DNA of 64,000 nucleotides from Bacteroidota bacterium (GTDB lineage Bacteria; Bacteroidota; Bacteroidia; UKL13-3). Both the position numbers and the translations under genes were made by a program. The notes under the pieces were generated by a model. That model saw nothing but the letters and a program-made list of their open reading frames with translations, had not been told where the DNA came from and searched no databases. Positions 1 through 64,000 of this stretch are shown here, in pieces; the first letter of the stretch is position 1, and each line of letters starts with the position of its first letter. Location: assembly GCA_947457395.1 (NCBI GenBank), contig CANGVA010000012.1, positions 22,767 through 86,766 on the forward strand, read 5' to 3'.

Positions 1-1
1 G

Positions 2-229
2 GTAGCTTTGCCGATATTGTTATATTTCCATCAAAACCCCATAACGTTTACCGGTGAGTTGGCTAAAGTGTATGAGGGATTTGGTATGGAAGCTGTATTG
101 CCACCTGCCTTGCAACCGGAGATATTTTTATCACAGGCTTATACTGTATTTGTATTGGTACTGCTGCTATCCTTCTACCCGATTTACAAAATCATGCGTT
201 TGAAAATTATTCAGGCACTAAACTCATAA
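2..229 (+). CDS. ABC transporter permease, C-terminal fragment (cut by window edge)
   Basis: Only the last 75 or so codons are present; the frame is open to the left edge, so the start lies outside the window. The visible part has one long hydrophobic segment (around FVLVLLLSFYPIYKIM) followed by a short basic tail ending IIQALNS. This is how FtsX/MacB/LolC-type permeases end: last membrane helix, then a cytoplasmic P-x-x-x-A/L tail. It stops 3 nt before the next gene, which is a complete permease of the same type, so the two probably form the permease pair of one exporter. Family placement rests on the tail pattern and context. Confidence 0.6.
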   Translation, partial: VALPILLYFHQNPITFTGELAKVYEGFGMEAVLPPALQPEIFLSQAYTVFVLVLLLSFYPIYKIMRLKIIQALNS

Positions 230-232
230 TAT

Positions 233-1447
233 ATGCTGTTAAAAATTGCTTGGAAAAATATTTGGCGCAACAAAACCCGAAGTCTGGTTGTCATAGCATC
301 GGTAATCATTGGCTTATGGGCTGCTTTGTTCATGACCAGTTTTTCGTGGGGCTTGTATCAAGGGCATATAGATGACTCCATTGAAAATTATTTATCACAC
401 CTGCAAATTCATCACCCCTCCTACGCAGCTGAAAAATCTCCTGAGTTTAGTATACCCAACAGTACTTCTATTATTGCCAAACTAAAAAACGATAGCAGAG
501 TAAAAGCCACAACAGCGCGTGTACTATCAACAGGTATGATTACCTCTGCCACTTCCGTTTCAGGGGTGCTTATTTGTGGCGTTGAGCCGGCAGACGAATT
601 TAAGGTGAGCCGTGTTGCAGAGTATGTGGTAGAGGGTACCGCACTTCAATCAGGCAAAAAGCGCCAGTTGCTCATGGGTAGTAAGCTGGCCACTAAACTA
701 AAAGTAAAACTAAAAAGTAAGGTGGTACTTACATTTCAATCGATGAATGCAGAAATTACCGCAGGCTCATTTAGGGTAGCCGGTATTTTTAAAACACAAA
801 ATGCTGTATTTGATGAGATGACCTTATTTGTTAATCAGCCTGAATTATCAGAATTGCTTGGAACAGGTAATGCCATTCATGAAATTGCCGTACTGCTGCA
901 CAATGAAGCTGAAAGTGATTCGGTAAGTGCATCGCTTAAGCATACATTTTCGGGCATAAGCTCACAAACATGGAAAGAACTTTCACCTGAATTGCGCCTT
1001 GTCATTGAATCTTTCAATGAATACATGCTCATATTTATTGGTATTGTGTTGCTGGCTCTCATGTTTGGTATTGTAAACACCATGCTGATGGCCGTGCTGG
1101 AAAGGCAAAGAGAAATAGGCATGCTCATGGCCATTGGTATGAATAAGCTGCGCATATTTATGATGATTGTTACCGAAACCATGATGCTGGTTTGCATTGG
1201 CACTCCGTTTGGTATACTCATCACCTACCTTACGGTAGGATATTTTGGTAAAAACGGTATCGATATTTCAACCTTTTCTGAGGGGCTTGCAGCCTGGGGA
1301 TTTAGAAATAGAGTGTATACCCACCTTGATTCATCCTATTATTTACCCGTGATTATACTCACAGCTTCATGTGCCCTTGTTTCATCACTGTATCCGGCCT
1401 ACAGGGCACTAAAATTTAAACCGGCCGAAGCCATCAGAAAAATATAA
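233..1447 (+). CDS. FtsX/MacB-type ABC transporter permease
   Basis: A 404-residue inner-membrane permease of the LolC/LolE/MacB class. It has one N-terminal membrane helix (about residues 18-36), a large extracytoplasmic domain (about 40-260), then three C-terminal helices. The region VNTMLMAVLERQREIGMLMA is the conserved FtsX-domain signature, and the protein ends in the usual PAYRALKFKPAEAIRKI tail. Such permeases do not pump through a channel; they transmit ATPase movement to extract lipoproteins or drive export across the periplasm. It sits between another permease end and an ATPase gene 18 nt downstream, so it is half of a heterodimeric transporter. The substrate is unknown. Confidence 0.85.
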   Translation: MLLKIAWKNIWRNKTRSLVVIASVIIGLWAALFMTSFSWGLYQGHIDDSIENYLSHLQIHHPSYAAEKSPEFSIPNSTSIIAKLKNDSRVKATTARVLSTGMITSATSVSGVLICGVEPADEFKVSRVAEYVVEGTALQSGKKRQLLMGSKLATKLKVKLKSKVVLTFQSMNAEITAGSFRVAGIFKTQNAVFDEMTLFVNQPELSELLGTGNAIHEIAVLLHNEAESDSVSASLKHTFSGISSQTWKELSPELRLVIESFNEYMLIFIGIVLLALMFGIVNTMLMAVLERQREIGMLMAIGMNKLRIFMMIVTETMMLVCIGTPFGILITYLTVGYFGKNGIDISTFSEGLAAWGFRNRVYTHLDSSYYLPVIILTASCALVSSLYPAYRALKFKPAEAIRKI

Positions 1448-1465
1448 TACACTAAAAGCACATCT

Positions 1466-2158
1466 ATGAAAACAGTGATTGATGCACATGAAATTTCAAA
1501 GGTATACAACCCTGACACCATCCCGGTTTACGCTGTAAATGGTGTGCACCTGCATGTAGACGAAGGTGAATTTATTGCCCTAGTTGGCCCCTCCGGTTCG
1601 GGCAAAACTACCTTGCTTAATATTATTGGTGGATTAGATTACCCAAGCAGCGGTCATGTAAAAATTGGCGATGTAGATATTACCGAATTAAGCGAAAACA
1701 AACTCATTGATTTTCGCCTGCGTAACATCGGATTCGTGTTTCAGGCATTTAACCTTATACCCGTGCTTACAGCAAAAGAGAATGTAGAATTTGTGATGCT
1801 GATGCAAAAAAAGAGCAAGCACGAACGCAGTGAGCGTTCCGAAACATTACTCAAAGAAGTAGGGCTGGCAGATAAGATGAATTGCAGACCTGCAGAACTT
1901 TCAGGCGGACAGCAACAGCGGGTTGCTGTGGCAAGAGCCCTTGCATCGAAACCGCGTTTTGTGCTCGCTGATGAACCCACAGCCAATCTCGATTCTGTAT
2001 CGGCCGGCAATTTGCTGGATATGATGGCGAGACTGAATAAAGAGGAAAAAATGACGTTTATATTCTCTACACACGATCAAAGAGTAATAGATAAAGCCAG
2101 GCGTGTGATTACACTGGTTGACGGAAAAGTACATTCCGATATCAAACAAACTGAATGA
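1466..2158 (+). CDS. ABC transporter ATP-binding protein, LolD/MacB type
   Basis: A 230-residue ATPase with all motifs in order: Walker A GPSGSGKTT (about 41-49), Q-loop VFQAFN (about 91-96), signature LSGGQ (145-149), Walker B RFVLADE (164-170) and switch histidine in STHDQ (about 202). Size and the short helical subdomain fit the LolD/MacB family that pairs with FtsX-type permeases. It lies directly behind two permease genes, and its stop overlaps the next start (ATGA), so it is translationally coupled to the outer-membrane protein gene. It powers the transporter from the cytoplasmic side. Lipoprotein release, antibiotic export or lipid transport are all possible. Confidence 0.9.
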   Translation: MKTVIDAHEISKVYNPDTIPVYAVNGVHLHVDEGEFIALVGPSGSGKTTLLNIIGGLDYPSSGHVKIGDVDITELSENKLIDFRLRNIGFVFQAFNLIPVLTAKENVEFVMLMQKKSKHERSERSETLLKEVGLADKMNCRPAELSGGQQQRVAVARALASKPRFVLADEPTANLDSVSAGNLLDMMARLNKEEKMTFIFSTHDQRVIDKARRVITLVDGKVHSDIKQTE

Positions 2159-3324
2159 GGCGTTGTATGCTCATATGGCTGTGCTATTTACCCATTATGC
2201 TGCTTGCAGATGAAAAGAAAGATAGTGCGGAAACGCAACGTTTAACTGTGAGAGGATATGTAAAATATATGCAACAGGCTTTTTTTGTGAAGCAGATTGA
2301 GCAATTGCAAACATCCAATCTGATACATAACCGCATAAACATGCAATATGAAATAAACAAGCATGTGTATGTGAGAACCGACTTACGTAACCGAATTTTT
2401 TACGGTGAAATGATTAGGCAAACCCCCGGTTATGCCACTATGCTTGAAAATCCAAATGACTACACCGATATGACCCGTGTATGGTATAACAAAGACGCGG
2501 TTATTTTGCATACTGTTATTGACAGGGCATACCTTAATTACCGCACCAATAAACTAGAAGTGAGCATTGGCAGACAGCGCATCAATTGGGGCATCAATAC
2601 CGTGTGGACACCCAACGATATCTTTAATACCTACAACTTTTTTGATTTTGACTATGAAGAAAGACCGGGCAGCGATGGTATCAGGATTCAATATACACCC
2701 GGTGGATTTTCTGCGGTGGAGGTGGCTTACAAAGCAGGCAGAAATAAAGAAGAACACATGGCTGCCATGTTGTACAGAATGAATAAATGGAATTATGATT
2801 TTCAATTGCTGGGAGGGCTGCTAAATACCGATGCAGTTGTAGGTGCCGGCTGGGCAGGTAATATCCGCAATGCAGGATTTAAAGGAGAAACAACCCTACT
2901 AAAGCCGGTAATGAATACAGAAAATTATCGCACATGGGATATTCTTTCTACCCTTTCTGCCGATTATGTATTTAAAAACGGATGGTATGGAAGTGTGGCA
3001 TTTTTATACAATAGTGCCGGTGCTAACCGCTTAAACAGTATTGAAGGTTTTTATACCACACGCCTAACCCTACGTAACCTTATGCCATTTACCTATTCCT
3101 GGTGCTTGCTGGTAAATAAATCGTTTACTCCCGTGTTTGGTGCAAATGCTGCCGCTATTTATTCAGCTACATCCAACGCATTTATTGCCGTACCCTCACT
3201 CACCTACTCAATAGCTGATAATTGGGATTTACTTTTGACGGGACAATTATTTTTTGCCGAACAAAATCGCCAATACACCACATTAGGTAATTCACTTTTT
3301 TTAAGGGTAAAGGCGGCTTTTTAA
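2155..3324 (+). CDS. Outer-membrane beta-barrel protein in ABC exporter operon
   Basis: A 389-residue protein with an N-terminal signal (MRRCMLIWLCYLPIMLLA) and then alternating aromatic/polar strands typical of an outer-membrane barrel. The stretch SIGRQRINWGINTVWTPNDI resembles porin-like barrels (DUF1302 style), where R-x-x-x-x-WG and D-x-F-N patterns recur. It overlaps the upstream ATPase gene by 4 nt, so it is the fourth gene of the operon. The likely role is the outer-membrane partner or cargo acceptor of the LolCDE-like exporter, but this is inferred from position. Specific family not identified. Confidence 0.65.
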   Translation: MRRCMLIWLCYLPIMLLADEKKDSAETQRLTVRGYVKYMQQAFFVKQIEQLQTSNLIHNRINMQYEINKHVYVRTDLRNRIFYGEMIRQTPGYATMLENPNDYTDMTRVWYNKDAVILHTVIDRAYLNYRTNKLEVSIGRQRINWGINTVWTPNDIFNTYNFFDFDYEERPGSDGIRIQYTPGGFSAVEVAYKAGRNKEEHMAAMLYRMNKWNYDFQLLGGLLNTDAVVGAGWAGNIRNAGFKGETTLLKPVMNTENYRTWDILSTLSADYVFKNGWYGSVAFLYNSAGANRLNSIEGFYTTRLTLRNLMPFTYSWCLLVNKSFTPVFGANAAAIYSATSNAFIAVPSLTYSIADNWDLLLTGQLFFAEQNRQYTTLGNSLFLRVKAAF

Positions 3325-3515
3325 CACTAAAGATAAATGTATCCTAGCACAATGAAGCGCGCCTGCAGTCATAACCAAACAAAGCTTATCAAAAAAACAT
3401 GGATGCTTTGTTCGTTGTTGACGGAATGGAATAAATATTATGCATAAATTGGGAAAACTATATTTAACCGTATGCTTTATCCGGGGCTGCATTTCTTTGC
3501 ATATATTTACATCTG

Positions 3516-6008
3516 TTGAGTGAAAGTAAAATTACATATGGCATAACTGATGCCCATGCTGCCGAGCTATTAAAACAATACGGGTACAATGAGCTGCCTG
3601 CTTCAAAGCCTAAGACTGTTGGTCACATTGCAGGTGAGGTGATGAAAGAACCGATGTTTACCTTGCTGCTTGCATGCAGTACCCTATATATGCTACTTGG
3701 CGATTATAATGAAGGAATCATTATATTCTGTTCAGTATTTGTTATTATACTCATTACATTTTTTCAGCACCGTAAAACCGAGAAATCATTAGAAGCCCTG
3801 CGTCAGCTCTCTTCTCCTAGAGCGCTAGTTATAAGAAATGGACAGGAAATACGTATTGCCGGCCGGGATGCGGTTCCAGGTGATGTGATGAAACTGCATG
3901 AGGGAGATCGGGTACCTGCCGATGCAACCTTACTAGACAGCAACAATCTGAGTATTGATGAATCGCTGCTTACCGGTGAGTTTATTCCGGTAAATAAAAG
4001 CCATGAAAACTCATTGGTAAATATTATATACAGCGGCACCCTTGTGGTAGCGGGCAGCGGCTTGGCAGTGGTAACACATACAGGTACTCAAACACAATTT
4101 GGTAAAATTGGCACATCGCTTGAAAGTATTGAAAAATCATCTACCCAGCTGCAGAATGAAATGAAGAAATTAATTCGACATTTATTTTTGGCAAGTTTAG
4201 GGATTAGCATTGTAGTTGTAGTATCTTTCTATTTTACGCGCGGAAATTTCCTTGAATCATTGCTCAATGGATTAGCCTCGTCTATGGCTTTAATGCCAGA
4301 AGAGTTTCCGGTTGTACTAACCATTTTTCTTGCGTTGGGTGCGTGGCGCCTGTCTAAAAGCAATATTTTAACCAGAAACCCTTCAGCCATTGAAACATTA
4401 GGATCTGCTACTGTGCTGTGCAGTGATAAAACAGGAACCATCACACAAAACAAAATGGAAGTTGCCGCACTGTATGCCAACCATTCAATTTATGCGAAAG
4501 ACCATTTTAGCAATTTAAATACAGAAACAAACGAACTTATCAGATGCCTGTTTCATGCATCGGCAACGCAAACCATAGACGCTATGGAAAAAGCCATTAA
4601 AAAGCTGGGGGACTCCATAAACACAGAAACCTGCGAATTAATAAAGGAGTTTCCGCTTAGCAAAGATTTATTGGCTATGACGCGCCTTGTTAGCAGCGAT
4701 GATAAAAAAATACTGACTGCCTATGCCAAGGGAGCACCGGAAGTAATTTTCAGTTTATGTAAACTGGCTGATGAAGTGATACAAACGTACATGAAGGTAG
4801 TGCATGAATTTGCACAGAAAGGCTATCGTGTAATAGCTGCTGCGCAATGCAGTATACAAGATGATTTCATGCCTCAACATCAAACCGATATCCCTTTTGT
4901 ATTTACAGGTCTTGTTGGTTTTGAAGATCCTGTGCGACCGGAAGTCCCTCAGGCTATAAGGGAATGCTATGCTGCCGGAATAAAAGTTATTATGATAACC
5001 GGTGACTATCCGGCTACTGCCAAAGCCATTGCGGGTGAAATTGGTATACAAAACCATGAGGAAATTATAACGGGTACCGAACTCAAGCAAATGAGTATGG
5101 AGGAACTTGCCAGCCGCATTAAGCTAACAAATGTTTTTGCGCGTATTGTGCCTGAGCAAAAATTACAAATCATTCGTGCATTAAAAGCCAATGGCGAAGT
5201 AGTAGCCATGACCGGAGATGGTGTAAATGATGCACCTGCGCTTAAAGCAGCTGATATTGGTGTGGCTATGGGACTTAAGGGCACCGATGTAGCACGCGAA
5301 GCCTCATCACTTGTGTTGCTGGACGATAATTTTGCATCTATTGTACATGCCATTAGAACAGGCCGTAAAATTTATGATAACCTACAAAAAGCAATGTCCT
5401 ATATCATGGCTATACATATTCCCATAATTGGATTAGTATTGCTGCCTGCATTTTTTCCTGCATTGCCTATTTTACTCATGCCCCTTCACATTGTTTTCAT
5501 GGAGCTGATAATTGATCCGGTCTGCTCTGTTGCATTTGAATCAGAACAGGAAGAAAAAGCCGTGATGAGCAGACCACCACGAAAATCTGATGAGCGTTTT
5601 TTCGGCTGGAATAAAATTGTGTACAGCCTGTTTCAGGGCTTAATTTTACTTGCTATTGTGCTGAGTGTATACTTTTTATCCCTCAATGAAGGACATAACC
5701 CCGAAGAAGTAAGAGCTATTGCTTTCTCAGCACTCATTACCGGAAATATATTCCTGATTCTAACTACCCTTTCAAAAACCAGAAGTTTTCTTTCTGTGAT
5801 TACAGAAAAGAACAAAGCCTTAATCATGATTACAACCGCTGCTATGATTATGCTGCTATGCACAATCACTGTGCCTGCCCTTCAAAAATTATTCAGCTTA
5901 GAGTTTCCCGGTTTCAGTCACTTCATTATTTCCATTTTAGGAGCATCTGCCATGCTCATAATATTAGAAATGATAAAAAAAGTTAATACCAATAAACAAT
6001 CTGCTTGA
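3516..6008 (+). CDS. Cation-transporting P-type ATPase (P2 type)
   Basis: An 830-residue pump with the full P2-ATPase layout: N-terminal cation ATPase domain, helices M1-M2, actuator loop with LLTGEF (152-156), M4 motif PEEFP (261-265), phosphorylation site DKTGT (304-308), nucleotide-binding domain with KGAPEV, hinge TGDGVNDAP, and six C-terminal helices. Known relatives move Ca2+ or other cations using ATP. The M4 motif is PEEFP rather than the PEGLP of well-studied Ca2+ pumps, and the actuator reads TGEF rather than TGES, so the transported ion should not be assumed. The start is TTG: no in-frame ATG occurs before the conserved N-terminal domain. It stands alone, with 191 nt before it. Confidence 0.88.
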   Translation: MSESKITYGITDAHAAELLKQYGYNELPASKPKTVGHIAGEVMKEPMFTLLLACSTLYMLLGDYNEGIIIFCSVFVIILITFFQHRKTEKSLEALRQLSSPRALVIRNGQEIRIAGRDAVPGDVMKLHEGDRVPADATLLDSNNLSIDESLLTGEFIPVNKSHENSLVNIIYSGTLVVAGSGLAVVTHTGTQTQFGKIGTSLESIEKSSTQLQNEMKKLIRHLFLASLGISIVVVVSFYFTRGNFLESLLNGLASSMALMPEEFPVVLTIFLALGAWRLSKSNILTRNPSAIETLGSATVLCSDKTGTITQNKMEVAALYANHSIYAKDHFSNLNTETNELIRCLFHASATQTIDAMEKAIKKLGDSINTETCELIKEFPLSKDLLAMTRLVSSDDKKILTAYAKGAPEVIFSLCKLADEVIQTYMKVVHEFAQKGYRVIAAAQCSIQDDFMPQHQTDIPFVFTGLVGFEDPVRPEVPQAIRECYAAGIKVIMITGDYPATAKAIAGEIGIQNHEEIITGTELKQMSMEELASRIKLTNVFARIVPEQKLQIIRALKANGEVVAMTGDGVNDAPALKAADIGVAMGLKGTDVAREASSLVLLDDNFASIVHAIRTGRKIYDNLQKAMSYIMAIHIPIIGLVLLPAFFPALPILLMPLHIVFMELIIDPVCSVAFESEQEEKAVMSRPPRKSDERFFGWNKIVYSLFQGLILLAIVLSVYFLSLNEGHNPEEVRAIAFSALITGNIFLILTTLSKTRSFLSVITEKNKALIMITTAAMIMLLCTITVPALQKLFSLEFPGFSHFIISILGASAMLIILEMIKKVNTNKQSA

Positions 6009-6057
6009 ACAAAATGCAGTTGATGGTTCTGTAGATTTATTGCAACAACGAATCATA

Positions 6058-6438
6058 TCAGATCACATCAAAAGGATAGAAAGCATCTTCAAAATGCTCA
6101 ATTTCAAATTTATCTCCTTTAACTACCGCTACTATATCAAAACGGGTTGACCCCCTGTAATCTATTTCCTCCAAATAATTCTCGGCAGTGATGCGAATAT
6201 TTTTTTGTTTAGCTTTACTTACAGCCCTTTCAGGATAAGCCATATCATCTGAAGCACGTGTTTTAACTTCCACAAAGACAATTTCATCTTTAAATCGGCA
6301 AATAATATCAATCTCAGTTTTTTGGTAACGATAGTTACGCTCTAAAATGGCATAACCCTTTCTCTGCAGATAACCGGCTGCAATATCTTCACCCAACATA
6401 CCAAATTGCTGATTTTGCTTCCCTTTACCTGGTTTCAT
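6058..6438 (-). CDS. YraN family (UPF0102) endonuclease-like protein
   Basis: A 126-residue protein of the YraN family, which has a restriction-endonuclease fold resembling Holliday-junction resolvases. The pattern visible is E-D-I-A-A-x-Y-L near residue 18, the NYRYQKTEIDII segment carrying the acidic site, and IVFVEVKTR with the E-x-K catalytic pair. The biochemical role of the family is unsettled; DNA processing is usually assumed. It is convergent with the upstream pump gene and sits 120 nt downstream of ispE on the same strand. Confidence 0.88.
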   Translation of the reverse strand: MKPGKGKQNQQFGMLGEDIAAGYLQRKGYAILERNYRYQKTEIDIICRFKDEIVFVEVKTRASDDMAYPERAVSKAKQKNIRITAENYLEEIDYRGSTRFDIVAVVKGDKFEIEHFEDAFYPFDVI

Positions 6439-6558
6439 AAAATAGATTTAATGGAGAACAAAGGTAAATTATACTTATAAATCATCGTCAAACAACTGAA
6501 GCGAAGGACTATATTGGCGCAAACCACATTTAACATATGGAGGAAGTAAATAATAAAC

Positions 6559-7398
6559 CTATTGCTCCTGATAACCTTCATAAACAATCAGTTCCTTTAA
6601 GTCAGTTGGCAAATCAGGCTTTTCCCTGAACAAACCAAACAAACTGGATCCGCTTCCGCTCATTAAAGCAAATACAGCACCTGAATCATATAAAAGTTGC
6701 TTCATATTTGTAAGTTGAGGATGATTCTTGAATACCGATGGTTCAAAATCATTAAAAACTAGATCTTTCCATTGCTCTACCGGTAGTTGAAGAAAATGCT
6801 TTAGACATTTATCCTGATCAAGAAATTCTCTGCGCTGCACGTGTTGATATGCAATTGCTGTGTTGGAATGTAACTTCGGATAAATAAGAACCAGATACCA
6901 ACCTTTCAGGGAAATTGCATAGGGTTCCAATTCATGTCCTTTACCATAAAGATATGCCGGTGCATTATCCAAAAAAAACGCACAATCGCTTCCCAGTTTA
7001 GCTGCATACTTCTTTAAGTCCAGTGAGCTGATTCGAAGAGCATATATCTGATTTAGTAAATTGAGCATGAACGCTGCATCCGCAGAACCACCTCCCAGGC
7101 CTGCACCCATAGGTATTTTTTTATATAAACAGATATCAGTTGATGGTAGATCATAATCGGCCTTTAATAATTGAAAAGCCTTTATAATCAGGTTTTCGCT
7201 GTCGGCCCCGTTCACCGGCAAACCTGCTGACATGAAACGATAGTCAGGTGTATCAGCATCTGCGTGCAGTGGTATAGCCTCCAGCATATCACATAAGGGC
7301 ACAGGATAAAAAACGGATTCAATATTATGAAAGCCGTCTGCCCGCTTGTTGATAACGTGCAAACCAAGATTTATTTTGGCATTCGGGAAACAAATCAT
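6559..7398 (-). CDS. ispE: 4-diphosphocytidyl-2-C-methyl-D-erythritol kinase
   Basis: A 279-residue GHMP-family kinase of the non-mevalonate (MEP) isoprenoid pathway; it phosphorylates the 2-hydroxyl of CDP-methylerythritol in the cytoplasm. Visible motifs are PNAKINLGL at the N-terminus, the GHMP ATP loop PMGAGLGGGSADAAFML (about 97-113) and SGSGSSLFGLF near the C-terminus. I start at the ATG at 7398 (MICFPNAKINLGL); a longer reading to 7431 adds 11 residues that do not belong to the family. The next gene is divergent, with 43 nt between start codons. Confidence 0.95.
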   Translation of the reverse strand: MICFPNAKINLGLHVINKRADGFHNIESVFYPVPLCDMLEAIPLHADADTPDYRFMSAGLPVNGADSENLIIKAFQLLKADYDLPSTDICLYKKIPMGAGLGGGSADAAFMLNLLNQIYALRISSLDLKKYAAKLGSDCAFFLDNAPAYLYGKGHELEPYAISLKGWYLVLIYPKLHSNTAIAYQHVQRREFLDQDKCLKHFLQLPVEQWKDLVFNDFEPSVFKNHPQLTNMKQLLYDSGAVFALMSGSGSSLFGLFREKPDLPTDLKELIVYEGYQEQ

Positions 7399-7405
7399 TT
7401 TCAAA

Positions 7406-7413
7406 TACCTTTG
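7406..7413 (+). promoter_or_regulatory. Putative -7 box (TACCTTTG) of the metallophosphoesterase gene
   Basis: TACCTTTG matches the Bacteroidota -7 consensus TAnnTTTG and lies 28 nt before the ATG at 7442, in the short gap between ispE and the divergent gene. No good -33 TTTG is seen 18-20 nt upstream, so this is a partial match. Confidence 0.4.
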
Positions 7414-7441
7414 TTGCGCAAAATGCAACAAAAAAACAGAA

Positions 7442-8692
7442 ATGCTTCAATTTAAAATCATACTTGTTTTATCTGTCTTAAGTTTTATAACGCTTATTGA
7501 CCTTTATACCTGGCAAGCGGTAAAAACTATTGTTAAACATAAAAACATTAACAATGCTAAGCGCATACATTTCGGCATTACTATCGGAATCAGTTTTTTA
7601 TTCATTTCCAGCTACCTTTTTCTTGGTCTTGAAACCAATGTATATTACCGCAGCTATGTAGCATCATTTATTTTTATAATATATCTCTCTAAATTTTTTG
7701 TTTGTATTTTTCTCTTAACGGATGATTTGCGAAGAGGAATACTATGGCTTTGGAAAAAGATTAATCCTCCTCCACCGGCACCTGTGACACAAAAGAAAGG
7801 AATTACGCGTGCAGAATTCTTATCTAAAGCGGGTGCCATAACCGGTGCGGTTCCATTCTTTATATTAAGCAAAGGTATATTTAAAGGAGCCTATGATTAC
7901 CAGATTCACAAAGTGCCATTGTATTTAAAAAATTTGCCTGCCGGTTTTGAGGGGCTAACGGTTGGGCAACTATCCGATATCCATACAGGCAGTTTGTTTG
8001 ATAAAGATTCCGTACATAAAGGCATTCAAATGCTATTGTCTCAAAAACCCGATCTTATTTTTTTTACAGGAGATTTTGTAAATAACAAAACAGATGAAGC
8101 ATACCACCTGATGGATCACTTTGCAGAAGTTCAAGCCCCGATGGGAGTATTCAGCATATTTGGAAACCATGATTACGGTGATTACCTGCAGTGGGCAAGC
8201 CCAGAAGCAAAAGCAAAAAATCTGGCTGATTTGGTAACCGTGCATAAGGACATGGGTTGGCACCTCATGCGCAATGAACATGTTTTGCTTGATAGGGGAG
8301 GTAATAAAATTGCCTTGCTAGGTGTAGAAAACTGGGGCGATAAAGGGCGTTTCCAAAAATTTGGAGATATAGAAAAGGCCCAAAAAGGCATCAGCGATGT
8401 ACCTGTTAAGCTACTTCTCTCCCACGATCCTTCACATTTTGACTCCATTGTATCGAAGCAGCATCAGGATATTGCCGCTACTTTCAGCGGACATACACAC
8501 GGATTTCAGTTTGGTATTGAAGCCATGGGAATTAAATGGAGCCCGTCACAATGGATTTATCCGCATTGGGCAGGGCTTTACCGGGATGGCAATCAGCAAT
8601 TGTATGTTAACCGTGGTTTCGGATTTTTAGGTTATCCGGGCAGGGTTGGTATTTTGCCTGAAATAACCATCTTTGAATTAAGAAGAGCTTAG
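7442..8692 (+). CDS. Membrane-anchored calcineurin-like metallophosphoesterase
   Basis: A 416-residue protein with about four hydrophobic N-terminal segments and then a calcineurin-type phosphoesterase domain. Metal-binding motifs are all present: GQLSDIHTG (D-x-H), FFTGDFVNN (GD), FGNHDYG (GNHD), LLSHDP and SGHTHGFQFG (GHTH). Relatives include YkuE/YaeI enzymes that act on lipid-linked or nucleotide phosphates, for example UDP-diacylglucosamine; the substrate here cannot be told from sequence. I start at 7442 because the reading further upstream overlaps ispE and the promoter box. Confidence 0.88.
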   Translation: MLQFKIILVLSVLSFITLIDLYTWQAVKTIVKHKNINNAKRIHFGITIGISFLFISSYLFLGLETNVYYRSYVASFIFIIYLSKFFVCIFLLTDDLRRGILWLWKKINPPPPAPVTQKKGITRAEFLSKAGAITGAVPFFILSKGIFKGAYDYQIHKVPLYLKNLPAGFEGLTVGQLSDIHTGSLFDKDSVHKGIQMLLSQKPDLIFFTGDFVNNKTDEAYHLMDHFAEVQAPMGVFSIFGNHDYGDYLQWASPEAKAKNLADLVTVHKDMGWHLMRNEHVLLDRGGNKIALLGVENWGDKGRFQKFGDIEKAQKGISDVPVKLLLSHDPSHFDSIVSKQHQDIAATFSGHTHGFQFGIEAMGIKWSPSQWIYPHWAGLYRDGNQQLYVNRGFGFLGYPGRVGILPEITIFELRRA

Positions 8693-8765
8693 TTATACAC
8701 TTTATCTTGTGTGGTAGGTAACAAATTTTTTATTGTTACTGTCGTTCATTAAAATTGCATGAGAA

Positions 8766-9488
8766 ATGGCAAAAAAGAGCAGTAGCAAACCCAAACAATT
8801 CATGCTAACTTTTTTAGCATTTGTAAAAAATCTGCTCTTGTTGAGTGGCCAGGTGTTTATACTAATCATTATTTTGTATCGCGTAATTCCGCCACCGGTT
8901 ACTCCCCTTCATCTAGTAAGGGTTTATGAACAAATAAGAGATGGTAAAGATATTAAACTAACCAAAAGCTGGAAAAGCATTGATTATATTTCAGACAAAT
9001 TTTGCCTGGCTGTTATTACTGCAGAAGATGCAAAATTTATACAGCATTACGGATTTGATTTTGAACAAATACAAAACTCAATTGAGCGGGGATTTAAAAC
9101 TGGTAAAAAAATGCGAGGCGCGAGTACCATTTCACAGCAAACTGCAAAAAATTTGTTTTTCACACCTAAACGAAGCTGGATTAGAAAGGTTCCTGAAATA
9201 TTTATTACATTAACACTGGAACTATTCTGGACCAAAAAGCGGATATTGGAAATTTACCTCAATATCATAGAGATGGGAGATGGAATTTACGGAGCTGAAG
9301 CTGCCGCGCAGCAATACTTTAAAAAATCAAGTGCTGATCTTAGCTCAAGAGAAAGTGCATTGATTGCCGCTTGTCTGCCCAACCCACGCAGATGGAAAGC
9401 CAACAAACCATCAAATTATATAGACAGGAAGGCACGAGGGATACAGCGGTTCATGCATCATATTGGAGAACTACCCTGGAGGGAATAA
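8766..9488 (+). CDS. mtgA: Monofunctional peptidoglycan glycosyltransferase
   Basis: A 240-residue GT51 enzyme with one N-terminal membrane anchor (about residues 12-38), which polymerises lipid II into glycan strands at the outer face of the inner membrane. Motifs in order: TAEDAKFIQHYGFD with the catalytic glutamate, GASTISQQTAKNLF, and KKRILEIYLNIIEMGDGIYG. There is no transpeptidase domain, so it is the monofunctional form, and its length matches MtgA. It is tail-to-tail with the thioesterase gene, only 4 nt apart. Confidence 0.95.
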   Translation: MAKKSSSKPKQFMLTFLAFVKNLLLLSGQVFILIIILYRVIPPPVTPLHLVRVYEQIRDGKDIKLTKSWKSIDYISDKFCLAVITAEDAKFIQHYGFDFEQIQNSIERGFKTGKKMRGASTISQQTAKNLFFTPKRSWIRKVPEIFITLTLELFWTKKRILEIYLNIIEMGDGIYGAEAAAQQYFKKSSADLSSRESALIAACLPNPRRWKANKPSNYIDRKARGIQRFMHHIGELPWRE

Positions 9489-9492
9489 TCGG

Positions 9493-9930
9493 CTATCTTC
9501 TCATATCTTCCGGATTAACCACAGCCATTGTAAGAGAAGCTTTGGCCACAAGTAAATCTCCCACCCATAACTCGCTTTCACAAAAATACAAGCGCTGGCC
9601 TGCTTTAATCACATATCCTTTTGCCTGTAATACATCTCCTTTTGCAGGATTCAAATAAGAAACCTTTAGTTCTACCGTAACCACACCCTGCCCATGCTTT
9701 ACGAGCGTAAAAGCAGCAAAACCTGCTACGATATCGGCTACAGTTGCCGTAACGCCTCCATGCACAAAATCCATCTGCTGCAAATGGTGCTTTTGTAAAT
9801 CCAGTTCACCTGATATAAAACCGGGCTTTATTTCATTGATAGTAAAACCTAAATAATGAAGAAAATGATTCCCATTAATCTTCTCTTTTACCATTTCGGT
9901 AAAATCTGTTTCGGCTGGTTTAAAACTCAT
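9493..9930 (-). CDS. PaaI-like hotdog-fold thioesterase
   Basis: A 145-residue single hotdog-domain protein of the PaaI/YdiI type, which hydrolyses acyl-CoA or aryl-CoA thioesters. The conserved segment DFVHGGVTATVADIVAGFAA contains the HGG turn and the acidic residue of the long helix; the strand GVVTVELKVSYLNPAKGD is also family-like. I take the start as the ATG at 9930 (MSFKPAET), because the longer reading to 9990 runs into the divergent DUF3822 gene. Substrate not determinable. Confidence 0.85.
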   Translation of the reverse strand: MSFKPAETDFTEMVKEKINGNHFLHYLGFTINEIKPGFISGELDLQKHHLQQMDFVHGGVTATVADIVAGFAAFTLVKHGQGVVTVELKVSYLNPAKGDVLQAKGYVIKAGQRLYFCESELWVGDLLVAKASLTMAVVNPEDMRR

Positions 9931-9978
9931 ATCGGTTTTTTCTTTACATTTGATGCGCTGCGAAAGTAAACAAAGGAC

Positions 9979-10845
9979 ATGCAAGCACAAACCTATTCAA
10001 CAGTAAAAAATTATCTTAACCGCGAGCAACTCAATGAGCATGCTTCAAAATGCACACTGGTTATAAATGTTTCTCAGCATTGTATCAGCCTGCTCGCAGC
10101 AGATATGGTACAAAAGGAAGTAATGGGGCTACGTGTTATTGAAACAGGAAACCTTAGAACTACCGAAGTTACTGCCATGCAATTGGCCGAATGGATTGAG
10201 CAGGGCGAATTTGCAGAGGTTGATTTCCAGCAACGTATAGTATTACTTGAAAACAGTTGTTATACCATTATTCCGGAAGCGCTGTTTGTAGCAGAGAAAG
10301 CAGAAAGTTACCTTAATTTTGTTCATAAAATTGGTGCAGGACAGGAAGTTTTATTTAACCGAACCAATGGGCATGTATGCATTTATGCAGCTCCTTCCCT
10401 GCTTTTACAAAACCTTAGACACCTTTATCCGGGCTTATCTTTCTATCATGCTTCAGGAGTATATATTGAAAGTATCTTCAGTTCCATAAGAAAGGCAGAA
10501 AAAGACATACTACATGTGAACGTCCATAAAAACTTTATGGATGTGGTGCATATACGTAATGGCCAATTGCAGTTTGCGAATACCTTTCCATTTGAAGCTG
10601 ACACTGATATTGTATTCTTCCTGTTATCAGTTGCTGAACAGCAAAAAATGAATCATGATAAACTGGCTATTATTCTTTCCGGTGAGATTAGTCAATCTGA
10701 CGCGTTGATGTCTTTACTCAAAAAGTATATACCTGAAGTACTGCTTCAAAACAGACCTGATGAGTTTGTTTATCCCGCATCATTCAGAGAGTTTCAGGAC
10801 CAGCAACATTATCAAACAATCGCTGCGTTATTGTGCGAATTATAA
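9979..10845 (+). CDS. DUF3822 family protein
   Basis: A 288-residue protein I assign to DUF3822, a family known mainly from Bacteroidota and typically placed just before rsmD and coaD, as here. The fold looks like an ASKHA (actin/FtsA-like) ATPase relative: beta-rich N-terminal half, then a second half with HVNVHKNFMDVVHIRNGQL. No catalytic motif is recognisable. It overlaps rsmD by 13 nt, so the two are translationally coupled. The conserved linkage suggests a ribosome or CoA-related housekeeping role, but function is unknown. Confidence 0.75.
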   Translation: MQAQTYSTVKNYLNREQLNEHASKCTLVINVSQHCISLLAADMVQKEVMGLRVIETGNLRTTEVTAMQLAEWIEQGEFAEVDFQQRIVLLENSCYTIIPEALFVAEKAESYLNFVHKIGAGQEVLFNRTNGHVCIYAAPSLLLQNLRHLYPGLSFYHASGVYIESIFSSIRKAEKDILHVNVHKNFMDVVHIRNGQLQFANTFPFEADTDIVFFLLSVAEQQKMNHDKLAIILSGEISQSDALMSLLKKYIPEVLLQNRPDEFVYPASFREFQDQQHYQTIAALLCEL

Positions 10846-11390
10846 GTGGTTCATTAAAAGGCATCATACTGCATCCGCCAAAAGGATTGCCGGTTAGGCC
10901 CACAACCGATAGGGCGAAGGAAAGCTTATTTAATATTCTTGAAAATCATTTTATACTAACAGGGCTGGAGGTTATTGACTTGTTCTCCGGAACAGGTAAT
11001 ATTTCTTTTGAATTTGCATCGAGGGGGGCAGCTAAGGTAACTGCAGTTGATTTGCATGGCAAATGCATTGCATGGATCAAAGAAACGGCATTAAAGCTTG
11101 GGCTAAAACAAATACATACCGTTAAATGTGATGCACTGGGATACCTAAGAAAGTGTCAAACACCGGCTGATATCATTTTCTCTGATGCTCCTTATGCTAT
11201 GAAGGAAATAATTCAGATACCGGGTATTGTTCATCACAATCAGTTGCTAAAACTAGATGGCTGGCTCATTATTGAGCATGAGGTAAATTTGGATTTAAGC
11301 CACGAAAACGGTTTTTTTGATAAACGGATATATGGACAGTCGGCTTTCTCATTCTTTCGTTATGTTCCATCTGTTCCGATACTTAATTAA
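10833..11390 (+). CDS. rsmD: 16S rRNA (guanine966-N2)-methyltransferase
   Basis: A 185-residue SAM-dependent methyltransferase that modifies G966 of 16S rRNA. It shows the RsmD N-terminus (MRIISGSLKG, then RPTTDRAKESLFNIL), SAM loop DLFSGTGNISFE (about 49-60) and the acidic strand-2 end AVDLHGK. The amino-methyltransferase motif IV, usually DPPY/DPPF, reads DAPY (SDAPYAM), one change from consensus. The start codon is GTG at 10833, inside the end of the DUF3822 gene; no ATG gives the family N-terminus. Confidence 0.92.
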   Translation: MRIISGSLKGIILHPPKGLPVRPTTDRAKESLFNILENHFILTGLEVIDLFSGTGNISFEFASRGAAKVTAVDLHGKCIAWIKETALKLGLKQIHTVKCDALGYLRKCQTPADIIFSDAPYAMKEIIQIPGIVHHNQLLKLDGWLIIEHEVNLDLSHENGFFDKRIYGQSAFSFFRYVPSVPILN

Positions 11391-11395
11391 TTTTT

Positions 11396-11866
11396 ATGAG
11401 CAAGCGTATAGCCCTTTTCCCGGGCACTTTCGACCCCATTACCATAGGCCATGCAAATATCGTGGAACGGGCAATGCCTCTGTTTGATGAGATTGTGATA
11501 GGGATTGGCACCAATAGCAATAAAAGTACATTATTCCCAATTGAGCAAAGAGAGGCATGGATAAGTGAGATGTATAAGAATCACAAGAACGTGCGTGTAG
11601 AAAAATACGAAGGATTAACGGTTAAATTCTGTGAGGTGCTAGGCGCAAATTACATACTGCGTGGCCTGCGCAACATGGCAGATTTTGATTACGAAAAAAA
11701 TATCGCGCAAATGAATAAACTTGTTTATCCCAAAGTTGAAACTGTTTTCCTCATGTGTGATCCTGCATTTACACCTATCAGCTCTTCTATTGTAAGGGAC
11801 TTAATCAAAAACGGAGGAGATGCATCAGCATACCTGCCACCGCAAGTGCAGTACAAACATAGCTAA
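11396..11866 (+). CDS. coaD: Phosphopantetheine adenylyltransferase
   Basis: A 156-residue nucleotidyltransferase catalysing the fourth step of coenzyme A synthesis, ATP + 4'-phosphopantetheine to dephospho-CoA. The N-terminus ALFPGTFDPITIGHANIV contains the T/H-x-G-H motif and the C-terminal half has PISSSIVRDLI, both diagnostic. Length matches the family. It follows rsmD by 5 nt, giving the Bacteroidota order DUF3822-rsmD-coaD. Its stop codon overlaps the stop of the convergent Nudix gene by 4 nt. Confidence 0.96.
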   Translation: MSKRIALFPGTFDPITIGHANIVERAMPLFDEIVIGIGTNSNKSTLFPIEQREAWISEMYKNHKNVRVEKYEGLTVKFCEVLGANYILRGLRNMADFDYEKNIAQMNKLVYPKVETVFLMCDPAFTPISSSIVRDLIKNGGDASAYLPPQVQYKHS

Positions 11867-12468
11867 ACCAACACATCATCTAATAAATCTCTAATGGATG
11901 TGTAGGTATCTAACGCATCAAGATCCGTGCGCTTTATATTGAACCACGCAGCCTCTGTTATTTGCTCCTCGGCTTGCGGTATGAGTTTCTTATCCCAATT
12001 GGTGCGCATCTCAAACCATCTGGTAACCTTAAGAAAACGATGGTTGTGCATTTTGTAGGTGTGGTAAGTAGATGCCAAAGGTTTAATCAGCTTAAGGCTG
12101 CCAATCCCACACTCTTCCTCAACCTCCCTAAGCGCAGCCTCTTCAGACGTTTCCCCTGCATCTATCTTGCCTTTTGGCAAGTCCCACTTACCCATGCGTT
12201 TAATCAACAGTAACTCATTCATTGAATTAAAAACTACTCCCCCGGATGCTTCAATGGCTACGAAATGGGTGTAAAAATCTTTGAAAGAAAAATCCGGGTC
12301 ATCTGTAAGCAATACCAACCCCTTTGAACGCATACCTTCGGTATCTTTAATAAACTCCAGCACTTTTGATGGGTCATATGTAACCCTTTTGCAATTGGCA
12401 TATCTTGAATCTTCAGAATCTTTTTCTGTAATAATAAAGGGTTTCTCGTTGATGAATATTTTATACAT
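11863..12468 (-). CDS. Nudix hydrolase family protein
   Basis: A 201-residue protein with an N-terminal extension of about 65 residues and a Nudix domain. The Nudix box runs from GKIDAGE to REVEEECGI, matching G-x5-E-x7-R-E-x2-E-E-x-G. Nudix enzymes hydrolyse nucleoside diphosphates linked to another group; the specific substrate is not clear. Start chosen at 12468 (MYKIFINEKP); this start is only 7 nt from the divergent pyrE start, and its complement lies inside pyrE's -7 box. The gene is tail-to-tail with coaD. Confidence 0.9.
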   Translation of the reverse strand: MYKIFINEKPFIITEKDSEDSRYANCKRVTYDPSKVLEFIKDTEGMRSKGLVLLTDDPDFSFKDFYTHFVAIEASGGVVFNSMNELLLIKRMGKWDLPKGKIDAGETSEEAALREVEEECGIGSLKLIKPLASTYHTYKMHNHRFLKVTRWFEMRTNWDKKLIPQAEEQITEAAWFNIKRTDLDALDTYTSIRDLLDDVLV

Positions 12469-12471
12469 TTG
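12442..12471 (+). promoter_or_regulatory. pyrE promoter, near-leaderless
   Basis: A perfect -7 box TACATTTG lies at 12464-12471, with TTTC (one mismatch to TTTG) at 12442-12445, spacer 18. Only 4 nt separate the box from the pyrE ATG at 12476, so transcription should start at or next to the start codon. The box physically contains the complement of the Nudix start codon. Confidence 0.6.
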
Positions 12472-12475
12472 CCTA

Positions 12476-13117
12476 ATGCAAGAAACAATTTCGACCGCCT
12501 CAAAGATAGCGGAATATTTGTTAGAAATTAATGCCATTAAATTAAGTCCTGACCAACCTTTTACATGGACTTCAGGTTGGCGCTCGCCTATCTACAGCGA
12601 TAACCGACTGAGTCTTTCACACCCACATGTAAGGGACTATATTAAAGCTGCTTTGGGAAAACTTATACATGAAAATTTTCCTGCTGCAGAGGCTGTGATT
12701 GGTGTGGCAACAGCGGGTATTGCTCCGGGAGCTCTTGCAGCCGATGAATTGGGATTACCTTTTGGCTATGTGCGCAGTGAAGCCAAAAAACACGGTATGG
12801 GTAAACAGGTTGAAGGCGATATTAAGCCTGCTCAAAAAGTAGTTGTGGTAGAGGATTTGGTATCGACCGGTAAAAGCAGTCTTCAGGCTGTTGAAGCGTT
12901 GCGTGCATATGGTTGTGAGGTATTAGGAATGGTTTCGATCTTCACCTATGGCTTTGAAGCGGCTAAACAGGCCTTTGAGGAAGCTGGTTGCCCTTACTTT
13001 TCATTGAGTGATTATAATGTACTGATTGAGCTGGCAGCAAAAACAGGAAGAGTAAACACAGATCAACTGGAACAATTAGCAGAATGGAGAAAATCACCGT
13101 CAACGTGGAAGCAATAA
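12476..13117 (+). CDS. pyrE: Orotate phosphoribosyltransferase
   Basis: A 213-residue enzyme that joins orotate to PRPP, making orotidine monophosphate in pyrimidine synthesis. Visible are the N-terminal substrate segment FTWTSGWRSPIYSDNR, KKHGMGKQVEG from the flexible catalytic loop, and the PRPP motif VVVVEDLVSTGKSS. The start is the ATG at 12476, giving the usual family length; longer readings run back through the Nudix gene. It begins a run of closely spaced genes (7 nt to plsC). Dihydroorotase, the enzyme two steps earlier, is encoded at 47.6-48.9 kb. Confidence 0.96.
   Translation: MQETISTASKIAEYLLEINAIKLSPDQPFTWTSGWRSPIYSDNRLSLSHPHVRDYIKAALGKLIHENFPAAEAVIGVATAGIAPGALAADELGLPFGYVRSEAKKHGMGKQVEGDIKPAQKVVVVEDLVSTGKSSLQAVEALRAYGCEVLGMVSIFTYGFEAAKQAFEEAGCPYFSLSDYNVLIELAAKTGRVNTDQLEQLAEWRKSPSTWKQ
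12501..12508 (-). promoter_or_regulatory. Putative -7 box (TATCTTTG) of the Nudix gene, inside pyrE
   Basis: On the minus strand TATCTTTG, a perfect TAnnTTTG, lies 32 nt before the Nudix start and within the first codons of pyrE. No convincing -33 element was found at the expected distance. Confidence 0.35.
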
Positions 13118-13124
13118 ATAAAGC

Positions 13125-13874
13125 ATGAAGAAAATTAAGAATACATTGAAGGTAATAATGGCAAGTTATTTTGCATTGATTACTTTTTTGGGATTTTTGG
13201 TTTTGTATCCAGGTTTTTTATACACGCTTGCCCACCCAAAACGCTACCACCTTGGCCACCGCCTTCGCAGATTATGGGGGCGCTGGCTGTTTTTATGCGG
13301 ATTGGTAAGGGTTAAGCAACTCATGGAAGAACCAATTGATGCTTCTAAAGCATATGTAATTACGCCCAATCATACATCTAAACTGGATATTGTAACACTT
13401 ACAGTAAAGTTAAAACTTGATTTTAACTTTATGGCCAAAATTGAGCTGGCAAGGGTACCGGTATTTGGCATATTTTTCAGAACCATAGATATTGCTGTTG
13501 ACCGAAAAAGTGCGCGACATTCAGCAATGGCATACCAGAAAGCCAAAGACCAATTGATGAAGGATAAAAAGAGTATTGTCATTTTTCCTCAAGGCACCAT
13601 TCCGTCCTACACACCTAAACTGGGAAAGTTTAAAGATGGCGCATTTAAAATGGCCATTGAGAGCCAATCTGATATTTTACCTGTAACCATAATTCATAAC
13701 TGGAAAATACTACCCGATTACGGAGGATTTCACTTCAGACCGGGCACCGTGCTGCAGTTTATACATAAGCCAATCCCAACAGCGGGAATGACAGATGAGG
13801 ATTTACCTGCCCTTAAGCAAAAAGTTTTCGATATTATTGCAGCTAAATTAGCAGAACATGGATATTTCGAATGA
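13125..13874 (+). CDS. plsC: 1-acyl-sn-glycerol-3-phosphate acyltransferase
   Basis: A 249-residue PlsC-type acyltransferase that makes phosphatidic acid from lysophosphatidic acid at the inner membrane. It has an N-terminal hydrophobic segment (about 8-32), the H-x4-D catalytic motif in NHTSKLD (about 84-90), and FPQGTIPS corresponding to the substrate-binding FPEGT block with Q in place of E. Part of the pyrE-plsC-gatC-ABC ATPase run; its 3' end overlaps gatC by 17 nt. Confidence 0.88.
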   Translation: MKKIKNTLKVIMASYFALITFLGFLVLYPGFLYTLAHPKRYHLGHRLRRLWGRWLFLCGLVRVKQLMEEPIDASKAYVITPNHTSKLDIVTLTVKLKLDFNFMAKIELARVPVFGIFFRTIDIAVDRKSARHSAMAYQKAKDQLMKDKKSIVIFPQGTIPSYTPKLGKFKDGAFKMAIESQSDILPVTIIHNWKILPDYGGFHFRPGTVLQFIHKPIPTAGMTDEDLPALKQKVFDIIAAKLAEHGYFE

Positions 13875-14148
13875 GTTAATCGACAAATTGGCCGATCTAG
13901 CTAAACTTGAATTTAACGGTGAGGAAAAGGAGCATATTAAAAACGACTTGTCACGCATCCTAACCTTTATTGATAAATTAAATGAGATTGACACCAATGG
14001 CGTTGAACCTTTAATTTTCATGAGCGATGCAGTAAACGTCCTTCGTGAAGATGAGGTAAAGCAAACCATCACAAAAGAAGAAGCATTGCAAAATGCACCA
14101 AAGAAAGACTCTGACTATTTTAGGGTTCCAAAGTTTTTAGATAAATAA
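13858..14148 (+). CDS. gatC: Asp/Glu-tRNA amidotransferase subunit C
   Basis: A 96-residue GatC, the small subunit that holds GatA to GatB in the enzyme that amidates misacylated Glu-tRNA(Gln) or Asp-tRNA(Asn). The N-terminal [13 protein letters not shown], the central [18 protein letters not shown] and the C-terminal FRVPKFLDK tail are all characteristic. The start lies 17 nt inside plsC. gatA and gatB are not in this window. Confidence 0.93.
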
Positions 14149-14165
14149 TAATTCCCAATTACCAC

Positions 14166-14852
14166 ATGCCTGCAGTTATTGAATTAAAAGATATTACCCG
14201 CCATTTTAAAATTGGAGAGGTAGAGGTGCAGGCCCTCAGAGGTGTAAATCTGGTAATTAATAAAGGTGAGTATGTAGCACTCATGGGACCATCGGGTTCC
14301 GGCAAATCCACCCTTATGAATATTCTGGGTTGTTTGGATACACCAACCTCAGGTAATTATGTATTAAATAATAACAACGTAAGCAACCTGAGTGATAATG
14401 AACTTGCCGAAATTAGAAATAAAGAAATTGGCTTTGTGTTTCAAACATTTAATCTACTTGCCAGAAGCACTGCACTTGATAATGTTGCCTTGCCATTGGT
14501 TTATGCCGGCAGAAGCAAAAAAGACAGAACACAAAGAGCTAAAGATGTATTGGGCAGCGTGGGTTTATCCGACCGAATGACGCACAAACCCAATGAGCTT
14601 TCTGGTGGACAAAGACAGCGTGTAGCAATTGCGCGTGCACTTGTCAACGACCCTTCAATTATTCTTGCAGATGAGCCTACAGGAAATCTGGATACCAAAA
14701 CCAGCTACGAAATCATGGAATTGATGGAGGAGATACATCAAAAGGGCAACACGGTTGTGATTGTAACCCATGAGGAAGATATTGCCCGCAGAGCTAAAAG
14801 AATTGTGCGCATGCGTGATGGGAAAATCGAAAGTGACATAACATTGGTTTAA
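14166..14852 (+). CDS. ABC transporter ATP-binding protein, LolD/MacB type (orphan)
   Basis: A 228-residue ATPase with Walker [10 protein letters not shown] (about 41-49), Q-loop VFQTFN, signature LSGGQRQR (about 145-152), Walker [13 protein letters not shown] and switch histidine in VTHEED. It belongs to the same class as the ATPase at 1.5 kb and would normally work with FtsX-type permeases, but no permease gene is next to it; ftsX at 40-41 kb is a distant candidate partner. It is the last gene of the pyrE-plsC-gatC run, 17 nt after gatC. Confidence 0.9.
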
Positions 14853-14885
14853 TGAACAGCCATAATAACCAGTTCATTCAAAGAT

Positions 14886-15980
14886 TTAAAACACCTCGGT
14901 AATATGAAAGTAAAGACCGCTGTTATTGTTTAATCCCCGGGCATAATCTATTCTCAGGTTTGTACGTTGCTCTTTATTGAGCATGAACCTAAAGCCACCA
15001 CCTGCAGCAGGATTAACATACTTAAATGTACCTTTCTCTTCGCTCACACTATGCACATTGGCAAATAACACTCCTCCCAACCATTTCCAGATTTTAGCCC
15101 TATATTCTGTTTCTAATGTAAGCAAAGTATTGCCCCGGTAACGGCCCTGCACATATCCCCTTGTTAGGAAGTACCTGCCGGTCATAGGCGTTAGCATGTA
15201 AGGAACCTGCTCAGTAGCGTGTTCCAAAAGTAAGCGGCTAGCCCATGTTTTAGTAATGGCATTATTTGATAAATAATATCTTCCATCTAAGCGCAGGTTT
15301 ACCCAGTTCTGTGTGCTTCCGGTAGCTTTCAAATAAGGGTTGGCTGCTAATTCAAGAAAATACCCCTTACTGGCATTTTGCACATTATCCCTGCTATCAT
15401 GAATAAAATGAGCACCAAAACCCGAGGCAACATATCCATCATTTCCAACGCCTTTATCCCTAAAATAACTATAACCACCTGTTTCGCTATGCATATTATA
15501 GCTTGCATATAAACGATAGTGCAATCCGATAAAATTTTTTGACTGCCCCAAACGTTTGAGCACACGCTCCTCCAATTCAATTGCTTTATAATGAATGCGT
15601 TCTTTGGTTGTGAGTTCATCATCAGGCGTATTGCCTCCGAAACCATAGGCATACTCGGGCCAGTCTAAAAACATAAGCCTTCCTTGCCATATCCACTTTT
15701 CGCCTTTGCTAAATATCTGATGATTTACCTGAAGCATAAGCTGATCATTAGTAGTGTACATTGCTATTGCCTGTGCATTTGAGTAACGCGTATTGGAAGC
15801 ATCTCCCATTAAAAAATTAAGATTACACATTCCTCCATATCCCAAACCGGTAAATGGATCATAAAGCAATATGGGTAGTATTGTCTTATGAAACTTAGCA
15901 CTGTCATTTTGAGCAAATGAGTTTTGGATACAAAGGAAAATTCCAAGTACAAATAGAAGGTTATTCTTAGCGTTTCTCAT
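14886..15980 (-). CDS. Omp85/BamA-like outer-membrane barrel without POTRA domains
   Basis: A 364-residue protein with a signal peptide (to about residue 23, ending NSFAQ) followed almost directly by a barrel. The sequence has the surface-antigen D15 style: an N-terminal GLGYGGMCN strand, DSRDNVQNASKGYFLELA, RYYLS, and a C-terminal GGGFRFMLNKEQRTNLRIDY segment as in BamA/TamA barrels, ending in a strand with terminal aromatic (ITEVF). There is no room for POTRA repeats, so it resembles the short Omp85-type proteins of Bacteroidota with unknown roles. A TCTGAAA/TTTCAGA inverted repeat at 16003-16021 lies just upstream. Confidence 0.72.
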   Translation of the reverse strand: MRNAKNNLLFVLGIFLCIQNSFAQNDSAKFHKTILPILLYDPFTGLGYGGMCNLNFLMGDASNTRYSNAQAIAMYTTNDQLMLQVNHQIFSKGEKWIWQGRLMFLDWPEYAYGFGGNTPDDELTTKERIHYKAIELEERVLKRLGQSKNFIGLHYRLYASYNMHSETGGYSYFRDKGVGNDGYVASGFGAHFIHDSRDNVQNASKGYFLELAANPYLKATGSTQNWVNLRLDGRYYLSNNAITKTWASRLLLEHATEQVPYMLTPMTGRYFLTRGYVQGRYRGNTLLTLETEYRAKIWKWLGGVLFANVHSVSEEKGTFKYVNPAAGGGFRFMLNKEQRTNLRIDYARGLNNNSGLYFHITEVF

Positions 15981-16098
15981 GATACAAATTTGTTTATGTT
16001 TTTCTGAAAAGCTATTTCAGATCAAGCTAGTTCATCAAACAAGTTTGGCAATAACTACAATCAAACCTGAGTATAGTTGCAAAATATGCAAAAGACAG

Positions 16099-17622
16099 CT
16101 ATTCCAGTATTTTAAATTCAACGCGCCTGTTTAGTTGCCTATTCGCTTCACTAGAATTTTCTATCAGTGGTCTACCCTCTCCAAAACCCTTGCTAAACAA
16201 TCGGCTGGAGGCTACGCCACTTCCTATGAGGTAGGCATATACCGCCTTTGCTCTGTTCTCTGATAAGTTAAGGTTATCGGCATCTTGACCCACATCATCC
16301 GTATGACCACTGATTTCGATACGCACCTGTTTGTTCTGTTTCATAAATTCTACCAAACGCTCCAATTCAGGTGTAGACTCCTCCTTTAACTCCCATTTTC
16401 CGGTATTAAAAAATATATTGTTTAAACGAATGGTTAATCCCTTTTCAATGGGCACCATTTCCAGGTCTATTCTTTTTTCATCATATTCATCCTCCTTTCG
16501 CAAATCAATGTTAACCGACACAGGAATGAATCCATCAGCCTTGGCGACAATACCATAGTTTTTACCATATCTTAAAACAAGGTTATACTCCCCATCCGGC
16601 TGGAAGTTGGCCCGGCCGGCAACCTGACCTGATGGTAATTCCTCATAAGTAATCATTGCCTCTACCGGTGCCTTAGTTTTGCTGCTATACACCCTGCCCT
16701 TTACCAATACTACAGGTTCAGGTCTGGTGGAGGCTGTAGTGGTTACCTTGAAAATATCTGCTTTACCTAATGATTGATGGTTGCTAACCAGGTAAGCCAC
16801 ATCACCTTTAGCAGGCAATGTATAAAATCCTTCTTTACCTTCTGAATTAATGGGTTTTCCCAGATTTACGGGGGCCGACCATTTTTTCCATGAATCATCC
16901 AGCCTCCTGGTCATATAAATATCATGCTCGCCTATTCCTCCAGGCCTGTTGCTGCTAAAGTACAATGTCATCCCATCCGCAGCCAGAAATGGGGTAGACT
17001 CATCAAACTCAGTGTTTAAATCTTTACCTAAACTCATTGGCTCGCTCCATTTACCATTGCTCTGTAAGAAAGATATATAAAGGTCGTTGATGGTGCTTGC
17101 TTCTTTTTCAGAAAAACTAATAATAAGCAATTTGTTATCTGCCCCCATGCATGCTGATGAAAATTCCCCCATACATAATTCATCAAACTTTTTTATTTCT
17201 AAATACTTTGCAGGTAACCATTGGTTATTCGCTCGTTTTATTAATGAAAATCCAACACCCCAGAAAAGCTGATCATCATATGCCCCACCAATAAGTAATT
17301 GGTTGCCATCAGGACTCACATTCCATAAGGTATTATAATTGGTTCTGTTCAAAGCTTCGGGTGCGCGGAAAGCTTCACCCCAATTTACACTATCAATTGC
17401 CTTGCTAATCCATATATCCTGAGATCCTGAAACACCTCCTTTATTTTGCGGATGCTCAGACCTGATAAAATACAAGGTTTTACCATCTGCAGAAATAATG
17501 GGGTTTAACTCACTGTAGGCAGAATTGATTTTGGGTCCCAGATTCTCAATCTTGATTTGCTGGGCTGATGTTGATTGGACAATCAACTGAATTACAAAAA
17601 ACAGGAATGGTGTTTTGTTCAT
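16099..17622 (-). CDS. PD40-repeat/OmpA-domain envelope protein
   Basis: A 507-residue secreted protein (signal peptide MNKTPFLFFVIQLIVQSTSA). Residues about 35-310 form WD40-like PD40 beta-propeller repeats, seen as ADGxTLYFxSxRPGG units. A carboxypeptidase-regulatory-like beta-sandwich follows (about 315-390), and the end is an OmpA peptidoglycan-binding domain with EISGHTDDVG and NRRVEFKILE. This arrangement is common in Bacteroidota, where it anchors envelope or type IX secretion components to peptidoglycan. Start at 17622 chosen because the longer reading (to 17697) prefixes the signal peptide and crosses the upstream terminator. A similar protein is at 25.9 kb. Confidence 0.88.
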   Translation of the reverse strand: MNKTPFLFFVIQLIVQSTSAQQIKIENLGPKINSAYSELNPIISADGKTLYFIRSEHPQNKGGVSGSQDIWISKAIDSVNWGEAFRAPEALNRTNYNTLWNVSPDGNQLLIGGAYDDQLFWGVGFSLIKRANNQWLPAKYLEIKKFDELCMGEFSSACMGADNKLLIISFSEKEASTINDLYISFLQSNGKWSEPMSLGKDLNTEFDESTPFLAADGMTLYFSSNRPGGIGEHDIYMTRRLDDSWKKWSAPVNLGKPINSEGKEGFYTLPAKGDVAYLVSNHQSLGKADIFKVTTTASTRPEPVVLVKGRVYSSKTKAPVEAMITYEELPSGQVAGRANFQPDGEYNLVLRYGKNYGIVAKADGFIPVSVNIDLRKEDEYDEKRIDLEMVPIEKGLTIRLNNIFFNTGKWELKEESTPELERLVEFMKQNKQVRIEISGHTDDVGQDADNLNLSENRAKAVYAYLIGSGVASSRLFSKGFGEGRPLIENSSEANRQLNRRVEFKILE

Positions 17623-17661
17623 CGTGCAAATTGCAAAGTAAGATAAGGACAAATAATGCTC

Positions 17662-17691
17662 AAAAAAAAGCCACCTCAATTGAGATGGCTT
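17662..17691 (-). terminator. Intrinsic terminator of the DUF6580 gene
   Basis: A 24-nt near-palindrome (17668-17691; one mismatched pair) is followed on the minus strand by a run of T's, 21 nt after the DUF6580 stop codon. It separates that gene from the OmpA-like gene downstream. Confidence 0.85.
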
Positions 17692-17711
17692 GAACAATTT
17701 TTAGCTTCAGA

Positions 17712-18257
17712 TTATGCATTCTGCTGTTTTAACTGAGGAATATTGATTTGCAGTAAATAAAAGCCTCCAAATAATATTGTGTTATAAAACAAATCAGACA
17801 ACAAAGTTTTATCAAAAAACGGAATTGCTGATACATAACATTGTGCCAAACCACTTGCATTGAGTGCGTATAACTCAGGTTTATGTATAAACCCACCTAC
17901 CCATACAAAAAAGTTGGTTACTATAAAAAACAATAAAGATGATGCTATAGAATAGCCTGCAACACGCAATGGCCCTTTGTTTTGTTGCATCGTTGTGCCC
18001 AGCCATGTGATGAGCATGTAGGTAGCATAGACCATAACGGTTTGCTCAGCAAAATACCATCCGTTAAAACCCATCAGTATATCACTGAGTAACATGGCAA
18101 GTGCTGGGATACCAAAGGCAAGCCAACGATTACTTAAATAAGCACCTGCAAATAGTGCCATGGCTCCGATAGGAGTAAAATTTGGCGCGTGTGGGAATAA
18201 GCGGGTTAATGCTGCCGCAAAAACAATCAAAACAATGGTTGTAATTCTTTTATTCAT
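17712..18257 (-). CDS. DUF6580 family integral membrane protein (possible transporter S component)
   Basis: A 181-residue, very hydrophobic protein with about five membrane helices. The N-terminal pattern RLFPHAPNFTPIGAMALFAG and the central WYFAEQTVMVYATYML fit DUF6580, described as a putative transport protein and related in appearance to ECF S components that bind vitamins. No ECF ATPase or T component is nearby, and no riboswitch was recognised upstream, so the ligand cannot be guessed. It is transcribed alone, with a strong terminator. Confidence 0.65.
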   Translation of the reverse strand: MNKRITTIVLIVFAAALTRLFPHAPNFTPIGAMALFAGAYLSNRWLAFGIPALAMLLSDILMGFNGWYFAEQTVMVYATYMLITWLGTTMQQNKGPLRVAGYSIASSLLFFIVTNFFVWVGGFIHKPELYALNASGLAQCYVSAIPFFDKTLLSDLFYNTILFGGFYLLQINIPQLKQQNA

Positions 18258-18480
18258 AACATTTATACTATCTTTAGCTTGTTTGCGAATGTAAGGGAGA
18301 GAAATATGAAAACCAATTAAACATTTTTGCCGGATTGTATATAACTTTTTGTAAGCATAATGAACCTTTTATCACATGGGCTTGCCTTTTGAAAAAAAAG
18401 TTGGTGTATGTAGCTTAAAAACCTGAAATTGCAATCCTTTCTAAAATAAAACCCTATTTATAACCATAAAATAAATACAT

Positions 18481-21378
18481 ATGAAACGTAAGTTTTTAAC
18501 AGGAATTGTGGCACTGTTTCTTGGCGTGGCAATACAGGCGCAAACCCCTGCACCTGCTCAGGCCGATCCAAACCAGCCGCAACTAATTGAAAAGGTTACC
18601 GCCAAACCGGGAGAATTGGCTATAGCCTATGAGAAATGGCGCCTACCTAATGGCTTGGTTGTTATAGTGCATGAAGATCATTCTGATCCGATTGTTCACG
18701 TAGACGTAACCTATCACGTTGGTTCTGCCAGAGAAACTCCAGGCAAATCAGGTTTTGCTCACTTTTTTGAACACATGATGTTTCAAGGATCTGACCACGT
18801 AGCTGATGAGGAACATTTTAAAATTGTAGAAGGTGCCGGTGGTGATATGAATGGTACAACCAACCGTGACCGTACCAATTATTTTGAAACACTTCCTAAA
18901 AACTATCTGGAAACCGCTTTATGGCTAGAGGCCGACCGCATGGGTTATCTGTTAGACGCTGTTACACAGAAAAAATTTGAGGTACAGCGCGCCACTGTTA
19001 AAAACGAGAAAGATCAGCGTGTAACAAACGTACCTTACGGCCGCACCGATGAAATAAAAGATCAAATTTTATACCCTGCCAAACATCCATACAACTGGCC
19101 AACCATTGGTTATGTTGAGGACCTTGACCGTGTTAATGCAGAAGACCTGAAAAATTTCTTTATGCGCTGGTATGGCCCTAACAATGCCAGTCTGGTTGTT
19201 GCCGGTGATGTTGATCCTAAAGATGTGGTAAAACTCGCAATGAAATATTTTGGCCCAATTCCACGCGGACCTGAGGTTAAAAATTTGCCAAAAACCCCTG
19301 TTCGTTTGCCGGATAATGTGTATGCAAATTATGGCGACAATGTATTCCTTCCATTAACCTATATCGTTTATCCGGGGGTTGCCAATTATCATCCGGATGA
19401 AGCTCCGCTGGATATTCTAGCATCTATTTTAGGTGATGGAAATAATTCTTGGCTGTATCAGAAATTGGTAAAAACTGAAAAGGTTTTCCAGGCTGAGTGT
19501 TTTAACCCGTGTTTTGAACTGGCCGGAGAATTTACTTTTCAAGTGCTATCCTACCCTGCCATGATGCAGGAAGAACCTGCCAATCCGGAAGACCTGCTAA
19601 AGAATGTATTGGATGAGTTTGACCGCACAGGAATTACAGATGAGGAACTGAGCCGTGCCAAAGCCAAATTTGAAACCCAGGCTGTACAAAGCCTGCAAAG
19701 CATTGGTGGAAAAGCTGCACAATTAAGCATGTGGAATTACCTGCTACCCAACAAAAGTGTAAACGTGCAGGATGAGATTAACCGTTATAATAAAGTAACC
19801 AAAGAGGATGTAATGCGTGTTTTCCGCACCTATATTAAAGGTAAGTATGCCGCCATTGTTAATGTATTCCCTAAGGAGGCCAATGCCGCATCAACCAAGG
19901 AAGAAACCAAACTGGCTAATTCTTCCGGAGTTGCCTCATCAGAATTGGAATACAAAGGACTCAGCTATACAAAACCGAAAGACAACTTTGACCGAAGCAA
20001 AAAGCCTGAAATCAAAGGTTCGGTAACCCCTGTGGTACCAAAAATTTACTCAGCCAAATTTGATAATGGTATGAATGTATTGGGAACACAAAACAGTGAG
20101 TTACCATTGGTTACCATTATGCTTACCATGAAAGGTGGTAATGTGGTTGTAAATGATCCTGCAAAATCCGGACTTGCTTTGCTAACTGCATTTATGATGG
20201 GTGAAAGCACCCAAAATTATACATCAGAGCAATTTAATGCTGAACTGGATAAACTTGGCAGCAGTATTAGTTTTAACGCAAGCAAAGAAAATACGAGTGT
20301 AATGGTTACCTGCCAGAAGAAAAACCTGGATAAAACACTTCAGTTGTTTGAAGAAGCCTTGTTAAGACCTAAATATACTGCAGAAGATTTTAAACTAAAG
20401 CAGCGCCAACTTGCCGAGCAGATTAAAGCCAATAGCCGTCAGGCAGGTGATATGGCCGGTAAAGCATACAGCAAATTATTGTATGGTAAGTCAATTTTTG
20501 CGGAGCCCGTAACCGGAAGTATTAAAACCATCAAAGGAATGTCTATTAAAGATGTACAATCGTATTACGATAAGTACTACTCTCCTACTGTTGCATCTCT
20601 TGTAATTGTGGGTGATGTTGCTGAAACCGACATTATGCCTAAACTTCAGTTTCTTAAAAATTGGGGCAAAAAAGAAGTGGTTCTTCCTAAACCACCTGTT
20701 GCTGAGGTTCAAACCAAACAACAGATTTATTTAATCGATAAGTACAAAGCCACACAAACTGAGATTCGCGTTGGTTATCTGGCTCTTCCATATGATTATA
20801 ATGGTAAATTCTTCAAATCAAATGTGATGAATTATCCTTTGGGTGGTAACTTTAATAGCCGTTTAAACCTGAATTTAAGGGAGGAAAAAGGTATTACTTA
20901 TGGCATTCGTTCAGGCTTTCAGGGTACTTATAACCCGGGCACTTTTACAGTTGGCGTAGGTGTAAGGGCATCTGCAACTGATACTGCTGTTCGTGAAATC
21001 ATGAATGAGATGGTAAATTATCGTGCAAAAGGTATAACAGAAGAGGAATTGGCATATGCTAAAAAATCGTTGACCCAAAGCGATGCACTGCGCTATGAAA
21101 CCATTTTTGACAAAGCAGGATTCCTGAACCAAATTGCCTACTATAACCTTCCAACTGACTATATTGATCAACAAAACAAAACATTACAGGAAATTACCAA
21201 ACAGGAAATAGATGCACTTGCCAAAGAAATGCTGGCAATTGAAAAGATGGTAATTGTGGTGGTTGGTGACAAAGATAAAATTAAGTCAAATCTTGATAAA
21301 CTTGATTTTGGTGGTCAGCCGGGTTATAAATCACCTTTGGGAACCTATAAAGTAGTTGAGTTAAAACCTGAAGAATAA
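18481..21378 (+). CDS. Secreted M16 family zinc peptidase, two-domain
   Basis: A 965-residue protein with a signal peptide (ending AIQAQ) and two M16 (insulinase/pitrilysin) halves. The first half has the inverted zinc motif H-x-x-E-H in FAHFFEHMMFQG (about residues 93-104) and a downstream glutamate in VKNEKDQR. The second half (from about 520) has the same fold but no H-x-x-E-H, as is usual for the inactive partner lobe. It should degrade peptides in the periplasm or outside the cell. The 223 nt before it, AT-rich, contain no recognised regulatory element. A strong terminator follows. Confidence 0.93.
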   Translation: MKRKFLTGIVALFLGVAIQAQTPAPAQADPNQPQLIEKVTAKPGELAIAYEKWRLPNGLVVIVHEDHSDPIVHVDVTYHVGSARETPGKSGFAHFFEHMMFQGSDHVADEEHFKIVEGAGGDMNGTTNRDRTNYFETLPKNYLETALWLEADRMGYLLDAVTQKKFEVQRATVKNEKDQRVTNVPYGRTDEIKDQILYPAKHPYNWPTIGYVEDLDRVNAEDLKNFFMRWYGPNNASLVVAGDVDPKDVVKLAMKYFGPIPRGPEVKNLPKTPVRLPDNVYANYGDNVFLPLTYIVYPGVANYHPDEAPLDILASILGDGNNSWLYQKLVKTEKVFQAECFNPCFELAGEFTFQVLSYPAMMQEEPANPEDLLKNVLDEFDRTGITDEELSRAKAKFETQAVQSLQSIGGKAAQLSMWNYLLPNKSVNVQDEINRYNKVTKEDVMRVFRTYIKGKYAAIVNVFPKEANAASTKEETKLANSSGVASSELEYKGLSYTKPKDNFDRSKKPEIKGSVTPVVPKIYSAKFDNGMNVLGTQNSELPLVTIMLTMKGGNVVVNDPAKSGLALLTAFMMGESTQNYTSEQFNAELDKLGSSISFNASKENTSVMVTCQKKNLDKTLQLFEEALLRPKYTAEDFKLKQRQLAEQIKANSRQAGDMAGKAYSKLLYGKSIFAEPVTGSIKTIKGMSIKDVQSYYDKYYSPTVASLVIVGDVAETDIMPKLQFLKNWGKKEVVLPKPPVAEVQTKQQIYLIDKYKATQTEIRVGYLALPYDYNGKFFKSNVMNYPLGGNFNSRLNLNLREEKGITYGIRSGFQGTYNPGTFTVGVGVRASATDTAVREIMNEMVNYRAKGITEEELAYAKKSLTQSDALRYETIFDKAGFLNQIAYYNLPTDYIDQQNKTLQEITKQEIDALAKEMLAIEKMVIVVVGDKDKIKSNLDKLDFGGQPGYKSPLGTYKVVELKPEE

Positions 21379-21400
21379 TATTGTATGTTGAAACCGCTCA

Positions 21401-21436
21401 AAGAGGCTGTCCTTTAATTGGACAGCCTCTTTTTTT
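21401..21436 (+). terminator. Intrinsic terminator of the M16 peptidase gene
   Basis: A perfect 12-bp stem (AAGAGGCTGTCC pairing with its complement), 7-nt loop and a T tract start 22 nt after the stop codon. The left direct repeat of the island begins 5 nt beyond it. Confidence 0.92.
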
Positions 21437-21441
21437 AAAAG

Positions 21442-21560
21442 AATAAAATAAATTGTTTACAGTTCATAACGCTAAAATTTTCAAACAAAGGTGGGTGGTG
21501 TTTCAAGCATTATATGACTAGTTCAACTTGTGCGGGATAAGCGGGAACGGGAGGGGTATG
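21442..21560. repeat. Left direct repeat (R1) of the accessory island
   Basis: About 119 bp that recurs in the same orientation at 24141-24260. The first 42 positions are identical; after that roughly 13 differences occur in the next 70 aligned positions. It is noncoding, contains an imperfect stem (TCATAACGCT with AGCATTATATGA) and lies downstream of the last island gene. Confidence 0.85.
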
Positions 21561-21592
21561 ATCGTCCCCGTTTGAAATAATTAGGACCTTAT

Positions 21593-22582
21593 TCATTTAA
21601 CTACATAATTTGGAGGCAATGGCAAGTTTTTTATTTTACGTTCTATTTCGATGGGCATTAAACCTATTTCCGCTCTGCGTTTATTAACGTTTTCGGGATC
21701 AAGTAGAGGATAATTTATAAATTCTTTTCCATACCAATATCGAGGTATACCATATAGTGCCACACTGTCGGCATCAAGTGAATAATCCATGCAATAGGCA
21801 AAATCGTTAGGTTCATATTCGCCCAACAGAACTTGTTTTTTTAGCATTGAATCCAAAAACAAAAAACGTTCTTTCTCAAAATTACTTGCAGTAGCATCAG
21901 CGTATTTAAAAACATGAATTAAGAATGCACTAGAGTATAGATCTTTCCCCCCTAAGCTTTTTCTTCCCGGAAACCCGTACTCTTGGCAGTAATTTTGAAA
22001 TCGTATAAAGTTAGTACTGTCAACGTTATGAATAATTTCAGATCGTGCTGCCCTGTAGACACTATCATTATGCATGTACTTTTTAAAAGGGCGCAATGTT
22101 CCATCGCGGACAAGCTGATCAGAAGCATCGATAGATGCCATTAGCCTTAAATTATTAAAGTTATAATTTTTCTCATTCTCAGCTATCCATTTCGGGAAAT
22201 TGTATAAATATTTTTTGCCATAAGCAGAATGAATAAAGCCATCATACAATTGTTTGCCAAACAGCTGATCAAGAGCAAACCAACCTGTGTTTAATACTTT
22301 TTGCTCGATAAACCAATACGTGAGTTTATATTTTCTTTGAGTAAGCGTTAACTCTATAGGTGTGTAATAATCTACTTCGAATCCGGCAAAGTTTTTAAAC
22401 GCGAGTAAATAAGTATTAATAGCTGATGATGTATCTTTTTCGTATAACTCTACCTCTGCATCATTTATAAGTTTATAATAGTCTAAATAGTTTGCCGTTT
22501 TATTTTGTGCTATACCTGAATATGATAAACAAGCAGTCAACCATATTAATACTATTTTATATAATCTCAATTTTATAATCAT
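21593..22582 (-). CDS. Secreted DUF6624-like protein
   Basis: A 329-residue protein with a signal peptide (MIIKLRLYKIVLIWLTACLS, cleavage near IAQ). The second half follows the DUF6624 pattern: NVDSTNFIRFQNYCQEYGFPG, a glycine turn, SSAFLIHVFKYAD, then FAYCMDYSLDADSVALYGIP. No function is established for that family; members are often secreted or lipoproteins in Bacteroidota. Start taken at 22582, which places an intact signal peptide at the N-terminus and a conserved 19-nt block 4 nt upstream. It is the last gene of the island's minus-strand series. Confidence 0.55.
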   Translation of the reverse strand: MIIKLRLYKIVLIWLTACLSYSGIAQNKTANYLDYYKLINDAEVELYEKDTSSAINTYLLAFKNFAGFEVDYYTPIELTLTQRKYKLTYWFIEQKVLNTGWFALDQLFGKQLYDGFIHSAYGKKYLYNFPKWIAENEKNYNFNNLRLMASIDASDQLVRDGTLRPFKKYMHNDSVYRAARSEIIHNVDSTNFIRFQNYCQEYGFPGRKSLGGKDLYSSAFLIHVFKYADATASNFEKERFLFLDSMLKKQVLLGEYEPNDFAYCMDYSLDADSVALYGIPRYWYGKEFINYPLLDPENVNKRRAEIGLMPIEIERKIKNLPLPPNYVVK

Positions 22583-22586
22583 AATT

Positions 22587-22605
22587 TCTTTGCGGTTTAT
22601 CAATC
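22587..22605 (-). promoter_or_regulatory. 19-nt leader element, copy A
   Basis: The minus-strand sequence GATTGATAAACCGCAAAGA lies 4 nt before the DUF6624-like ATG. An identical copy is at 24095-24113, 3 nt before the precursor ATG. The stop codon of the LanC-like fragment falls inside this copy. It may be a shared ribosome-entry or leader sequence, or a recombination footprint. Confidence 0.55.
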
Positions 22606-22899
22606 CATTATGTAACTTCTAATTAATTTTCGATATAAAAAATAAAAACCACCAAGTCCGTCATGTAAAGATGTTGAGGCCTCCTTGTTAACTATTATCT
22701 CTGAAATAGCACCATTAAATAGTTGAATGCACTTGTATATGTATTTTTCGTCATTACTTGAAGTATATCTGTAAAAATAGTATAAACATACACCCCACAA
22801 TTGACGAAGTTCTTCTTGATTTTTCCTCTCAGTTTTCTCCTCTAGCTCTCGTTCAATATTGCATAAAAGCGAGGCTAAATTCGATGTGTTTTTGGGCAT
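22600..22899 (-). CDS. LanC-like N-terminal fragment (possible broken gene)
   Basis: A 99-residue, helix-rich reading frame. Its spacing of hydrophobic and aromatic residues, LYYFYRYTSSNDEKYIYKC then SLHDGLGGFYFLYRKL, resembles the first two helices and the GL-x-G-(I/F) turn at the N-terminus of Bacteroidota LanC-like lanthionine cyclases, which run to about 400 residues and carry zinc-binding Cys/Cys/His much later. Nothing of that C-terminal part is present: the frame stops inside the 19-nt leader element of the next gene. It is therefore probably a truncated gene, or a small protein of its own. Resemblance judged by eye. Confidence 0.45.
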   Translation of the reverse strand: MPKNTSNLASLLCNIERELEEKTERKNQEELRQLWGVCLYYFYRYTSSNDEKYIYKCIQLFNGAISEIIVNKEASTSLHDGLGGFYFLYRKLIRSYIMD

Positions 22900-22954
22900 A
22901 TATTATTACAAACTTCAGTTAAATTTTCCTGTTAATGCAAACGCAAAGAATTAC

Positions 22955-23728
22955 TTAATTAGTTTCAAATATTGATTTCTTTGCTTTTGTTTGTTCCTTG
23001 AGTGTTCGCTCATCTGTTATTCCCAAAGCATCTTCAAAAGTATGCTGCATAACCCCTGGCTGTAAGCCGCTATTGTAAAGTATTTTTACACAGGCCAAAT
23101 CCATAGGCCCATAACAAGTATCAGCAAAATAATCAGAAAAAACAGTGTGTCTTTCGTGCTCCGAGTCTTTAAAAATGCCAAGCACTTGCGTTATTTCTTG
23201 AATTATAATAAATTTTTGATGGTACGGAGTTGATATGTCAGTTGGTAACACAACATCCATCTTAGTAAGTATTTTGTTGTCATAAATTCTTGGAATTACA
23301 CATCCGCCCGCAGTTGGATAATATCTATCCGGCATATTATTTTTCCATTCCTCATCTGTCCAAAAATAAATTGAAATGGAAGTAGGCTTAGTGGTATCCG
23401 GTTCAAATACTAAATGGTTAAATTCTAAGGTAGCATTAAGGGTATCAATCGTTTTAAACAAAAACCTTAAGTTGTCACTACTCGGGTGGCCTATAATTTT
23501 AAAGGTTATTGTATCCTCTAAAAATTTGTAAGTATAATCGCCAGTGCTGTTATGCTCATGTCCAAAACCAACAGTAGTAAAGTAAAATATTTCTTTGTAG
23601 GTAAAATTTGATAGAATGTACTGTTGGGTTTGTTCAGATACTTGCTTATAATTTATAATTATTTGCGCGTATCTAAATAAAAACAGTACAAATACTACTA
23701 CCAATGATATTTTTATTGCTCTTTTCAT
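22955..23728 (-). CDS. Membrane-anchored DUF2927 family protein (putative peptidase)
   Basis: A 257-residue protein with one N-terminal hydrophobic anchor (about residues 5-24) and a DUF2927-like domain. The diagnostic C-terminal half is visible: IIIQEITQVLGIFKDSE, a VFSD turn, then PMDLACVKILYNSGLQPGV, matching the family's E-(E/x)-x-x-Q-x-LGL-x-ND and LD-x3-(L/I)-x-x-LY-x-(P/S)-x-L-x-PGM pattern. DUF2927 has been thought zincin-like, but activity is not established; the catalytic histidine motif is not obvious here. Its place between a GG-leader peptide and a LanC-like piece suggests peptide processing or cargo, by inference. Confidence 0.7.
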   Translation of the reverse strand: MKRAIKISLVVVFVLFLFRYAQIIINYKQVSEQTQQYILSNFTYKEIFYFTTVGFGHEHNSTGDYTYKFLEDTITFKIIGHPSSDNLRFLFKTIDTLNATLEFNHLVFEPDTTKPTSISIYFWTDEEWKNNMPDRYYPTAGGCVIPRIYDNKILTKMDVVLPTDISTPYHQKFIIIQEITQVLGIFKDSEHERHTVFSDYFADTCYGPMDLACVKILYNSGLQPGVMQHTFEDALGITDERTLKEQTKAKKSIFETN

Positions 23729-23736
23729 AAGAATAG

Positions 23737-23766
23737 TTGCAGTGGCATTTTTTTATGCCACTGCAA
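23737..23766 (-). other. Strong hairpin between precursor gene and DUF2927 gene
   Basis: A perfect 12-bp inverted repeat (TTGCAGTGGCAT and its complement) with a 6-nt loop lies 4 nt after the precursor stop and 8 nt before the next start. It lacks a T tract in the direction of transcription, so it is better read as an mRNA-stabilising or attenuating hairpin than a full terminator. Confidence 0.75.
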
Positions 23767-23770
23767 TTAA

Positions 23771-24091
23771 TTAATAAGGTTTGATACAAATGAATGCACC
23801 ATTTGGTATGTTAACATTTGTATTATCTAATTGACCAGTTTGTTTTTGGTTTAATGGAACATACTCAGATTTTGGACCTTCCTGATATGGGCATCCCCAA
23901 TATGAGTTAGCTTTAGCTGCATCATTAACTATTGTTGCGTAACCATAAGCTTCAGTTAAACATTTGAATGAAGATTCTTTCGTGGCTTGGACTATTGTTC
24001 CGGTTCCCCCATGAACTTGATTAAGTTGCATTTCGTTAAGTAATTCAATTGTCTCTTTGTTCAACTGCAATTTAAATTTCTTGTTTTTCAT
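23771..24091 (-). CDS. GG-leader natural-product (RiPP-type) precursor peptide
   Basis: A 106-residue peptide. The first 29 residues, MKNKKFKLQLNKETIELLNE then MQLNQVHGG, match the leader of the Bacteroidota class I lanthipeptide / GG-leader precursors: basic start, L-x-L-x-K-E-T-I-x-x-L, and a double glycine before a core. The 77-residue remainder has three cysteines (in FKCLTE, WGCPYQ, FICIKP) and many Ser/Thr, so it could be ring-forming, though it is longer than usual cores. Start is taken at 24091 by the leader pattern; a TTG 24 nt upstream is less likely. No LanB, radical SAM or PCAT transporter is in the window. Confidence 0.65.
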   Translation of the reverse strand: MKNKKFKLQLNKETIELLNEMQLNQVHGGTGTIVQATKESSFKCLTEAYGYATIVNDAAKANSYWGCPYQEGPKSEYVPLNQKQTGQLDNTNVNIPNGAFICIKPY

Positions 24092-24094
24092 TTC

Positions 24095-24113
24095 TCTTTG
24101 CGGTTTATCAATC
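24095..24113 (-). promoter_or_regulatory. 19-nt leader element, copy B
   Basis: Identical to copy A at 22587-22605; it lies 3 nt before the precursor ATG. The shared position relative to two start codons suggests a translation-related or 5'-UTR function. Flanking bases differ between the copies. Confidence 0.55.
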
Positions 24114-24140
24114 AAAACCTGCTGAAAACTTTAGGTTAAA

Positions 24141-24260
24141 AATAAAATAAATTGTTTACAGTTCATAACGCTAAAATTTTCAGGCAAAAGTGGGTGGTGT
24201 CTCACGCATTATATGGCTAGTCCCACTTGAACGAGATGCGCGGGAACGGGGTGGGGAATG
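24141..24260. repeat. Right direct repeat (R2) of the accessory island
   Basis: About 120 bp, same orientation as R1 at 21442-21560. It lies upstream of the precursor gene, so any promoter of the island may overlap it; TTTG on the minus strand at 24185-24188 could be a -33 element, but no matching -7 box was seen. The next 200 bp (24261-24460) contain no reading frame or structure I can name. Confidence 0.85.
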
Positions 24261-24460
24261 GAAGGGAGCTAGAGAAGAACCACTGCCCATAACAGCAATC
24301 TTGGGTGATTACCGTTAACACTCTTAATCTAACCTTTCCTTTCCGCATTATTATTTATCATGGCTGCCGGTTTACAATACGCCTCCCTATAATTATCGGT
24401 TGGCATCTAATGTAAAGTTGCGAAACGTTATGCTTTACACTAATAGTGGTTTAGGCCCAT

Positions 24461-24490
24461 AAAAAAAGCTGCCTTCATGAAGGCAGCTTT
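24461..24490 (-). terminator. Intrinsic terminator of dnaN
   Basis: A perfect 26-nt palindrome (24465-24490, AAAGCTGCCTTCA and its complement) followed on the minus strand by seven T's, 21 nt after the dnaN stop codon. Confidence 0.92.
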
Positions 24491-24511
24491 CGCAATATTA
24501 AATTACTTTTA

Positions 24512-25633
24512 TTAATAGCTGTTAAGCATCATTGGCATCACCAGCATCAGGATGTCTTCTCCATCATCTGCAGCAGAAGGCCTAAGCACCCCTGCCCTGT
24601 TAGGCTGAGACATTTCAAGGCGCACCTCCGGTGAATCAAGAGAATTTAACATCTCGGATAGGTATTTAGAGTTAAATCCAATCTCCAAATCTTCACCTTC
24701 ATAGGAGCACTTTAACTTCTCTTGTGCCTCATTTTCAAAGTCAATATCTTCAGCAGAAATGGTTAACTCACTACCTGCGATCTTTAAACGAATTTGATGG
24801 GTAGTTTTGTTGGATGTAATGGATACACGCTTTACCGAAGTAAGAAACTCATTGCGATCCATGGTAAGCATGTTAGGATTTTCGGTAGGAATGACTGCTT
24901 TATAATCAGGATATTTCTCATCAATCAATCGGCAAATCAAACTTAAATCAGCAGTTGAGAAATGTGCATTGGAACGGTTAAAATCAATAGTAACTTCTGT
25001 ATCATCATTTGGCAAGGCCGACTTTAGCAGGTTAAGTGCCTTCTTAGGAAGAATAAAGGAATCTTCTACACCAGGCTTAACATCTACCCTATTGTATCTC
25101 ACCAAACGATTCGCATCCGTTGCAACAAATGTAATATCGCTTGTACTTAGTTGAACTAATACACCTGTTAAATTTAAACGCAACTCATCATTACTGGTTG
25201 CAAAAACGGTTTTCGTAATAGCCTTTTGCAATACTTTAGAAGGTATGGTAAATTTCTTTCCATCCTCAACAACAGGATTCTTAGGGAATTCATCTCCCTT
25301 CTGAGCCGTTAATTTAAACCGCCCTGAATCATATTTAATCTCAACAGCCCCCTTTTCTGTATTGATAGAAAAAGCCAATGGCTGGTCGGCCAGTGTTTTT
25401 AGTAGATCAAGCGTAGTTTTGGATGGAATAGCAATGGATACGTCCTCTTTGGCATCCACTTTGATTCCGGTGGTCATCGTAGTTTCCAGATCAGTTGAAG
25501 AAATCTTCAACTCACCATTTTTAATATCAAATAAAAAGTTGTTTAGAATGGGAATAATAGGTTTAGATACCACCACTCCGTCAATTAACGAAAGGTGTTT
25601 GAGCAAAGTAGTACTGTTAACTATAAATTTCAT
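24512..25633 (-). CDS. dnaN: DNA polymerase III beta subunit (sliding clamp)
   Basis: A 373-residue processivity clamp with the three-domain repeat of the family. Recognisable are the N-terminus MKFIVNSTTLLKHLSLIDGVV, LRLNLTGVLVQ at the domain boundary, SLICRLIDEKYPDY, and the C-terminal DILMLVMPMML, which matches the conserved (V/L)-x-M-P-M-(R/M)-L peptide-binding edge; R is replaced by M here. It encircles DNA and tethers polymerases and MutS, whose gene is at 51.3-53.9 kb. It is not next to dnaA. The 262 nt upstream hold no gene I would support. Confidence 0.95.
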   Translation of the reverse strand: MKFIVNSTTLLKHLSLIDGVVVSKPIIPILNNFLFDIKNGELKISSTDLETTMTTGIKVDAKEDVSIAIPSKTTLDLLKTLADQPLAFSINTEKGAVEIKYDSGRFKLTAQKGDEFPKNPVVEDGKKFTIPSKVLQKAITKTVFATSNDELRLNLTGVLVQLSTSDITFVATDANRLVRYNRVDVKPGVEDSFILPKKALNLLKSALPNDDTEVTIDFNRSNAHFSTADLSLICRLIDEKYPDYKAVIPTENPNMLTMDRNEFLTSVKRVSITSNKTTHQIRLKIAGSELTISAEDIDFENEAQEKLKCSYEGEDLEIGFNSKYLSEMLNSLDSPEVRLEMSQPNRAGVLRPSAADDGEDILMLVMPMMLNSY

Positions 25634-25895
25634 TGGTTCAAGATTTTAAAACGAAAGACAAAGACATGCAATTAATGAAACACACCTTTGATGCACCAAA
25701 AATAGAAGGGCAAGCCTTGCATTTAAACACAAGTTATGCACAGTTTGGGGAAACAAGCCTAGACTTCACCGGAAGTAACCGGAACCAGCGAAAGCTACAA
25801 TTAAAAGCCGGCAGGTTCTATATGCATAGGCTTTATGGCATAAAGCAATTGGATACGTTGACAACAAAATATTTTATATTGCGTTTCTATTACAC

Positions 25896-27797
25896 ATGAA
25901 AAATTTATTCCTCTGCATATTACTGTTTTGTAGCATTTTCTTACATGCACAGAATGAACGCCCCTTTACCGGTACAACCAATAAAAAAGCTGAAAAACTA
26001 TTTGGTGAAGCCCTGCAGGCCTTTACCGCAATGGATTACAAATACGCGCTGCAAACCTTGAATAAAATACTTCAGGAGGACCCTAATTTCATAGATGCCC
26101 TCATGCTGGTTGCTGATTTACGGGAACAAAACGATCAGATAAATGAAGCCTTTGATGTTTACAGAAGAATTATTGGTATAAACCCTGATTTTCAAATTCC
26201 ATACTACAAAATGGCTTTTACTGCATTATCCTTTGGGGAGTATGATTCAGCCTGCGTTTACATTGCATTATACAAAGAGAAAAAAGGCAATCAGATAGAT
26301 GGCATGAAAGTTTCCAATGTAGAAACCATGGCAAAATTTGGTAGCCATGCAGTTAAAAACCCTGTACCGTTTAATTCTAAAAATGCAGGTGCCGCTATTA
26401 ATTCTCCAATGGATGAATATTTTCCGGGAACCACAGCAGATGAACAAACACTCATTTATACCCGGCTTGAACCAAATGTTACCGAGGATTTTTATGTAAG
26501 CAAGAAAGGTTCGGACAATACTTGGACCAAATCATTTAATATGGGTTCTCCAATCAATACGGAAGATAATGAGGGTACCGTTTCATTGTCTGCCGATGGA
26601 CAATATGTTTTTTTTACAGCCTGCAACAGACCCTATGGAGAAGGAAGCTGCGACTTATATTTCAGTTTGCTTGACGGAGACGTTTGGCGGGAACCCAAAA
26701 GTCTCGGATTTCCAATAAACACAAGAGCTTGGGAGTCGCAACCCAGTGTATCTTTTGATGCTAAGACTTTATATTTCAGTAGCAATAGACCGGGAGGATA
26801 TGGCGGAATGGATATCTGGTATAGCAATTACAGCAAAGGCAGATGGTCGCCTCCGGTAAATCTTGGACCCGAAGTGAATACGCCAGGTAATGAGGAGTCG
26901 CCATTTATTGCAAAAGATGACCTGACTTTATACTTCTCATCTGATGGGCATTTAGGCATGGGTGGCAATGATTTATTTATAACCAGGAAGCAAACAAACG
27001 GCAAGTGGGGAAAACCGGAAAATTTGGGATACCCTGTAAACTCATTTAAAGACGAGCGTTGCCTGGCAGTGGCTGCGGATGGAATAAACGCATATATTGC
27101 TACCGAAAGGCCAGGCGGATTTGGCGGTTTAGATATTTGGGCATTTGAATTGCATGAAAAAATAAGGCCACTAAAAACTGGCTATGTAAAAGGCATTGTT
27201 TACGATGCCCGTACCTTACAAAAACTGCGAGCACAGTTGGAACTGATAGATTTAGAAACCGAAAAGCCGGTCATAATTGCTGCATCAAATAAACTTACAG
27301 GTCAATTCTTATTTTGCCTGCCAGGTAATAAGAACTATGCACTCAATGTTACTTGTGATGGTTATCTCTTTCACTCAGAGAACTTCTCATTGAAAAATCA
27401 ACCTTCTTCAGAGCCCATTACGTTAGATATTCCGCTGAAAAAAATTCTTGAAGGTGAACGCGTTGTACTGAAAAATATCTTCTTTGATACCGACAAATTT
27501 GACCTAAAACCGGAATCCAAAGCAGAACTAAATAAATTGATAGGCTTTCTAAATAATAATCCCCTGATGAGGATTGAAATTGGCGGGCATACAGATAATA
27601 CCGGTATAAAGGAGAAAAACACTACCCTATCTCACAACAGGGCCAAAGCAGTTTATGATTATCTGATTTTGAATGGCATTCCGGCAACACGCCTAAGCTA
27701 TAAAGGATATGCCGAAACCATACCGGTTGCAGACAATAAAACCGAGTCAGGCAGGAAGCAAAACAGAAGAACAGAATTTAAAATTATTGGTAAGTAA
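25896..27797 (+). CDS. TPR/PD40/OmpA envelope protein
   Basis: A 633-residue secreted protein (signal peptide to about residue 20, LHAQ). After it come TPR-like helices (about 30-120; FGEALQAFTAMDYKYAL), PD40 propeller units (about 160-420, several YFSSNRPGGYGGMDIW-type repeats), a carboxypeptidase-regulatory-like domain (about 430-515) and a C-terminal OmpA domain with EIGGHTDNTG and NRRTEFKIIG. This is the PorE-like layout known from type IX secretion systems and gliding machinery, where it ties the outer-membrane complex to peptidoglycan. Other T9SS genes are not here, so the role is inferred. Confidence 0.88.
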   Translation: MKNLFLCILLFCSIFLHAQNERPFTGTTNKKAEKLFGEALQAFTAMDYKYALQTLNKILQEDPNFIDALMLVADLREQNDQINEAFDVYRRIIGINPDFQIPYYKMAFTALSFGEYDSACVYIALYKEKKGNQIDGMKVSNVETMAKFGSHAVKNPVPFNSKNAGAAINSPMDEYFPGTTADEQTLIYTRLEPNVTEDFYVSKKGSDNTWTKSFNMGSPINTEDNEGTVSLSADGQYVFFTACNRPYGEGSCDLYFSLLDGDVWREPKSLGFPINTRAWESQPSVSFDAKTLYFSSNRPGGYGGMDIWYSNYSKGRWSPPVNLGPEVNTPGNEESPFIAKDDLTLYFSSDGHLGMGGNDLFITRKQTNGKWGKPENLGYPVNSFKDERCLAVAADGINAYIATERPGGFGGLDIWAFELHEKIRPLKTGYVKGIVYDARTLQKLRAQLELIDLETEKPVIIAASNKLTGQFLFCLPGNKNYALNVTCDGYLFHSENFSLKNQPSSEPITLDIPLKKILEGERVVLKNIFFDTDKFDLKPESKAELNKLIGFLNNNPLMRIEIGGHTDNTGIKEKNTTLSHNRAKAVYDYLILNGIPATRLSYKGYAETIPVADNKTESGRKQNRRTEFKIIGK

Positions 27798-27868
27798 TAG
27801 ATATTGTTCAATTGCAACCAATTTACCTTGTTTTGCGTTTAACATTTCTACAATCATCCTGATCAGAT

Positions 27869-28804
27869 ATGCAAAAATCATTAAGTCTACTCATCCTTTT
27901 ATTGTATCACGGTGTTTTTGCTGCCAACCCCACAGCAGATACCAGCACATTGATACAGGCGCGCTGGCAAATAGGCGATTCTCATCACTATCGACTCATA
28001 CATAACCGCGAGAAAACAGAAGATGGGAAAACCACACGCAATACCTCCTACTATGATATTGCTTTAAAGATAACAGCCATTGAAGATAGCACCTATGTAT
28101 TAGAATGGAGATACCGAAACATAAAACCTGAGCTAGCAGGAAAAAACCAGCTTGCAGACAAACTGGCCAAAATTACAGAGGATGTACCTATAAAGTATAC
28201 AACCGATAGTAAAGGCCGATTTTTGCAACTCATTAATTGGATGGAAATTCGGGATCAAATTTTTAAAGCCGCAGATAAAATTACAAACGACAGACCTGAT
28301 AAAGAAACAGAGAAAGCCATGACATTTCTGAAAGGCATATACAGCTCTCAGAAAAATATTGAAACACTGGCACTTGCCGATATTAGAATTTTTCATGCAA
28401 TGTATGGCTATGAATTTACCGCAGGACGTAAAGATGTTTACTCTTCACAATTGCCAAATATGTATGGAGGCAGCCCATTTTTTGCACAAACCATGCAAAC
28501 ATTGGTAAGTATTAATCCTACTGCGCAAACTGCTGAAGTAAGTGCTGAAACCAACATTGACCGAAAAAAATCATTAAACATCATTACTGAGTTAACAGAT
28601 CAGCTGCAAAAACAACAGAAGGATAACGCACAAAAGAATATTAGACTTAATATTGAAGACAAATCAACTTATACTTTTTACATGGAAACAGGATGGATTA
28701 AAGAGGCTCAATTTATAAGAATCATAGACACCAATGAGCTACAAAACAAGGACACCTATGTACTTAAAGAAATGAATAACCCTGCTCATCTGAAAAAGCA
28801 GTAA
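27869..28804 (+). CDS. Secreted protein of unknown function
   Basis: A 311-residue protein with a signal peptide (MQKSLSLLILLLYHGVFAA). I do not recognise the family. The mature part is rich in beta-strand patterns and repeats of the type DIALKITAIEDSTYVLEWRY, with charged helices at 150-190 and 245-270. It is probably periplasmic or exposed on the envelope. It lies 71 nt after the PD40/OmpA gene and 19 nt before kdsD, whose promoter box sits in that gap. Confidence 0.6.
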   Translation: MQKSLSLLILLLYHGVFAANPTADTSTLIQARWQIGDSHHYRLIHNREKTEDGKTTRNTSYYDIALKITAIEDSTYVLEWRYRNIKPELAGKNQLADKLAKITEDVPIKYTTDSKGRFLQLINWMEIRDQIFKAADKITNDRPDKETEKAMTFLKGIYSSQKNIETLALADIRIFHAMYGYEFTAGRKDVYSSQLPNMYGGSPFFAQTMQTLVSINPTAQTAEVSAETNIDRKKSLNIITELTDQLQKQQKDNAQKNIRLNIEDKSTYTFYMETGWIKEAQFIRIIDTNELQNKDTYVLKEMNNPAHLKKQ

Positions 28805-28809
28805 AAGTT

Positions 28810-28817
28810 TATCTTTG
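28810..28817 (+). promoter_or_regulatory. kdsD -7 box, near-leaderless
   Basis: TATCTTTG is a perfect TAnnTTTG box ending 6 nt before the ATG at 28824. No good -33 match is seen at 18-20 nt upstream. The box overlaps a TTG that would otherwise be read as a slightly earlier start codon. Confidence 0.5.
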
Positions 28818-28823
28818 TCCATC

Positions 28824-29780
28824 ATGACTAAAACAGGCAGATACATTTCCTATGCAAAGGAGGTTTTTCAAATAGAGGCGCAATCTATCAGCAACCTTTC
28901 CAAGCAATTAGATGAGCAGTTTGAGCACAGCGTTGAAACCATTCTTAAAAGCAAAGGCCGTTTGGTAATAACAGGTGTTGGCAAATCAGGTTTAATAGGT
29001 CGTAAAATTTCAGCAACCCTTGCAAGCACCGGTACACCAAGTATGTTTCTGCACCCAGTAGAAGCCTTCCATGGAGATTTGGGTATGCTTAAAAAAGAAG
29101 ATGTGGTTTTGGCAATATCCTACTCCGGTGAAACAGAAGAATTACTAAAAATTATTCCATTTATAAAAGCCAGCCGGATAAAGCTAATTGGGATGAGCGG
29201 CAAACCACAATCAACCCTTGCAAAAAATAGCGATTATCACCTGAATGTGTATGTACAGAAAGAGGCTTGCCCGCTTGAATTGGCTCCAACATCGAGCACA
29301 ACAGCCTCCCTTGCCATGGGTGATGCCCTGGCTGTAGCACTCATGAAAGGTCGTAATTTTAAATCAGAAGACTTTGCTCGTTTTCATCCGGGAGGAAGCC
29401 TGGGACGCAGGTTGCTAACCACCGTTGAAGATTGCATGTTTAGAGATAATTTACCAGTTGTTAATCTTCAGGATTCAGTAAAAACAGTGATTAATACAAT
29501 GAGCGCAGGCCGACTGGGTATTGCTGTAGTAACAGATAAAGGCTTAATTAAAGGCATTATAACCGATGGCGATTTAAGAAGAGCCATGGATAAGTATGCA
29601 GAAAAATTATTTACACTCAAGGCTTCACAAATCATGACACCCAAGCCTAAAACCATTGCGAAAAGTATGAAAATGGCAGAGGCAGAAGCCTTGATGACTC
29701 GCTACAAAATAACATCACTGCTTGTTGCCGATAAGGGCAAACTGGCTGGTGTAGCCCAAATTTATAGTGTTTCCTTATAA
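28824..29780 (+). CDS. kdsD: D-arabinose-5-phosphate isomerase (KdsD/KpsF family)
   Basis: A 318-residue enzyme converting ribulose-5-phosphate to arabinose-5-phosphate, the first step toward KDO of lipopolysaccharide. The N-terminal SIS domain (about 35-180) shows ITGVGKSGLIGRKIS, FHGDLGMLK and PTSSTTASLAMGDALAVAL; two CBS domains follow (about 205-318, with ITDGDLRRAM), as in E. coli KdsD. I begin at the ATG at 28824; an upstream TTG lies within the -7 box and adds only three residues. Confidence 0.94.
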   Translation: MTKTGRYISYAKEVFQIEAQSISNLSKQLDEQFEHSVETILKSKGRLVITGVGKSGLIGRKISATLASTGTPSMFLHPVEAFHGDLGMLKKEDVVLAISYSGETEELLKIIPFIKASRIKLIGMSGKPQSTLAKNSDYHLNVYVQKEACPLELAPTSSTTASLAMGDALAVALMKGRNFKSEDFARFHPGGSLGRRLLTTVEDCMFRDNLPVVNLQDSVKTVINTMSAGRLGIAVVTDKGLIKGIITDGDLRRAMDKYAEKLFTLKASQIMTPKPKTIAKSMKMAEAEALMTRYKITSLLVADKGKLAGVAQIYSVSL

Positions 29781-29897
29781 ATTTACCTCCTGTAGTTTTT
29801 GTTTTCTATCACACATCAGCTACATGTGTTTTGGGTATTTATGCATTTAAGGAAAATATTATCTTGCACACGCTTTTAAAAATTACATGTTCATTCA

Positions 29898-31130
29898 ATG
29901 GAAATAAAAGAGAATATCTATACCGCAGGAGGTGTTTCACTGCTTAGTATTGCTGAAACCTACGGAACACCCGTATATATTTATGACGGAGGAAAAATTA
30001 TAGCGCAATACAAACGCCTGAAAAAAGCGTTTGAACCCTTGAATGTAAAAATTAAGTATGCCTGCAAAGCACTCAATAATTCTGCCATATTAAAACTGCT
30101 AAAATCAGAAGGAGCGGGCCTTGATACCGTTTCTATTAATGAACTTTTATTGGGTTTACGTGCGGGTTTTCCTCCTGAAGAAATAATCTTTACACCCAAT
30201 TGCGTGAGCTTTGCCGAAATTAAAGAAGCCGTAGCATACAATGTGCATATTAACATTGATAATATTAGCATACTTGAACAATTTGGGGCAGAATATGGCA
30301 ACAGCATACCATGTTGCATTCGTTTAAATCCACATATTCTTGCCGGTGGGAATACGAAGATTTCTACCGGACATATCGATTCTAAATTCGGTATAAGCAT
30401 CTATCAGTTGAGGCATGTTTTACGTGTAATCAAAACCTACAACATCAAGGTAAATGGTTTACACATGCATACGGGAAGCGATATTCTTGATGCAGGTGTT
30501 TTTCTCCAAGGTGCTGAAATATTGTTTGAAGCAGCTAAAGATTTTCCCGATCTGACTTTCATTGATTTTGGCAGTGGCTTTAAAGTTGCCTATAAAGAAG
30601 GCGATGTTACTACCGATATTGAAGATCTGGCAGCAGCCATTACCCAAAGATTCCAGGATTTCTGCAAAGAATATGGCCGAAACTTGGAATTATGGTTTGA
30701 ACCCGGAAAATTTATTGTAAGTGAATCAGGTTATTTTTTAGCCAAATGCAATGTTATTAAACAAACAACAGCAACAGTTTTTGTAGGCATCAACTCCGGA
30801 TTAAATCACCTGATTCGCCCAATGTTGTATGATTCTTACCACGAAATTATAAACATATCTAATCCTGCAGGTAAACCAAGAATTTATACCGTTGTTGGCT
30901 ATATCTGCGAAACTGATACGTTTGGGTGGGATAGAAAACTAAACGAAGTTCACGAAGGAGATATCATCTGTTTTAAAAATGCAGGTGCATACGGCTTTAC
31001 CATGAGTTCCAATTATAATGCACGTTTCAGGCCGGCAGAAGTGCTCATTCATAAAGGGGAGGCTCATCTGATAAGAAAGGCAGAGAATTTTGAGGATCTG
31101 GTAAGAAACGAAGTAGATATTACATTTTAA
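29898..31130 (+). CDS. lysA: Diaminopimelate decarboxylase
   Basis: A 410-residue fold-III PLP enzyme that makes lysine from meso-diaminopimelate. The PLP lysine is K57 in YACKALN. Other family marks are HMHTGSDI, DFGSGFK, EPGKFIVSESG and the cross-subunit Cys in GYICETDTFG. DapD, an earlier enzyme of the same pathway, is encoded at 42.3-43.1 kb. The 117 nt upstream include TATCTTGC, a weak -7-like match. It is tail-to-tail with the M23 peptidase gene. Confidence 0.95.
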   Translation: MEIKENIYTAGGVSLLSIAETYGTPVYIYDGGKIIAQYKRLKKAFEPLNVKIKYACKALNNSAILKLLKSEGAGLDTVSINELLLGLRAGFPPEEIIFTPNCVSFAEIKEAVAYNVHINIDNISILEQFGAEYGNSIPCCIRLNPHILAGGNTKISTGHIDSKFGISIYQLRHVLRVIKTYNIKVNGLHMHTGSDILDAGVFLQGAEILFEAAKDFPDLTFIDFGSGFKVAYKEGDVTTDIEDLAAAITQRFQDFCKEYGRNLELWFEPGKFIVSESGYFLAKCNVIKQTTATVFVGINSGLNHLIRPMLYDSYHEIINISNPAGKPRIYTVVGYICETDTFGWDRKLNEVHEGDIICFKNAGAYGFTMSSNYNARFRPAEVLIHKGEAHLIRKAENFEDLVRNEVDITF

Positions 31131-31142
31131 ACTTAACAATTA

Positions 31143-32120
31143 TCACCTAAGTCTTAGCCTACGTCCGGGACGCAGCTTGGTTTTAGTGGATATGCGGTTA
31201 AGTCTTGCGAGTGTTTTAACGCTGATACCATACTTATAGGCAATTTTAGATAAGGTCTCCCCCTTCTTAACCAGATGATAGCGCGTGCGCAACTTATTTG
31301 CCTGCACTTTATATAAGTGGCTAAAACAGCTTTTATCAATCACCAGCGAATCGCTGAGCAAGGAGCCTGTAGGGAAATACACAATTTTATTGGGGTCAAT
31401 CTTTTCGCCTTTATATCTTACTTCAAAATGCAGGTGCGGACCTGTTGATTTACCTGTGCTGCCGGCAAGCCCAATGATATCACCGGAACGCACCGGAGCA
31501 CCGGGCCATGTTAGCAACTGATTAAAATGAGCATACAAGGTTTCCAGACCATTGTAATGCCTGATGAGTACTACATAACCATAATCTGCGCTGCGCTTGG
31601 CCACCCTTACCACACCATCAAACATCGCATAAACAGGATCTCCTACCTCCATGCGCACATCAACTCCAAAATGAAATTTTGATCTTCTGCCCCACCTTCT
31701 GAAACCAAACGTTGAAGTAATATCACCCAGTGCAGGCGGATGAAAAAAGCAGTCCATACTGTCGCGCAATGCAATCAGCACCGTATCATTCATGTTACGT
31801 AAATCAACTTTATACGGATTGATAGTAATAGTATCCCAGCCTGCCGGGTAATGATCGTGAGCCGGTATCATAGCTGAATCAAAAGTGAATTTAGGTATCC
31901 GAATGAAATCCCAATAGTTCAGATCGGTGTAGCCGGTAAAATTATCAAAATCCTCGCCCTCGTCATCCGGTGCCTCCTCTGCTTCATCTGATGTCATTAT
32001 GCTATCTTCAGGCTCTGTTACTTGTGCCTGAACAGGGTTACTAAACAGAAGATTAAACAAAATAGGCAGAAAAAAATAAGCAGGAAACCCAATATAGATA
32101 AAACGGTTTTTAACTTTCAT
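31143..32120 (-). CDS. M23 peptidase with C-terminal LysM domain
   Basis: A 325-residue secreted or anchored cell-wall enzyme. The N-terminal hydrophobic segment is a signal/anchor (to about residue 33, PVQAQ), followed by an acidic linker rich in D/E, the M23 domain with zinc ligands in HFGVDVR and HLHFEVRY (about 150-250), and a LysM peptidoglycan-binding domain at 280-325 (LVKKGETLSKIAYKYGIS). It should cleave peptide cross-links or act in septum processing. Its ATG overlaps the ribF stop (TAATG), so translation is coupled. Confidence 0.9.
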   Translation of the reverse strand: MKVKNRFIYIGFPAYFFLPILFNLLFSNPVQAQVTEPEDSIMTSDEAEEAPDDEGEDFDNFTGYTDLNYWDFIRIPKFTFDSAMIPAHDHYPAGWDTITINPYKVDLRNMNDTVLIALRDSMDCFFHPPALGDITSTFGFRRWGRRSKFHFGVDVRMEVGDPVYAMFDGVVRVAKRSADYGYVVLIRHYNGLETLYAHFNQLLTWPGAPVRSGDIIGLAGSTGKSTGPHLHFEVRYKGEKIDPNKIVYFPTGSLLSDSLVIDKSCFSHLYKVQANKLRTRYHLVKKGETLSKIAYKYGISVKTLARLNRISTKTKLRPGRRLRLR

Positions 32121-33061
32121 TAATCAATTGCGTTTGCCAAAAGGCGTGTGGCGTGCAATTTATCTTTTTCCAATTGCTTTTTAAGTTCATCAGGACCTGA
32201 AAAGCGTATTTCGTCTCTGATTTTATCAACATAACCAATGGTGATATTTTTTCCGTAGATGCCTTCTGAGAAGTTAAATATATGAACCTCTATTGCATGC
32301 ATGGTTCCATCAACCGTAGGTCTAAAACCTGCATTGAGCATACCACCGTAACACACATTATCAACCCATACCTGAACGGCATAAACACCATCTGCAGGAA
32401 TTAATTTGTAAGGATGAGATACATCTATATTTGCCGTAGGGAAACCTATTGTTCTGCCAAACTTTTTACCTTCTTTTACCGTGCCTGAAACAGTATATAA
32501 TCGGCCTAAATATTTTGCAGCTATCTGCACCTCTCCTGCCTCCAGCGCTTTACGTATGCGGGTAGAGCTAACCGATTCTGCATCTACATCCTGCCTTGGT
32601 ATTTCCTCTATTTCAAATCCATACAACGATGCAAATTCTTTTAAATGTTCAAATGTTCCTTCTCTATTCTTGCCAAAACGATGATTATAGCCTATTACCA
32701 ACATCTTTGTTTTGATGGTATTAACAATGATATCTCTGATAAACTGAAGAGAGGTAAGTCTTGAAAACGCTTTGGTAAATGGAAGTACCAATAAATGTTC
32801 AACACCTGCTTCTTCCAGTGAGGCAATTTTTTCATCCAGTGTTTGTAGCAAATGCAATCCATGATCATCTGGAAATAAAACCATGCGTGGATGTGGTTCA
32901 AAAGTCATTACAACTGTTTCCCCATCATGCAGCCTTGCCAATTCTTTAAGCCGATTAAGTATAGCCTTGTGTGCCAGATGCACCCCATCAAAGGTACCCT
33001 GCGTAACAATGGCATTGTTAATTATAGGCAGTTCTTCAAGGCTTCGGTAAACTTTCATCAA
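32120..33061 (-). CDS. ribF: Bifunctional riboflavin kinase / FAD synthetase
   Basis: A 313-residue enzyme producing FMN and then FAD. The N-terminal adenylyltransferase half has TQGTFDGVHLAHKAIL (nucleotide-binding H-x-x-H region) and SSTRIRKAL; the C-terminal flavokinase half has GRTIGFPTANIDV with the PTAN motif and GMLNAGFRPTV. The protein begins with two methionines; either could be used. It is translationally coupled to the M23/LysM peptidase gene. Confidence 0.95.
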   Translation of the reverse strand: MMKVYRSLEELPIINNAIVTQGTFDGVHLAHKAILNRLKELARLHDGETVVMTFEPHPRMVLFPDDHGLHLLQTLDEKIASLEEAGVEHLLVLPFTKAFSRLTSLQFIRDIIVNTIKTKMLVIGYNHRFGKNREGTFEHLKEFASLYGFEIEEIPRQDVDAESVSSTRIRKALEAGEVQIAAKYLGRLYTVSGTVKEGKKFGRTIGFPTANIDVSHPYKLIPADGVYAVQVWVDNVCYGGMLNAGFRPTVDGTMHAIEVHIFNFSEGIYGKNITIGYVDKIRDEIRFSGPDELKKQLEKDKLHATRLLANAID

Positions 33062-33208
33062 TCAGCAAAAATATCCTTTTCGGTTTATTTATTATTTAAC
33101 AGTTGCAGCCAATAACCTAATTGTCTGATTTTCCTGTGCATCGGTTACATCAATCCAAATAAATACTAATGTAGGAAATACCTTCTAAAAAGCTATTTTC
33201 GCGGGCGA

Positions 33209-34996
33209 ATGAAGCACATCAGGAATTTTTGCATAATTGCACATATTGACCACGGAAAGAGTACCCTTGCCGATCGTTTATTAGAATACACCAAAACTGT
33301 AAGCGCGAGAGACTTGCAGGCGCAAGTGCTGGATGATATGGATTTGGAAAGAGAAAGAGGCATTACCATTAAAAGTCATGCCATTCAAATGGATTATGAA
33401 CTGGATGGCAGCAAATATGTGCTTAATCTGATCGATACCCCGGGCCACGTAGATTTCAGCTATGAAGTATCACGCTCTATTGCAGCCTGTGACGGTGCTT
33501 TGCTGATTGTAGATTCTTCCCAGGGTATTCAGGCGCAAACTATTTCAAACCTTTATCTGGCAATTGAACAGGGACTTGAAATTATTCCCGTTCTAAATAA
33601 AATTGACTTACCTCACTCTATGCCGGAAGAGGTGAGTGATCAGATTATTGATTTAATTGGCTGCAAACCGGAAGAAATTATTCGTGCCAGCGGGAAAACC
33701 GGTCAGGGGGTACACGACATTTTACGTGCCATTGTGGAACGGGTGCCCGCACCAAAGGGCGATGAAAAAGCACCTCTCAAGGCACTTATATTCGATTCCG
33801 TTTTCAATTCATTCCGCGGTATTATCGCATATTTTAGGGTTTATGATGGCATTATACGTAAAGGCGACAAGGTTAAATTCTTGGCTACCGGTAAAGAATA
33901 CCTGGCAGATGAGGTTGGTGTGCTGCGATTAGATATGGAACCTCGAAGCGAAATCAAAGCAGGTGATGTAGGATACATTATTTCAGGAATTAAAGAAGCC
34001 CGAGAGGTAAAGGTGGGTGATACGCTTACCCACATTGACAGACCATGTGCGGAAGGCGTGAAAGGTTTTGAAGATGTAAAGCCTATGGTATTTGCTGGAA
34101 TATATCCGGTAGATACAGAAGATTTTGAAGAACTACGCGAAAGCATGTATAAACTGCAACTCAATGATGCGTCCTTAACATTCGAACCTGAAAGTTCTGC
34201 AGCATTAGGATTTGGTTTCCGCTGCGGTTTTTTAGGCATGTTACACATGGAAATAATTCAGGAGCGTTTGGAACGTGAGTTTAATATGACGGTAATTACT
34301 ACCGTGCCTAACGTAAGTTACCACTGTTATACCAATAAAGGTGATATGATTGTGGTAAACAACCCCAGCGATTTGCCGGAACAAAATTATATCGACCACG
34401 TAGAAGAGCCTTTTATTGCGGCTACCATCATTACACGATCAGAATTTGTAGGACCAATTATGACCTTGTGTTTGGGGAAACGAGGTATCCTAAAAAATCA
34501 GGTTTACCTTACGGCAGACAGGGTGGAAATGAAATTTGATATGCCACTCGCAGAAGTAGTATTTGATTTCTTTGATAAACTAAAAACCATCTCAAAAGGC
34601 TATGCATCTTTCGACTACCACCCTATCGGTTATGTAGAAAGTGATTTGGTTAAACTGGATATATTACTTAACAAAGATAATGTAGATGCACTCTCAGCTA
34701 TTATTCACCGCGAGCGTGCTTATGACTGGGGTAAGAAAATTTGCGAAAAACTAAAAGAGCTAATACCACGTCATCAATTTGAAATACCGGTGCAGGCCAG
34801 TATTGGTGCGAAGGTTATTGCACGCGAAACCATTAAAGCGCTTAGAAAAGATGTAACAGCAAAATGTTATGGTGGTGATATTTCACGTAAACGTAAATTA
34901 CTGGAACGCCAAAAAGAAGGCAAAAAGCGCATGAGACAAGTTGGTAGCGTTGAGATACCGCAAAGTGCATTTATGGCGGTACTAAAATTAGACTAG
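33209..34996 (+). CDS. lepA: Elongation factor 4 (back-translocase)
   Basis: A 595-residue translational GTPase. G motifs are [16 protein letters not shown] (G1), [12 protein letters not shown] (G3) and NKIDLP (G4); the LepA-specific C-terminal domain is present (KAKCYGGD-type motif seen as [20 protein letters not shown]). Length matches LepA rather than EF-G. It binds ribosomes and helps stalled or improperly translocated complexes. A partial -7 box (TATTTTCG, 33194-33201) lies 7 nt before the ATG. A hairpin terminator follows. Confidence 0.97.
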
Positions 34997-35001
34997 ATTT
35001 A

Positions 35002-35030
35002 AACGGCAAGATTTTTATCTTGCCGTTATT
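35002..35030 (+). terminator. Hairpin terminator after lepA
   Basis: A perfect 11-bp stem (AACGGCAAGAT and its complement) with a TTTT loop starts 5 nt after the lepA stop. The T tail is interrupted by A's, so termination may be partial. Confidence 0.7.
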
Positions 35031-35098
35031 ATTTATAACCGTATGCAAGCGCTGCATATAAACAAATCAAATATTGATGAACCATAAGGCCCACACCT

Positions 35099-35956
35099 AT
35101 GCAAATACTTGACGGAAACATTGTATCGCAGCACCTGCGCAAACAAATACAGGAGGAAGTAGCGCAGCGTAAAGCCCACGGCAAAAAAATCCCGCACCTG
35201 GCTGCTATTCTGGTAGGCAGTGATGGTGCAAGTATGACTTATGTTGCAGCGAAAGAAAAAGATTGCCATGAGGTTGGATTCCATTCTACCGTGTTGCGTT
35301 TTGATGCATCCATTGCAGAAGAGGCGCTGATTGAGGAAGTAGAAAAGATAAATAACAATGCAAAAATAGATGGATTGATTGTGCAGCTGCCTCTACCCAA
35401 ACACATAAACGAAAAACGAATCACTGAAACCATTTCATGGAAAAAAGATGTGGATGGTTTCCACCCCATGAATGTGGGGTTGATGTTTAAGGGCCTGCCC
35501 TGCTTTTTACCAGCCACTCCCTTTGGCATCATAAAATTACTTGAACACTACCACATTGATACAACCGGCATGCACTGCGTAGTGATTGGCCGAAGCGATA
35601 TTGTAGGCAAGCCGATGAGCGCACTGATGCTGCAAAAAAATTGTACCGTAACTGTATGCCACAGCAAAACCAAGGACCTTGCTTCATTTACGCGCAATGC
35701 CGATATTGTAATTGCTGCATTAGGCAAACCTGAATTTTTAACGGGTGATACGATTAAGGCTGGGGCAATCGTAGTTGATGTGGGCATTACCCGTGTTGCC
35801 GATGCAACCAAAAAATCGGGCTTTGCACTGAAAGGTGACGCCCATTATGAATCTTGCGCAGCCAAAGCATCCTGGATTACCCCTGTGCCCGGTGGCGTGG
35901 GGCCCATGACAAGAATTGCTTTGCTGCTAAACACGCTGCATGCAGTTAAATCATAA
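35099..35956 (+). CDS. folD: Methylenetetrahydrofolate dehydrogenase / cyclohydrolase
   Basis: A 285-residue bifunctional enzyme that interconverts 5,10-methylene-, methenyl- and 10-formyl-tetrahydrofolate using NADP. Visible are the catalytic Tyr/Lys region [23 protein letters not shown], the Rossmann loop [18 protein letters not shown] and the C-terminal PGGVGPMT. Length and order are standard. It is convergent with the merR gene, 16 nt away. Confidence 0.96.
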
Positions 35957-35972
35957 ACATTGTTTAAAATAT

Positions 35973-36335
35973 TCAGCATGCTTCTGCAGCAATATCTCCT
36001 TTAAATTTACTAATTAATTTTTTCATACCCTTTAGCTGCTTGATTCGCTCATCAATTGCAAGTAGCTTCTGATCCAATATAGCTAATTTCTTTTCAACCG
36101 TGAGTTTGTTATTGTACCAGGCATCAATTAGTTGCCTTATTTCACTAAGGGTAAAACCTATGGACTTAGCATCCCTGATTAATTCCAGTTTCTCTACCGT
36201 TTCATCATCATAATGAAAATAATTATTAGACTTGACCTGCTCGTTTCGCTTGCCTTTTATTAAACCGGACTTTTCATAAAACCGAATGGTATGAACGGTT
36301 ATACCTGTGCGTTTAGATAATTCATTGATTAACAT
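35973..36335 (-). CDS. MerR family transcriptional regulator
   Basis: A 120-residue regulator with the MerR winged-helix N-terminus (LSKRTGITVHTIRFYEKSGLI), the second helix pair (SIGFTLSEIRQLID) and a coiled-coil dimer helix (about 80-110). The C-terminus ends AAEAC with a single cysteine; there is no CueR/ZntR-type metal loop, so the effector is probably not a soft metal, or is unknown. It is divergent from an SDR/membrane-protein pair across 104 nt containing a perfect palindrome, suggesting control of both itself and that pair. Confidence 0.9.
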   Translation of the reverse strand: MLINELSKRTGITVHTIRFYEKSGLIKGKRNEQVKSNNYFHYDDETVEKLELIRDAKSIGFTLSEIRQLIDAWYNNKLTVEKKLAILDQKLLAIDERIKQLKGMKKLISKFKGDIAAEAC

Positions 36336-36339
36336 TGCG

Positions 36340-36369
36340 CAAATATAGGACGTGAAAAAATATTACAAG
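36340..36369 (-). promoter_or_regulatory. merR promoter, near-leaderless
   Basis: On the minus strand TATATTTG (36340-36347) is a perfect -7 box, with CTTG (one mismatch to TTTG) at 36366-36369, spacer 18. The box ends 4 nt before the ATG, so the transcript should be leaderless or nearly so. The palindrome at 36368 overlaps the -33 element. Confidence 0.6.
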
Positions 36370-36382
36370 TATAGACTATACT
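36368..36382. promoter_or_regulatory. Perfect 15-bp palindrome, likely MerR operator
   Basis: AGTATAG-A-CTATACT is a perfect 7-1-7 inverted repeat between the divergent merR and SDR genes. It overlaps the merR -33 element and lies 6 nt upstream of the proposed -33 of the SDR gene, a position fitting an operator. Confidence 0.6.
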
Positions 36383-36388
36383 CTCATG

Positions 36389-36419
36389 TTGTAGGTTGCT
36401 ATATTAACCGTTAAGTTTG
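36389..36419 (+). promoter_or_regulatory. SDR operon promoter
   Basis: TAAGTTTG (36412-36419) matches TAnnTTTG; TTG at 36389-36391 lies 20 nt upstream, slightly longer than the 18-19 nt seen at other promoters here. A long spacer is typical of MerR-activated promoters. The ATG is 20 nt downstream. Confidence 0.5.
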
Positions 36420-36439
36420 CTAAATTAATAAGTAAACAA

Positions 36440-37219
36440 ATGGCAACAGCATTAATAACAGGAGCCTCAAATGGCATAGGTTTAGAACTAGCAAAAGTAC
36501 ATGCATCAAAAGGCGGAGATCTGGTTTTGGTAGCTAGAAACAAAGCAAAATTAGATGAACTTAAAACAACTTTAGAAAATGAATACAAGGTAAATGTATA
36601 TACTATTGGTAAAGATCTTTCAGCTACAAATGCAGCGAACGAGGTGTATGACGAAACAACCCGTCAACACATTCAGATTGATTACCTGATTAATAACGCA
36701 GGTTTTGGCGAATTTGGCCTGTTCACCGATACAGACTGGAACAAAGAATTACAAATGATTAACCTGAACATAACAACCCTTACTGCATTTACCAAACTGT
36801 ATTTACAAGATATGGTTAAACGCAGGAGTGGCAAAATAATGAATGTAGCTTCTACAGCTGCATTCCAATCCGGACCCACCATGGCCGTTTACTATGCTAC
36901 TAAAGCATATGTGCTTAGCTTTTCAGAAGCAGTGAATAATGAAGTAAGCGATAAAGGGGTAACCATTACTACTTTATGCCCCGGAGCAACTGAAAGTGGA
37001 TTTCAGGCGGCTGCAGCTATGGAAGAAAGCCGATTGGTTAAAGGCAGAAAATTGCCAAGCTCAAAAGAGGTGGCCCAATATGGTTATGCAGCCATGATGA
37101 AAGGGAAAACAGTGGCTATTCATGGCCTGATGAATTGGATATTGGCCAACTCCGTGCGATTCACACCAAGATCAATAGTGGTTAAGATTACACGCAAAAT
37201 TCAGGATAAAGCAAAATAA
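36440..37219 (+). CDS. Short-chain dehydrogenase/reductase
   Basis: A 259-residue SDR oxidoreductase. It has the NAD(P) loop TGASNGIG (7-14), NNAGFGEFG (the NNAG motif), catalytic Ser in NVASTAAFQSG and Y-x-x-x-K in YYATKAYVLS (about 154-158). R/K residues following the second strand (VARNKAK) favour NADP(H). The C-terminal part resembles the YqjQ/DltE-like branch that acts on lipid or ketone substrates; the substrate is unknown. It forms a two-gene unit with the next membrane protein and is probably controlled by the divergent MerR regulator. Confidence 0.9.
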   Translation: MATALITGASNGIGLELAKVHASKGGDLVLVARNKAKLDELKTTLENEYKVNVYTIGKDLSATNAANEVYDETTRQHIQIDYLINNAGFGEFGLFTDTDWNKELQMINLNITTLTAFTKLYLQDMVKRRSGKIMNVASTAAFQSGPTMAVYYATKAYVLSFSEAVNNEVSDKGVTITTLCPGATESGFQAAAAMEESRLVKGRKLPSSKEVAQYGYAAMMKGKTVAIHGLMNWILANSVRFTPRSIVVKITRKIQDKAK

Positions 37220-37221
37220 AC

Positions 37222-37719
37222 ATGGAAATAATTACCAAATACTTCCAAGCGGAAAAATACGAGGGCGTATTATTTATGTTGGTGGGGATCCTAGCCATTT
37301 CTTTTGCTACCTACTTTTATATCAAAGTAAAAGAGCCTTTTTATACCGGTATTGCATACCCGGTAATGGCTGTTGCGCTCATTCAAATTGTTGTTGGTTT
37401 AACCGTTTACATTCGAAGCCCTAAGGATATTGAAAGAATGGAGAAAATTATTAAATCAGATCAAGCAGCTATAAAAACCTTAGAAATACCAAGAATGCAG
37501 ACGGTCATGAAAAACTTTGAACTTTACAGGCTGATAGAATTAGTATTAATAGCGGTAAGTGTAGCTTTGATAGTTTTTTTTCATGTTTCTGCATTATGGA
37601 AAGGCGTTGGCTGCGGGCTCTCTATTCAGGCGGGGCTGATGCTATTACTTGATTATTTTGCCGAAAGCAGAGGAAAGGCTTATCTGGAGTATTTGCATAC
37701 AATAATGAATGGTGTATAA
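37222..37719 (+). CDS. Four-helix integral membrane protein of unknown function
   Basis: A 165-residue protein I do not recognise. It has four hydrophobic stretches (about 16-34, 42-64, 104-122, 126-146), with a charged cytoplasmic loop (about 66-100). It begins 2 nt after the SDR stop codon and is certainly co-transcribed with it. The pairing suggests a MerR-controlled stress or detoxification unit in which the membrane protein's role is unclear. Confidence 0.7.
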   Translation: MEIITKYFQAEKYEGVLFMLVGILAISFATYFYIKVKEPFYTGIAYPVMAVALIQIVVGLTVYIRSPKDIERMEKIIKSDQAAIKTLEIPRMQTVMKNFELYRLIELVLIAVSVALIVFFHVSALWKGVGCGLSIQAGLMLLLDYFAESRGKAYLEYLHTIMNGV

Positions 37720-37784
37720 CATGGAGTACCAGAATGATTTTCTAGAATTAAATTATCTTTTCAGCTCATTTTAATTCATGCACT

Positions 37785-38393
37785 ATGCTTTCTAACGCAA
37801 CACTTCCTGTTATGGAACACTTCTATACCATTCAGGGTGAAGGTTTCTATACCGGACATGCAGCTTATTTTATCAGGCTTGGCGGCTGCGATGTGGGTTG
37901 TGTGTGGTGCGATGTAAAGGAAAGTTGGGATGCATTTAAACACCCAACATATACAGTTGATGAAATAGTGAATTGGGTGAAAGATTCAAGAGCAACACTT
38001 GCAGTGATTACTGGCGGAGAACCTTTGCTGCATAACCTGGATGCACTAACCCAAGCCTTACATGCTGCAGGAATTAAAACCAATATAGAAACATCAGCTT
38101 CTTCTCCCCTTTCCGGCAACTGGGACTGGATTTGTGTATCACCTAAAAAATTTAAAGAACCACTGGTTGAGGTGGTTAAAGAAGCCAATGAATTAAAAAT
38201 AGTGATTTTTAATAAAAGTGATTTTGAATGGGCTGAAAAGTATGCTGCGCTGGTAAACAGTAGCTGTAAGTTATTTTTACAGCCTGAATGGGAGAAATCG
38301 GCACAAGTTGCACCATTATTAATTGATTATGCAAAAGCACATCCCCAATGGGCTATTTCCTTGCAAACCCATAAATTTTTAAATATTCCTTAA
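37785..38393 (+). CDS. queE: 7-carboxy-7-deazaguanine synthase
   Basis: A 202-residue radical SAM enzyme making the deazaguanine core of queuosine from carboxytetrahydropterin. The N-terminus EHFYTIQGEGFYTGHAAYF and the cluster motif C-DVG-C-VW-C (C-x3-C-x2-C, about residues 35-42) are diagnostic, as is VITGGEPLL. The short form without long insertions is normal for Bacteroidota. Its stop codon overlaps that of the convergent truB gene by 4 nt. Other queuosine genes are not in the window. Confidence 0.93.
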   Translation: MLSNATLPVMEHFYTIQGEGFYTGHAAYFIRLGGCDVGCVWCDVKESWDAFKHPTYTVDEIVNWVKDSRATLAVITGGEPLLHNLDALTQALHAAGIKTNIETSASSPLSGNWDWICVSPKKFKEPLVEVVKEANELKIVIFNKSDFEWAEKYAALVNSSCKLFLQPEWEKSAQVAPLLIDYAKAHPQWAISLQTHKFLNIP

Positions 38394-39109
38394 GCTTCCA
38401 GCAGTTTTAGAAACTCCGTAAGTTCATAAGCATCGGTAAGCCTGAAATCACCTGAGCGGGTGCGACACAATTCATGAAGGTGTGCTCCACTCGCAAGCGC
38501 TTTACCAAAATCATAAGCCAGGGAGCGGATATATGTTCCTTTGCTGCATACAACCCTAAAGTGAACCAATGGCAATGCAATTCCGGTTATTTCAAATGAA
38601 TGGATATAAATGGTTCTTGGCTCAGGAGTTATTTCTACTCCTGCCCTAGCTGACTCATACAATTTTTTACCATCCTTTTTTATAGCTGAAAAAACAGGTG
38701 GTAGTTGCTGTTGTGTACCTACAAATTTTAATGCTGTTTGATGAATCAATTCGGCTGTAATACCACTGATGTCGAAGGTACGGTCAACCTTTGTTTCCCG
38801 GTCATATGATGGAGTGGTTGCTCCCAGGTAAATGGAACCTGTATATTCTTTTTCAGAAGCCATAATGGCATCTATACCCTTTGTTTGTTTGCCCATACAT
38901 ACAATGAGTAAACCTGTTGCAAGCGGATCTAGCGTACCCGCATGCCCAACCTTTACCTTGCGCTTTACACCGGGTTCATCACCGTGTATGCGATGCAGAT
39001 AACGCAATAAGGCATAACGGATTTTATTTACAACATCAAATGAGGTCCACTCCAGTGGCTTATTGATTAATACCACATTTCCTTTTTCGGTATCGAAGTG
39101 GAAATTCAT
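38390..39109 (-). CDS. truB: tRNA pseudouridine-55 synthase
   Basis: A 239-residue enzyme forming pseudouridine 55 in tRNA T-loops. The catalytic aspartate is in VGHAGTLDPLATGLLIVC; LINKPLEWTSFDVVNKIR at the N-terminus and GTYIRSLAYDFGKAL near residue 190 are family marks. Start at ATG 39109 (MNFHFDTEKG); a TTG two codons earlier is possible but less likely. It is the last gene of ftsX-DUF3098-uppP-truB, 7 nt after uppP, an order common in Bacteroidota. Confidence 0.95.
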   Translation of the reverse strand: MNFHFDTEKGNVVLINKPLEWTSFDVVNKIRYALLRYLHRIHGDEPGVKRKVKVGHAGTLDPLATGLLIVCMGKQTKGIDAIMASEKEYTGSIYLGATTPSYDRETKVDRTFDISGITAELIHQTALKFVGTQQQLPPVFSAIKKDGKKLYESARAGVEITPEPRTIYIHSFEITGIALPLVHFRVVCSKGTYIRSLAYDFGKALASGAHLHELCRTRSGDFRLTDAYELTEFLKLLEA

Positions 39110-39116
39110 AATCAAG

Positions 39117-39908
39117 TTAAATCACCTGCATGGGATAACCCATAAAATAACGGATAAGAATGATTAACGCAAGAACAATGCGATACCATCCGAAAATTCT
39201 GAAGCCATGTTTGGTCAGATAAGCAATAAATCCTTTAATAGCCAGCATGGCCACAATGAATGCTACCACATTGCCAATGGCTAGTAAGGTAATTTGCTCT
39301 TCACCAAAAGTATTTCCCTGGTCAATGTATTTATACATTTTATAAACCGTGGCTGCAAGCATGGTTGGTACTGCCAAAAAGAAGGAGAACTCAGCGGCTG
39401 CTTTCCTGCTTAGCTTTTGAGTTAATCCACCAATAATTGTTGCAGCCGATCGGGATACACCCGGTAGCATGGCTATTACCTGAAAAAAACCAATTTTAAG
39501 CGCCTTGGCATACGTCATTTCGTCATTGCTATCCTTCTCATCATTTAACCATTGATCAATGAATAGCAGGATAATACCTCCTATCAGCAAGGTTAAAGCT
39601 ACTGCAATCGCATTTTCCAACAACGCATCGATTTGGTCATCGAATAATTTACCAAATACGGCTGCAGGTATAAAAGCCACCAGAAGTTTCAAATAAAAAT
39701 CAAACGATTGTATAAATTTTCGCCAATACAATACAATTACCGATAAAATAGCACCGAATTGTATAGCCACCGTAAACATCTTCACAAAATCATTGGAAGC
39801 AATACCCATCATGGAGGAGGCAATAATCATATGCCCCGTGGAGGAAATGGGAAGATACTCCGTAATCCCTTCAATAATTGCAAGGATAACGGCTTCTAAT
39901 GCGGTCAT
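39117..39908 (-). CDS. uppP: Undecaprenyl-diphosphatase
   Basis: A 263-residue inner-membrane enzyme that dephosphorylates undecaprenyl pyrophosphate for recycling of the cell-wall lipid carrier; overexpression gives bacitracin resistance in other bacteria. BacA-family motifs are [14 protein letters not shown] (the E-x3-E and PISSTGH box, near residue 13) and [14 protein letters not shown] (about 151-164). About eight membrane helices. It is 7 nt downstream of DUF3098 and 7 nt upstream of truB. Confidence 0.96.
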
Positions 39909-39915
39909 TTAGAAA

Positions 39916-40167
39916 TTATGCTTTAGGTTTATACATGATGGCAAACAGCTCAATGCCGAAACCAAGTAATACCATAATTGGGGCAACGGTTAGTTTTGTG
40001 GCACTGAAAATATCTTCGGTACCCGACATAAGAATGAAACCCAGTGCAATCACCAGAGCCCCTGCAGCCATGAGGATATAGTTTTCTTTAGCAAAGACGA
40101 ACGAATGCTCTATTTTGGTTGTTGCCTTATCAGCTGCTTTTTTTACGGTTGCTTTTTTATCTGCCAT
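39916..40167 (-). CDS. DUF3098 family membrane protein
   Basis: An 83-residue protein with a lysine/alanine-rich start (about 1-22) and two membrane helices separated by the short loop SGTEDIFSATKL. This is the DUF3098 layout; the family is almost confined to Bacteroidota and lies between ftsX and uppP, as here. Function is unknown. The constant neighbourhood of FtsX and UppP suggests a part in cell-envelope or division processes. Confidence 0.82.
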   Translation of the reverse strand: MADKKATVKKAADKATTKIEHSFVFAKENYILMAAGALVIALGFILMSGTEDIFSATKLTVAPIMVLLGFGIELFAIMYKPKA

Positions 40168-40178
40168 TGTTTATTAAA

Positions 40179-41051
40179 TTAATATAAATCATCAATTTTC
40201 ATACGGAGGTAATGATTGGTTGAAATCATGCTGCTTACCATGCTGATGATGATACCTGCAATAATAATCACTGCAAACAATATTGCAAACTGTGCTGTAT
40301 CATAAAGCATTTGCAGGTCGGCTACCCAAAAAGGCAGCCAATAAAGCAAACCTGCCATTAAGAAGCATGCTATAATGCCCCCGTAAAGCCCATGTAAGAA
40401 AGATTTAATAACAAAAGGTTTGATAATAAAACTATGTGTTGCGCCAACCATTTGCATGCTTTTAATTAAAAATCTGCGTGCGTAAAGGTTTAAACGTATG
40501 GTATTATTAATTAGTGTAATGGCAATTAAAAGAAAAATTATGCTCAGGGCAATCAGAATTGTGCCCACTGTTTTCACGTTCTCATTAATTTCCTCAATAA
40601 TAGTTTTTTGATAAACCACATCTGTTACCTCCGGATTTTTTCTGATTTCCTGTTCAATTTTGGCAATTTTTTCTGGGGTGGCATAATTAGATTTTACAAA
40701 TAGTTCAACTGAGTTGAGCAGCGGGTTAAAACCAAGAAAGTTTACAAAATCCTGTCCAAGTTCTTTAGCAAAGTCTTTTGCCGCCTCTTCCTTATTTACA
40801 TAGGAGGCTTTGCGTGTGTACTCAGACGACTCAATAAGCAAATGAATACGTTTGATATCCGCTTCCTTTACATCGTCTCTGAAAAAGATGGTGAGTTGAA
40901 AGTTTTCCTTAATATGATCGGATAGCTTTTTACCATTGATGAGGATGATACCAAACAATCCAAGCATGAATAAAACCAGCGCTATGCTGATAATAGATGG
41001 CAGATAAGATACTCTGCGCTTTTTTATGATTTTACCTTCTTGTTGTGTCAC
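40179..41051 (-). CDS. ftsX: Cell-division ABC permease FtsX
   Basis: A 290-residue FtsX: N-terminal helix (about 17-38), extracytoplasmic domain (about 40-165), and three further helices. The segment RRFLIKSMQMVGATHSFIIK corresponds to the conserved loop that contacts FtsE. FtsEX activates cell-wall hydrolases at the septum. No ftsE is adjacent; the orphan ATPase at 14.2 kb is a possible partner. The start is GTG at 41051. A -7 box (TACCTTTG) lies 21 nt upstream. Confidence 0.9.
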   Translation of the reverse strand: MTQQEGKIIKKRRVSYLPSIISIALVLFMLGLFGIILINGKKLSDHIKENFQLTIFFRDDVKEADIKRIHLLIESSEYTRKASYVNKEEAAKDFAKELGQDFVNFLGFNPLLNSVELFVKSNYATPEKIAKIEQEIRKNPEVTDVVYQKTIIEEINENVKTVGTILIALSIIFLLIAITLINNTIRLNLYARRFLIKSMQMVGATHSFIIKPFVIKSFLHGLYGGIIACFLMAGLLYWLPFWVADLQMLYDTAQFAILFAVIIIAGIIISMVSSMISTNHYLRMKIDDLY

Positions 41052-41072
41052 TTGTTAATACTAATTATTAAA

Positions 41073-41080
41073 CAAAGGTA
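41073..41080 (-). promoter_or_regulatory. Putative -7 box of the ftsX-DUF3098-uppP-truB operon
   Basis: TACCTTTG on the minus strand is a perfect TAnnTTTG, 21 nt before the ftsX GTG. TTG at 41103-41105 is 22 nt further upstream, longer than the usual spacer. Confidence 0.4.
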
Positions 41081-41133
41081 ACTGAATTAGACCTTCGCGC
41101 ATCAATGATAATACACACCCAATTTGTGAATTG

Positions 41134-42276
41134 TTACTTGTTCAGCATCCCTGCAAGCTGACCAACAATTGCCTCGGTATTAAACAATGCTGCCTGGGCT
41201 AAACCTTTACCCACAACAGCTTCTCTTAACTGCGGATTTGTGAATCCGACTAATAGTCGGGTAAGTTCCTGTACATCATCTGCAGAAAAATACGAACAGG
41301 CTTCACCACCAACCTCAACCAGCGATGAAGTGGCAGCAGCAATTACCGGCACACCACAGCGCATGGCCTCCAAAATAGGTATACCAAATCCTTCAAATCG
41401 GGATGCGTAAACAGATACATAAGCCATCCTGTAAAGAGCAGGTAAATCCTGATGAGATAGCGCATCCATAAACACAACCTGATCAGATAAATGATATGTG
41501 TTAATATAAGCCATCAACTTGGATGCATAACTGGTTTTTCGGCCTACAAAAACCAACTTCATGTCTGTGAATGATGCCTTGTGAAAAGCCTGAAGTACCA
41601 CCTCCTGATTTTTGCGAGACTCAATGGTACCCACACATAAGATGTATTGCTGTTTTTGCAACTGCAGCTTACTTAAAACAGCCATGTCGGCCTGCTCATC
41701 TGTATTTTGCCTGAAAATGGAATTACAATCCTGATACACGGTTTGAATCTTTTGCCTGGGAGTAGCAAAATAAGTTACCAGATCATGTGCAGTTTGATTA
41801 CTTGCTGCTACAATCTGATCGGCTACTCGTGTAGCATAAGAAAACTTGCGCTGATAAATAAAACGGTCAATAAGATTATAATATCGAGGATAGCGAAGAA
41901 AGATAAGGTCGTGAATGGTTACAATCTTTTTACCCTTAAATTGTTGTATTCCTAAAGGCAGCTCATTGCTTAACCCCCAATATACATCTATACCCAATTG
42001 GTTGCAGATATTACTAATCGCATAGGTGCGCCATAAAGAAGGGAAAATTTTACCCGCAATTGATTGAGGTGTAACCCGATGAACGTTTGAACAATTAAGC
42101 AGAAAGTCATCATATGCGCGTGACACCTTTGGTGTAAACAGATAATAGGAATGCTGAGGGTAATACTCGACAAGCGAACGAATTACAAAACGAGCATAGT
42201 TACCTAGCCCGGTGCTGTTATTAAATGCACGCTTGGCATCAAAAGCAATTTTTAATGGTTTGATTTCGTTCAGCAT
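41134..42276 (-). CDS. Glycosyltransferase family 4-like protein
   Basis: A 380-residue GT-B-fold transferase. The C-terminal donor domain shows the GT4 signature: CVGTIESRKNQ, LVFVGRK, and EGFGIPILEAMRCGVPVIAA with the E-x7-E motif. The N-terminal AKRAFNNSTGLGNYARF is typical of mannosyltransferase-like enzymes that add sugars to surface polysaccharide or O-antigen. Acceptor unknown. I start at 42276, 10 nt after the dapD stop; an upstream TTG or ATG would overlap dapD. Probably co-transcribed with dapD. Confidence 0.88.
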   Translation of the reverse strand: MLNEIKPLKIAFDAKRAFNNSTGLGNYARFVIRSLVEYYPQHSYYLFTPKVSRAYDDFLLNCSNVHRVTPQSIAGKIFPSLWRTYAISNICNQLGIDVYWGLSNELPLGIQQFKGKKIVTIHDLIFLRYPRYYNLIDRFIYQRKFSYATRVADQIVAASNQTAHDLVTYFATPRQKIQTVYQDCNSIFRQNTDEQADMAVLSKLQLQKQQYILCVGTIESRKNQEVVLQAFHKASFTDMKLVFVGRKTSYASKLMAYINTYHLSDQVVFMDALSHQDLPALYRMAYVSVYASRFEGFGIPILEAMRCGVPVIAAATSSLVEVGGEACSYFSADDVQELTRLLVGFTNPQLREAVVGKGLAQAALFNTEAIVGQLAGMLNK

Positions 42277-42286
42277 AATCAGCCTG

Positions 42287-43099
42287 TCAAACAGCAACCT
42301 GATGCTCTCTCAGGGCTTCATTTAATGATGTTTTCTTATCAGTTGAAGGCTTACGGGTGCCAATAATTAACGCGCATGGCACCTGATAATTACCCGCAGG
42401 GAAAGATTTGGTATATGAGCCCGGAATTACAACCGAGCGAGCTGGCACCACACCAGTGAAGGTAACAGGCTCTGCGGCTGTAACGTCAATAATTTTGGTT
42501 GACATAGTAAGTGTAACCCCTGCTCCCAATACGGCTTCCTGTTCTACTCTTACACCCTCTACCACAATACAACGAGAGCCGATAAAGCAGTTGTCTTCGA
42601 TAATTACCGGTGCTGCCTGCACTGGCTCTAGCACACCGCCAATACCAACGCCACCACTTAAATGTACATGTTTACCAATTTGTGCGCAGCTACCTACTGT
42701 TGCCCATGTATCTACCATGGTCCCTTCATCTACATAGGCGCCAATATTAACGTATGAAGGCATCATAATAACCCCTTTTTGCAAAAATGATCCGTAACGG
42801 GCAATGGCGTGTGGCACCACCCTTACTCCTTGCGCTGCGTAATCCTTTTTTAATTTCATCTTGTCATGAAACTCAAACGGACCAACGGATATGGTTTCCA
42901 TTTGTTGAATGGGAAAATATAAGATAACAGCCTTTTTCACCCAATCGTTTACCTGCCATCCGTTTGCAACAGGCTCAGCAGTTCTAAGTTTGCCTTTATC
43001 CAATAACTCAATTACCTCTCTGATAGCATCCTGACTGGTCTGCTGTTTCAATAATTCACGGTTGTCCCAAATTTGTTCAATAGTTTGCTGTAAATTCAT
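42287..43099 (-). CDS. dapD: Tetrahydrodipicolinate N-succinyltransferase
   Basis: A 270-residue left-handed beta-helix (hexapeptide-repeat) enzyme of the succinylase branch of lysine/diaminopimelate synthesis. It shows the catalytic region RVVPHAIARYGSFL, the helix repeats MVDTWATVGSCAQIGKHVHL and GVGIGGVLEP. Product is N-succinyl-2-amino-6-ketopimelate, eventually feeding LysA (29.9 kb) and peptidoglycan. It leads a two-gene unit with the glycosyltransferase. Confidence 0.95.
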   Translation of the reverse strand: MNLQQTIEQIWDNRELLKQQTSQDAIREVIELLDKGKLRTAEPVANGWQVNDWVKKAVILYFPIQQMETISVGPFEFHDKMKLKKDYAAQGVRVVPHAIARYGSFLQKGVIMMPSYVNIGAYVDEGTMVDTWATVGSCAQIGKHVHLSGGVGIGGVLEPVQAAPVIIEDNCFIGSRCIVVEGVRVEQEAVLGAGVTLTMSTKIIDVTAAEPVTFTGVVPARSVVIPGSYTKSFPAGNYQVPCALIIGTRKPSTDKKTSLNEALREHQVAV

Positions 43100-43168
43100 G
43101 CTATAACAGATTTAATTCCGCTAAACTATGCTTTTAGGCTTAAATGCGATAATTCATTTTTCAACCCT

Positions 43169-43176
43169 TACATTTG
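43169..43176 (+). promoter_or_regulatory. Putative -7 box of the GNAT-nitrilase gene
   Basis: TACATTTG is a perfect TAnnTTTG match 17 nt before the ATG at 43194. No -33 TTTG was found at 18-20 nt upstream. Confidence 0.4.
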
Positions 43177-43193
43177 TGTGTTAACTTAAGCGC

Positions 43194-44726
43194 ATGAAAA
43201 CACGTTCGCCCAAAAAACCTAAGCTAATTGAACGACAGGCAGAGCCAAGCGATTTTGATGAAATTATTGAACTTTCCAAACTCTCATTCCCTGATGCAGA
43301 TCCGTGGAAGTATGAAATGCTTGAAAGTCAGTTCAAGAACTTTGCTGAAGGCATGCAGGTAATTGAGTATGAAGGAAAAATTGTTGGTTCAGCAACCAGC
43401 CTTATCATTAGCTGGGATGAATATGATGACGACCACACATGGAAAGAGATATGTGATAACGGTTACATGACCAACCATGACGAAGAAGGCGATACCCTAT
43501 ACGGTATTGAGGTTATGGTGCATCCGGATTATCAGGGGCTAAAAATTGGCAGGCGTTTGTATGATATGCGCAGACAACTGTGTGTATCTAAAAATCTAAA
43601 AGCCATTTTAATTGGTGGCCGACTTCCTAATTATCATAGGTACTCAGATAAGTTTGGTATTAGGGCATATGTAAAACGGGTAATTGAGAAAAAAATAAAA
43701 GACCCTGTACTAACCTTTCAATTATCACAAGGCTTTACCATACAGCGCATCATTAAAGATTATCTGCCCGATGACCACGAGAGCGAAGGTTATGCAACCC
43801 TGCTGGAGTGGATTAACTTGGATTATATACCGGAAACGCGTGAAAGAAGCGTATTGATGAAAAAGGTACGTATCTGTTCGATCCAATATGAACTTAGAAA
43901 AATTAAAGCCTTTAAAGAATTTGCTCAGCAATGCGAGTATTTTACGGATGTTGCATCCAACTATAAATCAGATTTTGTTTTATTCCCCGAGCTTTTTACC
44001 ACACAGTTGCTTTCTCTGCACGAGTATAAAAGCATGAGTCCGGAAGACAGTATTAGAAAGATTGATGAATATACAGAAGATTACATTGCTCTCTTTTCAC
44101 GTCTTTCCTTAGAATATAACATCAACATTATTGCGGGAACACATTTACAGGTAGAAGGAGATAATCTTTATAATGTTTCATACTTATTTAAGCGTGATGG
44201 CACTTATGAGAAGCAATATAAAATACATATCACCAGCAATGAGGCCAAGTGGTGGGGCGTGAAGCCTGGTAATGAAATCAAGGTTTTTAACACGGATTGC
44301 GGCAAGGTAGCCATCAATATTTGTTATGATGTTGAGTTCCCAGAGATGGCACGCATTGCCTGCACCAAAGGTGCTAAAATACTATTTGTACCTTTTTCAA
44401 CTGATGAAAAACATGGGCATTTACGGGTAAAAATATGTGCACAAAGCCGTGCTGTAGAGAATCAGATATTTGTAGCCACAGCAGGTACCATTGGCAATAT
44501 TCCTTCGGTAGATAATATGGATATCAATTACGCACAATCGGGAATATATACGCCAAGTGATTTTGCTTTTCCTCCGGATGCCATTGCCGGTGAGTGCAGC
44601 ACAAATATTGAAACAGTTGTAATTGCAGACCTGGATCTTGCTGCGTTGGAACGTGCACGCAACACAGGAACTGTATTAAACTGGAAAGACCGCAGAATGG
44701 ATATGTATGAAGTAATTGAGAAATAA
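43194..44726 (+). CDS. GNAT acetyltransferase / nitrilase-family amidohydrolase fusion
   Basis: A 510-residue two-domain protein. Residues about 12-205 are a GNAT domain (VMVHPDYQGLKIGRRLYDMR is the acetyl-CoA loop). Residues about 222-505 are a carbon-nitrogen hydrolase with its Glu-Lys-Cys triad in FPELFTT, KQYKIHI and NICYDVEFPE. This fusion recurs in Bacteroidota and some other bacteria. The chemistry, acetyl transfer and hydrolysis of an amide or nitrile, can be named, but the metabolite is unknown. Stands alone; ends before a very strong hairpin. Confidence 0.92.
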   Translation: MKTRSPKKPKLIERQAEPSDFDEIIELSKLSFPDADPWKYEMLESQFKNFAEGMQVIEYEGKIVGSATSLIISWDEYDDDHTWKEICDNGYMTNHDEEGDTLYGIEVMVHPDYQGLKIGRRLYDMRRQLCVSKNLKAILIGGRLPNYHRYSDKFGIRAYVKRVIEKKIKDPVLTFQLSQGFTIQRIIKDYLPDDHESEGYATLLEWINLDYIPETRERSVLMKKVRICSIQYELRKIKAFKEFAQQCEYFTDVASNYKSDFVLFPELFTTQLLSLHEYKSMSPEDSIRKIDEYTEDYIALFSRLSLEYNINIIAGTHLQVEGDNLYNVSYLFKRDGTYEKQYKIHITSNEAKWWGVKPGNEIKVFNTDCGKVAINICYDVEFPEMARIACTKGAKILFVPFSTDEKHGHLRVKICAQSRAVENQIFVATAGTIGNIPSVDNMDINYAQSGIYTPSDFAFPPDAIAGECSTNIETVVIADLDLAALERARNTGTVLNWKDRRMDMYEVIEK

Positions 44727-44741
44727 TAACTGGTTGGCTAC

Positions 44742-44786
44742 AAAGCAAACTGGGGCGCGGCCTTTGGCCGCGCCCCAGTTTGCTTT
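44742..44786. terminator. GC-rich bidirectional terminator hairpin
   Basis: A perfect 21-bp stem (AAAGCAAACTGGGGCGCGGCC and its complement) with a 3-nt loop lies between the convergent GNAT-nitrilase and M36 genes. It ends in a short T run on both strands. It is much more GC-rich than the surrounding sequence. Confidence 0.85.
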
Positions 44787-44809
44787 TAAGAGTCTATGCT
44801 TGTGAATTT

Positions 44810-47392
44810 TTATTTGGCTAAAATCAGCTTTTGCTGAAAAACATTTCCATTCTCATCTACAACATGGATGAAGTAAATACCATTGTTCAATTCCTGCAAG
44901 GAAACACGCTCATTCTCGGTATTGCTATAGTCTTTCACAAATACGCATTTACCGCTAATATCAAATACGCGGAGTGTTGCAGATTTTACAGTACCCGGAA
45001 ACAATAGATTTATCCAACCTTCACTTGGGTTAGGCGCCATTTTAATCCCTGAAATAGCATTGAGTTTCCCCACACCGGTATTTACAATACCTGCAGGTAA
45101 ATCAAATGCCTCAGTACCGTCTGTGCGCGATCCGGTTGTACCTTGCGAAGCAGAGAATCCGAGTCCTCTGCGTGCAAAAGCCCTCCACAACAACTCATAA
45201 TTGGCGCCTCCGTTGTTGATCGAATCTGCCTTGATAATGGCATTTCTTGAATCAATAAAACCAGGATTACAAGGCTGCAACTTAAGTCCATCAATTACCA
45301 ACTGTATAGTTTTATTATTGCCACCATTACCTGTATAAAGATCTTCATTAAATCCATATTTATCTACCATATCCCAGAAAATATCCCAAAGCATGGCACA
45401 CCATACTGAGCCAACCCCATGTGGTACAGATAAAGTTTTAACATCATCATAGGAAGTATTAGCAGATACTGATAAACTTCTGCTATAACGGAAGGTACGA
45501 ATACCCAATCCATCCACCGACTGATTGGCTACATAAGTTCCTATCCCTCTTCCGTCTTCTCCTTTATCAGTTGGCTTGGCCGTTAGAGCCAGTGCAAAGA
45601 AATCACTCCATCCCTCACCTGCCTGTTCCTGATTATTTAAACAATTGGAATTAGCTGGTCCACCTGTAAGGCGAATTGAAATACCATGACCAAACTCATG
45701 AGCAATTACTCCGTTATCAAAATCACTGTCATATGTTTTCACATCAGGAACTCCCTGAAGCGTAACATTAACAGAATCTCCTTTCCTTAAAGTATCTGCA
45801 ATTTGCCTGCCAATACTTTGAGCAATCATGTAGGATGGAATGGTAATGGTATTGTCAAATCCGGTCATGGCGGTAGGCGCATTTGTAGTATTGTTAATTA
45901 CCACTGCTGCAATTGCCCCTGCATTTTGTGCATTTTTTATTTTCTGAGTAAAACCACATGTTCCACGATACACTATTGCAATTTTTCCGGCAATATCAGC
46001 TGCGTTGGTAGGTGCTGTGCAACCAAGAGAATCCCTCATCATTACCAAATTTTCGGTAATAGTTGCAAACCTTCTGGGTCCAAATTGCGAGATCGGTGAT
46101 GTATAATTAGCAACCATACTGGCAGGTGCGTTAATTCTCATTGGAGGGGCAGATGCCGCACCGCCAACAGGCCATAAATACATTTGCATTCTCCCGCGTG
46201 ATCCATCAGCAGGCGCAGAGAAATTGGCGTTACTTGTGCCGCTTCCATCCTGCGCATCGGCATGAACCGCATCGCCACCTAAACCTCCTTTACCATAATT
46301 ATTTGCTTGGAAATTTCCTGCTTGCTCAGTAAAACCATACTCATAAAATATATCGTGAACAAGGTTGTTCCAAACAAATAAATTGGTGATGGCAGCATTC
46401 AGGCTAAATCTTGGATTCATCCAGGTAGAATCAATCGGATAATCAAAAATCAGATCAGCTCCCCCATTGGGGCTATATCCTGCAGCATTTCTGTTCAAAG
46501 TATCTTCCTTTGCCCAAACATTATTCCCTCTGGTTATGGTATAATCTGCACCTGCCACGCCATCCGTATCATGCCAACCATAAGGAGAACTTTTAGTCTT
46601 GGCCTGGCTTGTTATTAGTTCGCGGTTCCCATGAATAGGACTTTCATACGGAATAGGATAAACCCTGTACATTCCATTACTGCTTTTTTTATGAAAGTGA
46701 TGTGTTTTTAACATACGTTCTGCACCTAGTGCAGAGAAATCACGTTTGTATGCATCATGTTGAATATTGCACTTGGTTACAAAATTGTTTTTATCAAGTA
46801 TACCTCCGTTTTGTGCATCAACCCGTATTTCCCACCAGTCATTTTGCTCCTGATCAAATACTTCCACATTCCATGAAAGCCTAAGTTGTTTACCATCATA
46901 GAAGTAAACCTGCTTAACTTTTATTGGTTCCTGCGATACGCTTGCATCATTTATTACAGCAGAAGTTTGCTTGCCAAATGATGATGCTTTACCAAGAACT
47001 GGGGCTAAATTCATTTGAATATGGTTTCCTGCACTCACCAGCGCTGCTGCAATGTCCAATGCGGGAGCAGTAGTGTTTGCCTTTTGCCTCGCATCTACAA
47101 CAAAATCACAATTCACCTGAACAGGCTTTCCATCAGGGGTAAAATGTGCTGAGCTCACCGAGTTAAAGACTGGTATCCCGTTTACTTTCTGTCTGAAATA
47201 AACATGTGTTACTTTGTTATGTTCGCTGGTATACAGGTTCGTAATCTCCAATTCTCCAACGTCTTGAGTTGTGAGAGATGGCTGATGATTCTTAAGTACC
47301 ATACCAATTGCTTCTGGATTGGTGCTTAGCTGAGAAAAGGAGAGTAAAGGCAAAGCTAAGAGGAATGCCTGAACCAGTAAAATTTTCTTCAT
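44810..47392 (-). CDS. T9SS-exported M36 (fungalysin) metallopeptidase
   Basis: An 860-residue secreted protease. After the signal peptide (to about 20) come an FTP-like propeptide (about 25-200), the M36 catalytic domain interrupted by a PA insert (about 430-540), zinc motif H565-E-F-G-H569, and the third ligand in GEGWSD (E593). The end (about 785-860) is a type IX secretion sorting domain: NPSEGWINL, LRVFDISGK, LNNGIYFIHV, ending KLILAK. It should be moved across the outer membrane by the T9SS, losing this tail. Extracellular protein digestion is the likely role. Confidence 0.94.
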   Translation of the reverse strand: MKKILLVQAFLLALPLLSFSQLSTNPEAIGMVLKNHQPSLTTQDVGELEITNLYTSEHNKVTHVYFRQKVNGIPVFNSVSSAHFTPDGKPVQVNCDFVVDARQKANTTAPALDIAAALVSAGNHIQMNLAPVLGKASSFGKQTSAVINDASVSQEPIKVKQVYFYDGKQLRLSWNVEVFDQEQNDWWEIRVDAQNGGILDKNNFVTKCNIQHDAYKRDFSALGAERMLKTHHFHKKSSNGMYRVYPIPYESPIHGNRELITSQAKTKSSPYGWHDTDGVAGADYTITRGNNVWAKEDTLNRNAAGYSPNGGADLIFDYPIDSTWMNPRFSLNAAITNLFVWNNLVHDIFYEYGFTEQAGNFQANNYGKGGLGGDAVHADAQDGSGTSNANFSAPADGSRGRMQMYLWPVGGAASAPPMRINAPASMVANYTSPISQFGPRRFATITENLVMMRDSLGCTAPTNAADIAGKIAIVYRGTCGFTQKIKNAQNAGAIAAVVINNTTNAPTAMTGFDNTITIPSYMIAQSIGRQIADTLRKGDSVNVTLQGVPDVKTYDSDFDNGVIAHEFGHGISIRLTGGPANSNCLNNQEQAGEGWSDFFALALTAKPTDKGEDGRGIGTYVANQSVDGLGIRTFRYSRSLSVSANTSYDDVKTLSVPHGVGSVWCAMLWDIFWDMVDKYGFNEDLYTGNGGNNKTIQLVIDGLKLQPCNPGFIDSRNAIIKADSINNGGANYELLWRAFARRGLGFSASQGTTGSRTDGTEAFDLPAGIVNTGVGKLNAISGIKMAPNPSEGWINLLFPGTVKSATLRVFDISGKCVFVKDYSNTENERVSLQELNNGIYFIHVVDENGNVFQQKLILAK

Positions 47393-47415
47393 TTCGGTTG
47401 TTTAATATTATTAAT

Positions 47416-47423
47416 CAAAAATA
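47416..47423 (-). promoter_or_regulatory. Putative -7 box of the M36 protease gene
   Basis: TATTTTTG on the minus strand fits TAnnTTTG and lies 23 nt before the ATG. There is no TTTG at 18-20 nt upstream, so support is partial. Confidence 0.35.
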
Positions 47424-47564
47424 TGTAAACCGCTGAATTAAAAAAGCGTTTTGTTAAAGTTAAGAAAAAGTTATCCTCCGGCATTGGGAATTAACTGTGT
47501 TAAGTCCATTAGTCATCATCATAAGAAACTGACCATGATTTACAAATATTTGATTTATAGAAAT

Positions 47565-48902
47565 TTAGCGATTAAATGCCATACGCATACCCAAGCCTTC
47601 TTCAATTACCTTACCGTTTTCATAAACCACTTTACCATTTACCAGTGTATGGGTAATTACGGAATGAAACTCCTGCCCCTCAAACGGACTCCATCTGCAT
47701 TTGTATAACAGATTTTCCTTGCCTACACGATACGTTTGGTTTAAATCAACCAACACCAAATCGGCATAATAGCCTTCTCTGATGAAACCCCTTCTGTCTA
47801 TTTCAAAAAGCATAGCCACATGATGGCTGGTCTTTTCAACAATTTTTTCTAATGATAATTTACCCTGACTGTAGAGTTCAAGCAATGCATTAAGCGAGTG
47901 TTGCACCAATGGTCCGCCAGAAGGTGCCTGCAAATAGGGCTGCTGCTTTTCCTCAAGCGTATGCGGAGCATGATCTGTTGCAATTACATCAATGGTATTA
48001 TTTTTAACAGCTTCAATAATTGCATCCCGGTCGGCTGCAGTTTTAACTGCCGGATTCCATTTAATAAAATTACCCTTGGTTTCATAATCGGCATCAGTAA
48101 ACCACATATGATGTATGCAGGCCTCAGATGTGATTCTTTTTTGCGTAAGCGGAATATCGTTCCTGAATAAACTTAACTCTTTAGCTGTACTAATGTGCAG
48201 GATGTGCAAACGGGTGTTATGCTTTTTTGCCAATTCAACTGCAAATGATGAAGACAGATAGCAAGCTTCCTCGTTTCGGATGATTGGATGATATTTAGCT
48301 GTAATGTGCTCACCATACAATTCCCGTATCTTTCGGTTATTCTCTTTCACCAGCGGGTCATACTCGCAATGTGTAGCAATAAGTGCGTTTACCTCACTAA
48401 AAATTCTCTCCAAGGCTTTCGGATCATCTACCAGCATATCTCCGGTTGATGAACCCATGAATATTTTTACTCCACATATTTTACTTTCATCAACCTTTAG
48501 CAACTCTTCTATATTGTGGTTAGTGGTTCCCATAAAAAAAGAATAGTTGGCTAATGAAACCTGCGAGGCACGCTGATATTTCTCTTCTAATAAAGGAATA
48601 GTAGTGGCGCTTGGCACGGTATTGGGCATCTCCATAAAACTGGTAATACCTCCTGCAACTGCCGCCCTTGATTCTGTAGTTAAATCGGCTTTATGGGTTA
48701 ATCCGGGTTCTCTAAAATGAACCTGATCATCAATTAAGCCAGGTAATAAATACAAACCCTCCGCATCAATAACCCTGTCGGCATGCATGGCTATGCCGTT
48801 GGTATCTATCTTCTCTATAAATCCATTTTTGATAAACACATCGGCATGAAAAATTTTATTTTCATTAACCAGCCTGGCATTTCTGATAAGGATTGAACTC
48901 AT
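47565..48902 (-). CDS. pyrC: Dihydroorotase
   Basis: A 445-residue amidohydrolase closing carbamoyl-aspartate to dihydroorotate in pyrimidine synthesis. It has IDDQVHFREPGLTHKAD at the N-terminal metal site, EMPNT, and IATDHAPHT near residue 305. In most type I dihydroorotases the first site reads H-x-H; here the first His is Gln (QVH), which I recall as a normal feature of Bacteroidota PyrC. Partner gene pyrE is at 12.5 kb. Alternative: a related hydantoinase-like amidohydrolase, less likely. Confidence 0.88.
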   Translation of the reverse strand: MSSILIRNARLVNENKIFHADVFIKNGFIEKIDTNGIAMHADRVIDAEGLYLLPGLIDDQVHFREPGLTHKADLTTESRAAVAGGITSFMEMPNTVPSATTIPLLEEKYQRASQVSLANYSFFMGTTNHNIEELLKVDESKICGVKIFMGSSTGDMLVDDPKALERIFSEVNALIATHCEYDPLVKENNRKIRELYGEHITAKYHPIIRNEEACYLSSSFAVELAKKHNTRLHILHISTAKELSLFRNDIPLTQKRITSEACIHHMWFTDADYETKGNFIKWNPAVKTAADRDAIIEAVKNNTIDVIATDHAPHTLEEKQQPYLQAPSGGPLVQHSLNALLELYSQGKLSLEKIVEKTSHHVAMLFEIDRRGFIREGYYADLVLVDLNQTYRVGKENLLYKCRWSPFEGQEFHSVITHTLVNGKVVYENGKVIEEGLGMRMAFNR

Positions 48903-48929
48903 GGTAAACTTTTTTACAAAAATACAGTT

Positions 48930-48955
48930 AAGCGCGTGTAAAGTAACATGCGCTT
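48930..48955 (-). terminator. Possible terminator of the MFS gene
   Basis: An inverted repeat (AAGCGCATGT with ACACGCGCTT on the minus strand, one mismatch) directly follows the MFS stop codon; a T run is 7 nt beyond. It lies between MFS and pyrC. Confidence 0.4.
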
Positions 48956-50170
48956 TTATTCAATTTCATAATAATTTAAATCTTTGGAGAACGACTCCTC
49001 CACATACCAAGTTGCTAATGCTGCAAGCAGACAGCAAACCGAACCTACAATCATGGCGGCACCCAGCAAACCCATGGAAGGCACAAGCGCTTTAAAACTA
49101 AGCGTAATTGGCACCACCGCACCTCTTACAAAATTAGGAACCGTATTGGTAACAGTAGAACGAATATTGGTACCAAACTGCTCAGAGGCAATGGTAACAA
49201 ACAAGGCCCAATAGCCTGTAGCTGCACCCAGCAAAAAACACAATAGCTTATAATATGAAACTGAAGCTATTGGATAAAACAAATAGAGCAACATAAAAAT
49301 AAAGAGTAATGCAATATTGATGAATACAACTTTGCGCCTGCTCTTCATCAATTGACTCATTAATCCGCTCAATAAATCTCCAACTGATAAACCCAAATAT
49401 GCATACATTACACTATCGGCCACATTGATGCTTAAGCCAAATACATCGCCAAAACGATTAGATAGGTTAATGAGCACACCAATAACAAACCAGATGGGAA
49501 GGCCAATGGCAATACAGGAAAGATATTTGCCTGCGCTTTTATAAGAGGTAAATAAACTAAAAAAGTTTCCTTTTTTTACATGGCTATTTGTTTTTAATTG
49601 CTGATACATGCCACTTTCGTAAGCGCCTGCCCGTAGTAAGAGCAAAGCCAGCCCCATACAACCACCAACAATATAGGTGGTTTGCCAGCCAAAAGATTTT
49701 CCCACAAGAGAAGCTACTACCGCTCCAAGAGCTCCAAACGTTACAATAATCATGGTTCCATAACCGCGTTTTTCTTTTTCCATTGTTTCACTAACCAGCG
49801 TAATACCTGCACCCAGTTCACCTGCCAGCCCTAAACCAGCTATAAGCCGCCAAAAAGCATATTGATCAATGGTGGTTACAAAAGCATTGGCAATATTGGC
49901 AACTGAATAAAGAAAAATTGAACCAAACAAAACGGAAACCCTTCCTTTAATATCTCCCAGGATACCCCAAATAAGACCACCTAAAAGCATCCCGGTCATT
50001 TGCAGGTTAAAGAGATATATTTCTTGGTTTTGCAAATCTACTCCTGAAAATCCCAGGGCCAGAAGGCTTTCATTTTTTACAACATTAAAAACGATGAGGT
50101 CGTATATATCTACAAAGTAACCTAGAGCGGCCACAGCAATGAGCATGTAAACGTTTTTTTTCTTCTCCAT
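48956..50170 (-). CDS. Major facilitator superfamily transporter
   Basis: A 404-residue carrier with about twelve membrane helices in two halves. The loop between helices 2 and 3 reads GLIWGILGDIKGRVSVLFGS, the MFS signature (G-x3-D-x2-G-R), and GLGLAGELGAGITLV resembles the helix-4 region of sugar- or metabolite-proton symporters. The substrate is unknown. It stands between pyrC and the fRMsr gene on the same strand; the gap to fRMsr is 41 nt. Confidence 0.85.
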   Translation of the reverse strand: MEKKKNVYMLIAVAALGYFVDIYDLIVFNVVKNESLLALGFSGVDLQNQEIYLFNLQMTGMLLGGLIWGILGDIKGRVSVLFGSIFLYSVANIANAFVTTIDQYAFWRLIAGLGLAGELGAGITLVSETMEKEKRGYGTMIIVTFGALGAVVASLVGKSFGWQTTYIVGGCMGLALLLLRAGAYESGMYQQLKTNSHVKKGNFFSLFTSYKSAGKYLSCIAIGLPIWFVIGVLINLSNRFGDVFGLSINVADSVMYAYLGLSVGDLLSGLMSQLMKSRRKVVFINIALLFIFMLLYLFYPIASVSYYKLLCFLLGAATGYWALFVTIASEQFGTNIRSTVTNTVPNFVRGAVVPITLSFKALVPSMGLLGAAMIVGSVCCLLAALATWYVEESFSKDLNYYEIE

Positions 50171-50211
50171 CAGGGTTACAAGTTAGAAAAAAAACCAAAT
50201 GTGCAAACAGA

Positions 50212-50694
50212 TTAAAAGAATGAGGCTACCAGAGCGGCTATTTTTTCAAGATGGTCGGCATCTGTCTGATCAAAATGAGCCAAGTGTTCGCTGTCGGCAT
50301 CCAGAACGGCAACCACCTGATTATTTTTAATAATAGGTACAACAATCTCTGATTTTGAAATAGTGCTGCATGCTATATGGCCGGGAAATTGATGAACATC
50401 TGGAACAATCAGTGTTTGGCGTTTTTCCCAGGCCGTACCACAAACACCTTTGCCTTTACCTATCCGTGTGCAGGCTACCGGCCCCTGAAAAGGCCCTAAG
50501 ACCAATTCTTGCTGCTGAACCAGATAAAATCCCACCCACCACCAGTTAAAGGTTTGCTTTAAGGCAGCAGATACATTGGCTAAATTTGCATAAAGATTGT
50601 TTTCGCCCTGAATCAAGGCTGAAATTTGAGGAATTAGACCCTGATAAACCGCAGGTTTATCAGTATTGTTTATCGATGCATGCAATTCATGCAT
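50212..50694 (-). CDS. msrC: Free methionine-(R)-sulfoxide reductase (GAF domain)
   Basis: A 160-residue single GAF-domain enzyme. It matches the fRMsr family: GPVACTRIGKGKGVCGTAWE and HIACSTISKSEIVVPII hold the three cysteines of the catalytic/resolving set, and DADSEHLAHFD follows. It reduces free methionine-R-sulfoxide, repairing oxidative damage. The usual second residue of the third Cys block is D (ACD); here it is S. It begins 5 nt after the lipoprotein gene and is probably on the same transcript as the tRNAs upstream. Confidence 0.9.
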   Translation of the reverse strand: MHELHASINNTDKPAVYQGLIPQISALIQGENNLYANLANVSAALKQTFNWWWVGFYLVQQQELVLGPFQGPVACTRIGKGKGVCGTAWEKRQTLIVPDVHQFPGHIACSTISKSEIVVPIIKNNQVVAVLDADSEHLAHFDQTDADHLEKIAALVASFF

Positions 50695-50699
50695 ACCGC

Positions 50700-50930
50700 T
50701 TACTTAACCTGTGCGGTGCTATCAGTTGCAGGAGCATCTGAAGCAGAAGCGGCTTCATTCATTTTTCCGCCATCACCGGCACGATTAATAGAATAATCTT
50801 TCTGATCATTCTTATACTGCTCATTTCTTTCCAGTGTTTCATGAGCTTCGTTTTTACCGTAATGGCAGGCCGATACAGCAATAGCTGCTGCTGCGAGACA
50901 TACAATTGATAATTTTTTCATTTTCATCAT
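50700..50930 (-). CDS. Small lipoprotein of unknown function
   Basis: A 76-residue protein with a signal peptide and lipobox (AVSAC, Cys at about residue 21), then a charged, low-complexity mature part ending in Ala/Ser/Thr. No family recognised. The frame starts with methionines at positions 1, 2 and 4; the first is only 5 nt after the tRNA-Leu CCA end, the fourth 14 nt. It is thus likely carried on the tRNA transcript, and tRNA 3' processing would make its mRNA leaderless or nearly so. Confidence 0.7.
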   Translation of the reverse strand: MMKMKKLSIVCLAAAAIAVSACHYGKNEAHETLERNEQYKNDQKDYSINRAGDGGKMNEAASASDAPATDSTAQVK

Positions 50931-50935
50931 TGTTT

Positions 50936-51023
50936 TGGTACCCGGGGCGGGACTTGAACCCGCACGTCTTTAAAGGACACAGGATTTTAAGTCCTGCGTG
51001 TCTACCAGTTCCACCACCCGGGC
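50936..51023 (-). tRNA. tRNA-Leu (anticodon TAA)
   Basis: Read on the minus strand: 7-bp acceptor stem GCCCGGG/CCCGGGT, anticodon arm with loop CTTAAAA (anticodon TAA), a long class II variable arm, T arm GTTCAAGTC, and an encoded CCA. It is 64 nt downstream of tRNA-Gly, on the same strand, and directly ahead of the lipoprotein gene. Confidence 0.96.
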
Positions 51024-51087
51024 AATTGTTGAGAACGTTTTCAAAAAAAAGTGGATGTGCGTTCAATAACTTCACACCCACGTTTAG

Positions 51088-51160
51088 AGCGAGAGACGAG
51101 GTTCGAACTCGCGACCTCAACCTTGGCAAGGTTGCGCTCTACCAACTGAGCTACTCTCGC
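51088..51160 (-). tRNA. tRNA-Gly (anticodon GCC)
   Basis: Read on the minus strand: acceptor stem GCGAGAG/CTCTCGC, D arm AGCTCAGTTGGTAGAGC, anticodon arm CAACC-TTGCCAA-GGTTG (anticodon GCC), T arm GTTCGAACC. CCA is not encoded, unlike the tRNA-Leu next to it, so it must be added by the CCA enzyme. Confidence 0.97.
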
Positions 51161-51170
51161 ATTGAGGCTG

Positions 51171-51200
51171 CAAATATAAGGATTTCTTACAATGTGCAAA
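51171..51200 (-). promoter_or_regulatory. Promoter of the tRNA-Gly/tRNA-Leu/lipoprotein/fRMsr unit
   Basis: Textbook Bacteroidota promoter on the minus strand: TTTG at 51197-51200, 18-nt spacer, TATATTTG at 51171-51178, ending 10 nt before the mature tRNA-Gly. It serves as the local standard for judging the other boxes in this window. Confidence 0.8.
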
Positions 51201-51262
51201 CGAGTTAAGAAAAATTATCATTGCAGCTTAAAACCTATCTGATTCCTAGCACCCTATATTTT

Positions 51263-53872
51263 TTAACCTAGTTTTTGTTTAAACTCGTTAAGTTTGATTA
51301 ACGCCTCAACGGGTGAAAGACGGTTTATATCGAGCGCATCCAGTTCTTTTTTCATTTCTTGCAAAACAGGGTCATTCATTTGAAACATAGATAGCTGAAA
51401 TGATGGTGTTACAGAAGGTATCTGTAAGTTCTTTGCACCACCCAGTTTATCTCTCCGCTTTTCGAGTTCTTTGAGAATGGATATAGCCTTCTGAACCACT
51501 AGTTGAGGTACCCCTGCCATCTTTGCCACATGAATTCCGAAACTATGCTCACTCCCACCCTCTTTGAGTTTTCTTAAAAAGATGATTTTATTTTCAAACT
51601 CCTTAATTTCTACATGATAATTTTTAATACCACTACCTTTTAGCTCTAATTCATTCAACTCATGGTAGTGGGTAGCAAAAAGTGTTTTAGGTTTGGCAGG
51701 GTGCTGATTCAGAAATTCCGCAATTGACCAGGCAATTGATACGCCATCGTAGGTGCTGGTACCTCTGCCAATTTCATCTAGCAGGATGAGACTCCTTTCA
51801 CTAATATTATTTAAAATACTGGCCGTTTCTGTCATCTCAACCATAAAGGTTGATTCACCGCTGGATATGTTATCTGATGCACCTACTCTGGTAAATATTT
51901 TATCAACCACACCAATTTTTGCATAGGAGCATGCCACAAAACAACCCATTTGTGCCAAGATTACATTGAGTGCTGTTTGCCTGAGTAAAGCAGATTTACC
52001 AGACATATTTGGCCCCGTTAAAATAATAACCTGCTGACCTGATCGATCCAGAAAAATATCATTTGAGATGTATGACTCGCCCAGAGGCAGCTGTTGTTCT
52101 ATTACAGGATGCCTTGACTCCTTCAGGTTAATTTCAAACCCCTCATCAACAATGGGTCTTGTATAACCCTGCTGCACCGAGAGCGAAGCAAAAGCAAATA
52201 GGCAATCAATTTTAGAGAGTATCAATGCATTTTGCTGGATTTGTCCAACATAATCACTAATACTTAAAACCAAGTCATTAAAAAGCCGCTCCTCTATGCC
52301 AAAGATTTTCTCCTCTGCTCCTAAAATCTTTTCTTCATATTGCTTGAGCTCTTCAGTTATATAGCGTTCTGCATTGGTAAGCGTTTGCTTCCTTATCCAA
52401 TCGGCCGGTACTTTGCTTTTGTGGGTATTGGTTACCTCTAAGTAATATCCAAATACATTATTATATGCAACCTTTAGCGATGGTATTCCTGTTCTGTGCT
52501 GCTCTTGCTGCTGAAGCTGCAACAAATAATCCTTACCTGAATAAGCGATTTGCCTCAGTTCGTCCAGTTCCGTATTTAACCCTTCACGAATGAGATCACC
52601 GCGATTGGTTTGCAGCGGTGGGTCTGTTTTTAGGGTTGACTCTATTTTTTGTATAACCCAACTGCAATCCGTTACTTGTTTCGAGAGTTTAAGCAGTGGC
52701 TCTACCTGACTCTCTGCAAAAACTAACTGAATTGGCTCTATGCACCTTAATGCCCGGTTTAATGTTTGCAACTCACGGGGATTAATCCTGCGCATGGCTA
52801 CTTTGGAAATCAGCCTTTCCAGATCCCCAACTTGCTTTAGTAGGTCAACTACCTTTGCTCTAAGCTTATCATTCTTTGCAGCAAGCTCCACCACATCTAA
52901 CCGTTCATTAATTAAGGCAGGCTCTTTTAGCGGCAATACCATCCATTTCTTAAGCGTGCGGGCACCCATGGGGGTTACTGTTTTATCAATAACCTGTGCC
53001 AAAGAAACACCGTTTTCATGAGGAGAATAAAGCAGCTCCAGGTTGCGGATGGTAAATCTGTCAAGCCAAACATATTTATCCTCTTCAATACGCGATACGG
53101 ATTGAATATGGGCTATCTGATTGTGCTGTGTTTCCTGAAGGTAGTGTAAACAAACACCTGAAGCTACTATAGCTGCCGGCATGTCCTGAATACCGAAACC
53201 TTTTAGGTTTATGGTATTAAAATGAGAAATGAGCTTTTCAAAAGCATAATCATACTGAAATACCCAATCATCCAACTGATAGGTATAGAGCTTGTCACCA
53301 AATTGAGACAAATACTGTTTAAAGGCGGGTTTTGCAACAATAATCTCAGAAGGCTTAAACCCTTGAATCAGTTTCTCGGCATAATCCGGGCTACCCTCTG
53401 CAGTTAAAAACTCACCGGTTGAAATATCAAGAAAAGCAACACCACATTTATCTTTGGCATAGTGGATAGCTGCCAGATAGTTATTTGTTTTATGATCGAG
53501 TATTTTATCATTGTATGACACACCTGGAGTTACCAATTCTGTAACTCCTCGTTTTACAATTTTCTTTGTAAGTTTTGGGTCTTCTAACTGATCACATATG
53601 GCAACGCGCTGTCCAGCTCTAACCAATTTAGGTAAATAAGTATCCAAAGCATGATGAGGAAAACCAGCTAATTCAATATGAGATGCTGCTCCATTCGCTC
53701 TTTTAGTGAGTACAATTCCAAGTATTTGAGCTGCCTTCACCGCATCTTCACCGAAAGTTTCATAAAAATCTCCCACCCTGAATAACAATATAGCACCGGG
53801 ATATTTAGCCTTAATCTGGTTGTATTGTTTCATCAGGGGTGTTTCTGTACCCTCTTCTTTTCTCATGTTCAT
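51263..53872 (-). CDS. mutS: DNA mismatch repair protein MutS
   Basis: An 869-residue mismatch sensor. The N-terminal domain has the intercalating F-x-E in GDFYETFGEDA; the ATPase domain has Walker A TGPNMSGKSALLRQTA, signature SSGESTFMVEM, and ILLDEIGRGTSTYDG (Walker B). The C-terminal part ends in the helix-turn-helix dimer region. Domain order and length are standard MutS1, not MutS2. Two possible starts, ATG at 53872 or 53866. It binds the sliding clamp encoded at 24.5 kb. Confidence 0.97.
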   Translation of the reverse strand: MNMRKEEGTETPLMKQYNQIKAKYPGAILLFRVGDFYETFGEDAVKAAQILGIVLTKRANGAASHIELAGFPHHALDTYLPKLVRAGQRVAICDQLEDPKLTKKIVKRGVTELVTPGVSYNDKILDHKTNNYLAAIHYAKDKCGVAFLDISTGEFLTAEGSPDYAEKLIQGFKPSEIIVAKPAFKQYLSQFGDKLYTYQLDDWVFQYDYAFEKLISHFNTINLKGFGIQDMPAAIVASGVCLHYLQETQHNQIAHIQSVSRIEEDKYVWLDRFTIRNLELLYSPHENGVSLAQVIDKTVTPMGARTLKKWMVLPLKEPALINERLDVVELAAKNDKLRAKVVDLLKQVGDLERLISKVAMRRINPRELQTLNRALRCIEPIQLVFAESQVEPLLKLSKQVTDCSWVIQKIESTLKTDPPLQTNRGDLIREGLNTELDELRQIAYSGKDYLLQLQQQEQHRTGIPSLKVAYNNVFGYYLEVTNTHKSKVPADWIRKQTLTNAERYITEELKQYEEKILGAEEKIFGIEERLFNDLVLSISDYVGQIQQNALILSKIDCLFAFASLSVQQGYTRPIVDEGFEINLKESRHPVIEQQLPLGESYISNDIFLDRSGQQVIILTGPNMSGKSALLRQTALNVILAQMGCFVACSYAKIGVVDKIFTRVGASDNISSGESTFMVEMTETASILNNISERSLILLDEIGRGTSTYDGVSIAWSIAEFLNQHPAKPKTLFATHYHELNELELKGSGIKNYHVEIKEFENKIIFLRKLKEGGSEHSFGIHVAKMAGVPQLVVQKAISILKELEKRRDKLGGAKNLQIPSVTPSFQLSMFQMNDPVLQEMKKELDALDINRLSPVEALIKLNEFKQKLG

Positions 53873-53924
53873 GTAGTGGGCAAGTTACTATGATGTGCAG
53901 GCATAGAGTGAACATTTTTTAAAC

Positions 53925-53951
53925 AAAAAAGCCCCGCTGTATGCGAGGCTT
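53925..53951 (-). terminator. Intrinsic terminator of the SPOR barrel gene
   Basis: On the minus strand, AAGCCTCGC pairs with GCGGGGCTT (one G-U) around a 5-nt loop, followed by six T's; it starts 19 nt after the stop codon and separates this gene from mutS. Confidence 0.85.
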
Positions 53952-53969
53952 CTTATCTAAAACTGTGTG

Positions 53970-55505
53970 CTATTTAATGTAGATGTGAATCCAAGATTTT
54001 GAATCAATTTCTGTTCTTGCTTTCCTCAACATACGCAAAGCTTCTCTTTTATCAGGTGTACTACTGACACAAACACGAAGCATTTTTGAGTTTGGATTGC
54101 TTCTGAAAATTGCAGCTTCGTAACCTTTAGAACGTATATTATCTCTGAAACTAAATGCATATTTTTGAGCAGTGTATGCACCAACAACTACATTATATTT
54201 TTCAAGGGGAGCACTAATATCATTAATACTATTCAGACCTGCACCGGTATTGTTTGAGCCGGACGTTGCGTTTGATGTTTCATTCGTCTTTTCATCGGTC
54301 TTGCTTTGAATTGACTTGTCATCATTTTTCTGAGCTACAGGATTCTGTTTAACTTGCGTTCCCGTTTCACTTTTCTTAGCCTCATCCTTTGAAGCAACTG
54401 ATGATTCAACCCTAACAGGTGTAACCATCGCAGGCACTGTAGGAGTTGTAGCTCTAGACTTTGATGGGTTATCCTTACTTTCTTCGCGTTTTGCAGATGT
54501 ATTTGATTGAGAAGGGGACTGCTGTGATTGAGGAATTACCGGCATATTAATCAGCTTATCCAATATTTGCTGGTTTTGCTGCTTGAGAAACTCCATTTCT
54601 TTGCTTAATGTATCAAATTTACCCTTCATGGAGTTTAAGTCTTTGCTAAGCGAATCAATTCCTTTCTGCAATTTGTTTATTTCTTCTTTCTGAGCTAGAT
54701 TTTGCTCTTGTAAGGCCTGATTTATAGAAATAAGTTTACTAACACTGTCTTTACTATAAACAACATAGTTTCCTTCTTCATCAATAGGCTGACCATTACG
54801 TTTTTCGATATCAGGAATATAAATTCTATTTTTAAGTATTACGTTGTTCCACTCGATATGCTGCCTTTGTGCTTTTGCAGCGATTTTATAATTAACACCA
54901 ACACCTGTTAGTAGAAATGCATCGTATTTAAGATCACTCCAAATACCGTCAAGGTAATAAGTCTGAGTGAAATTATAATGGCAAGTAACAAGAAAGTCTA
55001 ATTGTGGATTGATATAATGCCTGATGGCTAAACCTGCATATGATGAATAAAAATTGAAATTGTAGGATTTATTATTATCAACGTTTCTATAAGCCATTAC
55101 ATCGGACTGAACCCTTCCTGCTCCGGCAACCAAAAATGGATTTGTTTGTTTAAGGAATGGACGTAGACCAAGAAACCTATCTAAATTTAATTGCGCATTT
55201 AATGAATAATAAAAGAACCCATTATCGAATGATCTATAATTAACTACAGCATCAGGAGCAATAAAATTAAAACTAGCTTGCTGACGGCCAGTGAATGAAC
55301 CTGAATATAATAATCCCTGAACAGAGATATCTTTTGTTACGCTATATCGAATACCAATGCCTCCGAATGTGGATATGCTGGAGGGAATTGAAGCAAACGT
55401 GATAGGAATTCCACCACTTAAATCTACACTAAATCTAGTGTTTTGACCTAATGAGGCGGTAACAAAAAAAAGACAAAAGTACAAGGTACTAAGTGCGTGC
55501 TTCAT
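53970..55505 (-). CDS. Outer-membrane barrel protein with coiled coil and C-terminal SPOR domain
   Basis: A 511-residue protein. The signal peptide ends near SLGQ; a barrel-like domain (about 22-215) is followed by a helical coiled coil (about 255-315; ALQEQNLAQKEEINKLQKGI), a low-complexity linker rich in Ser/Thr/Lys/Gln (about 325-425), and a SPOR-like domain at the end (KYNVVVGAYTAQKYAFSF). SPOR domains bind denuded glycan strands at division sites, so this may link outer membrane and septal peptidoglycan. Start at 55505 preserves the signal peptide; the longer reading does not. Confidence 0.75.
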   Translation of the reverse strand: MKHALSTLYFCLFFVTASLGQNTRFSVDLSGGIPITFASIPSSISTFGGIGIRYSVTKDISVQGLLYSGSFTGRQQASFNFIAPDAVVNYRSFDNGFFYYSLNAQLNLDRFLGLRPFLKQTNPFLVAGAGRVQSDVMAYRNVDNNKSYNFNFYSSYAGLAIRHYINPQLDFLVTCHYNFTQTYYLDGIWSDLKYDAFLLTGVGVNYKIAAKAQRQHIEWNNVILKNRIYIPDIEKRNGQPIDEEGNYVVYSKDSVSKLISINQALQEQNLAQKEEINKLQKGIDSLSKDLNSMKGKFDTLSKEMEFLKQQNQQILDKLINMPVIPQSQQSPSQSNTSAKREESKDNPSKSRATTPTVPAMVTPVRVESSVASKDEAKKSETGTQVKQNPVAQKNDDKSIQSKTDEKTNETSNATSGSNNTGAGLNSINDISAPLEKYNVVVGAYTAQKYAFSFRDNIRSKGYEAAIFRSNPNSKMLRVCVSSTPDKREALRMLRKARTEIDSKSWIHIYIK

Positions 55506-55670
55506 CTTTATTTTAAGTGGCGTATATTGTGAGTTAATTTTAGCAATGTTACGCATTTTATTTGTAATCACAATATCACTTATTCGCAAAAGTATTGATT
55601 TTACTATATTTATGGTGATTTTTAATGCTAAAATACAAATTATTTAACTGATATACAGAATATTAAATAC

Positions 55671-56150
55671 ATGAAAAATGTCAATTACCATCTGATTGTT
55701 GATAATATCAGAAGTGCCCAGAATATTGGAGCAATCTTTAGAACGGCTGATGCGTTTGGCTGTGAAGGCATCATTTTAACGGGTATTTCTGCTACCCCTC
55801 CTAATAAGGAAATATTAAAAACGGCTTTGGGCGCCACTGCCTCGGTAAAGTGGGAATATCATAGCACAACGGAAGAGGCCATTGAGTATCTAAAGAGCAA
55901 TGGTTACAAGATTGTTGCTGTAGAGCAGTCAGATAAAGCTACGCTCATCCAAAACTATGATTTTCATAAAAATGAGAAGCAAGCTTTTATTTTGGGTAAT
56001 GAAGTGGAGGGCATCTCGCAACAAATACTCAATCTTTGTGATGAGATTATAGAAATTCCTCAGGTTGGAATAAAAAAATCCATTAACGTGGCAGTGGCAG
56101 CAGGTATTATCATGTGGAGCTGCCATAAAATAAACCTATCCGGTGCATAA
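55671..56150 (+). CDS. TrmH/SpoU family RNA 2'-O-methyltransferase
   Basis: A 159-residue SPOUT methyltransferase. The three family motifs are visible: DNIRSAQNIGAIFRTADAFG (motif 1), AFILGNEVEGISQQIL (motif 2) and IPQVGIKKSINVAVAAGIIM (motif 3), the trefoil-knot SAM site. It lacks an N-terminal RNA-binding extension, similar to TrmL/TrmH-like small forms. Target could be a tRNA wobble or loop ribose; not determinable. Stands alone between minus-strand genes. Confidence 0.88.
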   Translation: MKNVNYHLIVDNIRSAQNIGAIFRTADAFGCEGIILTGISATPPNKEILKTALGATASVKWEYHSTTEEAIEYLKSNGYKIVAVEQSDKATLIQNYDFHKNEKQAFILGNEVEGISQQILNLCDEIIEIPQVGIKKSINVAVAAGIIMWSCHKINLSGA

Positions 56151-56190
56151 ATATGAATATTCCCTGGCACAAAGCAATATGCCGACTGCC

Positions 56191-57792
56191 CTACTCTTCA
56201 ATACATAATCTTATGGCAGGCTGCCATAAATAAGGCATCGCTAAGAACATTTCAATCATGTTTAATTGTGCGTGAAGCTGTAAACCAATAAAACTCTCCT
56301 TTCTTTCGGCCAAAGCACCATCAGGTAGCAAGGTTTGACGTAATTTTAGGATTTTATCCGTTTCATCAGAAAGCCTCTGCTTCCTTAGCTGATTCATTTT
56401 CTTCGTTAACTCCTGCAGGTATTTTGTTTGGGTGCTTTTCCATTGTATTAATTCAGATCCTAAACCTGCATCGGCTGCTTTAACCTGGTCTATTAATAGC
56501 TGCATTTGATGGGTAAGTTCATCTGCAATGGGTTTGATACCTGGATTGGATGAACGGATTTGAATGAAGTGCTCCGTAAGCATTGTTTCTGGCTGAAGCA
56601 AATCTTTAACCGTTAAGCCCAGTTTTGATAATTTACCTGTTAACGCTTTACCTGCCATGATGTATGATTCTCTCAGATGAAGCACCGGCATGGGAATCTG
56701 ATTATAATCAAAAATGGTTTTGAGTTGAAGCCAGTAAGATAACTCACCAGGGCCTCCCACATAGGCTAAATTTGGCAGAATACATTCCTGAAAAAGGGGT
56801 CGCAAAACCACATTCGGACTAAAACGTTCAGGAAATTCATCCACTTCTTTTATCAGTTCCTCACTGCTCAAAAACTTATACTGCTCGCCAATTTCATAGC
56901 GGTTATTTTCAAACCTAATACGTTTTCTTCCTGTCTCTGTTATATAAAATAAGTTGATCTGCCTGCCATTTACCTGTGGTTTGTACTTCTGTTTAATAGC
57001 CTGATTGGTTTCCTGTAGCAAAGCATGATTTCTCTGCTCTGTCAGATCCATTTTTACATGTGTTGAAAATTGTTGCTTGAAGGCTTTATTATCAGGCTCA
57101 ATTATTACTAGGCCGTAATCCTTGTATGAATCATGAATAAACTTTAATGTGGCTTGTGCCAGGTTTTCTGAAGTTAGGTATGAGTGTGTGCATTGCTCCA
57201 AAAACTGTTTCTGATTTTCATTACCGGCAAACGCTATTAATTCCTGCAAAACCGACTCTATGCCATTTAAACCAACCCTGCCTACCGGCATTTCTCCGCT
57301 ATTTGTGTTCCAGGTAAAGCGCCTGCCAAATAAATTAATGTGATTTACCTCTTCAAAGTCATGATCTTCTGAAGCCATCCAAAATACAGGTACAAAATGA
57401 TAATCAGGGTATGCTTGTTTGAGTTGGGCAGCTAGCTTGATTGCTGACTGAATTTTGAAATGAACATACATGGGTCCACCCAACAAACAGAGCTGATGAC
57501 CTGTTGTTATCGTAAACGTATTGTTATTTTTTAGCTGCCTAATATTTTGCTTTACTACTGAGGAATCATCCAGCATTACGCCAAAGCGCTCATACGTTTT
57601 AAGCAACTCTTCGGTTAGTATCCTTCTCTTATCTGCTGAAAAATGTGATTTGATTTTAATAGCATCTGCATAAGCATCAATAACTGGTGGGTGCACGTAA
57701 AACGGCCTGAGAAAAGGATCTCCTTCCAGATAATCGCAAACCATTTCAGGAAACTGATTGCTTGCTCTTATGCCAATTTCTTCAATTTTCAA
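56191..57792 (-). CDS. bshC: Bacillithiol synthase (cysteine-adding enzyme)
   Basis: A 533-residue BshC, which adds cysteine to glucosaminyl-malate to finish bacillithiol, the low-molecular-weight thiol of Firmicutes and many Bacteroidota. Marks: TITTGHQLCLLGGPMYVHFK (nucleotide-binding core), PVFWMASEDHDFEEVNH, and YVGGPGELSYWLQLK. Length fits. It is the last gene of ftsY-rimO-bshC, 12 nt downstream of rimO. BshA and BshB are not in this window. Confidence 0.94.
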   Translation of the reverse strand: MKIEEIGIRASNQFPEMVCDYLEGDPFLRPFYVHPPVIDAYADAIKIKSHFSADKRRILTEELLKTYERFGVMLDDSSVVKQNIRQLKNNNTFTITTGHQLCLLGGPMYVHFKIQSAIKLAAQLKQAYPDYHFVPVFWMASEDHDFEEVNHINLFGRRFTWNTNSGEMPVGRVGLNGIESVLQELIAFAGNENQKQFLEQCTHSYLTSENLAQATLKFIHDSYKDYGLVIIEPDNKAFKQQFSTHVKMDLTEQRNHALLQETNQAIKQKYKPQVNGRQINLFYITETGRKRIRFENNRYEIGEQYKFLSSEELIKEVDEFPERFSPNVVLRPLFQECILPNLAYVGGPGELSYWLQLKTIFDYNQIPMPVLHLRESYIMAGKALTGKLSKLGLTVKDLLQPETMLTEHFIQIRSSNPGIKPIADELTHQMQLLIDQVKAADAGLGSELIQWKSTQTKYLQELTKKMNQLRKQRLSDETDKILKLRQTLLPDGALAERKESFIGLQLHAQLNMIEMFLAMPYLWQPAIRLCIEE

Positions 57793-57804
57793 TCGTATAT
57801 TGGT

Positions 57805-59115
57805 TTAGGAAACTACCTCACCAAATAAATCAAAATCTTCGGCTGTAGTAATTTTAACTTGGGCAAAATCGCCTATGCGGGCATAGTTATCTTTGGCACT
57901 TACCAGCACCTCATTATCTACCTCAGGCGAATCAAACTCGGTTCTGCCTACAAAAAAGCCATTCTCTTTTCTATCAAAAAGTACCTTAAAGGTTTTACCT
58001 ACCTTACTTTTATTAATCTGATTGGAAATACCCTGCTGCAAATCCATTACCATAGCTGCTCTTTCTTCTTTCACTTCCTGGGGTATGCTGTCTGCCAGTG
58101 TTCCGGCATGGGTTCCTTCCTCATGTGAGTATGTAAAAATGCCCAAGCGATCAAACTTATTCCGCTCAACAAACTTTAGCATATCTTCAAAATCCTGTTC
58201 GGTTTCTCCCGGATGACCGGCTATCAGGGTTGTTCTAATGGCAATTCCCGGAACTTTTTCACGTATGCTATCAACCACCTCCTGTGTTCTTTTTGCAGTT
58301 ATGCCACGCCTCATAATCTTTAACATATTATCACTGGCATGCTGCAGCGGAATATCAATATACTTACAAATATTATCTCGTTCTCTGATTACATCCAGTG
58401 CCTCCATTGGAAATTGAGACGGGTAGGCATAATGCAACCTAATCCAGTCTGCACCTTCTATATCTGAAATACGCTTGAGTAAATCAGCTAGTTTGCGTTC
58501 TCCGTAAAGATCAATACCATAATAGGTGCTATCCTGTGCAATGAGCAGAATTTCCTTGGTGCCACGCTTAACCAAACCTTTCACTTCCTGCTCAATCTGC
58601 TCAAAAGATTTGGAAACATGTTTTCCACGCATAATGGGAATGGCACAAAAAGAACATGGCCTGTCACAACCTTCAGAAATCTTTAGGTAAGCGTAATGGG
58701 ATGGGGTTGTAACCAACCTCTCTCCTACCAATTCATGCTTATAATCGGCACCCAGTGTTTTTAACAACTGCGGCAAATGCAGGGTGCCAAAATATTCATC
58801 CACATCGGGTATTTCCTTCTCCAAATCGGGCTTGTAGCGTTGCGACAAACAGCCGGTAACATACAATTTATCTATTTTACCCTCCTGCTTTGCTTCGGCA
58901 AAACGCAAAATGGTGTCGATACTTTCCTGCTTTGCATTATCAATAAACCCACAGGTATTGATGATGATTACATTGGCATCATCCTTGGCCGATTCATGCT
59001 CTACATTAAAATCATTGGCCTTGAGCTGACTGTATAAAACCTCACTATCTACTATATTTTTAGAGCAGCCCAGCGTGATGATATTTACTTTATCCTGTTT
59101 ACGTTTGGTTTTCAT
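57805..59115 (-). CDS. rimO: Ribosomal protein uS12 methylthiotransferase
   Basis: A 436-residue radical SAM enzyme that methylthiolates an aspartate of ribosomal protein S12. The N-terminal UPF0004 domain holds three cluster cysteines (TLGCSKN, NTCGFID, TGCLSQRY); the radical SAM site is GCDRPCSFCAIP (C-x3-C-x2-C); a TRAM domain ends the protein. CGFIDNAKQES and the size distinguish RimO from MiaB. Its start overlaps the ftsY stop by 4 nt (ATGA). Confidence 0.95.
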   Translation of the reverse strand: MKTKRKQDKVNIITLGCSKNIVDSEVLYSQLKANDFNVEHESAKDDANVIIINTCGFIDNAKQESIDTILRFAEAKQEGKIDKLYVTGCLSQRYKPDLEKEIPDVDEYFGTLHLPQLLKTLGADYKHELVGERLVTTPSHYAYLKISEGCDRPCSFCAIPIMRGKHVSKSFEQIEQEVKGLVKRGTKEILLIAQDSTYYGIDLYGERKLADLLKRISDIEGADWIRLHYAYPSQFPMEALDVIRERDNICKYIDIPLQHASDNMLKIMRRGITAKRTQEVVDSIREKVPGIAIRTTLIAGHPGETEQDFEDMLKFVERNKFDRLGIFTYSHEEGTHAGTLADSIPQEVKEERAAMVMDLQQGISNQINKSKVGKTFKVLFDRKENGFFVGRTEFDSPEVDNEVLVSAKDNYARIGDFAQVKITTAEDFDLFGEVVS

Positions 59116-60071
59116 GCCTCGGTTTTAAATAAGGAATCTACAAATTCATGTTTATCAAATAGCTGCAAATCATCTATTCCTTCGCCTACGCCAATATATT
59201 TTACCGGCACCTTAAACTGATCGGCTACACCAATTACAACGCCACCTTTGGCTGTTCCATCTAATTTTGTTAGGGCAAGTGCTGTAACCTCTGTTGCAGC
59301 AGTAAATTGCCTGGCCTGCTCAAATGCATTTTGCCCGGTTGAAGCATCCAAAACCAGCAATACTTCATGCGGAGCATCCGGAATAACCTTACCCATCACG
59401 CGTTTTATTTTGCTCAGCTCATTCATCAGGTTTACTTTGTTGTGCAGCCTGCCTGCGGTGTCAATAATAATCACATCGGCTCCTTGTTCCATGCCTGCTT
59501 TAACGGAATCAAATGCAACAGCTGCAGGATCGGTATTCATGCCGTGCTCAACCACCATCACGTCATTCCTTTGTCCCCATATTTTTAGCTGCTCCACAGC
59601 GGCAGCCCTAAAAGTATCTGCTGCACCGAGTACCACCTTTTTGCCTGCTTTTTTAAACTGATTGGCCAGTTTGCCTATGGTGGTGGTTTTACCAACACCG
59701 TTTACGCCTACTACCATCATTACATATGGCTTGGCTATAGGAGCGGCATCAAAACTGTTTTGTAAACCGGTATGGTTTTCATCAAGCAAAGCTGAAATCT
59801 CTTCTTTTAGCAATGCAGTTAATTCTGTACTGTTAATGTATTTATCTCGGGCAACACGCTTTTGCAGCCTGTCAATTATTTTCAGGGTGGTTTCAACGCC
59901 CACATCGGATGTAACCAAAATTTCTTCGAGCTCATCCAGGAAAGCGTCATCAACGGCAGATTTACCAACAAGAGCCTTGCTAATCTTTGACAATAGACCG
60001 GTTTTGGTTTTCTCTAAACCCTGATCCAGTTTTTCCTTTTTTTCTTTGCTAAAAAAGCTGAAAATTCCCAT
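59112..60071 (-). CDS. ftsY: Signal recognition particle receptor FtsY
   Basis: A 319-residue SRP GTPase receptor that brings translating ribosomes to the inner membrane. The N domain is helical (about 15-95); the G domain has GVNGVGKTTTIGKLA (P-loop), DTFRAAAVEQL, DTAGRLHNKVNLM and TKLDGTAKGG. It begins at ATG 60071; the longer reading (to 60101) starts inside the upstream terminator hairpin. The acidic A domain is very short (MGIFSFFSKEKKEK), as in many Bacteroidota. Confidence 0.96.
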   Translation of the reverse strand: MGIFSFFSKEKKEKLDQGLEKTKTGLLSKISKALVGKSAVDDAFLDELEEILVTSDVGVETTLKIIDRLQKRVARDKYINSTELTALLKEEISALLDENHTGLQNSFDAAPIAKPYVMMVVGVNGVGKTTTIGKLANQFKKAGKKVVLGAADTFRAAAVEQLKIWGQRNDVMVVEHGMNTDPAAVAFDSVKAGMEQGADVIIIDTAGRLHNKVNLMNELSKIKRVMGKVIPDAPHEVLLVLDASTGQNAFEQARQFTAATEVTALALTKLDGTAKGGVVIGVADQFKVPVKYIGVGEGIDDLQLFDKHEFVDSLFKTEA

Positions 60072-60091
60072 GTGGTTAATGCTATGTAAAC

Positions 60092-60121
60092 AAAAAAGCA
60101 TCCCGCAAAGGCGGAATGCTT
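60092..60121 (-). terminator. Terminator between DUF4295 and ftsY
   Basis: On the minus strand an 11-bp stem (AAGCATTCCGC with GCGGGATGCTT, one wobble) around CTTT is followed by six T's. It would end the ribosomal-protein transcript ahead of ftsY, 23 nt after the DUF4295 stop. Confidence 0.75.
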
Positions 60122-60144
60122 CTAAATTCGGTTACTGAATGAAA

Positions 60145-60294
60145 TTAGCCTTTGAAAAATGATTTAACATTATCATTCGCTATGATTTCAGCTTTGAATG
60201 AGTAAGAACCTTTTTTGTTCTTAACTGCACGGTACACTTTGGCAAATTCCTTGCCTGTGCCGGTTTTAAGTGTTGCAACTACCTTCTTAGCCAT
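60145..60294 (-). CDS. DUF4295 family small basic protein
   Basis: A 49-residue protein (MAKKVVATLKTGTGKEFAKV..., ending NVKSFFKG). It belongs to DUF4295, a short lysine-rich family of Bacteroidota usually placed directly behind rpmG. Its size, charge and location among ribosomal-protein genes suggest a ribosome-associated part, but this has not been seen from sequence alone. The start is 7 nt after the rpmG stop; a terminator follows. Confidence 0.85.
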   Translation of the reverse strand: MAKKVVATLKTGTGKEFAKVYRAVKNKKGSYSFKAEIIANDNVKSFFKG

Positions 60295-60301
60295 GTTTTA
60301 A

Positions 60302-60484
60302 TTATTTAATTTCTTTATGAACGGTTACCTTCTTCATGATTGGGTTGTATTTTTTCAACTCCAAACGCTCGGTGGTATTTTTCTTGTTTTTGGTGGTTAT
60401 ATAGCGCGATGTGCCCGGAAGACCAGAGTCTTTGTGCTCGGTGCACTCCATAATAACCTGTATTCTATTGCCTTTTCTTGCCAT
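60302..60484 (-). CDS. rpmG: 50S ribosomal protein L33
   Basis: A 60-residue L33: [20 protein letters not shown], then [20 protein letters not shown] and the [15 protein letters not shown] tail. It is the zinc-free form, without the paired C-x-x-C motifs (only one Cys). Second gene in rpmB-rpmG-DUF4295, 21 nt after rpmB. Confidence 0.96.
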
Positions 60485-60505
60485 TGTTACGGTCTCCTAT
60501 ATAAA

Positions 60506-60736
60506 TTAAATGGTACCATGTTTTGCCCACTCTCTTAAAGCGGCAGTGATACCCATTTTGTTAATGGTTTTAATTGCTTTGGTAGATACACGCAGTGTAA
60601 TCCACTTATTTTCTTCAGGTATGAAGAATTTTTTATCCTGTAAGTTAGGATAGAAACGTCTTTTGGTTTTACGGTTGGAGTGCGATACGTTGTTTCCTAC
60701 CATCGCACGTTTTCCGGTTAAATCACAAACTCTCAT
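60506..60736 (-). CDS. rpmB: 50S ribosomal protein L28
   Basis: A 76-residue L28 with [33 protein letters not shown] and the C-terminal [14 protein letters not shown] start at ATG 60736, which gives the normal family length; the frame is open for 26 more codons upstream across the promoter. It leads a short ribosomal operon. Confidence 0.96.
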
Positions 60737-60761
60737 GGCTTTAATTTTGTAAAAAGGACTG

Positions 60762-60792
60762 CAAATATGGGCTAATTTATTTAAATTACAAA
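60762..60792 (-). promoter_or_regulatory. Promoter of rpmB-rpmG-DUF4295
   Basis: On the minus strand TTTG (60789-60792), 19-nt spacer, CATATTTG (60762-60769), one mismatch to TAnnTTTG. It lies 25 nt before the rpmB start, giving a short leader. Confidence 0.65.
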
Positions 60793-60873
60793 TCCTTTCA
60801 CCAAAAAAATCCACTTAACAATTCTCAAAATGTAATTTGCCACCTAAATGTATTATCCTATTTTCGCTTCAGT

Positions 60874-61695
60874 TTGAAAAAAGAAGCATTTTTATTTGCC
60901 ATTTGTGTGGTATTAAGCTCATCTTCTTTGGCTCAACCATTTCGTTTCGAGTCAGAAGAACACAGAATTTATTATCACGAAATGGGTAAGAGAACTGCAA
61001 AACAAACTTGGTGGTTCTTCGAACACCGCTTAGGTAATAATCTGCCTCAATATACTTATTTCAGAGTATTTTTTGAACAAAAGAATGTTTGGCTTAAGGA
61101 CATTGAAAAAATCAGCGAGGACCGATTTCAAGGCATAGTCGATACAGAGCTTCCTCATGATAGTTCTTTCAAAAAAGGATGCAAATTTGAATTTATAGCA
61201 AGAGAAATTGATGATTGGTTAATGGTTGACGATTATAATTTGGTTGGAGGTTTTACAGTACGTATTTTACCTTTTGCACTACGAAAGTCATACATGAATA
61301 AGGGGGAATATAGAATTATCGGTGCTGCTATAAACAATGACTTCATTGAACTAAGTCGCATTATTCCGTCTGAAAAGGAGGAAATGTCTTACACATTGGA
61401 TGAATTATTTTTAACTGGAGAACAGGGGTTTAAGGACTCCCTTGCCAAGAACTTAAAATACACCAACTATGCAATTGATTTGGGTATTGAAGGTTGGATT
61501 CATGTTGTTTTGGAGATAGATAAGAATAGCGTTATGCAAAAATTAACTATCATGAGAGGGATCGGGGGAGGTTTGAATGATAGCGTAAAGGAACTTATGT
61601 GGCAGTTAAAAGATTATTGGATATCACCGAAACTGGATGGGCATACACCCCAAGTTATTTCACTACATTTACCAATCAAATTTGCAATAAGATAA
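60874..61695 (+). CDS. Secreted protein with TonB-C-like C-terminal domain
   Basis: A 273-residue protein with a signal peptide (KKEAFLFAICVVLSSSSLA) and a last domain (about 190-273) that reads like TonB C-terminal or energy-transducer repeats: IEGWIHVVLEIDKNSVMQKL, a glycine-rich turn (RGIGGGLNDS), then W-x-L-x-DYWISPKLDG. The middle is unfamiliar. The start is TTG at 60874; no ATG precedes the signal peptide. Upstream, TATTTTCG resembles a -7 box and the spacing again makes a short leader. Role unknown, possibly envelope energy coupling. Confidence 0.6.
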   Translation: MKKEAFLFAICVVLSSSSLAQPFRFESEEHRIYYHEMGKRTAKQTWWFFEHRLGNNLPQYTYFRVFFEQKNVWLKDIEKISEDRFQGIVDTELPHDSSFKKGCKFEFIAREIDDWLMVDDYNLVGGFTVRILPFALRKSYMNKGEYRIIGAAINNDFIELSRIIPSEKEEMSYTLDELFLTGEQGFKDSLAKNLKYTNYAIDLGIEGWIHVVLEIDKNSVMQKLTIMRGIGGGLNDSVKELMWQLKDYWISPKLDGHTPQVISLHLPIKFAIR

Positions 61696-61706
61696 ATAAC
61701 TTTACT

Positions 61707-62486
61707 ATGAAATACGAATTTATTCTGGTTGATTATGCTTTTACTGAGCACATTGCCTTAATTAGGCTTAACCGCCCCAAAGAACTGAACGCCTTAAATC
61801 TGCAATTGATGCAGGAGCTAAAACATGCCCTGGCTGAAATGGACCAGCAAGAGGATATTAGGTGCATTATAATTACCGGAAACGATAAAGCTTTTGCAGC
61901 GGGTGCCGATATAAAACAAATGGAAAGCCGAACCGCTATTGATATGCTTATTGTGGACCAATTTGAAACCTGGGACCAAATACGCAAAACAAAAAAACCG
62001 GTTATTGCGGCCGTTTCTGGCTTTGCTTTGGGTGGTGGTTGCGAATTGGCCATGACCTGTGATATGATTGTGGCCAGTGAAACAGCAAAATTTGGCCAGC
62101 CCGAAATTAAAATTGGTATTATGCCCGGTGCAGGTGGCACCCAGCGTTTAACCAAAGCCATTGGCAAGGCCAGAGCCATGGAAATGGTATTAACAGGCAA
62201 ATTTATAACGGCAGATGAGGCCCATAAAGCAGGATTAATTAACCGCGTGGTGCCTGAAGAAGTGTATTTGGATGAAGCCTTAAAATTAGCAAAAGAAATA
62301 GCCCAACTCTCTCCTGTTGCGGTTAGATTAGCCAAAGAAAGTGTATTAAAAGCCTTTGAAACCGGACTACAGGAAGGCCTATACTTTGAACGCAAAAACT
62401 TTTACATGTGCTTTGCCAGCGAAGACCAAAAAGAGGGCATGAACGCTTTTGTAGAGAAACGCAAGCCTGATTTTAAAGGCAGATAA
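61707..62486 (+). CDS. Enoyl-CoA hydratase/isomerase family protein
   Basis: A 259-residue crotonase-fold enzyme. The oxyanion-hole segments are NDKAFAAGADIKQM and ALGGGCELAMTCDMIVA, and the catalytic pair of glutamates is in GCELAM and FGQPEIKIGIMPGAGGTQRL. This is the arrangement of classical short-chain enoyl-CoA hydratases used in fatty-acid and amino-acid oxidation. I start at ATG 61707; the longer frame overlaps the previous gene. TAACTTTA just upstream is a near -7 match. Substrate chain length cannot be told. Confidence 0.93.
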   Translation: MKYEFILVDYAFTEHIALIRLNRPKELNALNLQLMQELKHALAEMDQQEDIRCIIITGNDKAFAAGADIKQMESRTAIDMLIVDQFETWDQIRKTKKPVIAAVSGFALGGGCELAMTCDMIVASETAKFGQPEIKIGIMPGAGGTQRLTKAIGKARAMEMVLTGKFITADEAHKAGLINRVVPEEVYLDEALKLAKEIAQLSPVAVRLAKESVLKAFETGLQEGLYFERKNFYMCFASEDQKEGMNAFVEKRKPDFKGR

Positions 62487-62491
62487 GCTAG

Positions 62492-62525
62492 AAAAAACAC
62501 CGCCTCAAATGAAGCGGTGTTTTTT
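62492..62525 (+). terminator. Intrinsic terminator of the enoyl-CoA hydratase gene
   Basis: A 12-bp stem (AAAAAACACCGC and its complement) starting 5 nt after the stop codon, ending in T's on both sides. Confidence 0.9.
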
Positions 62526-62654
62526 AATTTTAAAAATCGTTAACCGGTAAAAGGTTTATTTTATTAAATATATAATAGCATTGCCAATCTTTAGCTTCCA
62601 GCAAGCCTGGCAAAGCTTTGAAAAAGTAGGTTAACCCATCCTTCGCACTTTATT

Positions 62655-62703
62655 GTCGCGGACAGCCAGCCCCAAAACTTCGGGGTACCGTCCGTGACTT
62701 TTT
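62655..62703 (+). other. Orphan hairpin with T tract (terminator-like)
   Basis: GTCGCGGAC pairs with GTCCGTGAC (one wobble), and inside it CCCC pairs with GGGG around AAAACTTC; five T's follow on the plus strand. The preceding gene already has a terminator at 62492, so no visible gene uses it. It could end a small RNA, or be a REP-like element. Confidence 0.55.
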
Positions 62704-62918
62704 ATCATTTGTGCAGACCTATTCCAACAGTTGAATGCTAAGATAAAACACAACATTTTTTCAATAAACTAATATTAAGCTTATTATTTCTCTTACCTCG
62801 ATTGTTGTTGAATATACGTGAGAAATAGTATACTTCTTAAAGTCATAAAAACACAAAACCAAACTGCTAAAATGCAGAGCAGTATAACCCCCAAAAAATA
62901 TAGAATGAGGTTTTATAA

Positions 62919-62998
62919 TCTTCAAATCATCTAATTATTCAATCATTTAATCTTTCAATCTTCTAATCTTCTAATCTTCTAATCTTCTAATCTTCTAA
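62919..62998. repeat. Octanucleotide tandem repeat
   Basis: Ten 8-bp units: five diverged copies (TCTTCAAA, TCATCTAA, TTATTCAA, TCATTTAA, TCTTTCAA) and then five perfect TCTTCTAA (62959-62998). It lies in a gene-free stretch of about 670 bp (62487-63155) that otherwise holds only the terminator and the orphan hairpin. The unit length is not a multiple of three and no frame crosses it. Confidence 0.9.
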
Positions 62999-63155
62999 TA
63001 CCTAACCCGCAATACCAAACCCATAATAAAAAACACCTCTACCACAACTCTTGTACTTACAAATTATTACTTTTTTTGGTTGTTATTCGTTAAAGGAATA
63101 TTCCTTGGAATTACCGAATTGTTGGCTAAACTTTGAGAATACATGAATCCCGAAT

Positions 63156-63776
63156 ATGAATACGAAACAACTTAAAAAGGCATATATTCAAAATTTTGTA
63201 GTATTGCTGATGTTCTTTGCAACCCTTACCCTCACCTCCTGCAACCAATGCGATGATAAACAGGAAGGCCCAAATTTAGGAGGGTTTACCGATTCTTACG
63301 GTTACTACATGCCTGGCAACCCATTTTTTACTTTACGATTACTTAAAAACGGAAAAGATACTATTCAATTTGTGGGGCAAGGTAGGGAAGAATGGGTAGA
63401 AGAGGCGTCCAGGGGTGTAGGAAACTGTCCCATATATTATAAGCTCCTTAACCATCGGGTTAATTTTACTAATATTACAGAAGGCACCAATCATTTAGTG
63501 CTTAGGTATAATCAGTATGGAGAAGCTATTAGCTTTGATGACCATATTGAATATAAATTTGGCAACACTTTATTCCCTAATTCCCGGGTTGTTTATCTAG
63601 GTGACACATCAACTCGCATTAAAAATTTTAAAAATATTAATGGAATAGATTATGAAGCCATAGTTATAATTAAAAGAAAAGATACACTCTATTATTTAAG
63701 AAACTTGATAAATAGCTTTGATAAGAAAATAGCTAGAATTAAATATGGAACCGATGTTTATGAACTTGTGCAGTAA
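63156..63776 (+). CDS. Lipoprotein of unknown function
   Basis: A 206-residue protein with a signal peptide and lipobox LTSC (Cys at about residue 29), followed by a short linker with a further Cys and a beta-rich domain (GYYMPGNPFFTLRLLKNGKD, YDVYEL-like end). I do not recognise the family. It has no operon partners in the window and follows the gene-poor stretch by about 150 nt. Confidence 0.65.
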   Translation: MNTKQLKKAYIQNFVVLLMFFATLTLTSCNQCDDKQEGPNLGGFTDSYGYYMPGNPFFTLRLLKNGKDTIQFVGQGREEWVEEASRGVGNCPIYYKLLNHRVNFTNITEGTNHLVLRYNQYGEAISFDDHIEYKFGNTLFPNSRVVYLGDTSTRIKNFKNINGIDYEAIVIIKRKDTLYYLRNLINSFDKKIARIKYGTDVYELVQ

Positions 63777-63943
63777 AAATATTTCTACCTTCTGCGTGAA
63801 TCTTAATACAATTCCATACCCCACTCCCCCCTTTCACAAACTAAAACCACGGGTTCAGAAAATAAATTGGCTGTTTTCAGTCCTTTTTACCTAATTACCA
63901 AACAAACAACAAGTTAAGCCAAAAACACCCCGTTTTCGGCCCA

Positions 63944-63967
63944 AAAAAAAGAGTGTTTTCACTCTTG
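63944..63967 (-). terminator. Intrinsic terminator for a gene beyond the right edge
   Basis: AAGAGTG pairs with CACTCTT around a 4-nt loop, followed on the minus strand by eight T's (63944-63951). No minus-strand gene precedes it in the window, so a leftward gene probably ends just past position 64000. Between 63777 and this hairpin I see no gene. Confidence 0.65.
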
Positions 63968-64000
63968 ATTTGGATGAATTAAAGGATTCTATTTGAATAA

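Follow-up and report, generated by a model that had tools for sequence, protein, structure and literature searches.

Class I lanthipeptide clusters of the Bacteroidetes are described, in the accessible part of PMC7268733, as encoding precursors with an LxLxKx5L leader motif, often with Gly-Gly, and as often carrying a C39 protease; the same part of the text names the pinensins as the only class I lanthipeptides isolated from Bacteroidetes at its date. The locus considered here is a block of four genes, all on the minus strand, between an M16 peptidase gene and dnaN in the genome of a Bacteroidota bacterium (G000, 2.54 Mb). The whole stretch of 64,000 nucleotides that was analysed is called the window. 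In a preliminary description, the block was taken to be a unit gained, or able to be lost, by recombination between two repeats that flank it. These repeats copy a stretch that elsewhere lies directly before precursor genes of modified peptides, and the block is therefore likely to be a worn-down acquired peptide cluster and not a unit moved by its repeats. With a probability of about 0.75, we consider it to be what decay has left of a RiPP cluster of the class I lanthipeptide type that was acquired horizontally, the two repeats being copies of a promoter-like leader region that precedes RiPP precursor genes in two other genomes.

Genes and repeats of the block

The precursor gene (23771..24091) encodes a class I lanthipeptide-type peptide of 106 aa with a Gly-Gly leader (NF038153 lant_leader_L1a, 32.2 bits, cut-off 22), of which a 92% homolog exists. 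It is followed by the gene of a DUF2927 protein of 257 aa (22955..23728; PF11150, 51.4 bits, cut-off 26.2), which is 65% identical to the same neighbour in G003 and for which a structure search by sequence gave a single weak match (E 0.047). Next comes an N-terminal LanC fragment (22600..22899) of 99 out of about 378 aa, which shares 40% identity with the beginning of the G003 LanC (378 aa), with a weak PF05147 match of 15 bits that lies below the cut-off. The last gene (21593..22582) codes for a DUF6624-like protein of about 329 aa from the ATG, matching PF20329 from residue 5 onwards with 21.1 bits, below the cut-off of 27. At the LanC break and the start of this last gene lies a remnant of the 3′ end of another leader (22578..22604, minus strand), which BLAST aligns to a leader of G058 (92.6% over 27 nt, E 0.009) and to one of G055 (82% over 45 nt, E 0.003). 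The homology to LanC extends to position 22622, and the remnant begins at 22604.

In the window genome no LanB was found (PF04738; 5 of the 64 related genomes have one), and no complete LanC at E ≤ 0.001 (PF05147; 7 of 64). A cognate C39 exporter, for which 8 of the 64 genomes are positive, was likewise not found there at E ≤ 1e-150 with 16 of 34 candidates scored, settings at which a distant exporter would be missed. The coding part of the block has a G+C content of 32.9% vs 39.3% for the window, which places it at the low end of the 2.5-kb segments.

The earlier account of four genes of one orientation between direct repeats of about 120 bp agrees with what we find. The two copies (copy 1, 21439..21556; copy 2, 24138..24255; both minus strand) are 118 bp long and identical at 102 of 118 positions (86%, vs 88% estimated by eye), including a run of 42 identical bases. 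Searched against the whole assembly, the stretch of copy 1 is found at two places, both at the block, and the 22-base core of the repeat occurs in three further stretches of the species-genome collection, which speaks against ordinary intergenic elements present everywhere. The only inverted pair at the block (21 nt, 81%) lies away from the ends, and inverted terminal repeats are absent. An imperfect stem had also been attributed to each repeat, and this part of the description proved weak: the folding of each copy as single-stranded DNA, on one strand or the other, is no better than that of shuffles (z 1.55, 0.17, −0.22 and 0.01). A reading of the repeats as attC sites or stable stems was rejected on this ground.

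Copy 2 is the upstream, promoter-like half of a RiPP leader of type A, and matching sequence precedes precursor genes twice in G003 and once in G130, where it is joined to a 35-nt leader that is conserved. Copy 2 opens an element of which copy 1 represents just the upstream half; copy 1 is cut just before the universal part of the leader and abuts the M16 terminator. When 395 genomes of the class were searched at the DNA level, 11 gave matches with E ≤ 0.001. Element-like matches are confined to G000, G130 and G058, while those in the other eight genomes span about 20–45 nt and are not leader-like in the sequences inspected. G042 gave a single match, of 39 nt.

A leader common to three RiPP chemistries

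The universal leader of the window (24089..24150, minus strand) is 62 nt long and runs into the precursor start codon. It scores 86.9 bits (E 8.5e-14, alignment A1) with model R1, the window copy being itself among the 17 model-building sequences. The model recovers 22 copies in 12 of the 64 genomes of the family, and a targeted search adds leaders in G130 and G014; a pattern scan gives 18 matches in 10 of the 64 genomes, and 0 for the reversed control. Downstream of the leaders are class I lanthipeptide, class II (LanM) and grasp-with-spasm operons, with LanM and grasp-with-spasm enzymes that exceed the NCBIfam cut-offs, and also small secreted proteins: ORFs of this kind, which are not RiPP precursors, stand behind 8 of the 23 leaders with downstream sequence. 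The leader is nearly invariant, with a pairwise identity of 92% in the 35-nt block compared to 32–47% upstream and 31–43% downstream (19 of 21 leaders looked at), and it ends 7–9 nt before the ATG in 21 of 21. A C39 exporter is found in 7 of the 12 leader genomes vs 1 of the 52 others (p 9e-6), and that single genome, G014, turned out to carry a divergent leader.

Rfam 15 gave seven weak matches in window positions 21300–24600, each below its gathering score, and no match at six leader loci. The leader was also considered as coding sequence, as it is often in frame into the precursor (xIDKPQREM). However, the leaders are not all in the same frame relative to the ATG, and in two of them the loop is shorter by one base, so this reading was rejected. 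A literature search on lanthipeptide or RiPP leader motifs in Bacteroidetes/Bacteroidota and on grasp-with-spasm systems, which covered few subscription journals and thus does not show absence in print, found no such element, and the accessible part of PMC7268733 does not describe one common to other RiPP classes. We take the leader common to three RiPP chemistries to be the novel part.

As to how the leader works, it may act as an RNA hairpin. Folding predicts one of 7 bp with a bulged A (24100..24122, minus strand), the base of which lies 8 nt before the start codon. Conserved as a single element of the 5′ UTR, in which the bulged A is invariant and the loop is UGAnnnAY, such a hairpin could be read by one trans-acting protein or small RNA and gate the translation of class I and class II lanthipeptide precursors, grasp-with-spasm precursors and small secreted proteins, whatever the promoter or chemistry. 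This full proposal is tentative, and we regard it as doubtful. The covariation in the hairpin consists of one two-sided change and one G-U pair, a level reached by 17 of 500 shuffles. It is a real possibility, although at less than even odds, that the leader works instead as DNA, namely as an operator, or as part of a core promoter, that a shared regulator recognizes. The leader is palindromic (GC-A-GGTTT / AAACC-GC), four of the seven stem pairs are invariant, as a DNA dimer site would also give, and the folding of the RNA barely beats that of shuffles (z −1.40, −1.18, −0.72 and −0.33; in a second set −2.56, −0.09, −2.68 and −1.32). A DNA site is, on the other hand, difficult to combine with the fixed distance to the ATG and with regulators that vary between clusters while the leader block stays constant. 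In addition, the two sides of the stem have lost bases jointly in G014, and a stem pair is retained as G-U in G039.

Origin of the block

In G049, the sole genome of the same genus examined, M16 and dnaN adjoin with a gap of about 140 bp that holds neither genes nor a repeat, and homologs of three of the four block genes cluster together in G003, which belongs to another genus. Both observations support the earlier view that the block was gained. The M16–dnaN interval of G049 does not, however, show the gene-free junction with one repeat that loss through the repeats would leave. That the block is a mobile or deletable unit with the repeats as its ends, and that recombination between them moves or removes it, is highly improbable in our judgement, although two direct repeats do enclose the block and G049 lacks it. 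Because G049 has no single-repeat scar and the repeats stand before genes, preceding precursors in G003 and G130 and enclosing no unit there, we rejected this as the main reading. None of the four genes matched a transposase or integrase family in a profile search, in line with what had been noted before, and no match was obtained in plasmid and phage collections (blastn) or, with the exact core pattern, in viral contigs. A RecA-type deletion between two 86% repeats might nevertheless occur.

The right flank raises the question of whether the cluster arrived as a large integron-type cassette of which this flank is the attC site. A segment at 24272..24382 (plus strand) matches sequence immediately beyond the HlyD end of RiPP clusters in G062 (84% over 113 columns) and G130 (80% over 112 columns), 3′ of HlyD and in the same orientation, and most of it is held in an imperfect inverted repeat of ~145 bp with an attC-like layout (24288..24432, plus strand). 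However, the arms of the window copy pair poorly, the left end of the block is a truncated leader and not an attC site, and the best match to the integron integrase TIGR02249 in the window genome has 109.5 bits against a cut-off of 265, which is exceeded in one of the 64 genomes (G005). Arrival as a cassette appears decidedly unlikely. The segment is a dispersed element, with 11 places in 9 of the 64 genomes, so its position beside HlyD could be a coincidence. We also think it unlikely that the block is a small operon that is complete as it stands and makes a secreted peptide for which LanB, a full LanC and a C39 exporter are not required. Both the precursor gene and the DUF2927 gene are intact, 11 homologs show a conserved precursor core, and small secreted-type proteins follow some leaders, but the precursor retains a class I lanthipeptide leader, its relatives have LanC and exporter genes as neighbours in G003 and, in G014, HTH genes as well, and LanC is broken at the leader remnant.

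For a decayed RiPP cluster, the preferred reading, intact relatives are predicted to have on one side a divergent regulator (a Cro/CI-type HTH protein or a LuxR-type response regulator), then a C39 exporter and HlyD, and on the other side a promoter region that differs in sequence according to the type of regulator, followed by the universal leader, the precursor and the maturation genes. The leader would be transcribed and fold into the short hairpin with its bulged A, through which one trans-acting factor could jointly tune how precursors of different chemistries are translated. Once inserted between M16 and dnaN, the cluster would have lost three parts by deletion. The first is the HTH–exporter–HlyD arm, which would have lain between copy 2 and the right flank. 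The second comprises LanB, TolC and the missing portion of LanC, as far as the 3′ end of a second leader, and the third is all that lay past the upstream half of a third leader, now copy 1 at the M16 terminator.

RiPP clusters are found via their enzymes or precursor peptides. A short leader common to three chemistries would allow orphan precursors, such as the one in the window, to be found as well, and would indicate a control step that exported peptides have in common. If the hairpin proposal is true, the family-wide leader RNA would define a translation-level regulon for these peptides, of which the window keeps one intact and two broken copies. It is also important to note that regulatory leaders present as a pair can be mistaken for repeats at the ends of a mobile unit.

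Comparison with described systems

A SALIN is a single attC site without an integrase. The window resembles it in layout, with an attC-like inverted repeat in a genome without an integron integrase, while neither a second site nor a left-hand cassette boundary is present. With grasp-with-spasm systems (TIGR04192, TIGR04193) the locus shares the universal leader, which the operons in G003, G053, G055, G058 and G062 also carry, and DUF6624-type proteins occur in those operons; in contrast to them, the four block genes include neither an ATP-grasp nor a SPASM maturase. Compared to class I lanthipeptide clusters, the window is without LanB, most of LanC and the exporter, whereas relatives carry LanB, LanC and a C39 exporter, and the window precursor itself has both Gly-Gly and, as LQLNKETIELL, the LxLxKx5L motif given in the accessible part of PMC7268733.

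The block between the M16 peptidase gene and dnaN

The M16 peptidase gene and dnaN bracket four minus-strand ORFs, AT-rich relative to the window, that are enclosed by two direct repeats (minus strand, copy 1 at 21439–21556 on the M16 side and copy 2 at 24138–24255 on the dnaN side). The repeats, already described in the preliminary description and confirmed here, measure 118 bp, are identical at 102 of 118 positions with an identical run of 42 bases, and occur only in these two copies in the whole assembly (G000, 34 contigs, completeness 99.96%; the window is C12:22767-86766). The suggestion that the block was gained as an island is supported by G049, the single same-genus genome examined. 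Here, the M16 and dnaN genes (95.5% and 97.3% identical, respectively) are adjacent, with ca 140 bp between their stop codons vs 3,133 bp in the window, and neither the repeat nor any of the four block genes was found at this site. In nine further dnaN loci fetched at the same depth M16 is not beside dnaN, and these are thus uninformative on the insertion site. The repeat-mediated mobility proposed for the block is, however, not supported. The best reading of the repeats is that they are promoter-leaders belonging to a RiPP cluster that has decayed.

The first ORF encodes a precursor of 106 aa whose leader is of the class I lanthipeptide type (NF038153, 32.2 bits, cut-off 22) and the second belongs to DUF2927 (51.4 bits, cut-off 26.2), while the third, of 99 aa, gives a weak LanC match (15 bits) and the fourth a DUF6624-like one (21.1 bits, its first four residues left out of the scoring), both below cut-off. 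The same gene order is found in G003, a genome of another genus (precursor homolog 70%, DUF2927 65%, LanC 40%), where LanC has 378 aa and DUF6734 comes next. In the window, homology to LanC stops at 22622 and a leader's 3′ end begins at 22604, which means that LanC is broken off at a leader remnant. The order precursor–DUF2927–LanC is a recurrent one (loci L044, L096, L138 and the window), followed by DUF6734 in G003 and G057. The window precursor has 11 homologs, the closest being 92% identical; this one (P0001) sits on a 47.5-kb contig of another assembly, and the block or its parent cluster therefore occurs elsewhere.

A conserved leader in front of precursor genes

In G003, the repeat is located in front of the homolog of the window precursor and, on another contig, before a second precursor; the genes after the latter encode an ATP-grasp enzyme (above the TIGR04192 cut-off) and a DUF6624 protein. 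In G130 the repeat lies ahead of a different precursor. An exact scan of the species-genome collection with a 22-base core gave three stretches, two in G003 and one in G130. The 35-nt block joined to the repeat is far more widespread. A 30-nt leader pattern with at most 3 mismatches gave 18 matches in 10 of 64 family genomes, and among 395 class genomes, a set including this family, only G000 (the source genome), G058 and G130 matched (controls, reversed for the family, 0 in both cases). A covariance model gave 22 matches in 12 of the 64 genomes, with the same genome number at the order level, and one leader each in G130 and G014 brings the total to 24.

One leader is cut by a contig end. According to the translations, 15 of the other 23 precede short precursor-like ORFs (14 Gly-Gly, one Gly-Ala) and eight stand before small ORFs whose N-termini resemble signal peptides, one of them with just 32 aa. 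NF038153 is over cut-off in six tested precursors (window, G003, G010, G056 and twice in G057) and below it in that of G130; the precursors beside ATP-grasp enzymes and the one beside LanM matched no family. Small secreted-type proteins behind the leader (L092:4841-5233, L098:10031-10435, L100:3494-3874 and, more loosely, L123) have by eye a common GYxNxxETH...C..PGxExCxW-like motif, and one member searched against Pfam gave no match.

The mean pairwise identity of the 35-nt block is 92% in 19 leaders (21 inspected, two excluded for a loop shorter by one base), compared to 32–47% and 31–43% for the adjacent 35-nt windows upstream and downstream. The ATG follows 7–9 nt past the stem in 21/21 leaders, although in G050 it opens six codons and a stop, a longer ORF beginning further on. 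In the predicted hairpin GC-A-GGUUU / AAACC-GC, derived from these same sequences, 99.4% of 160 cells are paired, against at most 44.6% in slid versions. Stem variation is scarce (one two-sided change in G014 and one G-U pair in G039; 17 of 500 shuffles match), and the folding energies are at best modestly under those of shuffles. Conservation of the leader is thus strong, and a hairpin formed in the RNA is plausible.

Cluster context and probable decay in the window

The gene divergent to the leader is of the Cro/CI-type HTH kind in G003, G130, G062 and G014 and encodes a LuxR-type response regulator in, among others, G010, G056, G057 and G062; in most clusters a C39 ABC exporter and HlyD follow. 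By eye, the upstream half appears to vary with the kind of regulator: it contains a GCTGTGAAGCA element in the HTH clusters of G003, G130 and G062, and several of the clusters with a response regulator show a palindrome resembling TTGTATTACAA. The C39 exporter is present in 8 of 64 genomes (E ≤ 1e-150), that is, in 7/12 leader genomes vs 1/52 others (Fisher p 9e-6, kinship ignored). In the exception, G014, a targeted search gave a divergent leader (39.8 bits) before a precursor relative, and the table with G014 added, which is post hoc, becomes 8/13 vs 0/51 (p 2.9e-7).

In G000, no match was obtained for the LanC family (E ≤ 0.001; present in 7/64 genomes), for LanB (5/64) or for the C39 exporter (E ≤ 1e-150, 16 of 34 candidates scored). 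LanC is also cut in G014 (117 aa, L138 7531–7884), adjoined by two transposase-like ORFs, and this is a case of parallel decay. Repeat copy 1 ends right before the universal block, abutting the M16 terminator. On the other side, the right flank (24272–24382) matches segments of G062 (84%) and G130 (80%) that lie directly beyond the HlyD end of the clusters, as if the HTH–exporter–HlyD arm had been deleted. However, this flank is part of a dispersed attC-like imperfect inverted repeat (window 24288–24432), found beside accessory-type genes at 11 places in 9/64 family genomes, which argues against such a deletion. Most genomes with this element, G000 among them, have no integron integrase over cut-off; the only one over the TIGR02249 cut-off among the 64 genomes is G005:C58:1439-2200.

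Relation to known RiPP systems

Downstream of the leader are LanB/LanC maturation genes (PF04738 in G003, G010, G014, G056 and G057), LanM in G062 (TIGR03897, 413 bits, cut-off 304), or grasp-with-spasm enzymes (TIGR04192 in G003, TIGR04193 in G058), with ATP-grasp relatives found by BLAST in G053, G055 and G062. The leader had no match in Rfam and no description in the literature searched on RiPP/lanthipeptide leaders and grasp-with-spasm. As far as these searches show, this leader, which three RiPP chemistries have in common, is previously undescribed.
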